A stretch of 55,790 nt of DNA from an uncultured Succiniclasticum sp. (lineage in GTDB: Bacteria > Bacillota > Negativicutes > Acidaminococcales > Acidaminococcaceae), in NCBI GenBank assembly GCA_905233365.1, contig CAJODT010000001.1, positions 29,427-85,216 on the forward strand, written 5' to 3'. Below are positions 1 to 55,790 of the stretch, in pieces (the first letter of the stretch is position 1; the number at the start of each line of letters is the position of its first letter). Both the position numbers and the translations under genes were made by a program. The notes under the pieces are model-generated. The model was not told the DNA's origin and did no database searches. It saw only the letters and a list, made by a program, of their open reading frames with translations.

Positions 1-137
1 CCGCAGTCCAAAACTTCTTTAATCTGTCTTGCGATAGAATTTACTACATTCGGATCGATACCGTAGCCTCTTTCCCCCGCAAGCGCTTCTCCGCTTAATT
101 TTAAAACAATACGTCTGTATTTTGCTTCATTCGCCAC
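1..137 (-). CDS. pyrH: UMP kinase, N-terminal part (cut by window edge)
   Basis: Translating the minus strand from a GTG at 135-137 gives [19 protein letters not shown], which is the start of bacterial UMP kinase (UMP to UDP, pyrimidine nucleotide synthesis). The KLSGEAL stretch is the phosphate-binding start of the amino-acid-kinase fold. A strong GGAGGG ribosome site lies just upstream at about 144-150. Only about 45 residues are inside the window; the rest continues beyond base 1. It follows tsf, in the common rpsB-tsf-pyrH(-frr) order. The GTG start is the only one with a good ribosome site. Confidence 0.9.
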
Positions 138-325
138 GCTTACACCCTCCTATTCTCTTTATAGTCTTTCACGAACTAAATTCCAGAAAGATGGTACTTG
201 CTGGCATTTTCATATTATTATACCACATCTTGCGCTTTTGAAAAATAGCAGAACACGGCAAATACGATTAAAATTGTGAAAATTTACCAACATTATTGTC
301 TGTGTTTCCTTATGCATCTGCTTAT

Positions 326-358
326 AAAAAAAGACTGCAAGATGATTGCAGTCTTTTT
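326..358 (-). terminator. Rho-independent terminator after tsf
   Basis: A perfect 8-bp stem (GACTGCAA/TTGCAGTC) is extended by A/T pairs and, read on the minus strand, is followed by a run of seven T. It lies 12 bases past the tsf stop, so it probably separates tsf from pyrH. The hairpin is nearly symmetric and could also work on the other strand. Confidence 0.8.
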
Positions 359-369
359 GTCAAAAATAA

Positions 370-1263
370 TTATTTGTTTACGAATGCGGCAACTTCTTCT
401 GCAAAGTTTTCTTTTTTCTTTTCAATGCCTTCGCCTAACTGGAAACGGGCAAAACGTGCAACAACGGCATTCTTGGATTTCAGCAGCTTGCTGATGGTTA
501 ATTCACGTTTTTCATCTCTAATAAAAATCTGATCTACCAAGCAAACTTCCTTGTAGTATTTGTTGATGCGGCCCATTACCATCTTTTCAATAATGTTTGC
601 CGGTTTATCTTTGTTTTCATTATGAGCCTGTTCGGTCAGGATTTCTTTTTCATGCTCCAGTTCGGAAGCAGGAACAACAGAACGGTCTAAGAACTGGGGA
701 TTTGCAGCGGCAACCTGCATGGCAATATCCTTGCCCAGTTCAGCGTCTCCGCCTTTCATATCCACCAGAACGCCAATTTTTCCGCCTGCATGGATGTAGC
801 TGTAAACCATGCCTTCAGCGCTTTCATAACGGACAAAACGACGAACGGAAATGTTTTCGCCAATCTTGGCAATGGCTTCGGTAACAATGTCTTTCACAGT
901 CTTGCCGTTCATTTCGGAAGCCAGCAGCGTGTCAACGTCAGCCGGGTTGGTTTTTGCGATATGTTCCGCAATGGATTTTGCCAGAGCCTGGAAGTTTTCA
1001 TTTTTTCCTACAAAATCGGTTTCGCAGTTAACTTCTGCAATTACGCCGGTTTTTTTATCTTCGCTAACATAGGAAACAACAGCGCCTTCTGCTGCTACAC
1101 GGCCGGCTTTCTTGGCAGCCTGGGACAACCCTTTTTCACGCAGGAAGTCAATTGCTTTTTCCATATCGCCTTCGGTAGCAACCAGTGCTTTTTTGCAGTC
1201 CATCATGCCTGCGCCTGTACGTTCGCGCAATTCTTTAACAATTGCAGCCGTAATCTGTGCCAT
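370..1263 (-). CDS. tsf: Elongation factor Ts
   Basis: This 297-residue protein is EF-Ts, the nucleotide exchange factor that recycles EF-Tu during translation in the cytoplasm. The N-terminal UBA-like segment has the signature RERTGAGMMDCKKAL (about residues 14-28), followed by the family's core with CETDFV near residue 80. The length is normal for the family. An AGGAGG site sits 7 bases before the ATG. It lies downstream of rpsB with a hairpin in the gap and upstream of pyrH behind a terminator. Confidence 0.98.
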   Translation of the reverse strand: MAQITAAIVKELRERTGAGMMDCKKALVATEGDMEKAIDFLREKGLSQAAKKAGRVAAEGAVVSYVSEDKKTGVIAEVNCETDFVGKNENFQALAKSIAEHIAKTNPADVDTLLASEMNGKTVKDIVTEAIAKIGENISVRRFVRYESAEGMVYSYIHAGGKIGVLVDMKGGDAELGKDIAMQVAAANPQFLDRSVVPASELEHEKEILTEQAHNENKDKPANIIEKMVMGRINKYYKEVCLVDQIFIRDEKRELTISKLLKSKNAVVARFARFQLGEGIEKKKENFAEEVAAFVNK

Positions 1264-1313
1264 ATTAAAATCCTCCTGTATTCAAATTGTTTATATTATT
1301 TAAGAGTTAAAAT

Positions 1314-1339
1314 AAAGGGAACCGCAACGGGTTCCCTTT
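1314..1339 (-). terminator. Hairpin between rpsB and tsf (possible attenuator)
   Basis: A perfect 10-bp inverted repeat (AAAGGGAACC/GGTTCCCTTT) with a 6-base loop lies between the rpsB stop and the tsf start. On the minus strand it is followed by an A/T-rich stretch with a broken T run. It may be a partial terminator that lowers tsf relative to rpsB. Strength cannot be judged from sequence alone. Confidence 0.55.
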
Positions 1340-1372
1340 CGACAGTATACACCAAAGGTTCCGGAACCGAAA

Positions 1373-2116
1373 TTATTCAGCGTCTGCAGCAGCTTCTTCA
1401 GCAGGAGCTTCCGCCACTTCCGCAGTCTGCTGGCCCTGGCGTCCCTCCAGTACGGCGTCAGCCATCTTGCTGGCCAGTAAGCGTACGGCACGGATCGCGT
1501 CGTCGTTAGCCGGAATTACATAATCTACTTCGTCCGGATCGCAGTTTGTATCAACGGTAGCAACGATTGGGATATTCAGCTTGCGGGCTTCCAGAACAGC
1601 GATATGTTCTTTGCGGGGATCCACTACGAACAAGGCTGCCGGCAGTTTTTTCATTTCTTTGATACCGCCCAGATTCCTGTTCAGTTTTTCCATTTCATGA
1701 CGCAGGCCCAAAACTTCCTTTTTCGGCAGAACTTCAAAAGTACCGTCTTCTTCCATCTTTTCCAGCTGACGCAGACGCGCTACCCGCTTCTGGATGGTTT
1801 TGAAGTTGGTCATCATGCCGCCCAGCCAGCGCTCGTTAACATAAAACTGGTTGCAGCGTATTGCTTCTTCACGCATAGCTTCCTGCGCCTGTTTTTTGGT
1901 GCCGACGAACAGAATGTTACCGCCGTTCTGTGCGGTCTCACGAATGAAGTTGTACGCTTCGTCAACCTTTTTAACGGTCTTCTGCAGGTCAATAATGTAG
2001 ATACCGTTACGTTCGGTGAAGATGTACTTCGCCATTTTGGGATTCCAGCGACGGGTCTGATGACCAAAATGTACGCCGGCTTCCAGCAACTGTTTCATAG
2101 AAATAATACTGCTCAT
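1373..2116 (-). CDS. rpsB: 30S ribosomal protein S2
   Basis: Ribosomal protein S2 of the small subunit. The start [20 protein letters not shown] and the motif NPKMAKYIF are diagnostic. I chose the ATG at 2114-2116 (247 residues) over an in-frame start 51 bases upstream because an AGGAGG site lies 7 bases before it and S2 proteins begin here. The C-terminus ends in an alanine/glutamate-rich tail, which is usual for S2. It is the first gene of the rpsB-tsf unit with its own promoter upstream. Confidence 0.98.
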
Positions 2117-2175
2117 GTTCTTTCCTCCTGTTTTTTCCTCCGCAGTCTTCTTTGTATTCGGATTCACCGCTTGCG

Positions 2176-2191
2176 CGGACAGTGCCGTCCG
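2176..2191 (-). promoter_or_regulatory. Hairpin in the rpsB leader
   Basis: A GC-rich inverted repeat (CGGAC, 6-base loop, GTCCG) lies in the roughly 100-base untranslated leader between the rpsB promoter and its ribosome site. Many bacteria control rpsB through S2-binding leader RNAs, but I cannot match this one to a known class by eye. Confidence 0.35.
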
Positions 2192-2218
2192 ACTGCGTGT
2201 GTATTAAACACTTGAAGT

Positions 2219-2247
2219 ATTATAGCACAGTCATTGCCAACAGGCAA
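2219..2247 (-). promoter_or_regulatory. Sigma-A promoter of rpsB
   Basis: On the minus strand: -35 TTGCCT (2242-2247), a 17-bp spacer and -10 TATAAT (2219-2224), with a TG one base before the -10 (extended -10). This is close to consensus and correctly placed to drive rpsB-tsf. Confidence 0.8.
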
Positions 2248-2273
2248 GACTTTTTTAACAAATATAAAATATT

Positions 2274-3776
2274 TTATTGTGCGATTCCCAACGTCTTCTT
2301 GATATGCTGCGCCATCTCTTCCGCGGCAATGACGTCCTTATGCAGGATGGGCATGGTTTCCAGCGCCGTAACTTGCGGCGGAACCGAAGTTTCCGTTTCT
2401 TCTGCCAGCCGGTGCGCAGCGTCAAACGGATTGTTTTCATTTAATCCTTCCGCTTTACCTATGCCTTCCAGAACCGTTTTACAGAATTTATAAGGACTTG
2501 CAGTAGACAGGACAACGATATAACTGTCATCGCTGCTGAGCAGACGGTATTTTTCAGCGGCCCGCCAGGCCACAGCCGTATGCGGATCAATCAGATATTC
2601 AAAATCATTATGGACGCGTCCGATGGTATCCACGGTTTCCCGTTCGTCAATCCACGCCGCGAAAAATAAATCGCGCACGCGCTCTGCAACATCTTTGGGT
2701 ACTTGGTATTTTCCAACGGTATTAAGCTGCTTCATCCATTCCGCAACCTGCCCGGCATCATTTTCCGTCAGGTCGAACAGCAACCGTTCCAGATTGCTGG
2801 ACACCAGAATATCCATGGACGGTGAAACCGTTTTATTCAGCACACGATTCTTATCATATATGCCGGTATTGATAAAATCAGTCAGTACGTTATTGGAGTT
2901 AGAAGCACAGATAAAACGTTTTACCGGCAGCCCCATCTTCCTTGCGTAATACCCTGCCAGTATGTCGCCGAAGTTTCCGGTGGGAACGGAAAAAATAATT
3001 TTTTCTCCCGGCCGGATACGTTCTTCAGCCACAGCATCCGAATATGCTTTAAAATAATAAGTAATCTGCGGCGCCAGTCTTCCCCAATTGATAGAATTTG
3101 CCGAAGAGAATACCCATCCGCATTCTTTCAGTTCTGTTTCCAGAGCGGCGTCACCGAAAATTTCCTTTACGCCCCGCTGGGCATCATCAAAATTTCCGCG
3201 GATCCCAAAAACTTTTGTATTCTTTCCCGTCTGGGTCACCATCTGCAGTTTCTGTACCTGGCTGACGCCGTCCTCCGGATAGAACACGATGATTTCCGTG
3301 CCGGGAACATCTGCAAATCCTTCCAGCGCTGCTTTGCCTGTATCTCCGGAGGTTGCGGCCAGGATAACGATCCGGAAGTCCGATCCGGTTTTTTCCTGTG
3401 CTTTCGTCATCAGATGGGGTAAAATCTGCAGTGCTATGTCCTTAAATGCCATGGTCGGTCCATGCCATAATTCCAGCACGTCGCAATTCTCCCCTACCTT
3501 ACGCAGCGGTGCGGGATCTGCTCCGAACTTTTCAGAGGAATAGGCCGCACCTGTACATTCTGCAAGTTCTTCCGTACTGTAATCCGTAAGAAAATACCCC
3601 AATATTTTGGCGGCACACTGTTCATAGGACAACGCGTGCATCCCCAGAATCGTTTCCAATGAAAGGTACGGTAAAGTCTGGGGCACAAATAATCCGCCGT
3701 CACCGGCGAGTCCTTCTTTAATCGCATGGGCAGAGGATACTTTGCCGACCTGCCCCCTGGTACTCACAAATAACAT
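2274..3776 (-). CDS. thrC: Threonine synthase
   Basis: A 500-residue PLP enzyme that converts O-phosphohomoserine to threonine, the last step of threonine synthesis. Visible family features are the start MLFVSTRGQ, the PLP-lysine motif HGPTMAFKDIALQ (about residues 104-116), SGDTGKAALEGF and GNFGDILAGYYAR. The length fits the long (yeast/E. coli-like) class of ThrC. An AAGGAG site precedes the ATG. It stands alone between rpsB and the YbaK gene, with only 16 bases to the latter, so it may share that gene's transcript. Confidence 0.96.
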   Translation of the reverse strand: MLFVSTRGQVGKVSSAHAIKEGLAGDGGLFVPQTLPYLSLETILGMHALSYEQCAAKILGYFLTDYSTEELAECTGAAYSSEKFGADPAPLRKVGENCDVLELWHGPTMAFKDIALQILPHLMTKAQEKTGSDFRIVILAATSGDTGKAALEGFADVPGTEIIVFYPEDGVSQVQKLQMVTQTGKNTKVFGIRGNFDDAQRGVKEIFGDAALETELKECGWVFSSANSINWGRLAPQITYYFKAYSDAVAEERIRPGEKIIFSVPTGNFGDILAGYYARKMGLPVKRFICASNSNNVLTDFINTGIYDKNRVLNKTVSPSMDILVSSNLERLLFDLTENDAGQVAEWMKQLNTVGKYQVPKDVAERVRDLFFAAWIDERETVDTIGRVHNDFEYLIDPHTAVAWRAAEKYRLLSSDDSYIVVLSTASPYKFCKTVLEGIGKAEGLNENNPFDAAHRLAEETETSVPPQVTALETMPILHKDVIAAEEMAQHIKKTLGIAQ

Positions 3777-3792
3777 TTTAATTTCTTCTCCT

Positions 3793-4272
3793 TTACATTA
3801 TTAGGGAATCTACAACAGCCCCGGTTGCCCTTATCAAATCTTCAGGAGCTGCCAGTATCTGTATACCACGCATACCCGCACTGATGGCAATATGATCAAA
3901 CAACCGGCAGGTCTCATCCATGAATACCGGATATTCCTTTTTTGCTCCCAAAGGTGAACAACCTCCACGGATATAACCTGTCAGTGGCAGAACTTCTTTC
4001 AGGTGGACCATTTCACAACGTTTGTTGCCGCTGACCCTGGCAAGTGCTTTTAAATCCAGTTCTCCATTGCCCGGGATAACCGCAAAAATTACACCCGTTT
4101 TATCACCACGCACACAAAGTGTTTTAAACACCTGCTCTGGCGGCATGCCAACTTCTTTTGCCACATGGACGGCATCAAGATGCTCTTCGTCTACAGGATA
4201 CGTCTTTAATTCGTAGTTGATCTGCAGGTCGTCCAGAATACGGGCTGCATTAGTTTTTTTAATTTTTTTCAC
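3793..4272 (-). CDS. ybaK: YbaK/EbsC-type aminoacyl-tRNA deacylase
   Basis: A 159-residue protein of the YbaK/EbsC family, whose characterised members hydrolyse Cys-tRNA(Pro) and so correct misacylation by ProRS. The family motif [22 protein letters not shown] and the [10 protein letters not shown] loop are clear. The start codon is GTG at 4270-4272, chosen because a GGAGGC site lies about 8 bases upstream. It is divergent from nadE and 16 bases upstream of thrC. The exact tRNA substrate is inferred from the family. Confidence 0.9.
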
Positions 4273-4332
4273 AATAAATGCCTCCTGCGCTTATATATAC
4301 TATACGAAAATGTGGAAAAACGCAAATTTCTC

Positions 4333-4341
4333 TGTTATAAT
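4333..4341 (+). promoter_or_regulatory. Extended -10 promoter upstream of nadE
   Basis: TGTTATAAT on the plus strand, 53 bases before the nadE ATG. There is no convincing -35 box; the TG extension probably compensates. The same extended -10 appears at several other genes in the window. Confidence 0.5.
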
Positions 4342-4394
4342 TTATTATAGATTAAAATATATTGCATATAACGTTTGCAGAAAGAGGCACGGAA

Positions 4395-6311
4395 ATGGCG
4401 CTGAAAATTGCCTGCGGACAAATGGAGATCGTACCCGGACGTCCGGACCTGAATACAAAAAAGATTTTACAATTAATCGGCCTCGCACAAAAGGAATCTG
4501 TCGATATTCTGGTTTTCCCGGAACTGTCGGTCCCCGGCTTACTGATCGGCGACTTGTGGGAACAGACTGCATTCCTTAAAGACTGCGAGACTTACGGGCA
4601 GCAGATCATTGCCGCAACACAGGGAATTACTGTTGTCTTTGGAAATGTGGCAACGGACTGGAAACGTAAAAACAAAGACGGCCATGTACGTAAATACAAC
4701 GCCGCTTTTACCGCACAAAACGGAAAACTTATCCCTACCGAACAAGGCCTGGATTTCGTAGCAAAAACTTCGCTTCCTGCTTATCGGGAATTCGATGATC
4801 CCCGTTATTTTTCCGGACAGGAAATGCTACTGAAGGATAAACGCATTTCCCTCAAAAACGGTATGGGGTCTGTGGCTGTAACAGTTCATGGAAACAAGTT
4901 TAAACTCGGTATAATGCTCTGTGAAGACGGATGGACAGAGAATTATCCTCTTTCCGTACCGGCTATGTTGAAACTGGGTGGTGCGGAACTATTATGTAAT
5001 CTGTCCAGTTCCCCCTTCACGCTGCATAAAAACAGTAAACGCCATTATTTGTTCGGTAATCAGGCAAAAGAATTGCATTTGCCATTAATCTACTGTAACC
5101 AGACCGGTATCCAGAATACCGGAAAGAATATTTATACCTTTGACGGACAGAGCTGTGTCTACGGATCAGATGGCATGGTAAAGGTGGCCGCGCCCATGTT
5201 TGAAGAAAAACTGCTGACGTTCTCATGGGACAAAGAAACCGCAAAGATACGAGCCTACTCTGCGGAAGATGAACTGATCACAACAGAAGACGATGAAATC
5301 GCTATATTATATAGAACCATACGTTACGGAACCCAGAATTTTCTTAAACAAACCGGCATCAAGCGCATGGTCATAGGCGCCTCCGGCGGTATTGACTCAG
5401 CCGTTACCGCCGCGCTGTTTACAGATATCCTTGGGCCTCACCAGGTTTTGCTTGTGAACATGCCCAGCCGCTACAATTCTGAACTGACAAAAAATCTTGC
5501 CCAGAAGCTGGCAGAAAACCTGGGCTGCTGTTACACCATCGTTCCTATCAACGACAGTGTGTCACATACTGTGGAACAGCTTTACACTCCTATCCATAAT
5601 TACACGACTAACCGAGATTTTAAAGTGGAACTGAACGGGGTCATGTATGAGAATATCCAGGCCCGCGACCGCGGTTCCCGGATACTGGCCGGTTTTTCCG
5701 CAGCATTTAAGGGCGGTATCAGCTGTAATGCCAACAAAGCGGAAATAACGGTTGGCTATGGTACGTTTTACGGCGACCTGACGGGCCTTTTCTGTCCGTT
5801 GGGAGATTTATGGAAGCATCAGGTATATGCTCTCGGAAGATATGTTAATGAGTATGTTTATAAACGAAAGGTAATTCCGGAACCGGTTTTCCAGATCCGT
5901 CCCAGTGCCGAACTGTCACGGGAACAGACCGTAGGCAACGGCGGAGATCCGTTGATTTATGAATATCACGATTATCTGTTGCGCGCTTTTGTAGAAAACT
6001 GGGAGAAGGCATCCCCTGCTGAAATACTGAAACATTATATCGATCAGGACCTGGAAGGTTTTTTAGGCTGCAAAGAAGGCATTGTCGCACAACTCTTCCC
6101 AAGCCATGCCGCTTTCTGCCAGGATCTGGAACGCTGGTACAATTTGTTCACCGGTCTAGCGGTTGCCAAACGCATCCAGGCGCCACCAGTCCTGAGCCTG
6201 AGTAAAAGAGCATTCGGCACAGATTACCGGGAAGCGCAGATGACCACGTATTATTCGCTGGAATATAAAGAAATGAAAGAAAAACTTTTAGTACAGGAGC
6301 GTTTATTTTAA
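4395..6311 (+). CDS. nadE: NAD+ synthase, glutamine-hydrolysing
   Basis: A 638-residue two-domain enzyme that amidates nicotinic acid adenine dinucleotide to NAD+ using glutamine. The N-terminal nitrilase-like glutaminase (about 1-270) shows the catalytic glutamate in FPELSVPG (E43) and the catalytic cysteine in LCEDGW (about C176). The C-terminal synthetase has the ATP pyrophosphatase loop SGGIDSA (about 331). I chose the ATG at 4395, with GAGG 8 bases upstream, rather than one 33 bases earlier, because the family starts as ALKIACGQ. The stop codon directly abuts the ATG of the next gene. Confidence 0.95.
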   Translation: MALKIACGQMEIVPGRPDLNTKKILQLIGLAQKESVDILVFPELSVPGLLIGDLWEQTAFLKDCETYGQQIIAATQGITVVFGNVATDWKRKNKDGHVRKYNAAFTAQNGKLIPTEQGLDFVAKTSLPAYREFDDPRYFSGQEMLLKDKRISLKNGMGSVAVTVHGNKFKLGIMLCEDGWTENYPLSVPAMLKLGGAELLCNLSSSPFTLHKNSKRHYLFGNQAKELHLPLIYCNQTGIQNTGKNIYTFDGQSCVYGSDGMVKVAAPMFEEKLLTFSWDKETAKIRAYSAEDELITTEDDEIAILYRTIRYGTQNFLKQTGIKRMVIGASGGIDSAVTAALFTDILGPHQVLLVNMPSRYNSELTKNLAQKLAENLGCCYTIVPINDSVSHTVEQLYTPIHNYTTNRDFKVELNGVMYENIQARDRGSRILAGFSAAFKGGISCNANKAEITVGYGTFYGDLTGLFCPLGDLWKHQVYALGRYVNEYVYKRKVIPEPVFQIRPSAELSREQTVGNGGDPLIYEYHDYLLRAFVENWEKASPAEILKHYIDQDLEGFLGCKEGIVAQLFPSHAAFCQDLERWYNLFTGLAVAKRIQAPPVLSLSKRAFGTDYREAQMTTYYSLEYKEMKEKLLVQERLF

Positions 6312-6827
6312 ATGAAAATCAACAGGAATGATTTTTACCGGGCGGTTTCGCTGGCTGCTGTTTTCTGGACAACGGTATCCATGTCCGCCTATACCCCGCA
6401 TGAAACAGGTTCACGCACCACTGCCAGCGGCGTCAAAGCCAAAGAAGGATACACCTGCGCGGCGAATTTTGTACCGCTGGGCAGCGTAATTATTTTCGAA
6501 GGCCATAAATATGTTGTACAGGACAGAATGAATCCAAATTATAACCGCCATGTTGACATTTTTATGGAATCCCATAAGAAAGCTTTGCAATTCGGACGCA
6601 AAGAAGCAAAAGTCCAGGTCATTACAGCGGATGATAAACATGTAAAGCTTCCGAAAGATAATAAAACGACAAAAAAGGATAACAAAGAAATAAAGCAAAA
6701 AGAAGCAAAAAAAGAGCACCAACAACATACGCAGGCCAAAGAAACTAAAACACAAGCCCCTGTTAACACTCCGCATCCCAACAGCCCTGCCGCCGCTCCT
6801 GTTTTAAAACCCCAGGCCAAACCCTGA
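6312..6827 (+). CDS. Secreted 3D-domain protein with lysine-rich tail
   Basis: A 171-residue exported protein. Residues 1-25 form a signal peptide or anchor (hydrophobic AVSLAAVFWTTVSMSA). Residues 26-105 resemble the 3D domain seen in cell-wall lytic transglycosylases and resuscitation factors (TGSRTTASG, PLGSVI, VVQDRMNP, VDIF, ALQFG). Two of the three family aspartates are visible; the first position reads Asn (AAN before FVPLG). Residues 110-171 are a lysine/glutamine/proline-rich tail, perhaps for wall contact. It begins directly at the nadE stop codon, so it is probably co-transcribed. Enzyme activity is not certain. Confidence 0.75.
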   Translation: MKINRNDFYRAVSLAAVFWTTVSMSAYTPHETGSRTTASGVKAKEGYTCAANFVPLGSVIIFEGHKYVVQDRMNPNYNRHVDIFMESHKKALQFGRKEAKVQVITADDKHVKLPKDNKTTKKDNKEIKQKEAKKEHQQHTQAKETKTQAPVNTPHPNSPAAAPVLKPQAKP

Positions 6828-6903
6828 TGACCGGAACGCAGGCTGTATGTAAGGCAACAATGAACCATTTGCCATTTTTCAAGTTTTACTGACACACCTC
6901 ATA

Positions 6904-6996
6904 AAAAAACAGAAGACCGGAGTTAATCTCTCTTATTTGCAATTCATTCTGTGAATTGCGAAAACAATATAGAGGTAACACTCCGGTCTGTTTTTG
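6904..6996. terminator. Long nested bidirectional terminator
   Basis: A perfect 10-bp outer stem (AGACCGGAGT at 6914-6923, ACTCCGGTCT at 6980-6989) encloses a second, perfect 8-bp hairpin (GCAATTCA/TGAATTGC at 6939-6959) and a short middle helix. T runs follow on both strands (TTTTT on plus, seven T on minus). It lies between the convergent nadE operon and fabK and most likely ends both. Confidence 0.7.
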
Positions 6997-7011
6997 TCTT
7001 ATAAGAAGGAT

Positions 7012-7956
7012 TTACAATTCAATACATGCAGCTTTTGCTAAAGTATCTTTTGCATCAGCGATTATTTTTTCGATCACATCTTTGCAGGGCAGCACTTCAT
7101 TCAACACATTGAGGCTCTGCCCGACCATGATGCTGCCGTTTTCAGTGTCGCCTTCCTTCATGCCCATGCGGGAAGTTCCCGTACCCAGTTCCATAAGTTT
7201 TTCATTTGGCGCGCCACTGATTTCCGCCGCAAGATATTTCTGGGTAAACGCATTCTTCAGACAGCGCACGCCCATATTTCTCGATTGTCCGGTCACAACG
7301 CAATCCGTATCCGTTGCATTGACGATCATCTCTTTCGTTTTGGCATGAATAGGACACTCCGTTGTCAGCAGAAAACGCGAACCCATCTGTACTCCGTCCG
7401 CCCCCATCAGCAAGGCTGCCGCCATAGCCCGTCCGTCAGAAATACCGCCGGCCGCTAAAACAGGGATAGGAAATTTATCTTTAAGAACATTGGAAAGCAA
7501 AGCCATACAGGTCATACTTCCGATGTGCCCGCCGCCTTCCATGCCTTCGATAACCATCGCGTCAGCTCCAGAAGCAGCAACCCGTTTTGCAAGCTTTACA
7601 TTGGGCACCACCGGAATAATTTTTACTCCGGCCTTGTGCATTCTTTCAATCCAGGGCAACGGGCTGCCTGCGCCGGTTGTAACGAATGCAACCTTTTCTT
7701 TGCAGACAATTTCCGCAATATCGTTAACGTTTGGCGCCATCAGCATCAGGTTAACACCAAAAGGTTTATCCGTCAGGCTTTTTGCTTTCTTAATCTCGTC
7801 TTCCACCCATTCGGTGGTGCGGCCCCCGGTACCGATAATACCGGCCCCGCCTGCATTAGAAACAGCCGCGGCCAGTGTACCGTCGCTGCTCCAGGCCATG
7901 CCGCCCTGCACGATCGGATATTTTATCCCTAACATTTCACAGAACCTGTTTTTCAT
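7012..7956 (-). CDS. fabK: Enoyl-ACP reductase II (FMN-dependent, FabK type)
   Basis: A 314-residue flavin-dependent TIM-barrel enzyme, probably reducing enoyl-ACP in the last step of fatty-acid elongation. Features are YPIVQGGMAWSS, GGAGIIGTGG, the phosphate loop GGISDGRAMAAAL and LLTTECPIHAKTKEMI. I chose the ATG at 7954-7956 because AAGGGGGA precedes it; an earlier in-frame start lacks a ribosome site. The relatives nitronate monooxygenase and 2-nitropropane dioxygenase share the fold, but the start and GGAGIIGTGG favour FabK. No other fatty-acid genes are adjacent. Confidence 0.85.
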   Translation of the reverse strand: MKNRFCEMLGIKYPIVQGGMAWSSDGTLAAAVSNAGGAGIIGTGGRTTEWVEDEIKKAKSLTDKPFGVNLMLMAPNVNDIAEIVCKEKVAFVTTGAGSPLPWIERMHKAGVKIIPVVPNVKLAKRVAASGADAMVIEGMEGGGHIGSMTCMALLSNVLKDKFPIPVLAAGGISDGRAMAAALLMGADGVQMGSRFLLTTECPIHAKTKEMIVNATDTDCVVTGQSRNMGVRCLKNAFTQKYLAAEISGAPNEKLMELGTGTSRMGMKEGDTENGSIMVGQSLNVLNEVLPCKDVIEKIIADAKDTLAKAACIEL

Positions 7957-7995
7957 AAAAATCCCCCTTTCTGCCACAATATGCGGCAACATAAA

Positions 7996-8424
7996 TTATT
8001 GAAACAACCTTGCCAAAAAGATAATAATCGCACCTGCCACCGCACCGACGATCCCGATAAACAGGAAAGCCGGAAGCAGGAAGAATATAATTGCAAGCAC
8101 GATCAGGGCAAATATAATCCATGTCAAAAGACCGCCGCCCATGCGGTACACCTTAAAACCGGAAGAATCCCTGTTTTCATCATAAGGCCTGTCTGCCCGC
8201 TGGTATGCGTCATCCTGCTGATAGTAGCTGTCTTTTTCCTGATACTCGGCACGCTTTGTATAGCCATCTTCTCCGGAGGAACCTTCCATTTCAATCGTCG
8301 TTCCGGCAAAATTATCCCTTTCTTCCCTTGTCAGGCTTTTGGCTTCAATATCCACCCTTTTATGGCAATACGGGCATTCTGTAAGGCTGTCGTCAAAATC
8401 ATGCTTGCAGAATTCACATAACAT
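7996..8424 (-). CDS. Zinc-ribbon membrane protein of unknown function
   Basis: A 142-residue protein not assigned to a named family. The N-terminus has a four-cysteine zinc ribbon (C3, C6, C17, C20). The middle (about 25-92) is hydrophilic and rich in Asp, Glu, Tyr and Gln. The end (about 98-140) holds one long or two short membrane segments with a Gly/Ala-rich turn. A strong AAGGAGG site precedes the ATG. It lies 12 bases after the stop of the 516-aa gene, so it likely belongs to the same transcript as murB. Confidence 0.7.
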   Translation of the reverse strand: MLCEFCKHDFDDSLTECPYCHKRVDIEAKSLTREERDNFAGTTIEMEGSSGEDGYTKRAEYQEKDSYYQQDDAYQRADRPYDENRDSSGFKVYRMGGGLLTWIIFALIVLAIIFFLLPAFLFIGIVGAVAGAIIIFLARLFQ

Positions 8425-8436
8425 GGGGTAACCTCC

Positions 8437-9987
8437 TTACGAAAAAAACATATTCATGAAAGCATCTTCACTCATATAACGAGGGTCAAAAGGTTCCAGC
8501 TGCAACACATCCTGAATCACTGCGGTACGTTCCGCGATACGTTTTGTATCAATATGAACCCTTTCCGCATAGGGAGCGACATCCAGCAGAAAGATCTTAG
8601 TGATCTTCATATAATTCTCAAGTATCGCCAGGGTCCAGGTCATAAAATCTTCCTCGCTGAAGCAGGCCACGGGGCGAAGCGCATAAAAGTCTGCCCACAT
8701 CTGCGCCAGGTTTTTCCGGTCCTGCCAGGATATGCGCAGCAATTTGCCAAAACGCAGAAGGAACACGTGTACCGTACTGTCCGTTTTAATGGCAGCCGGT
8801 TTATATTCAATATCCTTCACAGGACGCAACGGTTTCATGACCATATCCGGCGCTCCCGCATACGCAACCATATGCATCACCAAAGCCGGATTGGCATTAA
8901 TAAACTGCTCCCAGTCCGCATCGGGAAGAGCTACCCTGTAATAAGCCAGAAATGCCGACAGATTTTTGTAAAGAGTTTTCTGTGCTGCAGGCGCAACGAT
9001 CACACTGCGCAAATATTCGGTAATCAGGTTGCCATCCTCAAACACATGGGCAATACACAAAAGATTCCGGATATCTACCGCCTCGTCCACAGGCAGGCTT
9101 AATTCGGAAATACTTCCCGTAAAGAAGTCCCTGCAACTATACCATCCGTCAGCTTCCTCTCTTTCGATGGTGAAAACCATCAGCTGGATCTTCCGCATCG
9201 ATGCCAGCAATTCGATCATTGCCTTGTTGCTTTTTTCGTATTGCGGATCCGGCTGCTTCCGGTAATACTCATAAAAGTGTTCAATCGGTCTTTCATCCGT
9301 ATCCCGCAGGCGGTAGTCAAAAATAAAATACTCCCAAAAAGAGGCAAACAGTTCCGGCCTCTCCTGATCCAGTACCGGTTCCGCATCCGTACCAAAATAC
9401 GCATAGCTGGCACGCCGCCTGTCCAGACTGAAATTAAGATCGCCAAAATATTTCTGCATCTTGTCAAAAAGTATGGCAAGCTTCTGCCCCAGCTGCATGA
9501 AAACCTTGGTTTCCAGATCAGGCTCCCGATTGGTACGGAACTTTTCATATTCTTCCGGAAGGGATCCGTCTTTCCGGAACAGCAACAGGTTCCCATCCGG
9601 GCCCAGCAGCTTTAACCGGCACTTGGACGCCGCCGTATCGCTGCTGATGGCTTTTTTCTGCTTTAAAAAGCCGAGCAGGTGCTGCATGACGGACAGAAAA
9701 AAATCCACGCTTGCATAATCCAGTTCAAAATCACCGATATTCCGCTGGCACCAGCTGATGCAATAGATAAAATCTTCGCTGGTCATGTCGCCGATTCTGT
9801 AAGAAGTATTTCCGCAGTAAATCAGCAGGTACATGACCTGCTGCCAGATTTCCAGCAGTTCATCGTCTGAAGCGCCCCGGAACGCCTCCGTACGCAGAAA
9901 CTGCTCCGCAAACCTGCGTTCCAGGACTGTATTCCAGCCTTCATCGTCATTGTATAATTCATTAATTACATCGTAAATATTTGTCAT
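8437..9987 (-). CDS. Uncharacterised 516-residue protein coupled to murB
   Basis: I do not recognise this family. It is a soluble, acidic, mostly helical protein rich in Trp, Tyr and Phe, with no signal peptide, no membrane segment and no obvious catalytic motif. It starts with MTNIYDVINELYNDDEG. The ATG overlaps the murB stop codon as ATGA, and a GGGAGAAG site lies inside murB, so the two are translationally coupled. That coupling points to a cytoplasmic role connected with wall growth or simply a shared operon. The length and clean reading frame make it a real gene. Confidence 0.75.
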   Translation of the reverse strand: MTNIYDVINELYNDDEGWNTVLERRFAEQFLRTEAFRGASDDELLEIWQQVMYLLIYCGNTSYRIGDMTSEDFIYCISWCQRNIGDFELDYASVDFFLSVMQHLLGFLKQKKAISSDTAASKCRLKLLGPDGNLLLFRKDGSLPEEYEKFRTNREPDLETKVFMQLGQKLAILFDKMQKYFGDLNFSLDRRRASYAYFGTDAEPVLDQERPELFASFWEYFIFDYRLRDTDERPIEHFYEYYRKQPDPQYEKSNKAMIELLASMRKIQLMVFTIEREEADGWYSCRDFFTGSISELSLPVDEAVDIRNLLCIAHVFEDGNLITEYLRSVIVAPAAQKTLYKNLSAFLAYYRVALPDADWEQFINANPALVMHMVAYAGAPDMVMKPLRPVKDIEYKPAAIKTDSTVHVFLLRFGKLLRISWQDRKNLAQMWADFYALRPVACFSEEDFMTWTLAILENYMKITKIFLLDVAPYAERVHIDTKRIAERTAVIQDVLQLEPFDPRYMSEDAFMNMFFS

Positions 9988-10895
9988 TCTTCTCCCAGTA
10001 CCAAAACTTCAGGTACTAATGCAACGTTATAATCCTCCAAAATTTTACGCTGGATAAATTCAATCAGCTGCAGCACATCCGCGGCTGTCGCATGATCCGC
10101 ATTGACAATAAACCCGGCGTGCTTGACGGATACTTCCGCGCCGCCGATACGGAAGCCTTTCAGCCCGGACTGTTCCACCATCTGCCCTACAAACCTTCCT
10201 TCCGGGCGCTTGAAGGTACTACCCGCACTGGGGATATCCAGCGGCTGCTTGCTGATTCGACGCTGGCTGAAATCGTCCATCTTTGCCTGGATTGCAGCTT
10301 TGTCGCCTTCCTGTACCTGCAATGTTACTTCCAGTACAATATCATCAGAACCCTGCAGGGCGGAATGACGATAGGAAAATTGCAGGTCGTCCCTGTCCAG
10401 CGTTTTAATCTCACCGGATCGTGTCATAACCTGAACAGACACCACGCAGTTTTTCATTTCCCCGTCATAAGCGCCGGCATTCATAAACACAGCGCCGCCG
10501 AGGCTTCCCGGTATCCCTACGGCAAATTCCATGCCCGAATACCCGGCTTCCGCAATGATACGGCAGCACTGAGCCAGCGAAACGCCGCTCTCAAAAATAA
10601 ATGTGCCGCCTTTTTGTTCCCAGCGTTTCAGCGCGTTGCCAAGCTTAAGCACAATCCCGCGGATGCCCTTGTCCCGCACCAGAAGATTGGAACCGTTTCC
10701 CACCACCGCAAGCGGACTCTGCTCTTCCCGGGCAATGCGCAAAATCTTCCGTATATCTTTCGTATCCGCAGGAATCACAAGCGCGTCTGCCGGTCCACCG
10801 ATATGAAACGACGTATGCGCCGACATGGGCTCGTCAAGCCGTACCTGTCCGGCAATTTCCGATTTTAACCGTGAAAGCGTTTTCTGATTTAACAT
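9984..10895 (-). CDS. murB: UDP-N-acetylenolpyruvoylglucosamine reductase
   Basis: A 303-residue FAD enzyme that reduces UDP-GlcNAc-enolpyruvate to UDP-MurNAc in the cytoplasmic stage of peptidoglycan synthesis. The FAD-binding motifs NTSFHIGGPAD-like (TSFHIGGPADAL), VVGNGSNLLV and GIPGSLGGAVFMNAGAY are present, as are SAGSTFKRPEG with the catalytic serine and a C-terminal PEVLVLGE. The ATG at 10893-10895 is preferred; an in-frame TTG at 10905 would touch its own ribosome site. The ATG is one base after the stop of the upstream YlbF-family gene. Confidence 0.96.
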   Translation of the reverse strand: MLNQKTLSRLKSEIAGQVRLDEPMSAHTSFHIGGPADALVIPADTKDIRKILRIAREEQSPLAVVGNGSNLLVRDKGIRGIVLKLGNALKRWEQKGGTFIFESGVSLAQCCRIIAEAGYSGMEFAVGIPGSLGGAVFMNAGAYDGEMKNCVVSVQVMTRSGEIKTLDRDDLQFSYRHSALQGSDDIVLEVTLQVQEGDKAAIQAKMDDFSQRRISKQPLDIPSAGSTFKRPEGRFVGQMVEQSGLKGFRIGGAEVSVKHAGFIVNADHATAADVLQLIEFIQRKILEDYNVALVPEVLVLGEE

Positions 10896-10896
10896 T

Positions 10897-11232
10897 TTAT
10901 TCCGCAACTTCCTTTACTACGTCCGTAATGGTCTTCGATACATCCTGGAACATCAGCTGGAACCGCTGGAACGCGTTCAGATAATTTACCGCCAGCGGAT
11001 TCAGGCTGAGAGTTCGCATCATATCATTAAACTGCGCTTCCTTTTCTGCCGGAACTTCTTTTTTCTGGAACCGGGCGATCTCTACTTCCTGTCCCAGCTG
11101 CATGAACCGGGCAATCAGCGCTTTGGTATCCGGCTCCGCGGACAATTTCTCCTTGGCTTCTTTTAAAACAGCAAACTCACGGGTCGCCCGCATTTCCCTT
11201 GCCAGTTCGTTGGCGCAATCATAGACAGTCAT
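10897..11232 (-). CDS. YlbF/YmcA-family protein
   Basis: A 111-residue helical protein of the YlbF/YmcA (Com_YlbF) family. In Bacillus the relatives YlbF, YmcA and YaaT form a complex that guides RNase Y and affects competence, biofilm and sporulation. The family pattern is visible: an N-terminal helix with AREMRATREFAVLKEAKEKL, then PDTKALIARFMQLGQEVEIARFQ and a C-terminal helix LAVNYLNAFQRFQ. A GGAGG site is 10 bases before the ATG. It heads the murB-containing unit. Function here is inferred only from the family. Confidence 0.8.
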   Translation of the reverse strand: MTVYDCANELAREMRATREFAVLKEAKEKLSAEPDTKALIARFMQLGQEVEIARFQKKEVPAEKEAQFNDMMRTLSLNPLAVNYLNAFQRFQLMFQDVSKTITDVVKEVAE

Positions 11233-11292
11233 CGTCAGTTTTCCTCCGTAATATAATTATCGTTTTACACACGTTACTAATTCTACCATATT

Positions 11293-12333
11293 TTACTTTA
11301 TCTGCCCATAGGGAATATTCAAATGACGCCAGCCCTGCGTATCGCCCAGCGTGAAATGCCACCATTCCTCTTTGCCCTGGGTAAAGCCGCAATCTTTCAT
11401 GACCGCGGCCAGCATATCCCGCAGGAAACGCTGCTGCTCTGTTCCGCCCGCAAAATTCGGGAACTGGCGGACAGATACTTCATCGAAATCACTGATCATC
11501 TTTACCGCCTGCCCGCTGGTCAGGTCGTACAGACTTACATCCACCGTACGCCCGGTATTGCGGTCCTCCCCTTTATCCGGTGAAGGCATCATCCCTTTTT
11601 TATCTTTTGGCAGCAAATCGGAAGCCAGTTTGGAAACATACCAGGGACGATAGCCTTCCCACACTAGAAGACCGTACCCCTGTGCTGCCAGTTTATCCGC
11701 CGCCTTTTTCAGTGCGACGGACGTTTCTGCTTCCGCAAAGGCTTCTGTTGCGTTATACAAAGGAACGCCAAAAATATTATCTGCCCCCGCATAACGCAGG
11801 TCAAATTTTACATTGGGAACCGCGGAACGTATACGGACAAGCCGGCCCGCCTGTCCCTGCTGCAATCTGGTCGGCAGGGCAGCCTTAGGCGCCGCATCCT
11901 TCAGCGACTGATACTCCGCGTTAGCTTCCACCCGATATACCTTATTCCCTTCTCCCGGGAAAAAGTTACGGGCAAAACGCTTGCCGCCGATCTTGCAGAC
12001 GATCCCGTTTCCGTCCGTATCCCGCTCAAAATGAACCGCGGCTTCCCCGCCAAAAAGCGGCCCTTCTTCGTTCAGCTCATAGGAATCAAAGCGTACCTTT
12101 TTTAACGGAAAAATGTTCGCCCTGCTGAAATCCCTGTCATTGGGGTCTGCGTGATATACAATCTGCAAATTCCCTTTGTCTTCCCGCAGCAGAAAAACGG
12201 AACTGTTTCCGTAATACATGCCCAGCAGATACGTTACATCTTTCGGAACGGACCTTGCAGCCATGGAAACAGAAGTCGCTGCGAACAGGAATACTGTCAG
12301 TAACAGCGAAAGAGAAATAAACTTCTTTCTCAT
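11293..12333 (-). CDS. Exported VanX-like D-Ala-D-Ala dipeptidase homologue with altered zinc site
   Basis: A 346-residue protein with a signal peptide (about 1-26), an unassigned region (27-160) and a C-terminal peptidase M15D/VanX-type domain (about 165-346). The domain shows VKFDLRYAGADNIFG, GYRP with the conserved arginine (R229) and EWWH carrying the catalytic Glu323 and zinc His326. In VanX the first zinc site reads SxHxxGxxxD; here it reads DRNTGRTVD, so the histidine is Arg258 while Asp265 remains. The codon is CGC, one base from CAC. It may be inactive or altered. The start overlaps the amidase stop as ATGA. Confidence 0.8.
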   Translation of the reverse strand: MRKKFISLSLLLTVFLFAATSVSMAARSVPKDVTYLLGMYYGNSSVFLLREDKGNLQIVYHADPNDRDFSRANIFPLKKVRFDSYELNEEGPLFGGEAAVHFERDTDGNGIVCKIGGKRFARNFFPGEGNKVYRVEANAEYQSLKDAAPKAALPTRLQQGQAGRLVRIRSAVPNVKFDLRYAGADNIFGVPLYNATEAFAEAETSVALKKAADKLAAQGYGLLVWEGYRPWYVSKLASDLLPKDKKGMMPSPDKGEDRNTGRTVDVSLYDLTSGQAVKMISDFDEVSVRQFPNFAGGTEQQRFLRDMLAAVMKDCGFTQGKEEWWHFTLGDTQGWRHLNIPYGQIK

Positions 12334-13121
12334 TTTGCTTCACCCGGCTTCCGGACCGTAAAACGTACATCGTTTAACGCATTTAAATTTTTACGGACTT
12401 GCGTCACTCTTTCCAAATCAATTTCCGCGTAAATAATCTCTTCCCCATCGCCGCCTTCCGCAATCATACGGTTCAGCGGGTCGATCACGCGGGAATGGCC
12501 GTAAAAGGGGTCGCCCTTAAAGGTACCGACGCAATTTACCGCAGCCAAGAATACATGATTTTCAAAAGCCCGGGCGCGGGATAAAAGATCAAACCCGTCG
12601 CCACGGCGCGCGGGCCACTCTGCAGGGCAGACGATCAGCTGCGCTCCCTGCAACGCCAGATACCGGTAAAACTCAGGAAACCGCAAATCGTAACAGATGG
12701 TAGAACCGCAGCGCACACCGTCCAGGTCAAAGGTGTCAAAGGATTCTCCCGGTGCAAAGAATTTTTCTTCTTCAAACATGCCGAACAGATGCACCTTGCC
12801 ATATTCGTGCACGAGTTTCCCCTCTTTGCTGATGGCCGGGATCATATTATACACCCGGCCGTTTTTGCGGATGGGTAACGAACCGGGCAGCAAAGAGCAC
12901 TGGTTCTCCCGGGCAATGTCACATAAGGTTTTCACCAGCGGACCGTCCAGCGTTACCGCTTCTTCCGCAAGATGCCCCAAAGAATAACCTGTCGTCCATA
13001 TCTCCGGCAAAATAACCAGGTCGCTTTGCTTTGCCGCTTCTTTTAGAAGGGCAAGGCCATGCTGTGTATTTCCGGCACAGTTTCTTTCTTTAATTTCCAT
13101 CTGGACCAGCGCAATTTTCAT
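12330..13121 (-). CDS. Carbon-nitrogen hydrolase, nitrilase superfamily (omega-amidase-like)
   Basis: A 263-residue nitrilase-superfamily enzyme. The catalytic triad is visible: Glu in LPEIWTTGY, Lys in HEYGKVHLF and Cys in STICYDLRFPEFYR. The last motif is typical of Nit2/omega-amidase-like proteins that hydrolyse small amides such as alpha-ketoglutaramate; the exact substrate is not certain. I chose the ATG at 13119-13121, with AGCAGG seven bases upstream; a TTG two codons earlier is less likely. Its stop overlaps the start of the VanX-like gene, which implies co-expression. Confidence 0.88.
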   Translation of the reverse strand: MKIALVQMEIKERNCAGNTQHGLALLKEAAKQSDLVILPEIWTTGYSLGHLAEEAVTLDGPLVKTLCDIARENQCSLLPGSLPIRKNGRVYNMIPAISKEGKLVHEYGKVHLFGMFEEEKFFAPGESFDTFDLDGVRCGSTICYDLRFPEFYRYLALQGAQLIVCPAEWPARRGDGFDLLSRARAFENHVFLAAVNCVGTFKGDPFYGHSRVIDPLNRMIAEGGDGEEIIYAEIDLERVTQVRKNLNALNDVRFTVRKPGEAK

Positions 13122-13217
13122 TTTCAAACCTGCTTTCCTTAATTCAATTTCCTTATTTAATTTCTTTATTTAAAAGACAGTACGCTTTAAAACGAATGCT
13201 TACCCGGCAACATGTAT

Positions 13218-13799
13218 TTACCCGGCCTCTGCCTTATCCTCTTCCGGAAGAATTCCCTTTTTCGCCAGGCGCCACATCACACATTTTTCCAAAATCCGCA
13301 GCACTTTTGTTCCGATAAAATCATTTGAAGAAAGAGGACGCAGCCAGGCAACGGGCAAGTGATACCAGTGGGCACCCAGCACATCGGTAAACAGCTGGTC
13401 TCCGGCAGCCAGAATACGGCCCGCGTATTTTTCCGTTGCAACCTCTTCAGTTGCCCGGGCTTCCTCCAGCAAACGAATCGCCCCCGCATAGGCCCGGGGG
13501 AAAGGCTTGCCCGCCCATTTTAAAACAGGAATCCGTAGCCCGTTATCTTCCAACTGTTTTTCTATCGCCACCGTTCTTTTACCGCCGTTATTGGAAGCCA
13601 GCACGATAGCGATACCCTGTCCCTGCATCTTCTGCAGCCAGTCAATATGCTTTTCCGGAACCACCGTGCTGTTACGCGGCAGCAGAGTATTATCAATATC
13701 CATCAGCAGAGCCCGGTAATTATGTCTATCCATCCACGCCGGCGTAATCTTTGCCAGCGAAGAGAACCGGTACTCCGGATTTAACGTTTCCAGTATCAT
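13218..13799 (-). CDS. yqeG: YqeG-family HAD phosphatase
   Basis: A 193-residue HAD-superfamily protein of the YqeG (IIIA) family. The nucleophile motif DIDNTL places the catalytic aspartates at D34 and D36; further motifs are LASNN and AGDQLFTDVLGAHWYHLP. YqeG relatives include mitochondrial phosphatidylglycerophosphate phosphatase, so a lipid-phosphatase role is possible but unproven. The ATG overlaps the stop of the histidine kinase gene as ATGA, so it is translated with the two-component system. Confidence 0.88.
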   Translation of the reverse strand: MILETLNPEYRFSSLAKITPAWMDRHNYRALLMDIDNTLLPRNSTVVPEKHIDWLQKMQGQGIAIVLASNNGGKRTVAIEKQLEDNGLRIPVLKWAGKPFPRAYAGAIRLLEEARATEEVATEKYAGRILAAGDQLFTDVLGAHWYHLPVAWLRPLSSNDFIGTKVLRILEKCVMWRLAKKGILPEEDKAEAG

Positions 13800-15388
13800 G
13801 ATTGCAATTCCTGACGGATGACCGAATCGGCAGGGAATGTGACAACAAACCGGGTGCCCACGCCAACCTGTGAAAATACTTCGATTTGCGCGCCATGCAT
13901 ACGCACGATTTCTTTGGCGATAGCCAGCCCCAGTCCCGTCCCTTTGGAAGAACTCTGGGCATGGGATTTGTCCACCTTATAGAAACGTTCAAAGATAAAA
14001 GGCAAATCCTCTTCCGGAATGCCGGGCCCGTTATCCACAACGCTCATTTCCAAAGAACCGTTTGCCTGCAGCTTCGTCTCGTAACGGACATAACTGCCTT
14101 CCGGCGAATATTTTATTGCATTGTCTCCCAAAAGCAAAACCAGCTGGACGATTTGGTCGCCGTTACCGGAAATCTCTATGTTCTCTTCCAGCTGCAATTG
14201 TAACGTAATATGTTTTGGCTCCGCCTTAACCTTCAGCTTTTCCGCCACATTGCGGATAATCTCCGCCAACGGCAGAGGCTGCGTGTCCGAAACCTTCAGC
14301 TTGTCAGCCGACTGCAGGCGGCTGATATCCAGCAACCCGCGCACCAGCCGTTCCAGCCGTTTCGTCTCACTGCCGATCAGGTCACAGTAACGTTTGTTCG
14401 GATCGTCGCCTTCCAGGCTGTCGCCGACGATATCATTATATCCCCGGATAATCGTAATGGGGGTCCGCAATTCATGGGACACATTCGCCACAAAATCGCG
14501 GCGGATTTTTTCCATGCGTGCCAGCTTGCCTAAATAATTGCTCAGCTCCGTGCTCAGATGATTGATCGCGTTGCCGAGTTCAGCCACTTCATCCTCGCCC
14601 TGCACGTCTACTCTTCGGGAATAATTTCCCTTGGCGATGGCAATCGTCGCATCTTTCATGGAAACCAGAGGCTTTACGACCTGCTGGGAAAGACGCCGTA
14701 CCATAAACAGGCTGAGCAGTATTGCCAGAAGACCTACGATAATCGTAAAAATATAAACGCTGCGCAGAAAACCGCCAAAACCGCTTAACGGTTCCGCCAT
14801 CAGGATCGCGCCGCGGGGATGCAGCCTGTCGCCGTAAGGCACGCCCACCAGAATAACCTGCTGCTTGAAATACGGATGGTAGATCTGGGAACGCACGCTT
14901 TCGCCGCGGTAAATATCTTTTAAAATTTTATTTACATTACGGGATACCTGGCCGCTTTTGATTTCCTCTGCCAGCCTCGACGTATAAACATATGCAGGGA
15001 TTCGGTCCGCCGGAACAGAAACGTCCGGCTTGTCGGTTCCCACTTTCCCGCTGTTGCCTGCAGGGGTTTTGCCGGCATTATCTACGTCCGCCGCAATATT
15101 GGAAGCAGCCAGCAGATTGTAATCGTTGTCGAACAGCCAGATACGGGCGCCTACCAGACGGTCTACTGCAATCAGATAGCGCATCAGCATATACCGGTTA
15201 TTGTCTTTGGTTACAAAGTATTCCACGGTATCTGCCATCTCATGGCCTTTCTGGGCCAGCTCGTCTTCTTTGATTTTAAAAAAATAATCTGCAATTAAAT
15301 AGGAAGTACCGGCTGTGATGCCGACCACCACGATCACGATGACGGTCATAAAGCTGTACATCAGCCGGGTACTCAACGACTTATTCAC
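13796..15388 (-). CDS. Membrane sensor histidine kinase, OmpR-type partner
   Basis: A 530-residue sensor kinase. Two membrane segments (about 10-33 and 212-230) flank an extracytoplasmic sensor of about 175 residues. HAMP follows at about 231-285. The phosphoacceptor His305 lies in SHELRTPITIIRGY. The ATPase domain has the N box LLGDNAIKYSPEG, DNGPGIP and GTGLGLAI. It phosphorylates the response regulator encoded 17 bases upstream. The architecture resembles ResE/PhoR/WalK kinases without a PAS domain; the signal sensed cannot be told from sequence. Confidence 0.93.
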   Translation of the reverse strand: MNKSLSTRLMYSFMTVIVIVVVGITAGTSYLIADYFFKIKEDELAQKGHEMADTVEYFVTKDNNRYMLMRYLIAVDRLVGARIWLFDNDYNLLAASNIAADVDNAGKTPAGNSGKVGTDKPDVSVPADRIPAYVYTSRLAEEIKSGQVSRNVNKILKDIYRGESVRSQIYHPYFKQQVILVGVPYGDRLHPRGAILMAEPLSGFGGFLRSVYIFTIIVGLLAILLSLFMVRRLSQQVVKPLVSMKDATIAIAKGNYSRRVDVQGEDEVAELGNAINHLSTELSNYLGKLARMEKIRRDFVANVSHELRTPITIIRGYNDIVGDSLEGDDPNKRYCDLIGSETKRLERLVRGLLDISRLQSADKLKVSDTQPLPLAEIIRNVAEKLKVKAEPKHITLQLQLEENIEISGNGDQIVQLVLLLGDNAIKYSPEGSYVRYETKLQANGSLEMSVVDNGPGIPEEDLPFIFERFYKVDKSHAQSSSKGTGLGLAIAKEIVRMHGAQIEVFSQVGVGTRFVVTFPADSVIRQELQS

Positions 15389-15405
15389 ACTGCACCTCAG
15401 GTAAA

Positions 15406-16119
15406 TTATGCTTTGGCAGGCTCATCCGGTTTCTTTTTCAACTCGAACTTATATCCTACACCCCAGACTGTCTCAATATCCCAGGGAGAATCCTTCGGGA
15501 TGGAAAGCTTCTGGCGGATGCGTTTGATGTGGGTATCTACCGTGCGGGTATCCCCAAAATACGTGTAGCCCCAGATGGATTCCAGCAGCTGGTTACGGGA
15601 GAACACCTTGCCCGGCGAGCAGGCAAGAAAATACAGCAGCTCAAATTCTTTCGTGGTAAACGTGACCAGCTTGCCCCAGGCAGTGACCTGCATCCGCTCC
15701 CTGTCGATAAAAAGCCCTTCGTATTCGAGCTTCCGTTTATCGCTCAATTTCTGGAACCCGCCGGAACGGCGCAGCACTGCTCTCACCCGGGCCACAACCT
15801 CACGGGGGTTGAACGGCTTGGTAATATAATCGTCGGCGCCCTTTTCCAGACCCATGATACGGTCTTCATCTTCGTCCTTAGCCGTCAGCATAATGATAGG
15901 CAGATCGTAGCGGCAGCGAATCTCTTCGCAGGCCTTAATACCATCCAGCACCGGCATCATGATATCCAGCAGCACCAGATCCGGCTGTTCTTTTTCAATC
16001 ATAGACAGAGCCTGCTGCCCGTCTTCGGCTTCCACTACTTCAAAACCATCCTTTTTAAAATACACACGCAGAATCTCACGGATCTGAGGTTCGTCATCAG
16101 CAATTAAAATTTTAGACAT
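15406..16119 (-). CDS. OmpR/PhoB-family response regulator
   Basis: A 237-residue transcription regulator. The receiver domain (1-120) has the acidic pair D8/D9, phosphoacceptor D52 in LLDIMMP and the conserved lysine in MLTAKDE. The winged-helix DNA-binding domain (about 130-230) shows FTTKEFELLYFLA and RTVDTHIKRIRQKL. It is the first gene of the unit RR-kinase-yqeG. It resembles ResD/WalR-type regulators; targets are unknown. The neighbouring wall hydrolase gene is a possible but unproven target. Confidence 0.94.
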   Translation of the reverse strand: MSKILIADDEPQIREILRVYFKKDGFEVVEAEDGQQALSMIEKEQPDLVLLDIMMPVLDGIKACEEIRCRYDLPIIMLTAKDEDEDRIMGLEKGADDYITKPFNPREVVARVRAVLRRSGGFQKLSDKRKLEYEGLFIDRERMQVTAWGKLVTFTTKEFELLYFLACSPGKVFSRNQLLESIWGYTYFGDTRTVDTHIKRIRQKLSIPKDSPWDIETVWGVGYKFELKKKPDEPAKA

Positions 16120-16311
16120 AGTTCTCTCCTTTTCTCTGACTACAAAACAAAAACATATTTAATCATTACACACTATCCAAAGAAAGCAATAAACCAAACT
16201 TGCCTTTCACTATGTATTATACAATATTAAAGTCGTGTTAAACAGAGCAAACTGTCCATCTCACAAAAGATTTACAAAATAGACGCAAAAGGAACACAGA
16301 CTGCATACAAA

Positions 16312-16341
16312 AACAGGCAAACCCGGAACGGTCTGCCTGTT
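16312..16341 (-). terminator. Terminator after the NlpC/P60 gene
   Basis: An 8-bp stem AACAGGCA/TGCCTGTT with an inner helix is followed on the minus strand by TTTTTG. It lies about 37 bases past the stop codon of the wall hydrolase. Confidence 0.7.
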
Positions 16342-16377
16342 ATAAACCATAATTTTTTCGAATCAAGCTGTGTCTCT

Positions 16378-17049
16378 TCAGTTATACACTCTGCCGGCGC
16401 CCAGGTATCTTGCGCCCCAGTAACCGGTAAACACTTCAGAAACGGTAATACCCTGGCTGCAGGAAGCGTGGATAAATTTGCCGTCGCCAACATAAATGCC
16501 CACGTGGGAAGGTCCGGGACAATAGGTTTCGAAGAATACCAGATCGCCCGTCTGCAGGTTTCCTCTGGGAATATGGGTCAAAGCATAATACTGGCTGTCT
16601 GCCATGCGCGGCAGCGAGATACCGGCCTTACCGAACACATAGCACACAAAACCGGAGCAGTCAAAACCGCCGGGAGACATGCCGCCAAACATGTAAGGCA
16701 CGCCCAGCATACTGAACGCAGTCTTCAGAATGGTACGGGTCATCATATGGTTGCCGTAACGGTCAGGAGGCATATCCTTGTTCAACAGGTTGCGATAGGT
16801 AGCATCATTCACGATGCCGTCAACTTTTAATCCCTTGGCTGCCTGGAAATCTTTTACCGCCTTTTCCGTAGCAGGACCGAACACACCGTCCACCGTGCCG
16901 ACTTCGTAATGAAGAACAGCCAGCTGTTTCTGGATTTCAATAACCTCCTGCCCCCGGTCTCCTACCGCGTAATCGGCGAAAGCTGTTGAAAACGAAAAAC
17001 AGGTCAGCGCTGCAGCTGCAACAAATGTAGCAAGCTTCTTAAAATTCAT
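16378..17049 (-). CDS. Secreted NlpC/P60 endopeptidase with peptidoglycan-binding domain
   Basis: A 223-residue exported wall hydrolase. A signal peptide (1-25, cut after AFA) is followed by a PG_binding_1 domain (about 28-90: GDRGQEVIEIQKQLAVL, DGVFGPATEKAVKDFQ) and an NlpC/P60 domain (about 105-223). The catalytic triad is visible as Cys131 (FDCSGF), His182 (SHVGIY) and His194 (FIHAS). Such enzymes cut the stem peptide of peptidoglycan, usually gamma-D-Glu-diaminoacid bonds. It is monocistronic between a promoter and a terminator. Confidence 0.93.
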   Translation of the reverse strand: MNFKKLATFVAAAALTCFSFSTAFADYAVGDRGQEVIEIQKQLAVLHYEVGTVDGVFGPATEKAVKDFQAAKGLKVDGIVNDATYRNLLNKDMPPDRYGNHMMTRTILKTAFSMLGVPYMFGGMSPGGFDCSGFVCYVFGKAGISLPRMADSQYYALTHIPRGNLQTGDLVFFETYCPGPSHVGIYVGDGKFIHASCSQGITVSEVFTGYWGARYLGAGRVYN

Positions 17050-17372
17050 TTAATAAACTCCTCTCAGATTTCAGTTTCGCTAATTTCTGAGATACATAAA
17101 AAAACAGGAAAAGCAAAAAACCATTACTGCAATTTTATATACATCTCTTTTTACAACACCACTATATGTAGATATTATAACACAATTTTGACATAAGTTT
17201 GTGAACTTTTCCATCACCAAAAGCTCGAGTTGCCGCGCTTGCGTCTGTTTGACGTCAAAATGCGCAGATGATAACCGTGCGGGTTTTCGCCGGTTCATGA
17301 AAATATTTTTTCTTTTTGCCGAAAAGTCCGTTCAATTCCATTTGTGAACTTTTTGCTCCGGACGCATGTTGC
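17050..17372. other. Intergenic region between NlpC/P60 and deoxyribosyltransferase genes
   Basis: About 320 bases without a convincing gene. It holds an extended -10 (TGTTATAAT on the minus strand, TATAAT at 17174-17179) that probably serves the NlpC/P60 gene, with no clear -35. The motif TTTGTGAACTTTT occurs twice (about 17199 and 17341), the second near an opposing GTTCACA inside the end of the next gene. A 72-residue reading frame on the minus strand has no ribosome site. Confidence 0.5.
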
Positions 17373-17969
17373 TTAAAGTTTGTTCACAGATAAGTATTGT
17401 TTCAGTTCCTCTATCATTTTATCGCCGTCAAAATTTTTAAAAATCTTGATCATGCAGCCGCTGATCATCGGGTTCATATCAAGCCCCATTTCTACGGAAT
17501 GTGCATCTGTTTTAAAACCGTAGCAGCGTTTGCCGATACCGTAAGCGATACCGAGTTCTACGCAGGCTCCTTCATCGGGCGCCCGTCCATCTATATTCAT
17601 AAAAATAATATCCGCTTTTTTTACCTGTCCTGCATCCAGTTCAAAAATCATCCTGATGAGTTCTTCTTCTGTTTTCCCCTCTAACCTGGCGGCTTCGATA
17701 CCGTCCCTCTGCGGTAAAAAGACCTGATAACCGTAATCTTCAAGGACTTTTGTTATTTTTAAATTGTAATCCTTTTCAGCCTGATTAAACATTGGACCTG
17801 CGAAATAAACCTTTTTTCCGTGCCCGATGTTTTTCATGATTTTTGCTTTATACGCATCTTCGGCATAATTACTGTTAACATCACCGCTGCCGTTTGCAAA
17901 AGCGGTAAATGAAAACAGCATAACCGCACACAGTACTAACGTGCCTATCATCTCCGTCATTCTTTTCAT
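17373..17969 (-). CDS. Exported nucleoside 2-deoxyribosyltransferase-like protein
   Basis: A 198-residue protein of the nucleoside 2-deoxyribosyltransferase family (PF05014-like). KVYFAGPMF (53-61), the aspartates of KADIIFMNIDG and the catalytic-type glutamate in DEGACVELG (E138) are all present. Known members move deoxyribose between bases in the cytoplasm. Unusually, this one begins with a signal peptide (1-25, hydrophobic LVLCAVMLFSFTAFA) before the enzyme fold, so it should act outside the membrane. An AGGAGGG site supports this start. It follows the RiPP precursor gene behind a terminator. Confidence 0.82.
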   Translation of the reverse strand: MKRMTEMIGTLVLCAVMLFSFTAFANGSGDVNSNYAEDAYKAKIMKNIGHGKKVYFAGPMFNQAEKDYNLKITKVLEDYGYQVFLPQRDGIEAARLEGKTEEELIRMIFELDAGQVKKADIIFMNIDGRAPDEGACVELGIAYGIGKRCYGFKTDAHSVEMGLDMNPMISGCMIKIFKNFDGDKMIEELKQYLSVNKL

Positions 17970-18010
17970 AAATTTCGCCCTCCTTATTTAATGAAATCAC
18001 GATTTATGAA

Positions 18011-18041
18011 AACCCTGATGTGCGTTGAGCGCATCAGGGTT
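18011..18041 (-). terminator. Terminator after the RiPP precursor
   Basis: A 10-bp stem AACCCTGATG/CATCAGGGTT, extended inside by a GCG helix, followed by TTTTC on the minus strand. It ends the unit that contains the precursor gene. Confidence 0.7.
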
Positions 18042-18082
18042 TATAAACTACTCTGTTTTCGCCGTATCGTTCAACCGATAAA

Positions 18083-18328
18083 TCAATAAACGCAGTCGGC
18101 CATCGTGTGTTTGGGGCAATCCTCCATATAGCACAGGCCGCCCGCCGTCTTTTTCAAGGTATCTTCGTCCAGCTCCACATCGGACAGCTCCACCATATAC
18201 GCTTCGGCTTCGTCTTTGGTAATAGCAAGGTCCTCGGCTTTTGCCAACGCCATCAGCTCGTCGGCTGTCTTGCACTGCATGGCTTTCAAAATCTGTTCTT
18301 TTGTGAGTTCGTTTCTGTTGATTGGCAT
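18083..18328 (-). CDS. Nif11-type RiPP precursor peptide with three-cysteine core
   Basis: An 81-residue peptide. Residues 1-62 look like a Nif11-class leader: a helix with ILKAMQCKTADELMALAKAE, then acidic VELSDVELDEDTLKK, ending in AGG (62-64). The double glycine is the usual cleavage site for a C39-type peptidase. The predicted core is LCYMEDCPKHTMADCVY (65-81) with Cys66, Cys71 and Cys79. An AAAGGA site precedes the ATG. It lies 97 bases after the 124-aa maturase-like gene in the same direction. Assignment rests on the leader pattern; no transporter or peptidase is adjacent. Confidence 0.75.
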   Translation of the reverse strand: MPINRNELTKEQILKAMQCKTADELMALAKAEDLAITKDEAEAYMVELSDVELDEDTLKKTAGGLCYMEDCPKHTMADCVY

Positions 18329-18425
18329 GATGAAATCCTTTAAATTATGACAAACCCGGATTTGCCACTTTCTCTTAACCGTTAACTGATGTCACCGTCC
18401 GGGCAGGTATCTTGGCAACAGTATA

Positions 18426-18800
18426 TTAGTTGCCTTTTCCCGCTTTCTCGGGTTCCGGGAAAAAAGCGTTCGCCTTTACAATGTCAAACATTTCCTTCTG
18501 GCTTATTGTTTCCATAATCGTCTCACGTTCCGCTTCCGTGAACCGGGAGACAGACCCGGCCAGGGACAGCGTCAGTTCTCCCGCTTCGTCTTTGCAGGTG
18601 ATGTGCCCGCGCAGCAGTAGCCTTTCCCGCAATGCAGCGGACAATCCGGCAAAATTTCCTGCCTGCAGCTTATCCGCATCTTCCTTCGGCACTACGTCCA
18701 CGGCCCCGTACAGACCGTTCACCAGCAGCGCGTAGCCTTCGATCTGTTTTTCATCCGTAGCGACCAGCGGCAGGATGATTTCATAGGTGCTTAGTCTCAT
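18426..18800 (-). CDS. Maturase-like N-terminal fragment or RRE-like accessory protein
   Basis: A 124-residue protein with no named family. MRLSTYEIILPL followed by LLVNGLYGAVDVV and then LLLRGHITCKDEAGEL resembles the N-terminal (leader-recognising) part of radical-SAM peptide maturases, from memory of such proteins. It ends in a lysine/proline tail and has no CxxxCxxC cluster motif, so it cannot be a radical-SAM enzyme itself. Its ATG overlaps the stop of the c-di-GMP gene as ATGA. It could be a stand-alone leader-binding protein or a truncated maturase. Confidence 0.6.
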   Translation of the reverse strand: MRLSTYEIILPLVATDEKQIEGYALLVNGLYGAVDVVPKEDADKLQAGNFAGLSAALRERLLLRGHITCKDEAGELTLSLAGSVSRFTEAERETIMETISQKEMFDIVKANAFFPEPEKAGKGN

Positions 18801-21800
18801 GATGCATACCCCTCGTTATTCTTTTTCAGTTTGCTCTTATTCTCATACATATTCTGGTCTGCACGTACAAAAACCGCAGCTACACAATCGTCATTATCGA
18901 ATTTCGACATGCCGCAGGCAAGGATGATTCCACCGGTACGGGACGCCTCTTCATTGTGTTCCTTCACATTTTTAAGCAATTCTTCAATACATGCGTAATC
19001 GTTGCTCTGTGAAATTACCGCGAACTCGTCGCCGCCGAGGCGGAAGACAGGACTGTGCTTAAAGATTTCGCAGATAATTTTGCAGGCTTCGCGGATACGC
19101 CGGTCTCCTTCCTGGTGGCCGTAAAGATCGTTGACCTTTTTCAAATCGTTCATGTCCAGGATTGTGATGGAGAATGGCGGCTGGCGATGCTCCCTGATCT
19201 GGCGGTTCATACGTTCTTCCACCTCGGAATAGGCATACCTGTTTTTAATGCCTGTCAGGGCATCGATACTGGCCTCGGTATGTGCCTTCGCAATACGCCT
19301 TCCGAACTCTTTCTCCTGCCGTACCTGTGCGTCAATATCATTGAGGCCGACAACCAGACGGGCGCCTTCCTTTTCTTCCACCATGGCGGCCTTCAATTGG
19401 ACATAACGGGATTTATCTTCTATCATAACCCGGTAACCCAGGGTAAAGATACCGTTGCGTTTAATCTCTGCCATTACGTTTTCTTTGGTGAAGGCCGAGA
19501 GGAAATGTTTCTGATCCTCCGGATGGTTAAAGATATCGCCGGCTTCCCTCACCGTTCTAAAGAAGTCCGTACCCTCCTTCGCCTGGGCAAAGTCCGCCTT
19601 ATAAACGGCAGTCGAGCTGAATTCGTGGTAGCGGCCGGTCTCCGGTTCTACCACGTACACGCAGAGGAAGTTGCCTGTAAGGGCATGGAGCCGGGCGTAA
19701 ATAATACGCTCCTCCTCCCTTCTTGCCTCCGCGCGGCGCTGCCTCATCAGCTCGTCGATATCCTTCACGGCAAGAACGATGAAGCGCTTATCGTCTTCCA
19801 TGCGTGTGACCCTCATCAGCACATAGAACGGTTCTCCCCCTTTAATCCGGCGGTAGGTCAGTTCAAATACCTTGTTCCCGTCCAGCGCCTCCTCTAAAAA
19901 CTGACGGTTCATGGCCTTTACAAAAGCTGACTGATCCTCCTGATGCACGTACAGTTTTGCGTCACGCTCGCAGCCTTCAAAGAAATCCGATCCCCGCCTT
20001 GCTTCGTTGAGTACGCCGCGCTCGTCGTCAGTGTGGAATTCGATAAATTCATCGGTGTCCATATTGACGTAGAATAAATCCGTGTAGCCCCGGGCCAGCG
20101 CATGGGCGACGTGGTTATAAATGGTAGCGTTGCTGTGCGCTTTTTTGTAAGCGGCTTCCAGTTTGCGCCTGTATTCTTCCTCGTCATTGGTTACGCCAAG
20201 AATGATTTTTTCTCCATCGCTCTCCTGGATCAGCGTGGCTTTCAGGCTTGTCGGTACTTTCTTTCCGACCATCATCATCCGATAATGATGGATAAATAAA
20301 CCGTTTTCCTTTAACCCACGCAGCACATTTTCCTTCGTGAAAACGCGCAAATGTCTCTCCATATCTTCCGGCGCAATGGCTTTGGGAGCATCCGTTACAA
20401 CATCGGCGAAGAAATCGTCGCCCTGCTTTGCCAGGCCGAAACTCGCAAATTCATTCGATGGGTTGTACTGGGTATAATGACCGGTCACAGGGTCAATCGT
20501 ATAAAGGACGATATAGTCCGGAGACAGTGCGGCAATTCGTCCTAACGATACGGTTTCCTGTTGCAGCTTTTTATCTTTTTCCTGCTGCTTCATCTGGGCA
20601 TCAATGATGCTTATACCCAGGATGATACGGTTGCAGCTCATTCTGGTTATCTTCATATTAACATACATCGGCGTCCCTGTATCGATCAGCCGGTATGTAG
20701 TTGTGAAAACACCTTGCTTGTCCAGTTCCCGGAGAACATTTTCCCGGGTAAAACATTTCAGGAACGGTTCCCTGTCCTCTTCATATATACGGGTCATGGT
20801 ATCGCGTCTTGCGGATGCAAAGAAATCCTTGCCATGCCGTTCTACCGACAGTTCTTCAACACCGATCTGAGAAGAGTATTCAATAAAATCGTTAGTATCC
20901 AGATCAATCACAAAAAGATTATAATAGTCTGCCGCAAGAGCTCTCGCAATCTCAGCAAAGGTTGTGCTTTCATCCGGTTCCTTAATGGAGAGCACGGCAA
21001 TCGCAACCGCAACGCTGCCCGTGACAGTATTAGCATGGATGCGCCGGGCAAAGGCATGGACAACCGAACCGTCAGGCATCTTTTCATCAAAGAACGCACG
21101 ATTTTCGTTATTGCAACACTGTTTAATGACGGATACAAAGGTTGATCCGTACCCGATTGACGAATCGCCGAAGCCACTCCGACCCTGAAAAATGTCTTTA
21201 TCAAAAAAACGCTTGATAAAATCCTGGTAGGAACGGTTGCTTCGGATGTATCTGGCTTTACCGTCCTTAACTTCAAGAATAGCAATCGGGATCGTGTTGA
21301 AGGAATGCTGAAAGACATTTGCATCTTCACTGGCAATCACGCCCAGATCGAAGAGGTTTACCCGGCCTATGCTTTTGTAGTAATCGGATTCCTCCGGATT
21401 TTCAGCTTTAATCAGCGACCCGCTTATGTGTTTTTCTATAATCGTTTCAAAGGATATCGGTTTGCTGTAATAATACCCCTGGAGTTTAGAACACCCAATT
21501 TCCTGCAGGAACCGGACCTGCGACGATGTTTCCACCCCTTCACAGACGGTGTCTACCCCCAAAGATGTCGCCATCCTCATCAGCTCGGTCAGGATAATCC
21601 TTCCGCCTTCTCCCTCATCCAATTTGCGCATGAAACTCATATCAAACTTGATCAGGTCGAACTGGATGCTTTGTAAAACATCCAGGGAAGAATATCCGCT
21701 GCCAAAGTCATCCATCCACACCGGAAAACCGAGCTCCCGGAACCTCTCTATCTGTCCCTTCATGAACGTAAAATCATTGCCGATGACGCTCTCGGTTATT

Positions 21801-23113
21801 TCAATCGTAATTCTGTCCCGTTTTACTCCTGCCGCATCCACCCTCTTCCGGATTTCCTCCACCATGTCACAGGCGTCGAAATCAGAGCGCGAGAGGTTGA
21901 CAGAATGAGGGACAGCTAAAAAGCCTTCTTTGATTTGTGTTTTGATAATTTCCAAAACCTGGTCAACCATGTACAAATCCAGCTTGTACATCAGTCCCGC
22001 GTCTTCCAATACCGGGATAAAGCTAAGCGGAGATAAAAGGCCTTTCACCGGGTCAGCCCACCTTGCCAGCGCTTCCACGTCGCAGACTTTTTCATTCACA
22101 GCCCGGATGATCGGCTGTAGATAGACCTGAATCCATTTTTCCTGAATAGCCCTGTCCAGGTTATCCAAAATATACTGCCGGTTTGCTTCCTTTTTCAGCA
22201 GTTCTTCAGTGAAATACTCATATACCGATACATAACTGTTACGGTGTACGTTGCAGGCCATCTTGGCCCGGTCGCAGGCGCCGCTGATCTCCAGCCCGGT
22301 ATTGTCATCCACGTAAATCCCGACCCGCACCGGCAGGTTTTTCCCACCGTTCAGGCCAAGGCATTCCTCAAACATCTTCTCCAGTTTTGTTTCCAGGCCG
22401 TGCGCGTTTGTATAGCCTACAAAATTATCCTGGGCGATGCGACAACAATTATCTCTTCCGAAATACTTTGCAAGGAGTTCTGCAAAAGCCTGGATCAGCT
22501 TATCGCCTTCTGCGAACCCGTTCTTACGGTTAAAACCGGACAGGCCGCAGAAGTCGCAATAAACCACTGCCTTCGTCTGACTCCGGGCAGCGTCTGCCAG
22601 TTTAAAAAAATACGCCATGGTGGGAAGGCCCGTAAGAGCATCATAGGATGCCTTACGTATCATGGTCTCTTCACGCAGCATCGCATTAAACGAACGGGTC
22701 AGCGCATTCTTTTCTTTATCGTCTGCGGAATAAAAGCCCTCACTTGTGTACCAGACAATGGTAAGACGGCTCCCGTCTTCGGCAGTAATCCGTTCTCCCT
22801 GGGCATGTACAACCATGTTGTCTTTCCGCTTCGCTGTTTGAACCCGGAAAACTATATTTAAATGAGTGCCTTCCGTAATAAAACTGTTGACCTCGGCAAG
22901 GATCCTGTCCCTGTCATCCGGGTGTATATTAATATACATATTGTGGCTCATCAGCTCCAGGGCTTCTTCTTTCCCAAGGGCAAACAAGTTACAAAAGCCC
23001 GCAGAAACAACAAGGGGCACAACCTTGTTGTCTGTATTCTGAAAAACGACAAACGGAATAACGGATCGTTCCAGAACTTGCAGAGCACCTTTATTGTACT
23101 GATATTGAGTCAT
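18797..23113 (-). CDS. Giant PAS / GGDEF / EAL cyclic-di-GMP protein with four sensor repeats
   Basis: A 1438-residue cytoplasmic protein with no membrane segment. Order: PAS-like (1-125); degenerate GGDEF (about 155-300; the motif reads AQDNF at 227-231); EAL phosphodiesterase (about 310-560) with EAL at 347-349, VNLSR, EITES, DDFGSGYS, LIKFD and CEGVET; a PAS-like region (595-715); four related sensor repeats (about 715-840, 855-975, 1000-1125, 1135-1265), three with FTxENV and all with a YR strand; and an intact GGDEF (1360-1364). It should both make and break c-di-GMP. GAGGA precedes the ATG. It is coupled to the 124-aa gene. Confidence 0.92.
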   Translation of the reverse strand: MTQYQYNKGALQVLERSVIPFVVFQNTDNKVVPLVVSAGFCNLFALGKEEALELMSHNMYINIHPDDRDRILAEVNSFITEGTHLNIVFRVQTAKRKDNMVVHAQGERITAEDGSRLTIVWYTSEGFYSADDKEKNALTRSFNAMLREETMIRKASYDALTGLPTMAYFFKLADAARSQTKAVVYCDFCGLSGFNRKNGFAEGDKLIQAFAELLAKYFGRDNCCRIAQDNFVGYTNAHGLETKLEKMFEECLGLNGGKNLPVRVGIYVDDNTGLEISGACDRAKMACNVHRNSYVSVYEYFTEELLKKEANRQYILDNLDRAIQEKWIQVYLQPIIRAVNEKVCDVEALARWADPVKGLLSPLSFIPVLEDAGLMYKLDLYMVDQVLEIIKTQIKEGFLAVPHSVNLSRSDFDACDMVEEIRKRVDAAGVKRDRITIEITESVIGNDFTFMKGQIERFRELGFPVWMDDFGSGYSSLDVLQSIQFDLIKFDMSFMRKLDEGEGGRIILTELMRMATSLGVDTVCEGVETSSQVRFLQEIGCSKLQGYYYSKPISFETIIEKHISGSLIKAENPEESDYYKSIGRVNLFDLGVIASEDANVFQHSFNTIPIAILEVKDGKARYIRSNRSYQDFIKRFFDKDIFQGRSGFGDSSIGYGSTFVSVIKQCCNNENRAFFDEKMPDGSVVHAFARRIHANTVTGSVAVAIAVLSIKEPDESTTFAEIARALAADYYNLFVIDLDTNDFIEYSSQIGVEELSVERHGKDFFASARRDTMTRIYEEDREPFLKCFTRENVLRELDKQGVFTTTYRLIDTGTPMYVNMKITRMSCNRIILGISIIDAQMKQQEKDKKLQQETVSLGRIAALSPDYIVLYTIDPVTGHYTQYNPSNEFASFGLAKQGDDFFADVVTDAPKAIAPEDMERHLRVFTKENVLRGLKENGLFIHHYRMMMVGKKVPTSLKATLIQESDGEKIILGVTNDEEEYRRKLEAAYKKAHSNATIYNHVAHALARGYTDLFYVNMDTDEFIEFHTDDERGVLNEARRGSDFFEGCERDAKLYVHQEDQSAFVKAMNRQFLEEALDGNKVFELTYRRIKGGEPFYVLMRVTRMEDDKRFIVLAVKDIDELMRQRRAEARREEERIIYARLHALTGNFLCVYVVEPETGRYHEFSSTAVYKADFAQAKEGTDFFRTVREAGDIFNHPEDQKHFLSAFTKENVMAEIKRNGIFTLGYRVMIEDKSRYVQLKAAMVEEKEGARLVVGLNDIDAQVRQEKEFGRRIAKAHTEASIDALTGIKNRYAYSEVEERMNRQIREHRQPPFSITILDMNDLKKVNDLYGHQEGDRRIREACKIICEIFKHSPVFRLGGDEFAVISQSNDYACIEELLKNVKEHNEEASRTGGIILACGMSKFDNDDCVAAVFVRADQNMYENKSKLKKNNEGYAS

Positions 23114-23185
23114 ATCTATTCCTCATTTCATTTCCGGATTCATGGCTGCGCTTACGTTACCATAAAAAAACAATTATCCATATTC

Positions 23186-23223
23186 ATTATAACAAAACAA
23201 CCGCAGAAAAATCTACGGCTGTT
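23186..23223 (-). promoter_or_regulatory. Hairpin plus extended -10 upstream of the c-di-GMP gene (repeat copy A)
   Basis: TGTTATAAT on the minus strand (TATAAT at 23186-23191) lies directly after a hairpin (23196-23223, AACAGCCG/CGGTTGTT with a G-U pair). The same arrangement recurs at 26541-26577. It probably contains the promoter of the gene starting at 23113. The hairpin takes the place of a -35 box and could also stop upstream transcripts. Confidence 0.5.
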
Positions 23224-23332
23224 GAGAAAAATATGATTTTGCGTTATGATTTGCAATAAAAATATTGCGGCGGAAAAGGCTGCGCAAAAACGTGAGCGTT
23301 TGATCCGTCTTATTACACATTTTACTTTTCAC

Positions 23333-23403
23333 TCCAAGTTTTATCCAAGTTAGTTCCAAGTTTGAATTCAAACTACCCGTTTTGGTCACTCCAATGACCA
23401 AAA
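23333..23403. repeat. Three 11-bp-period direct repeats and two perfect palindromes
   Basis: TCCAAGTT occurs at 23333-23340, 23344-23351 and 23355-23362, exactly 11 bases apart, close to one DNA helix turn. It is joined to a perfect 16-bp palindrome (AGTTTGAATTCAAACT, 23359-23374) and a perfect 9-bp inverted repeat (TTTTGGTCA/TGACCAAAA, 23380-23403). Spacing at one turn is typical of protein binding sites. It lies about 145-210 bases upstream of the c-di-GMP gene promoter. Confidence 0.65.
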
Positions 23404-23793
23404 ATTTTTTGCAAATCCAGTCGCGGCGCGGTTTTTCAGCCTGCTTTCTGTTAATAATAATAGATAGTCTGTATGTCTGTTTCTATATGGCACTTCTTTC
23501 GTTCATTTTATTGCCTTGTTCGGGAAAGCTGCCACTGCGCCGAGCGTGAAAATGAGGTTACCTTAAGTCAACGGCCCCAAAGTTTTCATCATCTCTTCAT
23601 CCTCGCGCAATTCTTTTAGTGCCCGCTGCCATCCCATTTCAAATTCATACCCTGCCTGTTCCGCATCTTGCAAACAAAGCGCTTCACTTCGTCATCAATC
23701 ATGAAATCACTGTTTTCAGATTGCAATTACTTTTTCATTTAAACGTTTGCATTTGAAATTGATAAGCTAAACAGGAAGTTTTGTCATCGCAAG
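23404..23793. other. Intergenic region with no intact gene
   Basis: About 390 bases between the repeat cluster and the small gene at 23794. Apart from the coding-like remnant at 23563-23690 I see no promoter, hairpin or open frame that I can support. Confidence 0.4.
23563..23690 (-). pseudogene. Possible remnant of a coding sequence
   Basis: Read on the minus strand, this stretch encodes a coding-like end, LQDAEQAGYEFEMGWQRAL and then KELREDEEMMKTLGPLT, closed by TAA. Upstream the frame meets TGA stops, while a neighbouring frame carries MIDDEVKRFV, as if a frameshift had split a gene. There is no ribosome site. I do not recognise the family and chance is not excluded. Confidence 0.25.
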
Positions 23794-24030
23794 TCAATTT
23801 TCTTTTCCTTCCATAAACCATTTATTTTCATCATTGAACAGCGCCACCGTTTTGCCGCAAATGCGGCAGATGTAACGCATTCCCACGCCCCCGGCTTTCA
23901 GCGAAGCGGCTCGGCGCATGTCCAGCACCCGGTCTATAGCGAATATGCGCCCGTCTTCCCATTCGATAGCTTTCGGCATAATTCTTCCGTCCAAATCAAA
24001 ATCGGCTGTAACTTTCAAATTGATTTTCAT
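23794..24030 (-). CDS. Small conserved protein next to the Y-family polymerase
   Basis: A 78-residue hypothetical protein starting MKINLKVTADFDLDGRI and containing IEWEDGR, IDRVLDMRRAASLKAGG and a CxxC (C55, C58) near a tryptophan. From memory, similar small proteins sit beside DinB-like genes in many Firmicutes, which suggests a linked role in the DNA damage response. The gap to the polymerase gene is 35 bases, same strand, so it is probably co-transcribed and downstream of it. Function is unknown. Confidence 0.7.
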   Translation of the reverse strand: MKINLKVTADFDLDGRIMPKAIEWEDGRIFAIDRVLDMRRAASLKAGGVGMRYICRICGKTVALFNDENKWFMEGKEN

Positions 24031-24065
24031 TATTTCACCAGCTTTGTTTTGTAATGATTGTTATT

Positions 24066-25313
24066 TTACCTGAAATAACTGTACGGATGTATGGTGTGGT
24101 CTTCTTTCGGGTTAAAACCGGTCAGCTTCGGGTCCAGCAAAGCGCTGGCCCGCATGATTGCATCGTGCCCGAAACGGTACCGCAGCATGTCAACGGTCTT
24201 TTCAATTTGCTCCTGCACCAGCAGCTGCTCCGCGGTGTCGTCGAACAGGGACAGCTGCATATGTTTGTTAGCGGTCACAAGGTAAATGGCGGAAAGGCTC
24301 ACGCTGCGTAACGGTTTGTGCCAGCAGTAATGCTGCCGGAATAATTCCATGGCGGTTTCCAGAATCGGCGCAGAAGTACAGCAGGGAAATTCCATTTTCT
24401 TCTGCCGGGAAATGGTGAACAGGTCATTGTCCCGCAGGTAAATCTGTACGCCCTGGCATTTCACGCAGCAGTCCCGCAGCCGCGCCGCCACGGATTCCGC
24501 CAGCACGGCAAACACAAGCCGCACGTCCTGTTCCGTTTTCAAATCCCGGGGACAGGTAGTGCCGTTGCCGATGCTTTTGATCTGCTCGCTTTCGCTGATC
24601 TTCCGTACCGGGGATGTGTCCATTCCGTTGGCAAAGAGCCAGAGGATCTCGCCCCACTTCCCTAACCGGCGTTTCAAAACCGCAATATCCATCCGCGCCA
24701 GGTCGCCGATAGTGTTGACGGCAAGCAGTTCCAGTTTTTTTGCAGTTGCTTTGCCTACATACAGCAAATCGCTTACCGGCAGCGGCCACACGATTTCCTG
24801 GAAATGTTCGTAAGGTATTTCTGTCGTGGCGTCCGGTTTTTTCATATCGCTGCCCAGCTTGGCAAAAATTTTGTTGAAGGATACGCCCACGCTCACCGTC
24901 ACGCCCAACTCTTCTTTCACGCGTTCGCGAATGGTGTTGGCAACGCTCACCGGGTCACTGTGCAGATATTGCAGCGAATGGGTCAGGTCGATCCAGTTTT
25001 CATCCAGCCCGAATGCTTCTACCTGGTCGGAGTATTCGTAGTAAATTTCCCGCGCCATGCGAGAAAAGCGCAGATACTTTTTGTAATCCGGCGGCACCAG
25101 CACCAGCCCCGGCGCTTTCAGCTTCGCTTCCCAGATTGCTTCACCGGTGGTAACGCCTAACTTTTTTGCAATCATGTTTTTGGCCAGTATGATGCCGTGC
25201 CGGTTCAGCGGATCGCCCGCCACCGCCACAGGAAAATTTCTTATTTCAGGTCTGTACAGGCATTCAACAGATGCGTAAAAGTTGTTCATGTCTACATGGA
25301 GAACGGAACGCAT
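24066..25313 (-). CDS. Y-family DNA polymerase (DinB-like)
   Basis: A 415-residue error-prone polymerase for translesion synthesis. The start MRSVLHVDMNNFYASVE holds the first metal-binding aspartate; the second acidic site reads GLDENWIDLTHS instead of the usual SIDEAYLD, a form seen in Firmicutes DinB paralogues. Later come VGVSFNKIFAKLGSDMKKP and helix-hairpin-helix-like LYVGKATAKKLELL. The little-finger region ends with a DinB-type tail without a clear clamp motif. Upstream is a candidate LexA box, so SOS control is likely. The ribosome site is weak. Confidence 0.9.
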   Translation of the reverse strand: MRSVLHVDMNNFYASVECLYRPEIRNFPVAVAGDPLNRHGIILAKNMIAKKLGVTTGEAIWEAKLKAPGLVLVPPDYKKYLRFSRMAREIYYEYSDQVEAFGLDENWIDLTHSLQYLHSDPVSVANTIRERVKEELGVTVSVGVSFNKIFAKLGSDMKKPDATTEIPYEHFQEIVWPLPVSDLLYVGKATAKKLELLAVNTIGDLARMDIAVLKRRLGKWGEILWLFANGMDTSPVRKISESEQIKSIGNGTTCPRDLKTEQDVRLVFAVLAESVAARLRDCCVKCQGVQIYLRDNDLFTISRQKKMEFPCCTSAPILETAMELFRQHYCWHKPLRSVSLSAIYLVTANKHMQLSLFDDTAEQLLVQEQIEKTVDMLRYRFGHDAIMRASALLDPKLTGFNPKEDHTIHPYSYFR

Positions 25314-25428
25314 GATGACACGCTTTCAAAAATACAATTCATTTTTATTGCAAAAATTTGTTCTTGCGATTTGATTATGGTATTCTGTAGTCTATTTTGT
25401 AAAAATTATTTTAATTTTTATATTCTTT

Positions 25429-25442
25429 AAAACTTTTGTTCG
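25429..25442 (-). promoter_or_regulatory. Candidate LexA (SOS) box
   Basis: On the minus strand CGAACAAAAGTTTT matches the Gram-positive LexA pattern CGAACnnnnGTTYG except for its last two bases. It lies just downstream of an extended -10 (TGCTACAAT, about 25447-25455) and about 115 bases before the polymerase gene, where a repressor would block transcription. Confidence 0.45.
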
Positions 25443-25493
25443 TTTTATATTGTAGCACACGTTTATAAAAAAGAAAAGCGAACAAAAAGAAAA

Positions 25494-25524
25494 AACCTGA
25501 CGCGTTTTCTATGCGCATCAGGTT
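25494..25524 (-). terminator. Terminator after the alpha/beta hydrolase gene
   Basis: A stem of AACCTGA/TCAGGTT extended by a GCG helix, followed on the minus strand by six T. It lies about 30 bases past the hydrolase stop and isolates the polymerase promoter. Confidence 0.75.
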
Positions 25525-25553
25525 TGGGTTGCTTATTGCTTAAACGCCTTTTA

Positions 25554-26474
25554 CTAATAAAACATGCTATTTATAACTTTGACAGCTGCATTGGCCATTT
25601 TCGCTCCCTGATGCCCGACCCCGGGAACAGTCACAAGCCTCCAGTTAAACGGTACGCCCAACTCTGCAGCCTTTAGTTTTGCCGTTTCAAAAAAGTTTTT
25701 TCCCCGGGCCAGACGATTCAGCCCCTGCCTGTCAGCTTGCGGATTCGTAAGCAGCTTTGCATTACGTTTAATATCTGCTTCACCTAACAAAACAACTACA
25801 GGTTTTGCAAAAGCCGATGCAAGTTTTTTCCTGCTCACAGGAACCCGACCGAGTCCGTAAGGGAAAGAAACCATCGTATCCGGCATCGTATACCACCCGG
25901 CATTGGCAGGCATAATCAGCCTGGCATCCGTTCTTCCGCCAAAGATTGCATAGCGGTGAACCATCTGGCCTCCGGCTGAATGCCCGAAAATCACAACCGG
26001 GCTTTCATGTGCATCCATCCGGGTTTTAATATCACTGATAATACGGTCTATTGCCGGGAAAACCCATCTGCTTTTGGGTTGTAATTCTCCGTTGCCACTC
26101 AGGCGGTCCATTATGTTGCCCGTATTATAGTATCTTGTCCCGGGATACTTAGCCTGCGTAAACTCCGGGCAGATAACCAGCAAATTATTTTCATCTGCAG
26201 GGCCAACCCATCCGGAACGGTAATTTTTTGCGTTCCGGCCCGTACCGTGAAACACAATTACGATAACCTTTCCCGGTTTCCATCCTGCCGACCGATACGC
26301 ATAAATCCTGATCGGATCATTTGTTACACCGGTTTGTTCCACAAATCCATAGTCGCTTTTGCCAACGGGTAACCCGGCAGATTCGGGCATATTATGCGAC
26401 GGAGACGATAACAGAAAAGCTGCACACAGAATTACAGCAGAAATCAAAAGAAACAGTTTCTTTCTCAAACTCAT
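25554..26474 (-). CDS. Exported alpha/beta hydrolase
   Basis: A 306-residue secreted serine hydrolase. The N-terminus (1-25) is a signal peptide or anchor with a strong hydrophobic run. The hydrolase fold shows IVFHGTGRNAKNYR (oxyanion region), the nucleophile Ser166 in FGHSAGGQ, Asp in LLGEADIKR and His in VPGVGHQG. It resembles polyhydroxybutyrate depolymerase or esterase-like proteins, but the substrate cannot be named. It is transcribed alone, between the hairpin/-10 module at 26541 and its terminator. Confidence 0.82.
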   Translation of the reverse strand: MSLRKKLFLLISAVILCAAFLLSSPSHNMPESAGLPVGKSDYGFVEQTGVTNDPIRIYAYRSAGWKPGKVIVIVFHGTGRNAKNYRSGWVGPADENNLLVICPEFTQAKYPGTRYYNTGNIMDRLSGNGELQPKSRWVFPAIDRIISDIKTRMDAHESPVVIFGHSAGGQMVHRYAIFGGRTDARLIMPANAGWYTMPDTMVSFPYGLGRVPVSRKKLASAFAKPVVVLLGEADIKRNAKLLTNPQADRQGLNRLARGKNFFETAKLKAAELGVPFNWRLVTVPGVGHQGAKMANAAVKVINSMFY

Positions 26475-26540
26475 TATAACGTCTCCAGTCCCTTAAAGCT
26501 CAAATTTTTAAATCCCGACGAATTAATCAGTGTTTCCTCA

Positions 26541-26577
26541 ATTATAACAAAACAGCCGCGGAAGTTCCACGGCTGTT
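26541..26577 (-). promoter_or_regulatory. Hairpin plus extended -10 upstream of the hydrolase gene (repeat copy B)
   Basis: TGTTATAAT (TATAAT at 26541-26546) lies directly after a perfect 8-bp hairpin AACAGCCG/CGGCTGTT (26551-26577). The flanks TCATATTTTT and TTTTGTTATAAT are shared with copy A at 23186-23223. It probably drives the gene starting at 26474. Confidence 0.5.
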
Positions 26578-26617
26578 AATAAAAATATGAATATGTACGC
26601 TCGCATAATTAAAAAAT

Positions 26618-26648
26618 AAGGGAAACCGCATTTACGCAGTTTCCCTTT
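26618..26648 (-). terminator. Terminator of the RNase P RNA gene
   Basis: A 12-bp stem (AAGGGAAACTGC/GCGGTTTCCCTT on the minus strand, one G-U pair) followed by ATTTTTTAATT, just past the 3' end of rnpB. Confidence 0.75.
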
Positions 26649-26655
26649 TGTTTGC

Positions 26656-27023
26656 GAGGTGAGTGTTCAATAAGCCGAGTTCTGTTCCGACAAGCGGTGG
26701 CAATCATTTATCTATTCCTGCGATTACTCGCAAGATACAGCGACACAACCCGGAAGGTTCAGCGGGCCGCTTCATCCCTTCCCTATTTGGTCTTACTCCG
26801 AATGGGGTTTACCAAGCCAAGTAATTACTTACTTGCTGGTGCGCTCTTACCGCACCGTTCCACCCTTACCAGATAAATCTGGCGGTACACTTTTCTGTGG
26901 CACTATCCCTAAGGTTTCCCTCGCCGGACGTTATCCGGCATTCCGCCCTATGGAGCTCGGACTTTCCTCACCGCCTGCAAATCCGAAAATTCACAGGCGC
27001 CGCGATTGCCTTTCACACTCACG
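26656..27023 (-). ncRNA. rnpB: RNase P RNA (ribozyme that matures tRNA 5' ends)
   Basis: The minus strand carries the bacterial RNase P RNA core: GAGGAAAGTCCGAGCTCCATAGG near the 5' side is represented by its hallmark GAGGAAAGTCC (26959-26969), and CAGAACTCGGCTTA lies near the 3' side. The ends pair as helix P1 (GTGAGTGT at 27015-27022 with ACACTCAC at 26659-26666). A near-consensus promoter lies just upstream and a terminator just downstream. Type A architecture seems likely. Exact ends are set from P1 and may be off by a few bases. Confidence 0.95.
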
Positions 27024-27028
27024 TGTGT

Positions 27029-27057
27029 ATAGTAGCACAGCGGTTTTGCCTTGTCAA
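27029..27057 (-). promoter_or_regulatory. Sigma-A promoter of rnpB
   Basis: On the minus strand: -35 TTGACA (27052-27057), 17-bp spacer, -10 TACTAT (27029-27034), with a TG extension. Initiation would fall at the first bases of helix P1. Confidence 0.85.
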
Positions 27058-27170
27058 GGCCGTTTGCAATTTGTTCAGACTTTCGCCAAAGTTTTGCAAC
27101 AATCTCTGGTGGAAATGTGCTTTGCGTTTTGCCTGCAGCCGCATTTTACAGTTAAAAATACAAAACGTTT

Positions 27171-28091
27171 TTATTTCAGCATCAGGTAACGTTTCATCAT
27201 ATTGTTGAATTCCCAGTTGGCTTTGCTGTCTTTTACATCAAACTGGTTCATGATGGAGTTCACTTCGTCCGCGTAATGGACGATAAAGGCTTCTTTGGTG
27301 GCGCAGGCCATGGGCGAGCCTTTTTCCTGTTCGCCGTGATGCGACAGGATAATATGTTCCAGCTGCTGCAGCGCCGTTGCCGGCAGTTTCAACTCCACCG
27401 CTGCTTCCCGCACCATCAGCACGGACATGGTGATATGGCCCAGCAGTCTTCCCTCCGTAGTATAGGGGAAGCCCATGCCGGAAGAGATTTCTTTTACTTT
27501 GCCTATATCGTGCAGCAGGGCGCCGGCCGTTATCAGATCTTTATCCGTGTTGCCGATGGAGTCGGCCATTGCCAGCGCCAGCTCAGTCACGTCCACCGAG
27601 TGTTGCAGCAGGCCGCCCAGATAAGCGTGGTGCAGCTTCATGCCTGCCGGGTTTTTGCAGAACGCGTCATAAAACGGGCCGCTGAACACTTTTTTCAGCA
27701 ACGTGCGCAGAGTGGGCGTCTTCACGCTGTTCATCAGCGTTTCCATTTTGTTTTTATAGATTTCCAAATCAAACCCGCCCACAGGTACTAGGTTGGAAAT
27801 GTCGTCCTCCGGCATGATGTTGTCCAGTTTCTGGATCACCACCTGCAGCGCCAGCGTGGAAGAATATTTGACAATGTCCACCGGGCCGGAGATCATGAAC
27901 GCTTTGGGCGCTTCCAGGTCACGCAGCCGGTTCACGATATCCCGTTCAAACGCGATGAACTGGATCTTGCCGCTGTTATCTTCCACTGTGCCCCTGGCAA
28001 ACACACCGCCATTGGATGAGTTGCCTACTTTCTGCAGGCGCAGCAGCACCGCCTGGGTCATCCGCTCCCCTGCTTTTATGTTTTCAATCAT
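27171..28091 (-). CDS. yhaM: 3'-5' exoribonuclease YhaM family
   Basis: A 306-residue protein with an N-terminal OB-fold (about 15-95) and a C-terminal HD domain (about 155-300). Metal-binding residues visible are His164 (LLQHSVD), His194-Asp195 (LLHDIGK), His219 (LLGHI) and His251-His252 (LSHHG). This is the YhaM/CbfI arrangement; characterised members degrade RNA and single-stranded DNA from the 3' end. An AGAGGCGA ribosome site precedes the ATG. It stands alone between NIF3 and rnpB. Confidence 0.9.
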   Translation of the reverse strand: MIENIKAGERMTQAVLLRLQKVGNSSNGGVFARGTVEDNSGKIQFIAFERDIVNRLRDLEAPKAFMISGPVDIVKYSSTLALQVVIQKLDNIMPEDDISNLVPVGGFDLEIYKNKMETLMNSVKTPTLRTLLKKVFSGPFYDAFCKNPAGMKLHHAYLGGLLQHSVDVTELALAMADSIGNTDKDLITAGALLHDIGKVKEISSGMGFPYTTEGRLLGHITMSVLMVREAAVELKLPATALQQLEHIILSHHGEQEKGSPMACATKEAFIVHYADEVNSIMNQFDVKDSKANWEFNNMMKRYLMLK

Positions 28092-28185
28092 TGGTATCGC
28101 CTCTTTGCCATTATATATTCAACAGCTTTGCAAGAATCATCAAAGCTGATTTGATTACTGAATAATGTTTAACTGTTGCAACGTT

Positions 28186-28977
28186 TTAAATAATCTGCAT
28201 CAGCTTTGTTTCTTTTGCCACCAGCACCTTTGCCGTATAGCCTTCGCGGCTCAGCCGCAGGGCCAGACGGTCGGCCAGTTCGTTTATCACAGGCAGTTCC
28301 GTTGCCTGATGGGTGGCGTCTATCAGGTTGATGTGTTTACCCTGTGCGTCCTGCGCATCGTGGTATTTTACGTCGCCTGTAACGTAAGTGTCCGCGCCGG
28401 CCTGTACGGCGTAATCCAGAAAGTCCATGCCGCTGCCGCCGCAAACCGCAACTTTGTGCACTTTGCGCCCTGCCGGAACTACGGTAACATGCTGTAGTTT
28501 CAGTACGCGTTTCACTTTTTCGGCAAACGCGTCCAGGTCTGTTGCTTCTTTAAGCGCGCCGATGCGTCCGATGCCCTGCAGCGTATCTTCTTCTGAAAAG
28601 CCTTCCACATTGGTCAGCTCCAGCAGGTTTGCCAGCACGTCGTTCACTCCGCCAGCCACACTGTCCAGGTTCGTGTGGGCGCTGTAAACCGCAATATCTT
28701 TCCGGGACGCTTCCAACAGCAACGCCGTGCGCCAGTCCAGATCGGTAAGCTGTTTGATGCCGCGAAAAATGGCCGGATGATGTGTTACGATAATATCCGC
28801 GTGGAGCTGCGTTGCCTGTTCCAGCACTTCTGCGGAAAAATCCAGCGCGCACAAAATGACTCTCACTTCTTTTTCGTTGCGGCCCACCTGCAGTCCCACG
28901 TTGTCCCAGTCTTCCGCCAGACGCGCGGGAGCCATCTCGCTCATGATTTTTGCAATATCTTTTACTGAAATATTCAT
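28186..28977 (-). CDS. NIF3-like dinuclear metal protein
   Basis: A 263-residue protein of the NIF3/YqfO/YbgI family. The motifs AEDWDNVGLQVG, IIVTHHPAIFRG (metal-binding histidines) and AHTNLDSVAGGVND are typical. The family forms hexamers with a two-metal centre; its role is debated, with GTP cyclohydrolase-like links proposed. This is the short form without the PII-like insert. It follows trmK as in many Firmicutes (yqfN-yqfO), 104 bases downstream of it. Confidence 0.92.
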   Translation of the reverse strand: MNISVKDIAKIMSEMAPARLAEDWDNVGLQVGRNEKEVRVILCALDFSAEVLEQATQLHADIIVTHHPAIFRGIKQLTDLDWRTALLLEASRKDIAVYSAHTNLDSVAGGVNDVLANLLELTNVEGFSEEDTLQGIGRIGALKEATDLDAFAEKVKRVLKLQHVTVVPAGRKVHKVAVCGGSGMDFLDYAVQAGADTYVTGDVKYHDAQDAQGKHINLIDATHQATELPVINELADRLALRLSREGYTAKVLVAKETKLMQII

Positions 28978-29081
28978 TGTCTGTCCTCGTCTTAATTAAT
29001 AAATACCGGATGCATGTCGCTGTAACAGGATTGTACTGTAATTTTTCGTAAAATGGTTCATTGTTACAAGGTACATATAAA

Positions 29082-29780
29082 TTATACCGATTTATTTATC
29101 AGCCCGTCAACTTGCCCGAGCAGATTTTTCAGATTTTTAAATTTATCGCTGTTCACTGCGGCGGCACTTGCTTCCATCTGCCGCAACAAACGGCGATAAT
29201 GGTCCGCTTTGCCTTTTATATACTCCTGCCACAGAACGGGCTTTGCTTTTATAATGCAGGGGCCCAGTTCCGCTTCCAGAGGTGACAGCTCCTGAATTTC
29301 TTCCGCATGAACTGCTTTTAAAACAACATAGATATGGTCGTTTTCTTTGCAGAGAGCTTCTTCCGTAATCCGATACCTGTGCTGCGCAAGCCACCGGCGT
29401 AAAGCACTTGCTGCATTCATGGGCTGCAGCACAAAAGTGCCGATCGTTGCAACTATATCCGGCGCTTCTTCCAAAATATCAATGATGGTTGCGCCGCCCA
29501 TGCCTGCAATCACAACGGCTTCCGCTTCCCCGGCCTGTAATCCCTGCAGTCCGGATGCATTACGAATTACCATTGCGCCAGACAGATTATATTTATTTCT
29601 GGTTTCCGCTGCAGCCTGACAGGGGCCTTCCGCAATATCCGAAGCGATGGCTCGGCGGCACTTTCCGGCAAGAACCAGCCAGGCCGGCACATACCCGTGA
29701 TCTGTACCGATATCCGCCATGGTGCCGCATGCCGGGACCATGGAAGTTACTGTTTGCAGCCTTTCTCCAATGCGAAGCAT
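29082..29780 (-). CDS. trmK: tRNA (adenine22-N1)-methyltransferase
   Basis: A 232-residue SAM-dependent methyltransferase that makes m1A22 in tRNA. The SAM site is MADIGTDHGYVPAWL, followed by SDIAEGPCQAA, VVIAGMGGATII and LQPMNAASALRRWL, which are the TrmK/YqfN hallmarks. The C-terminal helical part (about 165-232) fits the family. It lies between HU and NIF3; in other Firmicutes it usually follows the sigma factor gene directly, so the HU gene and tRNA separate the usual pair here. Confidence 0.93.
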   Translation of the reverse strand: MLRIGERLQTVTSMVPACGTMADIGTDHGYVPAWLVLAGKCRRAIASDIAEGPCQAAAETRNKYNLSGAMVIRNASGLQGLQAGEAEAVVIAGMGGATIIDILEEAPDIVATIGTFVLQPMNAASALRRWLAQHRYRITEEALCKENDHIYVVLKAVHAEEIQELSPLEAELGPCIIKAKPVLWQEYIKGKADHYRRLLRQMEASAAAVNSDKFKNLKNLLGQVDGLINKSV

Positions 29781-29849
29781 ATTTTACTCCCGCACACAAT
29801 CCTCAAGAAAATCATTTAATCAGCGTTTCCTTAGAATTACTTACGTAAA

Positions 29850-29880
29850 AACGGTCTGCCTGTATAACAGACAGACCGTT
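29850..29880 (-). terminator. Terminator of the HU gene
   Basis: A long stem (AACGGTCTGTCTGT pairing with ACAGGCAGACCGTT on the minus strand, one G-U pair) followed by TTTTAC, 14 bases past the HU stop. Confidence 0.75.
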
Positions 29881-29893
29881 AAGGGTACAGAAC

Positions 29894-30202
29894 TTATTTT
29901 TTAGCTTTTTTTGCTTTTTTGGCAGGTTTAACATTAACGGCTTCTTTGAATGCTTTGCCAGCTTTGAAAGCAGGAACAGTGGCGGCAGCAATCTTAATAG
30001 CTGCGCCGGTCTGCGGGTTCTTGCCGGTGCGGGCAGCGCGTTCGCGGGCTTCAAAAGTACCAAAACCAATTAACTGTACTTTGCCTTTTTTGGCAACTTC
30101 TGCAACAACAGCTTCGGTAATAGCTTTCAGGGCTTTTTCTACGTCTTTCTGGGACAGTCCGGATGCTGCGGCAGCTGCTACAACAAGTTCTTTTTTGTTC
30201 AT
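29894..30202 (-). CDS. hup: HU-family DNA-binding protein with lysine tail
   Basis: A 102-residue nucleoid protein that bends and compacts DNA. The HU core shows MNKKELVVAAAAASGLSQKD and then GFGTFEARERAARTGKNPQTG, which carries the DNA-binding arm, to about residue 90. Instead of ending there it has an added tail VKPAKKAKKAKK, like a short histone H1 tail. RpoD, nearby, has a much longer tail of the same composition. It has its own promoter, a leader hairpin and a terminator, so it is expressed alone. Confidence 0.96.
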   Translation of the reverse strand: MNKKELVVAAAAASGLSQKDVEKALKAITEAVVAEVAKKGKVQLIGFGTFEARERAARTGKNPQTGAAIKIAAATVPAFKAGKAFKEAVNVKPAKKAKKAKK

Positions 30203-30240
30203 CGTAAAATCTCCTTTTAAAAATAAATAAATATTGTTTC

Positions 30241-30261
30241 GATGCAGGAAACTCCTGCATC
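30241..30261 (-). promoter_or_regulatory. Perfect hairpin at the 5' end of the HU transcript
   Basis: GATGCAGGA/TCCTGCATC, a perfect 9-bp stem with a 3-base loop, starts within a few bases of the expected transcription start of HU. Such 5' hairpins can protect an mRNA from decay. Confidence 0.55.
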
Positions 30262-30268
30262 TATGATA

Positions 30269-30297
30269 ATAATATCAGTGTTTATCAGTGTTTGCAA
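30269..30297 (-). promoter_or_regulatory. Sigma-A promoter of the HU gene with tandem repeats
   Basis: On the minus strand: -35 TTGCAA (30292-30297), 17-bp spacer, -10 TATTAT (30269-30274), with TG before the -10. Two tandem copies of AAACACTGAT fill the spacer and may be a protein binding site. Confidence 0.75.
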
Positions 30298-30443
30298 GCC
30301 TTTTTTGTAATTTTTTCGCTGTTTTTTCACATTTTTTTAATTTTTTTCAGGAAAATATGGGGGTAACGGGTCCTTTTGATGAAAAAAGACAGTAAATCAG
30401 GCTGTAAAATGAATCACAGCCGCATATTAATTTTCAGATTTTC

Positions 30444-30472
30444 TTGACACTATCATGAAGTTCGGTTAAAAT
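30444..30472 (+). promoter_or_regulatory. Promoter of the tRNA gene
   Basis: -35 TTGACA (30444-30449), 17-bp spacer, -10 TAAAAT (30467-30472), 20 bases before the tRNA. Confidence 0.8.
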
Positions 30473-30492
30473 AAATGTTGTTGAAAAAACAG

Positions 30493-30570
30493 GGGCCTAT
30501 AGCTCAGTTGGTCCAGAGCCGGCGGCTCATAACCGCTTGGTCGTAGGTTCGAATCCTACTAGGCCCACCA
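30493..30570 (+). tRNA. tRNA with CAU anticodon (Met or lysidine-type Ile)
   Basis: A complete 78-base cloverleaf: acceptor stem GGGCCTA/TAGGCCC, D arm GCTC/GAGC, anticodon loop CTCATAA on a GGCGG/CCGCT stem, T arm with GGTTCGAATCC, and an encoded CCA end. The anticodon is CAU. It is not an initiator by its paired 1-72 ends; sequence alone does not settle elongator Met versus Ile2 (read as AUA after lysidine modification). Confidence 0.93.
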
Positions 30571-30648
30571 ACCCTGATAACACTCAAACCCGGTTTATAA
30601 TTAAAACGGAGTTCTTTATATCTTTGCAAGTTTATAAATGTAAAAAGC

Positions 30649-30682
30649 AAACCCGCTTCGGAAATACTTCTGAAGCGGGTTT
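30649..30682. terminator. Bidirectional terminator between tRNA and rpoD
   Basis: An 11-bp perfect stem AAACCCGCTTC/GAAGCGGGTTT with a 12-base loop, followed by T-rich stretches on both strands. It lies between the convergent tRNA and rpoD. Confidence 0.75.
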
Positions 30683-30716
30683 ACTGTTTTCGTTTTACGT
30701 GCTTTCATTCACAACT

Positions 30717-33494
30717 TCAGTCTGCCACGAAATCCCGCAACTGGGTGCAGCGTTTGCTGCGCAACCGGCGCAATGCTTTCGCTTCAATCTGACGGATCCG
30801 TTCACGGGTGACTCCAAAATGCTGGCCCACTTCTTCCAGTGTACGCTGGCGGCCATCTTTAAGCCCGAAACGCAGTTCCAGCACTTCCCGTTCGCGACTG
30901 CTCAGGCTGCTCAATACCTCATTCAGCTTTTCGCGCAACAGCGCAAAGGACGCCGCGTCTGCCGGAGCCGGGGCATCATGGTCTTCGATAAAGTCTCCCA
31001 AGTGGGAATCTTCTTCTTCCCCGATAGGCGTCTCCAAAGAAACAGGTTCCTGGGCAATCTTCATGATTTCCCGCACCCGGTCTTCCGTTGTTTCCATCAG
31101 TTCAGCAATTTCCCTCGGGGTCGGTTCCCGGCCTAATTCCTGCAACAGCTGCCGCGATACACGGATCAGCTTATTAATGGTTTCTACCATGTGCACAGGA
31201 ATACGAATCGTCCTTGCCTGGTCGGCAATGGCGCGGGTAATCGCCTGGCGGATCCACCAGGTTGCGTAGGTACTGAACTTAAAGCCTTTATTATAATCAA
31301 ATTTCTCAACTGCTTTAATCAGCCCCAGATTTCCTTCCTGAATCAGGTCCAGGAACAGCATACCGCGTCCCACATACCGTTTGGCTATACTTACAACAAG
31401 GCGCAGGTTCGCTTCCGACAGGCAACGCTTTGCGTCTTCGCCCTGGCGCCTGATTTCTTTCAGCAGCTTTTCAAACTCTGCTTTAATTTCGGTAAGCCGT
31501 TGCGCGTTCTTTTTATCTGTCCTGTAGACCTTGCTTTTGGGACTGATGGTCCTCAGACGTTCTTCTGTCCACATTTCGGATGCTTTGATAAGCCGGCTTA
31601 TTTCAGCAAGGTTATGCGGTTCAGGAGCGTTCTCCTCGGCTCTTTCAGGACATTCCTTATCCCAGTCGGTACATTTTAGTTTTTCTTCTTCCAGTAAGCC
31701 GATCAAACGGCTGCGTTCACTTTTCGTAAACTGAACGGTATCCGCAACAAAATCCGCAACGACATACGGTTCCCCATTCTTCCGCTTTTCATCAAACTTT
31801 TGGAACGCAACGGGGATAGAACGCAAATCAGCCATGGATTGCTCTGTTGCCATTAAATCGTTTAACCTCAGGAACGCTGCTTCGAAATCCTTTTTTGTTT
31901 TAAATTTTAAAGGTTCCTCTTCTTTTTTGTGGACAGCCTCCATCCGTTCAATCTGTTTGCTCTTGTCCATGCGTTTGGCCAGTTCCACTTCATCTTCGCT
32001 CTGCAGCAGAGGAACGCGGCCTATTTCCTTCAGATACATGCGTACCGGGTCATCGATGCTGATTCCGTCAGGTACCGACATGGAAGATGCAATTTCAGCT
32101 TCCGTTATCTCTTCCGCTTCTTTTTCTGCATCTTCGTCCTCAGCGGGAGGCAACAAATCATCTTCGTCTTCATCCTGCTGATAAATGATTGTAATTCCTT
32201 TACTCTGCAGATATTCCATCGTGAAGTCAATTGCTTCCGGGGAATTTACAGAAGACGGCAGGATATCGTTAACATCATTGTCCGAAAGAAAACTACCATT
32301 TGTTTTTGCACGGGTTTCCAGCTCCAGCAGCTTTTCAACAGGAAAACCCGCCGGCATAAGGGCAAGCAGTTCTTCGCTGGCTTCAAAGGTCGGCTGCGAC
32401 AGTTCCGGATTCTCTTCTTTCACTTTTTCCGGTTCAGCTTGCGTTACAGGTTTCGTTTCTTCTGCCGGTTTAACTTTGGCTTTGGTTTTCTTCTTCGTTT
32501 CCGCCTTAACTGCAGTATCTTTCTTCTCTACAGGTTTTAATTCTGCCTGAGGCACAGGCTTCTCCGCATCAGCAGTCTTCACTTCGGCTTTGGCTGCTGG
32601 CTTCTTTGTGTCAGCAGGTTTTGCTTCGGCTTTAGCTGCCGGTTTTTTTACTTCAACCGTTTTAGTTTCAATTGCTTTAGTTTCCGTCTTTTTTACGGAC
32701 TTTTTGGGCGCAGCTTTAACGTCTGCAGTCGCTGCAGGTTTCTTCGCCTCTGCCGGTTCTGCTTCTGATTTTACCGGTTTTACTTCCGCTTTGGTTGCGG
32801 CTTTTTTAGCTTCCGGTTTTCTCGTTTCAGCCTTTACTTCCGGTTTCACTTCAGCTTTAACCGCAGGTTTTTTCGTTTCAGCCTTTACTTCCGGTTTTGC
32901 TTTGGCTTTGGCTGCAGTCTTCTTTGTATCAGCAGGCTTCACTTCAGCTTTGGCTGCCGGTTTCTTTGCTTCGGCAGCTTTGGCTTCCGTCTTTTTTACG
33001 GTCTTTTTGGGCGCAGGTTTAACGTCTGCAGTCGTTGCAGGTTTCTTCGCCTCTGCCGGTTTTGCTTCCGATCTGGTTGCAGCTTTCTTAACTTCCGGTT
33101 TTTTCGCTTCCGCTTTTACTTCGGGTTTAACTTCAGCTTTAACCGCAGGTTTCTTTGTCACAGCAGGTTTCACTTCGGCTTTAACCGCGGGTTTCTTCGT
33201 GTCAGCAGGTTTAGTCTCTGCTTTAACTGAAGGCTTCTTTGCATTAGCCGGTTTAACTTCTGCTTTGGCTGTTGGTTTCTTTGTTTCTGCAGACTTAGGT
33301 TCCTGCTTCACAGTTCCCCTCTTCCCGGTCTTTTCCGGCTCTCTTTTGGCTTTCACAGCCACTGCGGTCTTTTCCGCTGCCGCATTTTTCATTCCGCCGT
33401 CTTTATTATCCGCGGGTCTCGGTTTTGCAACAACCTTTTCTTCTGCAATTTCCATATTCAGTTTTTTGTTAGATTTCTTTTTGCTAGTTACCAT
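30717..33494 (-). CDS. rpoD: Primary sigma factor RpoD with giant Lys/Ala/Pro N-terminal tail
   Basis: A 925-residue housekeeping sigma factor, against about 370 in most Firmicutes. Residues 1-365 are a repetitive tail of units like [14 protein letters not shown], very basic and disordered. Then come region 1.1-like (about 368-450), region 1.2 (480-515), a long non-conserved segment (about 515-690), region 2 (690-770, with [18 protein letters not shown]), region 3 (775-850) and region 4 (855-920, [20 protein letters not shown]). The start overlaps the dnaG stop by 11 bases; the ribosome site (GAGGGAAG) is rather distant. Confidence 0.95.
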
Positions 33495-35280
33495 ACAGTT
33501 TTGTAATCTTCCCTCTTAATTCATTGCATATTTTTATTTCGTCGTTAAACCTCGGATCGTTCATGCTTGCATAAGTTTCTGCAAGCCGCCGGTGATCCTC
33601 ATAGGCACGCTGTAGAAAATTCTGCTGCATCCTGCGGATACAGTCATCCGCAATCTGCTTCCGGCTTTCTTCGTCGGTTGCAAAATCTTCTCCGGCTAAA
33701 ATTCTTGCGGTTTCCGCATTGATTTCCGCATCGTCTGCTGCAAACAAGCTTTCTTTGACTGTGGAAAAATCAACATTTCCCAGCTTGCAAATTTTTTCAT
33801 AGATGCTCTGACGGACAGGCGACGCAAAACCAATCTGCTGCAAGATTTCATGATACGAATCTATCAGACCGGAATACCGGAAGAATAACAATAACAATTT
33901 ACTTTCTGCCCGCTCCAGGGTGCTGGGCACTGACTGTGCAGACGGTACAGGAATCTGGAGAGAGGGATTGCTGCGGGAAAAATGCGCTGCCGCTTTTTTC
34001 CGGTACTCTCCCATAATCAGGCCTTCGTCTATAACCAGCTGCTGGGCCAGGAATTTAATATATCCTGCTGCTTCTATCTCCGTTTTACACTCCTGCAGGT
34101 AAGGAATTATATTCGACACACATTGCACTTTTCCTGCCAGTTCCGAAACATTATTTTTGGAAATCGTATAGCGGATTTGGAATTCTGTACCGTCCCACGC
34201 GTTTTTAACCAGATTTTCAAACGCCTCTTTACCCGATTTCCGGACAAAGGCGTCAGGGTCTTTTCCTTCCGGTACATTCAGCACTTTGACGGAAAGCCCC
34301 GCTTTCTTCGCGATGCTCACCGCCCTTACCGCATTACGCCGTCCGGCATCATCACTGTCGTAGGCAAACACAACGTTTTCCGTAATACGGTGCAACAGTT
34401 TTGCGTGCTGTTCGCTGAAAGCGGTTCCCAATGAAGCAACGGCCCGGTTAATTCCTGCTGCGTGGAGGCTGATGGCATCCATATAACCTTCCACAATAAT
34501 AGCTTCTTTTGCTTCACGTATCGGTTTGATGGCCACATCCAGGCCGAACAGTGTTTCCCGTTTCTGGAAAACATCGGTTTCCCCCGTATTTAAATACTTT
34601 GGCAGACCGTCGTCCATTACACGTCCGCCAAAAGCAATGACCTTCCCCCGGGGGTCTTTGATGGGAATCATCACCCGGTTGATAAAAACATCCCGGCAAG
34701 AACCGTTCTTGTCCCGGATCAGCCCTGCCGCTGCAAGCTGCTCCCTGGTGCATCCCTTTTTGGTTAAATTGAATTCCAAAGCATTAAAGGAGGGCAGCGA
34801 GAAACCCAGGGAAAAGCGTTCGATTATAGCATCCGTAATGCCTCTGTTATGAAAATACTCCAGCGCCGCAGCACCGGGTTTTGTTTTATGGAGACAGGCG
34901 GAAAAATAACGGCAGGCCAGATCGTTGATCCGGTACATATCTTTACGTTTCTCTTCCCTGCGTATATCCGCCGCAGTCCGGTGTGATTCAGGAACCGGAA
35001 TGTTAGCGCGCCCTGCCAGGGTCTTTACCGCTTCGGGGAACGTGCTGTTTTCTATCTTCTGAACAAAAGTGAACACATCCCCGCCGGTATGGCAGCCGTA
35101 ACAGTAAAAAAACTGGCGCTCCTTGTCTACACAGAAAGAAGGTGTTTTTTCACCGTGAAAGGGACAGCATGCCCAATAATAACGCCCCTTCTTCTGCAAC
35201 GATACATAACCGGAAATCACATCAACAATATCGGAGCTGTCCTTTACCTGTTTTTTAAAATCATCATACTGCTGATCCAT
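33484..35280 (-). CDS. dnaG: DNA primase
   Basis: A 598-residue primase that makes RNA primers for replication. The CHC2 zinc finger is C39, H42, C60, C63 ([11 protein letters not shown] to [12 protein letters not shown]). The TOPRIM core has [13 protein letters not shown] and [11 protein letters not shown]. The C-terminal part (about 430-598) should bind the helicase. I chose the ATG at 35278-35280 because AAGGTG lies 6 bases upstream; in-frame ATG and TTG codons further up have weaker sites. It overlaps rpoD by 11 bases, the usual macromolecular-synthesis pairing. Confidence 0.95.
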
Positions 35281-35375
35281 CTCTGGCACCTTATACTTGA
35301 ACTTCATTAACTTATTCTCTGTTTCAAAAAAAAATCCTCTTTTTTGCAAAAAAAATACTTGACACTTTAGTATGT

Positions 35376-35414
35376 AAAAAAAATGGAAGCGACTGTCTGC
35401 CAGTACAGCCGCTT
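35376..35414 (-). terminator. Terminator of dgt
   Basis: A 10-bp stem (AAGCGGCTGT/ACAGTCGCTT on the minus strand, with one G-U pair) followed by eight T. It separates dgt from dnaG, so dnaG-rpoD need their own promoter in 35281-35375, which I could not identify. Confidence 0.75.
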
Positions 35415-35441
35415 ACTAAATGTATCTGTTATCAATCTTTC

Positions 35442-36431
35442 TCACTCACTGACCTTCGGTACAAAATACTGTTCAAACATCCTTACGGCACTTAAATCTG
35501 TCAGGCCGGCCACATAATCCACAATCGCTGGCATTTTCCCAAAACGTTCAAAGTTAAGCCGCACTTCATCAGGAAGCAGCTGCGGTTCTTTGACGTACAA
35601 ATCAAGCAGGCTCATGATAACGTGCTCCGCTTTATGATGTTCTTTTTCCAGCGCCGGGCACTCATATACATAAGCAAACATAAAGTCGCGGAATTCTTCT
35701 ACTGCTTCGTCATAATAAGGATCCAGGATGATTTTATTTTTTCCTGAAGAGCACTCTACAATATTGTGCACCAACACATCCAGAATCTGGGACGGGCCCG
35801 TTCCTAAACGCATGGCTACTATCCCCGGCAGCTTATCCGGGCCCACAAGCCCTACACGGATACTGTCATCCAGATCGGAACACAAATAGCAGATGCGGTC
35901 GCATCTTCTTACAATGGCGCCTTCCAATGTATCCGGCAGTTTTTCACCGGTATGGCACAGGATTGCGTCCTGAACCTCTGTTGTAAGATTAAGGCCGCGC
36001 CCTTCCCGTCCATAATAGGTAACCACCCGGACACTCTGCTCGTTGTGGGTAAAATGTCCCGTATACTTATTAATCGCCCTTTCTCCGGCGTGCCCGAAAG
36101 GCGTGTGACCCAGATCATGCCCCAGCGCCGCGGCTTCAATCATATCTTCATTCAGGCGCAGCGCCCTGCCAATGGTGCGGGAAAGCTGGGACACTTCCAT
36201 ACTGTGAGTCAAACGGGTGCGATAGTGGTCGCCCGGCGACAGATAGACCTGGGTTTTATGCTTTAATGCCCGAAATGCTTTGCTGTGGATGATGCGGTCC
36301 CGGTCCCGCTGGAATGCAGTTCGCAGATCGTCCTGCGGTTCTTCTGCCAGCCGGTGGGATGCTGAGCTTTTACAGGCCCAGGGCATCAGGTTTTTCTGTT
36401 CCTGCTCTTCGGTATATTCGCGAACATTCAT
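35442..36431 (-). CDS. dgt: dGTP triphosphohydrolase-like HD protein
   Basis: A 329-residue HD-domain protein of the deoxyguanosinetriphosphate triphosphohydrolase family (dNTP to deoxynucleoside and triphosphate). The motifs DRDRIIHSKAFRALKHKTQV, TRLTHSMEVSQ, LGHDLGHTPFGHAGE and CHTGEK are present. I chose the ATG at 36429-36431, where the family begins (NVREYTEEQE). AAGGAG lies upstream but 15 bases away, so the start is not certain. It sits between the PPDK regulator and dnaG and is closed by its own terminator. Confidence 0.9.
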   Translation of the reverse strand: MNVREYTEEQEQKNLMPWACKSSASHRLAEEPQDDLRTAFQRDRDRIIHSKAFRALKHKTQVYLSPGDHYRTRLTHSMEVSQLSRTIGRALRLNEDMIEAAALGHDLGHTPFGHAGERAINKYTGHFTHNEQSVRVVTYYGREGRGLNLTTEVQDAILCHTGEKLPDTLEGAIVRRCDRICYLCSDLDDSIRVGLVGPDKLPGIVAMRLGTGPSQILDVLVHNIVECSSGKNKIILDPYYDEAVEEFRDFMFAYVYECPALEKEHHKAEHVIMSLLDLYVKEPQLLPDEVRLNFERFGKMPAIVDYVAGLTDLSAVRMFEQYFVPKVSE

Positions 36432-36450
36432 AATTGACTGCTTATACTCC

Positions 36451-37245
36451 TTACCGACGTGCCGCATTATTTTTATAATAATAATCCAGAATGATGCCGG
36501 CAGTTTCTTCGATGGCCCGGTTGGATACATTGATAATCATGCAGTGTACCCTCCGCATGATTCCTTTGGCATAATCCAGTTCTTCAGTAATACGTTCCAC
36601 ATCCGCATACGTAGCGTCTTCCGAAAGCCCCATCGCCTTCAGACGGGTCATGCGGATATCCGTCAGTTTGTATGGATCAATGAGAAGACCGATAATTTTA
36701 TGATGCGGCACCTTAAACAGTTCCGGTGGCGGAACAATTTCCGGCACCAGAGGGACGTTAGCCACCTTGAGCTGCTTGTGGGCAAGATACATGGATAAGG
36801 GCGTTTTGGATGTCCGGGACACGCCGATAATAACAATGTCTGCTTTTAAAAGTCCCAGCGGATTTTTTCCATCATCATACTTGACAGCAAATTCTACGGC
36901 TTCCACGCGTTTAAAGTATTCATGGTCCAGCGCATGGATCAGACCTGCCTGATTTTTGGGCAGTAATCCGGAATTTTTCTGTATGGCACGCAGCATGGGT
37001 CCAAGAACATCTACCACCTGAATCTGTAATTCCACAGCCCGGTCGGCAAGGTGTTCACGCAGACGCGGGTTCACGATAGTGTAGCATACAACAGCCCGGT
37101 GGCGCGCCGCTTCTTCCAGCGCTTCATCAATCTGTTCCTTGTTATTGATATAGGGAATCCTGATTACATCAAACTTCGTTTCCGTAAACTGACTGGTTGT
37201 CGCTTTGATAACAGATTCCGCCGTACCGCCGATAGAATCTGACAA
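36451..37245 (-). CDS. Pyruvate,phosphate dikinase regulatory protein (kinase/phosphorylase)
   Basis: A protein of the PSRP/DUF299 family, which switches pyruvate,phosphate dikinase off and on by ADP-dependent phosphorylation and phosphorolysis. The P-loop-like GVSRTSKTPLSMYLA and the end motif RRVHCMIINVSNRAIEETA are diagnostic. The given start is a TTG at 37243-37245, the only standard start in the frame, but it lacks a ribosome site and drops the conserved first strand (PIIYALSDSIGG). A good site, GAAGGAAGGG, precedes ATC at 37278 instead. It follows the ccpN-like gene, as in Bacillus (yqzB-yqfL). Confidence 0.88.
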   Translation of the reverse strand: MSDSIGGTAESVIKATTSQFTETKFDVIRIPYINNKEQIDEALEEAARHRAVVCYTIVNPRLREHLADRAVELQIQVVDVLGPMLRAIQKNSGLLPKNQAGLIHALDHEYFKRVEAVEFAVKYDDGKNPLGLLKADIVIIGVSRTSKTPLSMYLAHKQLKVANVPLVPEIVPPPELFKVPHHKIIGLLIDPYKLTDIRMTRLKAMGLSEDATYADVERITEELDYAKGIMRRVHCMIINVSNRAIEETAGIILDYYYKNNAARR

Positions 37246-37267
37246 CGCATAAATGATCGGATTGATA

Positions 37268-37921
37268 CTACTTATGATGACCCACTTCCCTTCCTTCTGC
37301 TATATCTACAAACAGCCGCGTAAAGTTTGTTTTGGTAATACGGCCCACTACTTCATAGTCCTTTGTCTTCTCATTTACGCATCTGACTACCGGAAGACTG
37401 TCGATCTGATTGTCGATCACTTTACGGGCAGCGGAAGACACCGTAGTATCCGGAAACGCTATTACCATTTTTGAAAGCGGTGTCATGGCCATGACCACAG
37501 GTATCGTTTTCATATTCCCATTATTATTGGTTGCCAGCTTCAGCAGGTCCTTGCGGGAAACAACGCCAACCAGCAGATTCTTTTCATCAACTACATAAAT
37601 CGAACCGACATCTTCTACAAACATACTGATAACGGCTTCGTACGCGCTTTTTGTATTTTGGATCACAACCGGCAGGGACTGGATATCAGAAACTAAAATA
37701 TCAGAAACCTCTTCCGTCAATAAACCCAGGGTGCTTCTGCCGATAAAGTAATAGCCAACCTTCGGGCGTGCGTCAATAATGCCGCTCATGATCAGGATAG
37801 CCAGATCGGAGCGCAACGCCGCCCGAGTTACACTTAATTTATCTGCAATATGCTGTCCTGTAATCGGACCTTCTGCCCTGACAATTTCCGCAATCTGCTT
37901 CTGTCTTGATGTTAAGCCCAT
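37268..37921 (-). CDS. CcpN-like HTH/CBS transcription regulator
   Basis: A 217-residue repressor-type protein. An N-terminal winged helix-turn-helix (about 1-65: SRQKQIAEIVRAEGPITGQHIADKLSVT is the recognition region) is followed by two CBS domains (about 75-215). In Bacillus CcpN represses gluconeogenic genes on glucose and its CBS pair binds nucleotides. The adjacent PPDK regulator, also a switch of pyruvate/PEP flow, supports a similar role. I chose the ATG at 37919-37921 with AAAGGA upstream; a start 69 bases earlier is weaker. Confidence 0.87.
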   Translation of the reverse strand: MGLTSRQKQIAEIVRAEGPITGQHIADKLSVTRAALRSDLAILIMSGIIDARPKVGYYFIGRSTLGLLTEEVSDILVSDIQSLPVVIQNTKSAYEAVISMFVEDVGSIYVVDEKNLLVGVVSRKDLLKLATNNNGNMKTIPVVMAMTPLSKMVIAFPDTTVSSAARKVIDNQIDSLPVVRCVNEKTKDYEVVGRITKTNFTRLFVDIAEGREVGHHK

Positions 37922-38109
37922 TTTATCCAGTCCTTTCACGTATAAAACGCAATCCGGTCCTTCTGCTGCAGAAAATATCAAGTATTGCATATTTTTCGAG
38001 CTTAAGGATACATATAAAACGATATAATGTCACACCAATCAACAATTATTATACACTAATTATATTTCTTTTTAATAATTTTGTAAACCATTAAGATTGT
38101 GTCTGACAC

Positions 38110-38135
38110 ATTTATTCATATGCAAGTGAATAAAT
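38110..38135 (-). terminator. Weak hairpin past metK
   Basis: A perfect 9-bp but A/T-rich inverted repeat (ATTTATTCA/TGAATAAAT) just after the metK stop, without a T run. A weak terminator is possible. Confidence 0.3.
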
Positions 38136-38145
38136 TACCGTTTCC

Positions 38146-39324
38146 TTATACTCCTGCCTGCTCTTTTAATACTGCTGCCTTGTCCGTGTGCTCCCAGGGA
38201 ACGTCAATATCGGTACGTCCCATATGTCCGTAAGCCGCAGTCTGTTTATAAATAGGACGACGCAAGTCCATGCTGCGGATAATTCCTGTCGGGCTTAAGG
38301 AAAAGTTTTTCTGAACCAGTTCTGCAATCTTATCGTCTGCAATCACACCGGTGCCAAAGGTATCTACCAAAATAGATACCGGCTGCGCTACGCCGATAGC
38401 ATAGGCCAGCTGTATCTCACAGCGTTTGGCAAGTCCTGCTGCTACAATATTTTTTGCTACATAGCGTGCAGCATATGCTGCCGACCGGTCCACTTTGGAC
38501 GGATCCTTACCGCTGAATGCACCGCCGCCGTGACGGGCCATCCCACCATACGTATCCACGATAATTTTTCGTCCTGTCAGGCCACTGTCACCCTGGGGAC
38601 CGCCGATCACGAAGCGGCCGGTAGGATTAATATAATATTTCGTATTTTCGTCTAACAGTTCCGCAGGTACAACTTCCTTAATAACCATTTCGATCATATC
38701 CTTGCGAATCTGTTCCTGGGTCGTATCCGGATCGTGTTGCGTAGAAATTACAATAGTATCCACACGGACCGGTTTTTCATCTTCATACTCCACGGTGACC
38801 TGGGTCTTTCCGTCCGGGCGCAGATACGTCAGCGTCTTATTCTTCCGGACTTCGGTCAGCCGGCGTGCCAGCTTATGTGCCAGAGAAATGGGCAGCGGCA
38901 TCAGCTCCGGTGTTTCATCACAGGCATAACCAAACATCATGCCCTGATCGCCGGCGCCCGTCTCGTCTTCCGCGGCGGAACCTTCCTTTGCTTCTAATGC
39001 TTTGTCTACGCCCATGGCAATATCACTGGACTGTTCGTCAATGGAAATGAGGACGCCGCAGGTGGAACCGTCAAATCCGTACTTCGCCCTGTCGTAACCG
39101 ATTCCCAGGACCGTATCTCTGGCAATCTTGGGAATATCAACAAAACACGTGGTGGAAATTTCTCCTACGATGTGGATCTGACCGGTAGCCACTACCGTTT
39201 CACAGGCCACCCTGCCATTGGGGTCCTTTTCCAGAATCGCATCCAGGATTGCATCGGAAATCTGATCCGCAATTTTATCCGGATGTCCTTCTGTAACAGA
39301 TTCAGAGGTAAATAATTTGCGCAT
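38146..39324 (-). CDS. metK: S-adenosylmethionine synthetase
   Basis: A 392-residue enzyme that makes S-adenosylmethionine from methionine and [24 protein letters not shown] (shortened here to its core [12 protein letters not shown]), [12 protein letters not shown] and [19 protein letters not shown] are its signatures. I chose the ATG at 39322-39324, with AAAGGAG 8 bases upstream. A SAM-I riboswitch with terminator precedes it, so high SAM should shut it off. It is transcribed alone. Confidence 0.97.
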
Positions 39325-39474
39325 TTGGTTTGCTCCTTTCATCACTGACCGATAACTGCTGGTTGTTTCGGTTTTTTGTTTTTTACTATAAAGCAGCTTT
39401 CCTTAACAAAACAGTATTGATTGAAAACATCTGACTGTTTCATATCTTCTGCCTGATTGAACGGTCTACGCTGT

Positions 39475-39508
39475 AAAAAAAGATGCCCTCGCACACGTGA
39501 GAGCATCT
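39475..39508 (-). terminator. Riboswitch-controlled terminator of metK
   Basis: AGATGCTCTC pairs with GAGGGCATCT on the minus strand around an 8-base loop and is followed by about eight T. It is the expression platform of the SAM riboswitch and lies about 150 bases before the metK start. Confidence 0.85.
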
Positions 39509-39525
39509 AAATTACTTTTTATGAT

Positions 39526-39631
39526 CTCATCTTGCGATTTCTCGTAAGGACTTAGCACCGTTTGACAATCCTGCAATTGCAATGGTTGCTGCGGCTTCAC
39601 TGGGCCAGTTCCCTCCACCGCTCGTGATGAG
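39526..39631 (-). promoter_or_regulatory. SAM-I riboswitch (S-box) aptamer
   Basis: On the minus strand the 5' strand of P1 (CTCATC at 39626-39631) pairs with GATGAG (39526-39531). Between them are the conserved S-box parts GGTGGAGGGAACTGGCCC, TGAAGCC, GGCAACC-like GCAACCAT and GGTGCTAAGTCC. SAM binding favours the terminator at 39475-39508. Confidence 0.93.
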
Positions 39632-39652
39632 CTTTATTTTATTGTCGCCACT

Positions 39653-39680
39653 ATTATAACAGAAATTTTTGGCAATGCAA
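39653..39680 (-). promoter_or_regulatory. Promoter of metK
   Basis: On the minus strand: -35 TTGCAT (39675-39680), 16-bp spacer, extended -10 TGTTATAAT (TATAAT at 39653-39658). Transcription would begin just before the aptamer. The rest of the gap up to coaBC (39681-39778) shows nothing I can support. Confidence 0.7.
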
Positions 39681-39778
39681 CTGTTTCACAGTAATTTCAC
39701 AGCATGAGGTTATTCCGGTTTTATAAGTACGGAACAATAAGTAAAACAACTGAACAATATGCAATGCTTTCAGAATTA

Positions 39779-40981
39779 TTATTTCCGTTTCGCCATAACG
39801 CGGTCAAGTAAGATTGAAGCTACTTCATCCTTGGAAAGGATCTCCAGCGCTTCCACCGTTCCGTCCGGATACAAAAATTTGACAATGTTGGTATTCGTAT
39901 TGAAGCCGGCGCCTTTTAACGATACATCATTGGCCACGATCATGTCCAGATTTTTCTTTTTAACTTTGTTAGCTGCATTTTCCAACAGATTTTGCGTTTC
40001 TGCTGCAAACCCCACCAGGAACTGCTGTTTTTTCATACTGCCCAACGTTTTTAAGATGTCGGGATTCTGATCCATCACAATGGTCATGCCGTCTTCCGGG
40101 TGGATTTTCTTGATTTTCTGGTCTGCTACGGCGCGCGGTTTAAAATCCGCAACCGCGGCAGCCTTAATCACGATATCCGTTTCAGGGTAAACCGCAAGGC
40201 ACGCATCCAGCATCTGCTTTGTGGTTTCCACGCGAATTACCTTCGCATAAGGCGGCAGAGTCAAAGCCGAAGGCCCGGTAATCAAAGTTACCTCCGCACC
40301 CCGCAGAAGAGCCTGCCTGGCTATAGAATATCCCATTTTCCCGCTGCTCCGGTTCCCTACAAACCGTACCGGGTCAATGGGCTCACGGGTTCCGGCTGCA
40401 GTAACCATCACCTTCAGGCCCCGCATATCCCCTTCACGTTGTGCCAGGAAATGTTCCAGATAAGCAATGATATCAGGCACTTCCGGCAGGCGTCCCGCGC
40501 CGGAGGTACCACAAGCCAGTTCCCCGCTGACGGGTTTCATTACGGTAATACCACGGCCAGTCAAAACTTTCAGATTATCCTGGGTAGCCGCATTTTCATA
40601 CATGCCCGTATTCATGGCCGGGCATACAATTTTAGGACAGGGAGCCGCAAGCAACACTGTACTTAACAGATCATCCGCCAGCCCGCAGGCCATCTTGGCC
40701 AGAATATTTGCCGTTGCAGGCGCGACCAAAACCAGATCGCCCCAGTTTGCCAGCGCAATATGCTCTACGTTAAATTCGTCCCTGCCATCCCACATGGAAA
40801 CTGCGCATTTATGTCCGCTGATCTCAGAAAACAGCAACGGCGAAACAAATTTCGTCGCATGCTCTGTCATGACAACACGAACTTCTGCCCCCTGCTTGCG
40901 CAGCTTGCTTACAAGATCAACCGCTTTATAAATAGCGATGCCGCCGGTTACGCCAAGTACGATATTTTTCCCTTTCAGCAT
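39779..40981 (-). CDS. coaBC: Bifunctional phosphopantothenoylcysteine decarboxylase / synthase
   Basis: A 400-residue fusion that carries two steps of coenzyme A synthesis. The N-terminal flavoprotein CoaC (about 1-180) shows GVTGGIAIYKAVDL, the active histidine in FNVEHIALANW, and PAMNTGMYENAATQ. The C-terminal CoaB (about 188-400) shows VTAAGTREPIDPVRFVGNRSSGKMG and KAAAVADFKP. It is the last gene of the yicC-remA-gmk-rpoZ-coaBC run, 13 bases after rpoZ, an order common in Firmicutes. Confidence 0.96.
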   Translation of the reverse strand: MLKGKNIVLGVTGGIAIYKAVDLVSKLRKQGAEVRVVMTEHATKFVSPLLFSEISGHKCAVSMWDGRDEFNVEHIALANWGDLVLVAPATANILAKMACGLADDLLSTVLLAAPCPKIVCPAMNTGMYENAATQDNLKVLTGRGITVMKPVSGELACGTSGAGRLPEVPDIIAYLEHFLAQREGDMRGLKVMVTAAGTREPIDPVRFVGNRSSGKMGYSIARQALLRGAEVTLITGPSALTLPPYAKVIRVETTKQMLDACLAVYPETDIVIKAAAVADFKPRAVADQKIKKIHPEDGMTIVMDQNPDILKTLGSMKKQQFLVGFAAETQNLLENAANKVKKKNLDMIVANDVSLKGAGFNTNTNIVKFLYPDGTVEALEILSKDEVASILLDRVMAKRK

Positions 40982-40994
40982 ATTCTTATCTCCA

Positions 40995-41183
40995 TTATTT
41001 CTTACGGGTATAAGTAATTTTCTTTTCGCCTACTTCTTTCAGGGCGATGCTGACTTCTTTCCCCCGCAGGACCTGCCCTGGTTTTGTCAGTTCACGTGCC
41101 CGTTTGGCTGCGAGAATAGCCAGCGTATACTTGCTGTCGACCATTGTTGCCAGTTTATCAATGGAAGGGTTTACCATGCTCAT
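40995..41183 (-). CDS. rpoZ: RNA polymerase omega subunit
   Basis: A 62-residue omega subunit that helps fold and hold the beta-prime subunit. MVNPSIDKLATMVDSKYTLAILAAKRARELT matches the family core (start given as VNPSIDKLATMVDSKYTLA), with the AAKRARELT stretch the strongest hallmark. An AGGAGG-type site precedes the ATG. It lies between gmk and coaBC, its usual neighbours. Its small size is normal for Firmicutes. Confidence 0.94.
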   Translation of the reverse strand: MSMVNPSIDKLATMVDSKYTLAILAAKRARELTKPGQVLRGKEVSIALKEVGEKKITYTRKK

Positions 41184-41310
41184 GTTTACATGCCTCCTGT
41201 AATTAAAATCTGATTAACTAAAAGAACAGTTCAAATTATTAATATCAATAAAACGATAAACCATCTGGAAAGATGCACCACACTATAAAATCAGGAATGC
41301 ATATTAAAAA

Positions 41311-41946
41311 TTATTTCCCTGCATGCTGCTTCAACATTTTGTCAACGAGGAAATAAGTCCGCCCCGCACGGTACCGTTCTGCTTCCAATAGAGTCAGTAC
41401 CCGTTGCGTTGCATTTTCCGCTACGTCGTTGACAATGATATAATCATATTCGCTGGCATAGCTCAATTCACTGGTCGCTGCCTTCAATCTCTTTTCTATT
41501 ACTTCTTCCGCATCTGTACCACGCTTATAGATACGGGCCCGTAATTCATCCAGGGAAGGCGGCACTACAAAAACGAAAACGCCATAGGGAAACACTTTTT
41601 TTATCTGAAGGGCGCCCTGGATATCAATTTCCAGCAAAACATCCTTGCCTTTGTTAAGTAACTCCATCACATAGGGTTTCGGCGTTCCGTAATAATTGCC
41701 ATAAACCTGTGCGTATTCCAGCAGTTCCCCCCGGAATATCATATCTTTGACCTGGGCAACGGTTTTGAAAAAATAATCCTTGCCGTCAACTTCCCCTTCC
41801 CGGGGCGCTCTCGTTGTAACGGAAACCGAATAAGACAGTTCCGGCAATTCCTTGCGAAGCAAACTGCAGATGGTTCCTTTGCCGGCGCCGCTGGGACCGG
41901 ATACAACCAGCAACAGGCCCTGCGGTTTATCTAATACTTTTTTCAT
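41311..41946 (-). CDS. gmk: Guanylate kinase
   Basis: A 211-residue enzyme that phosphorylates GMP to GDP. The P-loop is VSGPSGAGKGT; the GMP site has SVTTRAPREGEVDGKDYFF and the lid shows IYKRGTDAEEVIEKRL. It overlaps the remA stop by one base (TAATG), so the two genes are translationally coupled. The length is normal. Confidence 0.97.
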   Translation of the reverse strand: MKKVLDKPQGLLLVVSGPSGAGKGTICSLLRKELPELSYSVSVTTRAPREGEVDGKDYFFKTVAQVKDMIFRGELLEYAQVYGNYYGTPKPYVMELLNKGKDVLLEIDIQGALQIKKVFPYGVFVFVVPPSLDELRARIYKRGTDAEEVIEKRLKAATSELSYASEYDYIIVNDVAENATQRVLTLLEAERYRAGRTYFLVDKMLKQHAGK

Positions 41947-42206
41947 TATGGATTCATTCCTTCCATGTCAGGGTTAAAGCGATTTGCAACAGTTTCCGGC
42001 TGTACAGCTGACAAAATCACATGGTTGCTGTCTGTAACAATAACAGCACGTGTCTTTCTTCCATACGTCGCATCAATCAGCAGGCCTTTGTCCCTGGCCT
42101 CGGAAATAATACGCTTGACCGGCGCCGATTCCGGACTGATGACCGCAATGATGCGATTGGCAGAGACTATGTTGCCAAAACCGATATTGATCATCTTGAT
42201 GCTCAT
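41946..42206 (-). CDS. remA: RemA-family regulator (DUF370)
   Basis: An 86-residue protein of the RemA/DUF370 family; in Bacillus RemA is a DNA-binding ring protein that activates biofilm matrix and osmoprotection genes. [28 protein letters not shown] (core [16 protein letters not shown]) and the [11 protein letters not shown] segment are diagnostic. AGGAG lies 5 bases before the ATG. It sits between yicC and gmk as in most Firmicutes. Targets in this organism are unknown. Confidence 0.94.
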
Positions 42207-42230
42207 AATTACTCCTGTTCTAAATTACAC

Positions 42231-43130
42231 TTACTCAATATTTTGAACCTGTTCCCTGATTTTTTCAATTTCAGCTTTCACATCCACCACAATTTTTGCC
42301 AGTTCAAAATCATTCGCTTTAGACGCAATGGTATTGGCTTCCCGGTTAAATTCCTGAATCAGGAAATCCAGCTTGCGTCCCACCGGCTGCTTTGCCTCCA
42401 AAATCATCCGGAATTGGCGAATGTGGCTTTTCAGCCGGACAATTTCTTCTGTTATGGCTACCCTGTCTGCAAAAATAGCAACCTCCTGCAACACACGGTC
42501 CGGGTCTGCCGTTATCTTTTTATCGGCAAGCAGTGCATCCAGGCGTTCATTCAGTTTGGCCTGATATTCTGCTACTACCTCCGGGGAACGCTTTTCAATT
42601 TCCAGCACATTGTGTTCAATCAGGTCAAGCCGTTTATAAAAATCTGCTGCTATATTTATGCCTTCTGATTCACGCATGGCTACCAGTGCGTCCACAGCCT
42701 GATCCACTGCCTGTTTAATTTTTGGCCAGTAAGTGTCGCAGTCGAACAATCCCTCTTTCGCGGTAATCACTTCCGGGCAGCGGGCCAGATACAGCACTTC
42801 CGCCTGCTCACTGATGGAAGGAGAAGTAATGCCGATTGCCTGACCCACTTCCTGCAGCGCATTATGATAGGCTTCCGCCAGAGCTTTATCAACTGTAACA
42901 TTCACCGCATCCTGATTCGTGTACCTGGCTGTTACAAAAACATCGATACGGCCTCTGGATACAGAAGCCAGGATGGTTTTGCGAATTTTGTCTTCCAGAG
43001 GGTTCAGAAAATGCGGCAGACGGATTGCCGTTTCATTATAACGGTGATTGACAGATTTAATTTCTATCGTAACAGAAAAATTCTCTTCTTCATAACATCC
43101 CCGGCCAAAACCGGTCATGCTTTTGACCAT
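42231..43130 (-). CDS. yicC: YicC/YloC-family endoribonuclease
   Basis: A 299-residue protein of the YicC/YloC family. The start MVKSMTGFGRG, the segment EIKSVNHRYNE and the C-terminal GRKLDFLIQEFNREANTIASKA are family hallmarks. Family members have been reported as endoribonucleases involved in small-RNA and mRNA turnover. GGAGG lies 8 bases before the ATG. It starts the yicC-remA-gmk-rpoZ-coaBC run, with a 24-base gap to remA. Confidence 0.94.
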   Translation of the reverse strand: MVKSMTGFGRGCYEEENFSVTIEIKSVNHRYNETAIRLPHFLNPLEDKIRKTILASVSRGRIDVFVTARYTNQDAVNVTVDKALAEAYHNALQEVGQAIGITSPSISEQAEVLYLARCPEVITAKEGLFDCDTYWPKIKQAVDQAVDALVAMRESEGINIAADFYKRLDLIEHNVLEIEKRSPEVVAEYQAKLNERLDALLADKKITADPDRVLQEVAIFADRVAITEEIVRLKSHIRQFRMILEAKQPVGRKLDFLIQEFNREANTIASKANDFELAKIVVDVKAEIEKIREQVQNIE

Positions 43131-43168
43131 TATTAAGCCTCCATTAAGTCAAATTTGTATTATCTAAT

Positions 43169-43198
43169 ATTTTGCTGTCGCCTGAGTGACAGCAAAAT
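43169..43198 (-). terminator. Terminator after the exported protein gene
   Basis: An 11-bp stem ATTTTGCTGTC/GACAGCAAAAT with an 8-base loop, followed on the minus strand by an A/T-rich stretch. It lies between the gene ending at 43233 and yicC. Confidence 0.6.
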
Positions 43199-43232
43199 AC
43201 TATAAAGCCAGTGCAATCATATCTGTAAAATA

Positions 43233-43919
43233 CTACCTCATCGCATTCGGATCCACATCAAAACGGCGTTCTCCGCAATACTTATCGGAAATTAAAACTG
43301 TATACCGCTGTGCTGGATTAAACTGGGAACTGTCAAAATAAAACTGCATTTCAAGTACCGCAACTTTTTCGGTCTTTACAGCATTCTCTTCTTTCTTTTC
43401 CTGTCTCGTCAGCTGCTTCCCGTCATCCGGCTGATTTGCTTTTTTAGCTTCCTGCTGTTTATCAATTTTATTGATCATCTCATGATGCAGATAATTGATT
43501 GCATAGGGCGCCAGGTTTGTTTTGTCCTGTACCAGCCTTACCGTATATTCGTCTTCCCGCAAAACAACGGGAGAATTAAGCCTTGCCCCGATCAGCGTAA
43601 TACCATCATATTCCTGAATTGCTTTCCGTATTTCCGAAAGTTCCGGCACCCGCGACTCTTCAACCTTATCTCTGGCATGAATAGCAGCTAACAGATACGG
43701 CGTGTAAACAAAAATACTTTCTTTCTGGCGATACGGGTTATTCAATGTCCGTTCCGCTATCATCCAGGGAGTCAACAATTGATACAGAGTCTGATTATCC
43801 TGTTTACTGGCAATACCATATTGAACGGCTTTCATCATATTTTCGTCTGTCATTGGAGTCAGAGCAAAACACCTGGACATAAGAGTGCAAAGTAATAATG
43901 TTAGGAAAATATTTTTCAT
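43233..43919 (-). CDS. Exported protein of unknown function
   Basis: A 228-residue protein that I do not recognise. A signal peptide (1-19, MKNIFLTLLLCTLMSRCFA) is followed by a mixed domain that ends in the beta-rich stretch VAVLEMQFYFDSSQF and QRYTVLISDKYCGERRF. A lysine/glutamate-rich linker (about 150-180) splits the two parts. I chose the ATG at 43917-43919 because GGAGG lies 7 bases upstream. It has its own promoter and terminator, and is divergent from rqcH. Confidence 0.65.
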   Translation of the reverse strand: MKNIFLTLLLCTLMSRCFALTPMTDENMMKAVQYGIASKQDNQTLYQLLTPWMIAERTLNNPYRQKESIFVYTPYLLAAIHARDKVEESRVPELSEIRKAIQEYDGITLIGARLNSPVVLREDEYTVRLVQDKTNLAPYAINYLHHEMINKIDKQQEAKKANQPDDGKQLTRQEKKEENAVKTEKVAVLEMQFYFDSSQFNPAQRYTVLISDKYCGERRFDVDPNAMR

Positions 43920-43990
43920 ACTGCTTCCTCCGAAAGATATTTTGGACAAAATATGATATACTTGAAAATAAAAACGGAAACTGTACCGAT

Positions 43991-44019
43991 ATTATAAACC
44001 ATTGTGAATATGAACGCAA
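43991..44019 (-). promoter_or_regulatory. Promoter of the exported protein gene
   Basis: On the minus strand: -35 TTGCGT (44014-44019), 17-bp spacer, -10 TATAAT (43991-43996). Confidence 0.65.
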
Positions 44020-44059
44020 CCAGACTGTCAAATAAATTAAAGAAAAAGGAAGATAAACC

Positions 44060-45811
44060 ATGAATTTGGAAGGAATCGCCTTATATACACTGACAGAATA
44101 CCTGAAACAGGAAATTACCGGAAGCCGGATTTACAAAATAGGTATGCCTTCAGACCACATCGTATGTTTTTCACTGAAAAGGGTTCATGACGCAATTCAT
44201 CTTATCATCGATGTCAACGGCGCTTCTCCCGCTGCCCGGCTCACGTCCAAAGCGCCTGACAACCCACAGGAACCCCCGGCATTCTGTATGTTGTTACGCA
44301 AGCAGCTGGAAGAAGGAAAAATCACCAGGATACATCAATACGGTCTGGATCGTATTATCGAATTGGAAATCAGTTTGTTAGGAAGAGGCAGTCAGATTAT
44401 TACAAAACAGATTATTGTTGAACTCACCGGTAAAAACGCCAATCTGATTTTAGCAGAAAGCGGACAAATAGTGGATAGCATTAAACATGTCAGTCCTATT
44501 ATGAACTCTGTCCGTGTCATCCAGCCAGGGTATATTTATAATCCGCCGCCTTTGCAGACAGGCCTGAACATTTTAACCGCATCCCCTGAGGCAATCGTTG
44601 CAGCCCTTCCCGATGAAGTTACCAGTTCCTTATGGAAACAGCTGGTAAAAGAAACTACAGGGATTGGCAAAGCTACCGCCTTACAACTGCTCTTTGCTGC
44701 AAAAGTTCCGTTAAACGCCACATATCTCACCCCGATGGACAGAAGCCGTCTGGCTTCAGTGATTGCCGATTTACAAAAAGCAGTAACCGTAAACTATTCG
44801 GCGCAAACATTCACCGCAATTATCAGCAACAGCAATCTGTGCCAGACCATCTTTCCGTTCCCCATTGCTTATGTTCCGGAAAACTGCCGTCCTGAAACCT
44901 TCCCTACCATTAATGAGGCCCTGTGTTATACGGCACTGTTACAACCGGTTAAACTCCCTGATCAGGTATTATTACAGAAAGAAATCTTGTCGGAGCTGCG
45001 TAAAACAGATAAAAAAATCTGTGCGTTGCAACAGGACCTGTCACATTCCAACGATGCGGATACCTATCGAATTATTGCTGACAGTCTGATGGCTTCGCTG
45101 TACAAGGTTCATAAAGGAGCTGAGTCCTGTACCGTTTCCAATATTTATGACGGCAACTCTCTCCAGGTTGTCTTATCTCCCGCACTGACCCCGGCAGAAA
45201 ATGTACAGAAGTATTATAAAAAATACAATAAACTGAAACGGGCAAAGGAAGAAGTTGCTATCCAGTTAGCAGAAGCGAGGGATATGCGGACTTGGCTGGA
45301 AGGTGTGGAGGAAAGCCTGCAATTCGTAACCACCAGACAGGAAACAGAAGAAATCAAAGAGGAACTGCAAAAAGCAGGAATCCTGCCTGTTCCCAGGCGG
45401 AAAATGCAGATTTCCGGTAAATCCTCTCCTATTCAGATTATTTTTTCTGATTCAACCACAATTTACATTGGCAAAAACAATCGCCAAAATGAAGAAGCGA
45501 CCTTCAAAATCGGTACAGGAAGCGATCTCTGGCTGCATGTACAGAAAATCCCCGGCAGTCACGTATTAATTAAATCAACACTTCCCGAACCGGAGCCGGA
45601 AGCTTTGAATGCTGCCATCCAGCTGGCCGCCTGGTTCAGCAAAGCCCGTGGCAGCAGCCAGGTTCCGGTAGACTGTGTGCCAAGACGTTTTGTCAAAAAA
45701 CCATCTGGCGCCAAACCTGGTTTTGTTGTTTTTACAAATCAAAAAACCTTTTATGCCACTCCCGATGAAGAGTATATAAAAAATTTATTACAAATGAACA
45801 ACGCGAAATGA
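44060..45811 (+). CDS. rqcH: Ribosome quality-control protein RqcH (NFACT family)
   Basis: A 583-residue NFACT protein, the bacterial partner of eukaryotic Rqc2. It binds stalled 50S subunits and recruits Ala-tRNA to add alanine tails that mark the stalled peptide. The NFACT-N part (about 1-190) holds Asp97-Arg98 (GLDRII), the pair needed for tailing in characterised RqcH. A coiled coil follows (about 300-430), then NFACT-R (about 460-560) with DLWLHVQKIPGSHV. AAGGAAG precedes the ATG. It is one of few plus-strand genes here. Confidence 0.93.
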   Translation: MNLEGIALYTLTEYLKQEITGSRIYKIGMPSDHIVCFSLKRVHDAIHLIIDVNGASPAARLTSKAPDNPQEPPAFCMLLRKQLEEGKITRIHQYGLDRIIELEISLLGRGSQIITKQIIVELTGKNANLILAESGQIVDSIKHVSPIMNSVRVIQPGYIYNPPPLQTGLNILTASPEAIVAALPDEVTSSLWKQLVKETTGIGKATALQLLFAAKVPLNATYLTPMDRSRLASVIADLQKAVTVNYSAQTFTAIISNSNLCQTIFPFPIAYVPENCRPETFPTINEALCYTALLQPVKLPDQVLLQKEILSELRKTDKKICALQQDLSHSNDADTYRIIADSLMASLYKVHKGAESCTVSNIYDGNSLQVVLSPALTPAENVQKYYKKYNKLKRAKEEVAIQLAEARDMRTWLEGVEESLQFVTTRQETEEIKEELQKAGILPVPRRKMQISGKSSPIQIIFSDSTTIYIGKNNRQNEEATFKIGTGSDLWLHVQKIPGSHVLIKSTLPEPEPEALNAAIQLAAWFSKARGSSQVPVDCVPRRFVKKPSGAKPGFVVFTNQKTFYATPDEEYIKNLLQMNNAK

Positions 45812-45911
45812 CTTTCTTATATAGTAACAACGGTTAAATATGTTTGATCCGGCCTCATCACCGCAGAACGCACTTAATGAACCCCAAATCAACCTTCTTA
45901 AAATTAAAATG

Positions 45912-45961
45912 AAAATACCGCAGCATTCAGATAAATAATCATGAATACCTGCGGTATTTTT
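45912..45961. terminator. Bidirectional terminator between rqcH and the lipoprotein gene
   Basis: A 12-bp stem AAAATACCGCAG/CTGCGGTATTTT with a short inner ATTCA/TGAAT helix and T runs on both strands, between convergent genes. Confidence 0.75.
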
Positions 45962-45978
45962 TGTTAAGGAAACAATGA

Positions 45979-46776
45979 TCAGTGTTTGGCTACAATCAGC
46001 CTGTTCAGTTTTCCGTTTGTCAATTGCATATACTGGTTATATGCATGCTTATGGTCTGGTGTGGGATCGTACTGCATGATGATAAACCGCGAATCGGTAT
46101 GATCATCCAAAGAAGAAAGCTTTCCCTTGTAGCATTCAAGTATCTCTGCTTTTGTCATTCCAACCTGTATGCCGCTTCCCGTTTTATATCCGTTTCCGGT
46201 CATGTAATATGCGTCCGGTCCATAAGATGGCGGTAAAGGTTTCCCATACGTCTCGCCATAATCCCTGATTTCATTGAACACAAGCCCGGAATACTTAAAC
46301 TCTTTTAAGCCGGAAGTTTGTTTCTTTTCTATCGGCTCACCCAGAATTTCTTCAATTTCTTTCCATCGGCAGCCGATACCGACTCCCATCACCGGATCAC
46401 CTTTAATCTTTGGGGCAACAGCAGCTTTCAGCCATTCTATGTGTTCCTGCTTCAACGTCTTTCGAATTTCTTCCGTATCCGCTTTAAATTTGGCGTCTGC
46501 TTTCTCATACTTGTCGCCTAATGCTTTCAACCGGTTGTCAATTTGCTCCAACGCCGCCTTATGTTTGGGCGCCAACTCATCAATCGCCGCGTCCAGCGAA
46601 TCTCCTTCCAAGCCATCCGGAACCCTGATCAGTTGGACTTGCTTCAATTCATCCAGAATCTGAGCCTTTTCTTTATTAAATTTTTCTTCTTCCCCACAGC
46701 CTGCAATAAGCATTGTTACCGTTGCCAGAAAAAGCACAAACAGCAACCTGCGGTGAAATCCTTTCAAACCTATCAT
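45979..46776 (-). CDS. Lipoprotein of unknown function
   Basis: A 265-residue predicted lipoprotein. The signal peptide ends in the lipobox LIAGC with Cys27. Residues about 30-120 are a charged, coiled-coil-like helix region. The C-terminal half has VGIGCRWKEIEEILGEP and GSGIQVGMTKAEILECYKGK, which look like two copies of the small SmpA/OmlA-like beta fold that begins with a G-M-T or similar turn. I cannot name the family. A GAGAGG site precedes the ATG. It ends against rqcH at a shared terminator. Confidence 0.65.
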   Translation of the reverse strand: MIGLKGFHRRLLFVLFLATVTMLIAGCGEEEKFNKEKAQILDELKQVQLIRVPDGLEGDSLDAAIDELAPKHKAALEQIDNRLKALGDKYEKADAKFKADTEEIRKTLKQEHIEWLKAAVAPKIKGDPVMGVGIGCRWKEIEEILGEPIEKKQTSGLKEFKYSGLVFNEIRDYGETYGKPLPPSYGPDAYYMTGNGYKTGSGIQVGMTKAEILECYKGKLSSLDDHTDSRFIIMQYDPTPDHKHAYNQYMQLTNGKLNRLIVAKH

Positions 46777-46896
46777 GCCAACCTCTCAGGACAATTTCAG
46801 GAAATGCCGAAGAATCAGTTTGCATACTTGCCAATGGCCTTCTCGCAAACTACTGTTAACAGCATTTACTTTATGAAATCCGAACAGGAAACCCGT

Positions 46897-47298
46897 TCAC
46901 ACCTCTTCTCCTGAAGGGACCGCTTTATGAGGCATCAGATTTACCCATTTAACAAATTCATCCTGATCCAGCTGGACGACAAAGCGCAAACCGTTTTCCA
47001 ATTGCGCAGCGATGACATGTTTCGTCTTGTTGTCACCGCCAAGGATAGCGCCGGCTAAAGCGCCTAACGGGCCAAAAATCGCAAGGCCGACAATACCCCA
47101 TCCAATACTGAACTTCTTTTCGTTTTCCTGTGTCACTTCCTCATAAAATGAAATATTGTCTTTGATGCCGATTTTCTCTTTCGAAAAAATTCCGGTAGAA
47201 ACATTTAACACGAAATCATTGTTCAATAGACCCGGAGTTATCAGTTCAGCCTTAACCTCTTCCTGCTGACTGTCCGTGCCGCCTAAATATTTTGCCAT
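46897..47298 (-). CDS. Small protein with glycine-zipper membrane segment
   Basis: A 133-residue protein not assigned to a named family. Most is hydrophilic; the stretch GLAIFGPLGALAGAILGG (about 71-88) is a glycine-zipper hydrophobic segment that may insert in a membrane or self-associate. The part after it (about 90-120) has ENGLRFVVQLDQDEFVKWV, like a small ligand-binding strand-helix unit. A strong AAGGAGG lies before the ATG. It is 120 bases upstream of the lipoprotein gene on the same strand. Confidence 0.6.
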   Translation of the reverse strand: MAKYLGGTDSQQEEVKAELITPGLLNNDFVLNVSTGIFSKEKIGIKDNISFYEEVTQENEKKFSIGWGIVGLAIFGPLGALAGAILGGDNKTKHVIAAQLENGLRFVVQLDQDEFVKWVNLMPHKAVPSGEEV

Positions 47299-47433
47299 GT
47301 TCAGAATACCTCCTTTATGCTCTTATCAAAATTAGTAAGACTATGAGCAGGCTCTCGTTATAACAAGGCTATTATAACATTTACAAAATGATAATATCTT
47401 GATTTTTGTGTGAAATGATATAAGCGATGATTA

Positions 47434-49083
47434 TTAAACGCTGACATCTTCATTATGTGTGAGGCGGAAGAATATTAACAACGATACAATAGAAGTCAGG
47501 GTCAGTATGGTCGAATAAGCAGCAGCATTACCAAAATTGCTGCGGATTACTTCTGCATAAATCGCAACCGTCAGCGTACTGGTACTGCTGGTATATAAAA
47601 TAATACTGGAACTCAATTCGCTGATAAGAGTTATCCAGCTCATGATAGCGCCGGCCAAAACGCCCGGAAGCATCATAGGAACCATAATCTTCCGGAAAGA
47701 CTTAAACTCACTGGCACCCAGGCTCACTGCCGCTTCTTCCACACTGGGTGAAATCTGTGAAATAATAGCCGTACTTGACCGAATCGTATAAGGCATACGC
47801 CGGATCGTCAGAGAAATAATGATGATTAAAGCCGTCCCGGACAAAACCAGAATCCCTGAATTGAAACCCGACAGCAGTGCAATACCTAAAACAGAACCTG
47901 GAATAATATATGGGAACATGGTTAACGTATCCAGGATGTTTGTAAGTAAAGAAGGCTTGCGCGCCGTAAGATACGAGATCAGGATTCCCAGTACAACTAC
48001 TATTCCGATAGCACATATGCCAAAAGCATACGTATTGAAAATAGAAATATTATCTTTTGAGAACAACGTGTTCTCATAATTCATCAAAGAAAACTTCCCT
48101 GTATATACTGCGCCGCCTACGGTTTCCAGGAAAGATGTAAAGATAACCGTCAGCTGTGGAAGCATGGCAATAAACGCTACCCCGTATACAAACAGATACG
48201 CAAAAAACTTTTGGCTTCCTTTAGCGTAAACAGGCTGCATGGGTTTTAACGCCGTCATGGCATAGGAATAGCGCTTTGCTATGATGCGCTGCAGAAAGAA
48301 CAGGAACAACGTAATGACCACTACGATAACGCACAAGGCTGCAGCAAAATGGTCGTCGGTACTGACTTCGCCCATGAACTGCGTGTAAATCAATACCGGA
48401 AATGTCTTAAACCCTTCCCCAATCAGCATGGGGGTACCGAAGTCTGAAAACACCCGCATAAAAACCAGCAGTGAACCTGCCAGCAAAGAAGGCATGACCA
48501 GCGGAAGGATAATTCGCGTTACGCGCTGGAACGCATTGCATCCCAGACTTTCTGCCGCTTCATTTAAGGAACTGTCAAGATTTTTCAGAGCTCCGGAAAC
48601 ATACATGTAGATCAAAGGAAATGACTGCAGCGAAAATACAAGGACGATGCCTGCAAAACCATAAATGCCTCCGAACTGGACGCCCGGCAGTTTATTGATG
48701 ATCTGCGTGATAAAGCCGTTACGTCCCAGCAGCTGAATCCACGCATAAGCACCGATAAAAGGAGGAGACAGATATGAAATTACAATTAAAATATTGACAT
48801 ATTTGCTGTAAGGTATTTTATAACTGCGGAGTACATAAGCCATTGGCAAACCGATTATGGCAGCCAGCAATGTTGCACAAATGGTTACTTTAAAACTGTT
48901 GACCAACGTACTCCAATAAAATTTACGGCCAAAAAATTTTGTAAAATAATCAAAGGTCAGCGCATGTGTTTCAGGATCAACTACACTCTGATACATGATC
49001 AAAAACAAAGGATACACTACAAACAAAAGGAAAAAACACAGTATCACCAGTGTAAATCCGGTCCAGATATTTGGCTTTTTCAT
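47434..49083 (-). CDS. Fused ABC importer permease, iron(III)-type (FbpB-like)
   Basis: A 549-residue membrane protein with two binding-protein-dependent permease halves in one chain, about twelve membrane segments. Each half carries an EAA-like loop: NEAAESLGCNAFQRVTRIILP in the first (core EAAESLGCNAF) and EEAAVSLGASEFKSFRKI in the second. Such fused permeases belong to Fbp/Sfu-type importers for Fe3+ and to close relatives for phosphonates or thiamine. The start overlaps the ATPase stop by 4 bases (ATGA), so the pair is translated together. Confidence 0.9.
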   Translation of the reverse strand: MKKPNIWTGFTLVILCFFLLFVVYPLFLIMYQSVVDPETHALTFDYFTKFFGRKFYWSTLVNSFKVTICATLLAAIIGLPMAYVLRSYKIPYSKYVNILIVISYLSPPFIGAYAWIQLLGRNGFITQIINKLPGVQFGGIYGFAGIVLVFSLQSFPLIYMYVSGALKNLDSSLNEAAESLGCNAFQRVTRIILPLVMPSLLAGSLLVFMRVFSDFGTPMLIGEGFKTFPVLIYTQFMGEVSTDDHFAAALCVIVVVITLFLFFLQRIIAKRYSYAMTALKPMQPVYAKGSQKFFAYLFVYGVAFIAMLPQLTVIFTSFLETVGGAVYTGKFSLMNYENTLFSKDNISIFNTYAFGICAIGIVVVLGILISYLTARKPSLLTNILDTLTMFPYIIPGSVLGIALLSGFNSGILVLSGTALIIIISLTIRRMPYTIRSSTAIISQISPSVEEAAVSLGASEFKSFRKIMVPMMLPGVLAGAIMSWITLISELSSSIILYTSSTSTLTVAIYAEVIRSNFGNAAAYSTILTLTSIVSLLIFFRLTHNEDVSV

Positions 49084-50234
49084 GCGTCTTCACCACCAAT
49101 TCGATTTCCATTTATATCTTCTGTCTGGATAATCAGTGATTGCATCCCGTCCTCTGTAAACACATTGATACGTTCTGCTTCAACACGCAATTTAACAGGT
49201 GTATTATTAGGAATGATCCGTCCGACATCCGACGGACTGATAACTTCAACCTCCTGACCGTCAGCCATGGTCAGGAAGTAATGTGTAGAAATCCCTAAAA
49301 ACACACTGTAATTCACAACCGCGTCCATGCCCTCCCCGTCCATATGTACGGTAAATTCTTCCGGACGGACAGCGGCGGTTACAGGGATGTCTGTCTTTCC
49401 GCAGGTTGCAGCGTATTTAGCAACTGCAGTGGCGTCCAGCGTCCGCATCGGCACCTGATATCTGCCAAAGGAAAGAATATGCTGTGCGCCGTTTTTCCGG
49501 ATAACAGCCTTAAAAATATTTGACAGACCGATAAATGTAGATACGAAACGATTGGCTGGCCGCTGATAAATATATTGCGGAGAACCTACCTGCTGGATGA
49601 CGCCGTCATGCATAACAGCAATACGGTCGGAAACTGCCAGGGCTTCCTCCTGGTCATGCGTAACATATACAGTTGTAATACCAACCTGCTGCTGGATATT
49701 TTTAATGGCATTACGCATTTCTACACGTAATTTCGCATCCAAATTGGATAAAGGTTCATCCATAAGAAGTACCTGAGGATGGATAACGATTGCCCTGGCC
49801 AGAGCTACACGCTGCTGCTGCCCGCCGGAAAGCTGCGTTGGCATACGGTCTTTTAAGTGTCCGATCTTTACCACATCCAAAATCTCAACAACAGACTTTT
49901 CAATTTCCGCTGCAGGGACCTTACGCTGCTTCAGACCGAAAGCCACATTATCAAAAACTGACATGTGGGGGAAAATCGCATAATTCTGGAATACCATGCC
50001 CATATTACGCTTATTGACCGGAATATCATTAATCACCTTTCCGTCAACTTTTATCGTTCCGCCTTCAATAGAGTTAAATCCGATAATCATACGCAATAAG
50101 GTGGTCTTACCGCAGCCGGAAGGCCCCAATAACGTAAAGAATTCTCCCGGATGGATTTTCAGGGACAAACCGTTGATTACAATTGTATCCTCATATTTTT
50201 TTATTACATTATCAATATCAATTGAAACACTCAT
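49080..50234 (-). CDS. ABC importer ATP-binding protein (FbpC/PotA-like)
   Basis: A 384-residue ATPase. Walker A GPSGCGKTT, signature LSGGQQQR, Walker B VLLMDEPLSNLD and the H-loop TVYVTHDQEEA are intact. A C-terminal TOBE-like region (about 240-384) regulates or binds substrate in this class. It couples to the permease encoded just downstream and to the binding protein encoded upstream. AAGGAG precedes the ATG. The substrate is inferred from the permease and binding protein. Confidence 0.93.
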   Translation of the reverse strand: MSVSIDIDNVIKKYEDTIVINGLSLKIHPGEFFTLLGPSGCGKTTLLRMIIGFNSIEGGTIKVDGKVINDIPVNKRNMGMVFQNYAIFPHMSVFDNVAFGLKQRKVPAAEIEKSVVEILDVVKIGHLKDRMPTQLSGGQQQRVALARAIVIHPQVLLMDEPLSNLDAKLRVEMRNAIKNIQQQVGITTVYVTHDQEEALAVSDRIAVMHDGVIQQVGSPQYIYQRPANRFVSTFIGLSNIFKAVIRKNGAQHILSFGRYQVPMRTLDATAVAKYAATCGKTDIPVTAAVRPEEFTVHMDGEGMDAVVNYSVFLGISTHYFLTMADGQEVEVISPSDVGRIIPNNTPVKLRVEAERINVFTEDGMQSLIIQTEDINGNRIGGEDA

Positions 50235-50257
50235 CAGAATTCTCCTTTGAATAACAA

Positions 50258-50287
50258 AATGGCGCCAATCAGAATATTGGCGCCATT
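50258..50287 (-). terminator. Perfect hairpin between binding protein and ATPase genes
   Basis: A perfect 12-bp stem AATGGCGCCAAT/ATTGGCGCCATT with a 6-base loop, followed by TTGTTATT on the minus strand. With a poor T run it probably stops only part of the transcripts or protects the binding-protein mRNA, giving more binding protein than ATPase and permease. Confidence 0.55.
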
Positions 50288-50347
50288 CATAGCTTCAGCA
50301 CAAATTGATAACGGAATGACCCCGCATTTCCTTATGCCGTTTTAAAT

Positions 50348-51397
50348 TTACATTGATTTTTCCAGGTGTTTGGTGAATTCTTTGGTAAATTTATCTTTGT
50401 TTTCGGATACCCACTTCTCGTTAAACTTCGGGGCAATTTTAATCTTGCTGGAAGGAGTCATATAATCAGCCAGCTTGGCGTTCTTGCGCAGCGGGCGAAC
50501 CGTCAGCGTGGTTCCTACCAGATTCTGGATCTTTTCACTCAGCATATAATCGACAAACTTTTTCGCATTTTCAGGATGCTTGCAGTTTTTAATGATCTGT
50601 ACGGACTGCGGAGCATACAAAGCGCCTTCTTTCGGGAATACAACCTCTACAGGAGCTCCGCTCTTAACCAGCGTCGCCGCCGGATCTTCCCAGGTCAGAC
50701 CGACAATGTATTCACCGCCGGCTACCCCCTTATAAACCTGGCTGGAACTGTTCATCATCTTTCCATTCAGTTGTTTCAGGAATTTATCACAATAATCCCA
50801 GGCTTCTTTGCTGAAGGGGTCACCGTTACCCATATCATACAACATAACGACCAGAGACTGGAATGCCGAAGAGGAATTTACAGGATCGCCAAATGCGATT
50901 TTATCTTTTAACGCCGGATTCAGCAAATCAGCAAACCCTTCAATTTTCATATCACCCTTCATCTTCTTGTTTACGACCATGACTGTCGGATCAGAAAATG
51001 CCGGTGTGAAGAATTTAGTTGTATTTCTGAATTCATCCATCATATTCGGGTCTTCTTTGGAAACATATTCCTGGAAAAGTTCTTTCTTTGAAGCCAGCAT
51101 TGCTTCGCTGCCAGCCCATAAAATATCTCCCAGCGGATTTGCCTTTTCAGAAGCTACGCGCTTTACAACTTCCCCCGTACCTGCTACCACAACATTTACT
51201 TTAATACCCGTGTCTTTTTCAAAGTTCTTGATAACCGCATTATTCAGGCTTTCGGCACGGGCAGTATACACCGTCAGTTCTTTTGCCGCGTTATCTGCTT
51301 TCGGAGCCTCTGCCTTCTTGTCACCGCCGCCGCAACCGCTGAACAACATGGACAGTGACAATAATGCTGTTGCTAAAAATGCTACTGATTTTTTCAT
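50348..51397 (-). CDS. Substrate-binding lipoprotein of the Fbp-type importer
   Basis: A 349-residue extracellular solute-binding protein. The lipobox LFSGC puts the lipid on Cys22. The mature part starts with ELTVYTARAESLNNAVIKNFEKDTG-like text (core TVYTARAESLNNAVIKNF) and contains DILWAGSEAM and PKEGALYAPQSVQIIK, as in FbpA-type Fe3+ and 2-aminoethylphosphonate binding proteins. Ligand identity is not settled. It is the first gene of the importer unit; a promoter and a palindrome lie upstream. Confidence 0.9.
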   Translation of the reverse strand: MKKSVAFLATALLSLSMLFSGCGGGDKKAEAPKADNAAKELTVYTARAESLNNAVIKNFEKDTGIKVNVVVAGTGEVVKRVASEKANPLGDILWAGSEAMLASKKELFQEYVSKEDPNMMDEFRNTTKFFTPAFSDPTVMVVNKKMKGDMKIEGFADLLNPALKDKIAFGDPVNSSSAFQSLVVMLYDMGNGDPFSKEAWDYCDKFLKQLNGKMMNSSSQVYKGVAGGEYIVGLTWEDPAATLVKSGAPVEVVFPKEGALYAPQSVQIIKNCKHPENAKKFVDYMLSEKIQNLVGTTLTVRPLRKNAKLADYMTPSSKIKIAPKFNEKWVSENKDKFTKEFTKHLEKSM

Positions 51398-51434
51398 GCT
51401 CTCTTCCTCCCATTTTTAACAAACATTTTAAACC

Positions 51435-51452
51435 AACATTGCAATGAATGTT
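51435..51452. promoter_or_regulatory. Palindromic operator candidate upstream of the importer
   Basis: AACATT-6-AATGTT (51435-51452) overlaps a perfect 10-bp palindrome CATTGCAATG (51437-51446). It lies just downstream of the predicted start of transcription, where a repressor could act. It does not match the usual Fur box well. Confidence 0.4.
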
Positions 51453-51464
51453 TAGTTCTATATT

Positions 51465-51493
51465 ATTATAACACTTCATATCCAATATCTCAA
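51465..51493 (-). promoter_or_regulatory. Promoter of the importer operon
   Basis: On the minus strand: -35 TTGAGA (51488-51493), 17-bp spacer, extended -10 TGTTATAAT (TATAAT at 51465-51470). Confidence 0.7.
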
Positions 51494-51548
51494 TTCATAA
51501 TTCAAAGTAGCTATAACTATATCATAAAATAATTACCGGATATGGTTC

Positions 51549-52370
51549 CTACTCCCGGAATTCACATTTCAGATGCTGGCGTTCCGGCATCAGTTTATAT
51601 CTGACTCTGGGATACCCAACCATCATACAGCCTACCAGCTTCTGCTTGGGCGGAATTCCCACCAGATCCAGCAACGGCTGATATCCGGCAATTCCGCAGG
51701 TCTGGATAAATCCTGCAATAGTAGTTCCAAGACCAATAGCTGGCGCAAAAAGTTCAGCATATGCCAGGCACTGTTCGCTGTTACTTACGCCGGTCACATT
51801 CAGGCGCCTGGTAGATACAAAGATAAGCATCGGGGCATTGCGTCCAATAATATCAACCTTTTTCTCATAAAACGTATGCAAAACTGCTTTGAAATAACGT
51901 TTGTTTACTGTACCCTTTTCAACTTCTTCCGTCATCCATTGAGCGGTTGCCTCGCGGATTGCAGCAAGCGTATCCGGATTGGATATGACTGTAAAATACA
52001 TACTCTGGCTGTTGCCCGCTGTCGGCGCATAACGGCAGATATTAAGCAGTTTTAAAATCTCTTCCTGCTTCGGAACCTGCTGCTTAAACAAGCGCACACT
52101 GCGGCGGGAACGGAGAAAATCATAGGCCTGCTGCTCGGAAATCAATGTTACGGGTACCGGGGCCATTTCTTCCCGTGGCGTATATTTATTATCTATAGCA
52201 CCGGTAGGACAGATTGCGACACAATGGCCACAACTCATACATCCCCGGTCCACATTGCATTCCGGACCATTTTCCCCCAAATCCAATATGCATGCCGGAC
52301 AATCTGCCACGCACAATCCGCATTTTACACATTTATCCCTATTAACTCTTATCAAATCCAAACTTGGCAC
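51549..52370 (-). CDS. Ferredoxin-nitroreductase fusion
   Basis: A 273-residue flavoprotein. The N-terminus (1-60) carries two 4Fe-4S clusters of the CxxCxxCxxxC type (CVKCGLCVADCP and CMSCGHCVAICP). The rest (about 75-273) is an FMN nitroreductase fold beginning RRSVRLFKQQ with APTAGNSQS and VGIPPKQKLVGCMMVGYP near the end. It probably passes electrons from ferredoxin to an unknown substrate. The start codon is GTG at 52368-52370 with GGAGG upstream. It is not clearly part of the importer unit. Confidence 0.88.
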   Translation of the reverse strand: MPSLDLIRVNRDKCVKCGLCVADCPACILDLGENGPECNVDRGCMSCGHCVAICPTGAIDNKYTPREEMAPVPVTLISEQQAYDFLRSRRSVRLFKQQVPKQEEILKLLNICRYAPTAGNSQSMYFTVISNPDTLAAIREATAQWMTEEVEKGTVNKRYFKAVLHTFYEKKVDIIGRNAPMLIFVSTRRLNVTGVSNSEQCLAYAELFAPAIGLGTTIAGFIQTCGIAGYQPLLDLVGIPPKQKLVGCMMVGYPRVRYKLMPERQHLKCEFRE

Positions 52371-52484
52371 TTTAAAGAACCTCCAATAACTATTAATATG
52401 CAGAAAAAATATATTGTATATTATAACACAACTGATTGAAAAAGCTAAACTTCTTATCGAATAATCTTTGTCTTTAAAATGGAA

Positions 52485-52517
52485 AACTCAGGATCTCCTG
52501 CCGGGAAATCCCGAGTT
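52485..52517 (-). terminator. Hairpin after cbiC
   Basis: A stem AACTCGGGAT/ATCCTGAGTT (one G-U pair) around a GC-rich loop, about 30 bases past the cbiC stop. The T run after it is interrupted, so its strength is uncertain. Confidence 0.5.
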
Positions 52518-52547
52518 GTAAATCATATTGCAAATAATCTCAAACTT

Positions 52548-53195
52548 TTATTTTCTGTTTTCCTGCTCACTGGTCAGCTTGTACATCAACGCATTACAGA
52601 TAGCCGCCGCCACATTGCTGCCGCCTTTGCGGCCTACCGCAACAATATACGGAATTCCGCTGGCCATAATGATTTCTTTGGACTGGACCACATTAACAAA
52701 ACCAACCGGTACACCAATGACCAGCACAGGTTTAATTTTACCTTCTTTAACTAATTCGTCCAGACGGACCAAAGCCGTCGGTGCATTGCCAACAGCGATG
52801 ATCACCGGTCCTTGCAACGTTGCTGCTTTTTCCATACATGCAGCAGCCCGGGTACTTCCCGCTTCTTTTGCACGGGCTGCCACATCCGAATCGCTCATAA
52901 AGCAGACTGCTTCACCATTCAGCTTTGCCAATGCTGCTTTGTTGATACCCACATGCGCCATCTTGGTATCTGTGACAATTGTAAATCCGCCTTTTTTCAT
53001 GACAAACAGCGTATCTTCCACCACATTGTCGCTGAACCGCAATGTTCGGGCATAATCAAAATCAGCCGCCGTGTGGATACAACGTTTGATGATGCTTTCT
53101 TTATCCGGATCTAATTTTAATTCTCCTAATTCTTCAGAAATAATTTCAAAACTGCGTTTTTCAATATCCATTGGCAGTACATTTTCCAGATTCAT
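52548..53195 (-). CDS. cbiC: Cobalt-precorrin-8X methylmutase
   Basis: A 215-residue enzyme that moves a methyl group from C11 to C12 to give (hydrogeno)cobyrinic acid in cobalamin synthesis. The catalytic histidine lies in KRCIHTAADFDY (His41), and GNAPTALVRL and GVPVGFVNVVQSKE mark the family. CobH/CbiC proteins of aerobic and anaerobic pathways look alike; a gut anaerobe would use the CbiC route. GGAGG lies 6 bases before the ATG. It lies downstream of cobO and cobQ. Confidence 0.94.
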   Translation of the reverse strand: MNLENVLPMDIEKRSFEIISEELGELKLDPDKESIIKRCIHTAADFDYARTLRFSDNVVEDTLFVMKKGGFTIVTDTKMAHVGINKAALAKLNGEAVCFMSDSDVAARAKEAGSTRAAACMEKAATLQGPVIIAVGNAPTALVRLDELVKEGKIKPVLVIGVPVGFVNVVQSKEIIMASGIPYIVAVGRKGGSNVAAAICNALMYKLTSEQENRK

Positions 53196-53321
53196 GTGCT
53201 TCCTCCTTGGTCACTAAATAAACTATATCATCACTGCAATGTGTTTGCAGCTTTTACCACGGCATGCAGTAACAATATTATACCTAAACAACAGGAATTC
53301 GACAATACGCTGCAACCGGTT

Positions 53322-53858
53322 TTACTTTTCAATTCCTTCCCTGGCCGGAATGCCTTTATCAAAGGGATGCTTCCGTTTACAAATCTCTGAAACATAATCA
53401 GCCATATCTAGCAATTCCATTGACGGATTGCGTCCTGTCATGACCACTTCCAAATGCGCAGGCTTATGTTTCAGAAAATCAATAAGAAGCCTTTCGTCCA
53501 ACAGATGCGTTCCGCAGGCGCCGATCACTTCATCAAGGACCAAAAGGTCAATATCATTGTTGTTACAATATGAGGCCAATTCCTTAATAAATTCATTATG
53601 ACCTTGCAATACTTCTGCTTTTTCCTGTTCATTCATCTGGAAAGAAAACTTGGTCAGCGGTTTGCCTCGAAATACCTTTACACCCGGCAACAAGGAAAGA
53701 GTATGCAATTCTCCAGTTTCCCTTCCTTTCAGAAACTGTCCCAGAACAACGTTCAGCCCCCTGCCGCTGGCCCGCAAAATCAAGCCTAACGCAGCAGTAG
53801 TCTTACCTTTTCCATCACCAGTATAAATATGGATCAGGCCCAGTTTGCTTTTATCCAT
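53322..53858 (-). CDS. cobO: Corrinoid adenosyltransferase (BtuR/CobO type)
   Basis: A 178-residue ATP:cob(I)alamin adenosyltransferase that adds the adenosyl group to reduced corrinoids. The P-loop is YTGDGKGKTTAALG; LGQFLKGRETGE, LLVLDEV and MTGRNP complete the family pattern. The length is usual for the BtuR/CobA/CobO class. GGAGAAG lies upstream of the ATG. It is 94 bases after cobQ on the same strand and 126 bases before cbiC, so the three likely form one cobalamin unit. Confidence 0.94.
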   Translation of the reverse strand: MDKSKLGLIHIYTGDGKGKTTAALGLILRASGRGLNVVLGQFLKGRETGELHTLSLLPGVKVFRGKPLTKFSFQMNEQEKAEVLQGHNEFIKELASYCNNNDIDLLVLDEVIGACGTHLLDERLLIDFLKHKPAHLEVVMTGRNPSMELLDMADYVSEICKRKHPFDKGIPAREGIEK

Positions 53859-53952
53859 GTGATGCTCTTCTCCATCTCAACACTACAGGAAACACGGATT
53901 ATTGCGTCTTCCTGAAGACAAAGGCGTTGCCAGCATATTCCCTGTTATATTA

Positions 53953-55485
53953 TTACAACCCTTTGTCTATAATTTCATAAACCCGTTTCATATCCAGATG
54001 CTCGCGCACGCTCCGAGCCAGCAAATCATACTGCTGTTGTTTATATTTTTGGTAATCAATCACTTTGACGTCATCCATACTCAAGCCCTTCTTTGCCAGC
54101 AGTGCTTCCACTATTTTAGCGGCAATACCTTCCCCGTCAAAAATACCATGGATATAGGTCCCATATACCTGCATACCGCCACGTACCGTTTGGCTTCCCT
54201 CTGCAAAAGGCTCCGCTTTTTCATTGATCGGTTCCACTGTGTTCAGCGCTTTATTAGTTTCTAACCGGGTAATGCCGCTATGAATTTCGTAGCCGTAAAA
54301 CTCCATACCGCCTAAACCGGAGAAAATACCTTCCACCCGGTTGAAATGGCCCTTCATCTGGATGGTACGTTTATTCTCCACAAATTCCGTTTCCATGTTC
54401 AGAAGTGCCATACCGGTCGTAACACTTCCCGTATGCCCGCTGTCATAACCGAAGGGATCAGACAGGTTCTGCCCCAGCATCTGGTATCCGCCACAGATAC
54501 CAAATACAACCGTTCCGTTATTAGCTTTATGTAGTACAGCTGTTTCCAAACCGTTCTGCCGCATCCACTTTAAATCATCAATGGTATTTTTAGTGCCGGG
54601 AAGAATGATCATATCCGGATTGCCCAGTTCTTCCGTACTCTTTACGTAACGCAACGATACGCCGTCAATCAGTTCAAACACATTGAAATCCGTAAAATTG
54701 GACATACGCGGGAACTTAACAACGGCAATATCAATCAAGGCCTTTTTACTTTTCACCTGGGTCAGGCGTTCCGATAAGCTGTCTTCATCTTCAATGTCCA
54801 CATTCATCATAGGAAGAACACCGATCACAGGAATGCCGGTTTTCTCTTCCAGCATGTCCAGACCGGGTTTCAGAATACTCACATCACCACGGAATTTGTT
54901 GATGATGACACCTTTTACCATCGCCCGTTCTTCCGGATCTAACAGCATCAGCGTTCCATAGATGGATGCGAAAACGCCGCCACGGTCAATATCAGCCACC
55001 AGCAATACAGGCGATTTTGCCATTCTGGCCATGCCCATGTTTACAATATCCTGTGCTTTCAGATTGATTTCCGCCGGACTGCCCGCCCCTTCAATGACCA
55101 TAATATCACTTTTGTCTGCCAGCGTATTATAGGCCTTCATGATATCTGGAATGAGCTTTGTCTTAAACTTATAATATTCCACGGCCGGCATCGTACCGAT
55201 GGCCACACCGTTGACAATCACCTGAGAACCGCTGTCGCTGGTCGGTTTCAGAAGAATCGGGTTCATCAGCACACTGGGCTTTACCCCGGCAGCCTCTGCC
55301 TGCACAACCTGCGCCCGTCCCATCTCCGCGCCTTCAGCTGTAATAAAGGAATTTAAGGCCATATTCTGGGATTTAAAAGGATTCACCCGTTTTCCATCCT
55401 GATGGAAGATGCGGCACAATGCTGCTGTTACCAGACTTTTTCCTGCATTTGACATAGTCCCCTGTATCATGATTGCTTTTGCCAT
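53953..55485 (-). CDS. cobQ: Cobyric acid synthase
   Basis: A 510-residue glutamine-dependent amidase that adds four amide groups to adenosylcobyrinic acid a,c-diamide. The N-terminal dethiobiotin-synthetase-like domain has IQGTMSNAGKS and NPFKSQNMALNS; the C-terminal glutaminase has the catalytic cysteine in GICGGYQMLG and histidine in YIHGIFD. I chose the ATG at 55483-55485; a GTG three codons earlier would crowd the ribosome site. It begins one base after the stop of the gene upstream, so the two are coupled. Confidence 0.96.
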   Translation of the reverse strand: MAKAIMIQGTMSNAGKSLVTAALCRIFHQDGKRVNPFKSQNMALNSFITAEGAEMGRAQVVQAEAAGVKPSVLMNPILLKPTSDSGSQVIVNGVAIGTMPAVEYYKFKTKLIPDIMKAYNTLADKSDIMVIEGAGSPAEINLKAQDIVNMGMARMAKSPVLLVADIDRGGVFASIYGTLMLLDPEERAMVKGVIINKFRGDVSILKPGLDMLEEKTGIPVIGVLPMMNVDIEDEDSLSERLTQVKSKKALIDIAVVKFPRMSNFTDFNVFELIDGVSLRYVKSTEELGNPDMIILPGTKNTIDDLKWMRQNGLETAVLHKANNGTVVFGICGGYQMLGQNLSDPFGYDSGHTGSVTTGMALLNMETEFVENKRTIQMKGHFNRVEGIFSGLGGMEFYGYEIHSGITRLETNKALNTVEPINEKAEPFAEGSQTVRGGMQVYGTYIHGIFDGEGIAAKIVEALLAKKGLSMDDVKVIDYQKYKQQQYDLLARSVREHLDMKRVYEIIDKGL

Positions 55486-55486
55486 T

Positions 55487-55790
55487 TTATTCACTCTCTT
55501 TCATTAAAAAGTCTACAATATCCCTGTACGTTGCAATATGGCAGGTCGGCCGATGTCCGGTTTTGGTTTCCGCAGCTACCACCGGTCCCCTGCCACGGGT
55601 ATGCTTTCCCGTCACACTGCTGGTCACATGATCGCCACAGATTACAATTCGCAACGGTTCCTCTGTCGTATCCAGCAACGGTTCTAAAAACTCTTTATCT
55701 ATACGGGAGATAAAATCGGCTTTACCTTCATAATCATGACGGTGTGCCGCTTCATCTGTCCCGTTGAAATGCGTCATCACAAAGGGGAAA
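55487..55790 (-). CDS. Phosphoglycerate-mutase-like (ApgM/alkaline phosphatase fold) protein, C-terminal part
   Basis: The last roughly 100 residues of a protein whose start lies beyond the window. THFNGTDEAAHRHDYEGK, CGDHVTSSVTGKHTRG and the PVV that follows match the metal-binding core of cofactor-independent phosphoglycerate mutase (ApgM) and its alkaline-phosphatase-fold relatives. The adjacent cobQ start, one base after its TAA, suggests a role in or next to cobalamin synthesis, such as an alpha-ribazole phosphatase, rather than glycolysis. That role is inference. Confidence 0.7.
   Translation of the reverse strand, partial: FPFVMTHFNGTDEAAHRHDYEGKADFISRIDKEFLEPLLDTTEEPLRIVICGDHVTSSVTGKHTRGRGPVVAAETKTGHRPTCHIATYRDIVDFLMKESE

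Follow-up and report, generated by a model that had tools for sequence, protein, structure and literature searches.

A predicted Nif11-type RiPP precursor and the remnant of a maturase in an uncultured Succiniclasticum

The precursor gene and its upstream neighbor

The window, that is, the whole stretch of 55,790 nucleotides that was analyzed, carries on its minus strand a precursor open reading frame (ORF) of 81 codons (Table 1). A preliminary description had placed an 81-residue product at 18083-18328 without giving a strand, and the ORF was found at exactly those coordinates. The peptide elements that it had listed, Cys66, Cys71 and Cys79, an acidic stretch and an AGG, are all present in the translated product, which consists of the leader MPINRNELTKEQILKAMQCKTADELMALAKAEDLAITKDEAEAYMVELSDVELDEDTLKKTAGG and the core LCYMEDCPKHTMADCVY; the end of the leader reads ...ELDEDTLKKTAGG. 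The ATG is preceded by AAAGGA, a Shine-Dalgarno-like sequence. The stop codon is followed after 40 bp by a strong hairpin and then four U (-21.9 kcal/mol, z -5.28 in RNA folding); this hairpin was not listed by a scan for consensus terminators.

Table 1. Features of the precursor locus (positions in the window)
Feature	Position	Strand	Basis
Predicted Nif11-type RiPP precursor gene, 81 aa	18083-18328	-	ORF; own-genome paralogues; leave-one-out HMM, 108 bits
Leader, residues 1-64, AGG at its end	18137-18328	-	Alignment; per-position conservation in 169 precursors
Core LCYMEDCPKHTMADCVY and stop codon; ancestral core end probably Asp78	18083-18136	-	Codon 79 in orthologues
Stem-loop and UUUU that probably terminate the precursor transcript	18008-18043	-	Fold energy, z-score
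Putative maturase remnant, 124 aa: N-terminal RRE (ca. residues 1-76), fused in frame with C-terminal tail	18426-18800	-	tblastn, DNA junction, alignment, fold
Deletion scar GCGGGAGAACTG, one direct-repeat copy	18573-18584	-	blastn overlap of the two pieces
PAS/EAL/GGDEF c-di-GMP protein, stop overlapping the remnant start; neighbor with no shown role	18797-23113	-	ORF list, domains

The ORF located 97 bp upstream of the precursor gene was matched by tblastn to residues 1-76 and to the last ca. 50 residues of radical-SAM/SPASM maturases, with the middle missing. Alignment with 15 intact enzymes confirmed that the middle is gone and that the CX3CX2C radical-SAM motif was deleted with it. In blastn, the DNA matches of the two pieces have GCGGGAGAACTG in common, and relatives carry a near-identical 12-bp copy of this sequence at each end of a stretch of ca. 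1.25 kb. Since 12-bp direct repeats flank the missing stretch in relatives, slippage or recombination explains the in-frame deletion. In same-genus relatives that match both ends of the remnant, the matches lie within full-length frames of 526-591 aa. We conclude from these comparisons that the ORF is a putative radical-SAM/SPASM maturase shortened by an in-frame deletion of ca. 1.25 kb. The preliminary description had reported no adjacent radical-SAM enzyme, which holds for an intact enzyme but overlooks the middle-deleted one; its further statement that there is no obvious processing machinery likewise misses this remnant.

The remnant displays three strands followed by helices, as expected of a RiPP recognition element (RRE), and in a full-length relative the N-terminal RRE part was modelled at a pLDDT of about 88. 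In a structural comparison of the remnant (VIA), the top 11 matches were without exception RRE-bearing RiPP proteins, including TigE, TbiB1, CteB and SuiB; the highest Z value, a moderate 6.5, was reached with TbiB1 and with the RRE region of TigE. Foldseek alone returned no match at E <= 0.001. The retained N-terminal part of the remnant is predicted by these models to fold as an RRE.

A dispersed precursor family with variable cores

The window peptide scored below the cut-offs of both curated leader models, with 16.0 bits against 32.3 for TIGR03798 and 14.7 bits against 23.8 for PF07862. The TIGR03798 cut-off was exceeded by four of its paralogues (C127, 37.2 bits; C130, 34.4; C22, 32.8; C11, 32.5) and that of PF07862 by three (C127, 27.7 bits; C2, 26.8; C11, 25.9). 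When an HMM was built from the paralogues alone, with the window sequence left out, the window peptide reached 108 bits, while the best of 1000 composition-matched shuffles reached 8.2 bits, so that the match is far outside what chance would give. The host genome is a MAG-like draft assembly of 201 contigs (94.5% complete, 5.4% contamination), placed in the genus of Succiniclasticum ruminis. It yielded 19 matches to the window peptide (about 17 paralogues, E values down to 1e-27), 17 of them at E <= 1e-8, and a congener has up to 30 copies. The paralogues are dispersed over the genome and are 49-68% identical to the window peptide. In nearly all of them similarity breaks off at the AGG: the leader is the same and the cores differ.

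A scan of genome contigs revealed 74 precursor loci, nearly all of them in rumen Negativicutes (Succiniclasticum, Schwartzia and rumen Selenomonadaceae). The family is present in 10 of the 14 genomes of the genus, at 1 to 30 copies each, and across related rumen Negativicutes the copy number ranges from 0 to 30. No matches were found in the plasmid and phage sequences searched. Members were also seen in MAGs labelled Spirochaetia (L094, L097, L101, L102) and Lachnospiraceae (L034, L035, L089), which reflects either horizontal transfer or binning error. We conclude, from sequence comparison, that the window ORF is a predicted member of a large, dispersed Nif11-type RiPP precursor family of rumen Negativicutes. 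The earlier designation as a Nif11-like precursor is therefore upheld by way of the paralogue family, several members of which exceed the Pfam or NCBIfam cut-offs; the proposed match to a leader HMM was obtained for these paralogues and failed for the window peptide itself.

The leader/core boundary is sharply defined. Among 169 gap-free precursors, conservation amounts to 4.2-4.3 bits at A-G-G; one residue further, where the core starts, it is down to ca. 0.5 bit. Glycine occupies position -1 in 169/169 and position -2 in 167/169, and Cys66 and Cys71 are retained in every orthologue found, so the outcome that the preliminary description had named as speaking against it (a leader that no HMM recognizes, with neither the GG nor the cysteines conserved) was not observed. 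The cores are short (median 17 residues) and Cys-rich. A cysteine followed by Y or W occurs near the core start in 87 of 163 distinct cores, versus 8.4 in shuffled cores. The PapB-type ranthipeptide motif CX3D is found once in the window core (CYMED) and in 29 of the 163 cores, with no enrichment over shuffles (mean 22.8, maximum 34).

The third cysteine has a different history. The orthologues L031-L033 end in ICYMEDCPKHTMAD, the family core, which contains two cysteines. At codon 79, the four closest orthologues (L031-L034) have TGA, L035 has TAG and the window gene has TGC, which is followed by GTT TAT, former 3' bases. The tail CVY of the window peptide thus looks like the result of a lost stop codon. 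Cys79, the codon of which replaces the TGA stop of four orthologues, is not a family feature, and the core described earlier as an unusual three-cysteine one appears to be the two-cysteine family core extended through the lost stop. The possibility of selenocysteine at codon 79 was dismissed, since this codon is TAG in L035, and L031-L034 have a second stop two codons on. The core DNA of the window gene is 92% identical to that of L031-L033, versus 70-75% for the leader DNA (Fisher p = 0.01 for L031), a contrast suggestive of either an exchange of cores among leaders or strong conservation of the core.

At eight loci, a Hint (intein-like) domain is fused to a Nif11 leader with AGG and a short Cys-rich core: L020 5012-5734 (contig C107 of the same genome), L031 8848-9570, L032 5601-6293, L064 480-1331, L069 9950-10699, L094 8654-9427, L095 9141-9863 and L100 1022-1753. 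The Hint domains start with CF[TA]G[DN]SEVAVPGG, with the first Cys invariant. As an invariant Gln occupies the expected position of the block-B histidine in 8/8 of them, self-cleavage may be lost. In the literature collection searched, there was no paper on Hint-fused RiPP leaders, and none describing Nif11 precursors in Succiniclasticum.

Maturases and export genes in relatives and elsewhere in the genome

In L031-L033, a gap of 25-35 bp separates the orthologous precursor from an intact downstream maturase of the same superfamily. The cluster of S. ruminis DSM 9236 is complete, containing in a row a maturase, a precursor, a B12-radical-SAM C-methyltransferase (TIGR03975), adaptor proteins including NHLM HlyD (TIGR03794), an NHLM C39-ABC transporter and a second ABC subunit. 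The NHLM C39-ABC transporter scored 963 bits with TIGR03796 (cut-off 853) and the second ABC subunit 738 bits with TIGR03797 (cut-off 709). Precursor and NHLM export genes are thus associated in one cluster of S. ruminis; of the export genes, the genome of the window has only a fragment assembled, the C-terminus of an NHLM ABC2 exporter subunit at the end of contig C152, and it gave no match to the S. ruminis methyltransferase. An NHLM-type C39 peptidase was not found assembled in this draft of 201 contigs, whereas 9 of 10 related genomes have a C39 peptidase. A C39 match on contig C134 was rejected as the leader peptidase, since it covers profile positions 48-131 only, in 172 residues without cysteine and with no precursor beside it. 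This gene (L024 3125-3640), located beside transposase-like genes, codes for the N-terminal portion of a protein that resembles ABC transporters and the C39-like domain of which is degenerate and devoid of cysteine.

Additional maturase genes of the genome lie on C90, where the gene is complete except for a run of N (which is the interruption that had been taken for a frameshift, a reading that was rejected), and on C27 and C130, where they are cut off by contig ends. The radical-SAM gene in the vicinity of the C52 precursor is biotin-synthase-like by sequence and appears to be unrelated. It had been proposed that the peptide is matured in trans or is an orphan, and that the same leader be sought elsewhere in the genome together with maturases; the paralogues, the maturase genes on these three contigs and the exporter fragment agree with that proposal. 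Only 39 of the 198 precursors found are within 1 kb of a maturase, and the "orphan" position is therefore normal for this family.

The intact maturases, 510-576 aa long, contain radical-SAM and SPASM domains (PF04055, 83 bits; TIGR04085, 54.5 bits, cut-off 27). They share an RRE, a CX3CX2C radical-SAM core and a SPASM region with CefB (NF038107), TIGR04463, Clo7bot, PapB, CteB (5WGG), TigE (8VPO) and the nif11 radical-SAM family TIGR04064, and among solved structures, those of CteB and of sulfatase maturases come nearest to them. However, the first four of these, which are the best-scoring models, were all matched far below their curated cut-offs (131 of 600 bits for CefB), as was TIGR04064 (72 of 519 bits). 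Since every score is this low, the intact maturases are assigned to a separate, uncharacterized subfamily, one that no NCBIfam equivalog model captures at its cut-off. Their chemistry would be a crosslink involving Cys.

Several other genes recur near members of the family. An ECF sigma factor is encoded beside precursor genes in L011 (4434-4970), L017 (13370-13888), L031, L036, L039, L041 and L093, at some of these loci along with a small protein that bears a MDxLFRxxDF....LExRLW-like motif; a regulatory role in the family is possible. Also adjacent to precursor genes, in L013, L019 (838-4350), L020 (1219-4737), L033 (1973-5647) and L083, is a large autotransporter, the passenger of which weakly resembles metalloproteases. 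In two species, a 1370-aa protein that is Cas9-like by sequence and a phosphatase-like gene adjoin the C90-type maturase (L145 818-4927, L153 8873-12982).

Probable maturation of the orphaned precursor in trans

The family membership established through paralogues, the leader/core boundary, the deletion, the further maturase genes and the S. ruminis cluster of precursor, maturase and exporter, all of them read from sequence, make it probable that the window encodes an orphaned Nif11-type precursor, the local maturase of which was lost and the peptide of which is matured in trans by sister maturases. The precursor leader would be bound by the RRE at the N-terminus of a radical-SAM/SPASM maturase, and this enzyme would modify the short, Cys-rich core opening with x-C-[Y/W]. 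An NHLM exporter, made up of a C39 peptidase/ABC subunit, a second ABC subunit and an HlyD subunit, would then cut after the AGG and export the product. The local maturase lost its radical-SAM and SPASM parts by deletion between the 12-bp repeats; without these parts, the precursor could be processed only in trans, by the maturases encoded on C90, C27 and C130. Against in-trans maturation count the missing assembled NHLM-type C39 peptidase, the truncation of the C27 and C130 genes at contig ends, and the CVY tail next to a dead neighbor, which could mean that the precursor itself is decaying.

Such decay, in which the precursor died after the loss of the maturase and its peptide is no longer matured, the lost stop codon being a second sign, is an unlikely explanation. 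The maturase is gutted in frame, and the remnant carries, outside the junction, R69C and P83S at residues that are invariant among intact maturases. However, the precursor frame, the Shine-Dalgarno-like sequence, the AGG and the core CYMEDCPKHTMAD are intact, the core DNA is better conserved than that of the leader, and most precursors of the family are far from any maturase anyway.

We give little credence to the view that the remnant of 124 aa functions as an RRE in its own right and, like the discrete RRE proteins of lasso-peptide systems, passes the precursor to a maturase in trans. The RRE fold is kept, the frame is still open across the deletion, and the dN/dS of the RRE part versus intact enzymes is 0.12-0.18, not above that of intact pairs, but this ratio cannot separate the periods before and after the deletion. 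The form is also confined to one genome, with no counterpart in a same-genus relative. Equally doubtful is a misassembly that hides an intact maturase at the locus. The draft state of the assembly, its contamination and the presence of several related maturase genes would allow for one, but the shared repeat is only 12 bp, and metagenome assemblers use k-mers longer than this. Moreover, the N-terminal DNA of the remnant is only 88-91% identical to every intact copy compared, including that on C90, so the remnant is not a chimera of the compared copies. Finally, lanthipeptide-type maturation by a LanM enzyme, suggested by the prochlorosins, whose leaders are likewise of the Nif11 type and which share a single promiscuous enzyme (PMC10783134), is highly improbable, since no LanC-like domain (PF05147) was found in the 94.5%-complete assembly and radical-SAM maturases adjoin the orthologues instead.

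The closest known system is that of the N11P precursors (TIGR03798) and the NHLM exporter (Haft et al. 2010, PMC2887384). Shared with it are the long leader up to GG, the hypervariable, Cys-rich core, the many paralogues, the distance of precursors from enzymes and the export genes TIGR03794, TIGR03796 and TIGR03797. In contrast to N11P, which is mostly cyanobacterial and served by TOMM or LanM enzymes, the hosts here are rumen Negativicutes, the maturase is of the radical-SAM/SPASM type, and the window leader falls under the model cut-off. With the prochlorosins and ProcM (PMC10783134) the system shares many Nif11 precursors per one or few promiscuous enzymes, in-trans action being our inference here, but it is not a prochlorosin, as radical-SAM chemistry takes the place of LanM lanthionine formation. 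The precursor adds a new member to a known kind of peptide, and the surrounding radical-SAM system is an uncharacterized variant. A more far-reaching scenario, which we regard as speculative and improbable, is that the single in-frame deletion turned the maturase into a free-standing RRE that still serves the neighboring precursor via sister maturases in trans, within a radical-SAM counterpart of the prochlorosins where one or few promiscuous enzymes diversify dozens of dispersed Nif11 precursors and cores are exchanged between leaders.

The gutted maturase is a concrete case of how a precursor turns "orphan". Precursors far from their enzymes escape cluster-based genome mining, and in the genus as a whole and its rumen neighbors there are as many as 30 such genes per genome. 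With the complete cluster of the cultured type strain S. ruminis DSM 9236, in-trans radical-SAM maturation of varied cores would be directly testable.
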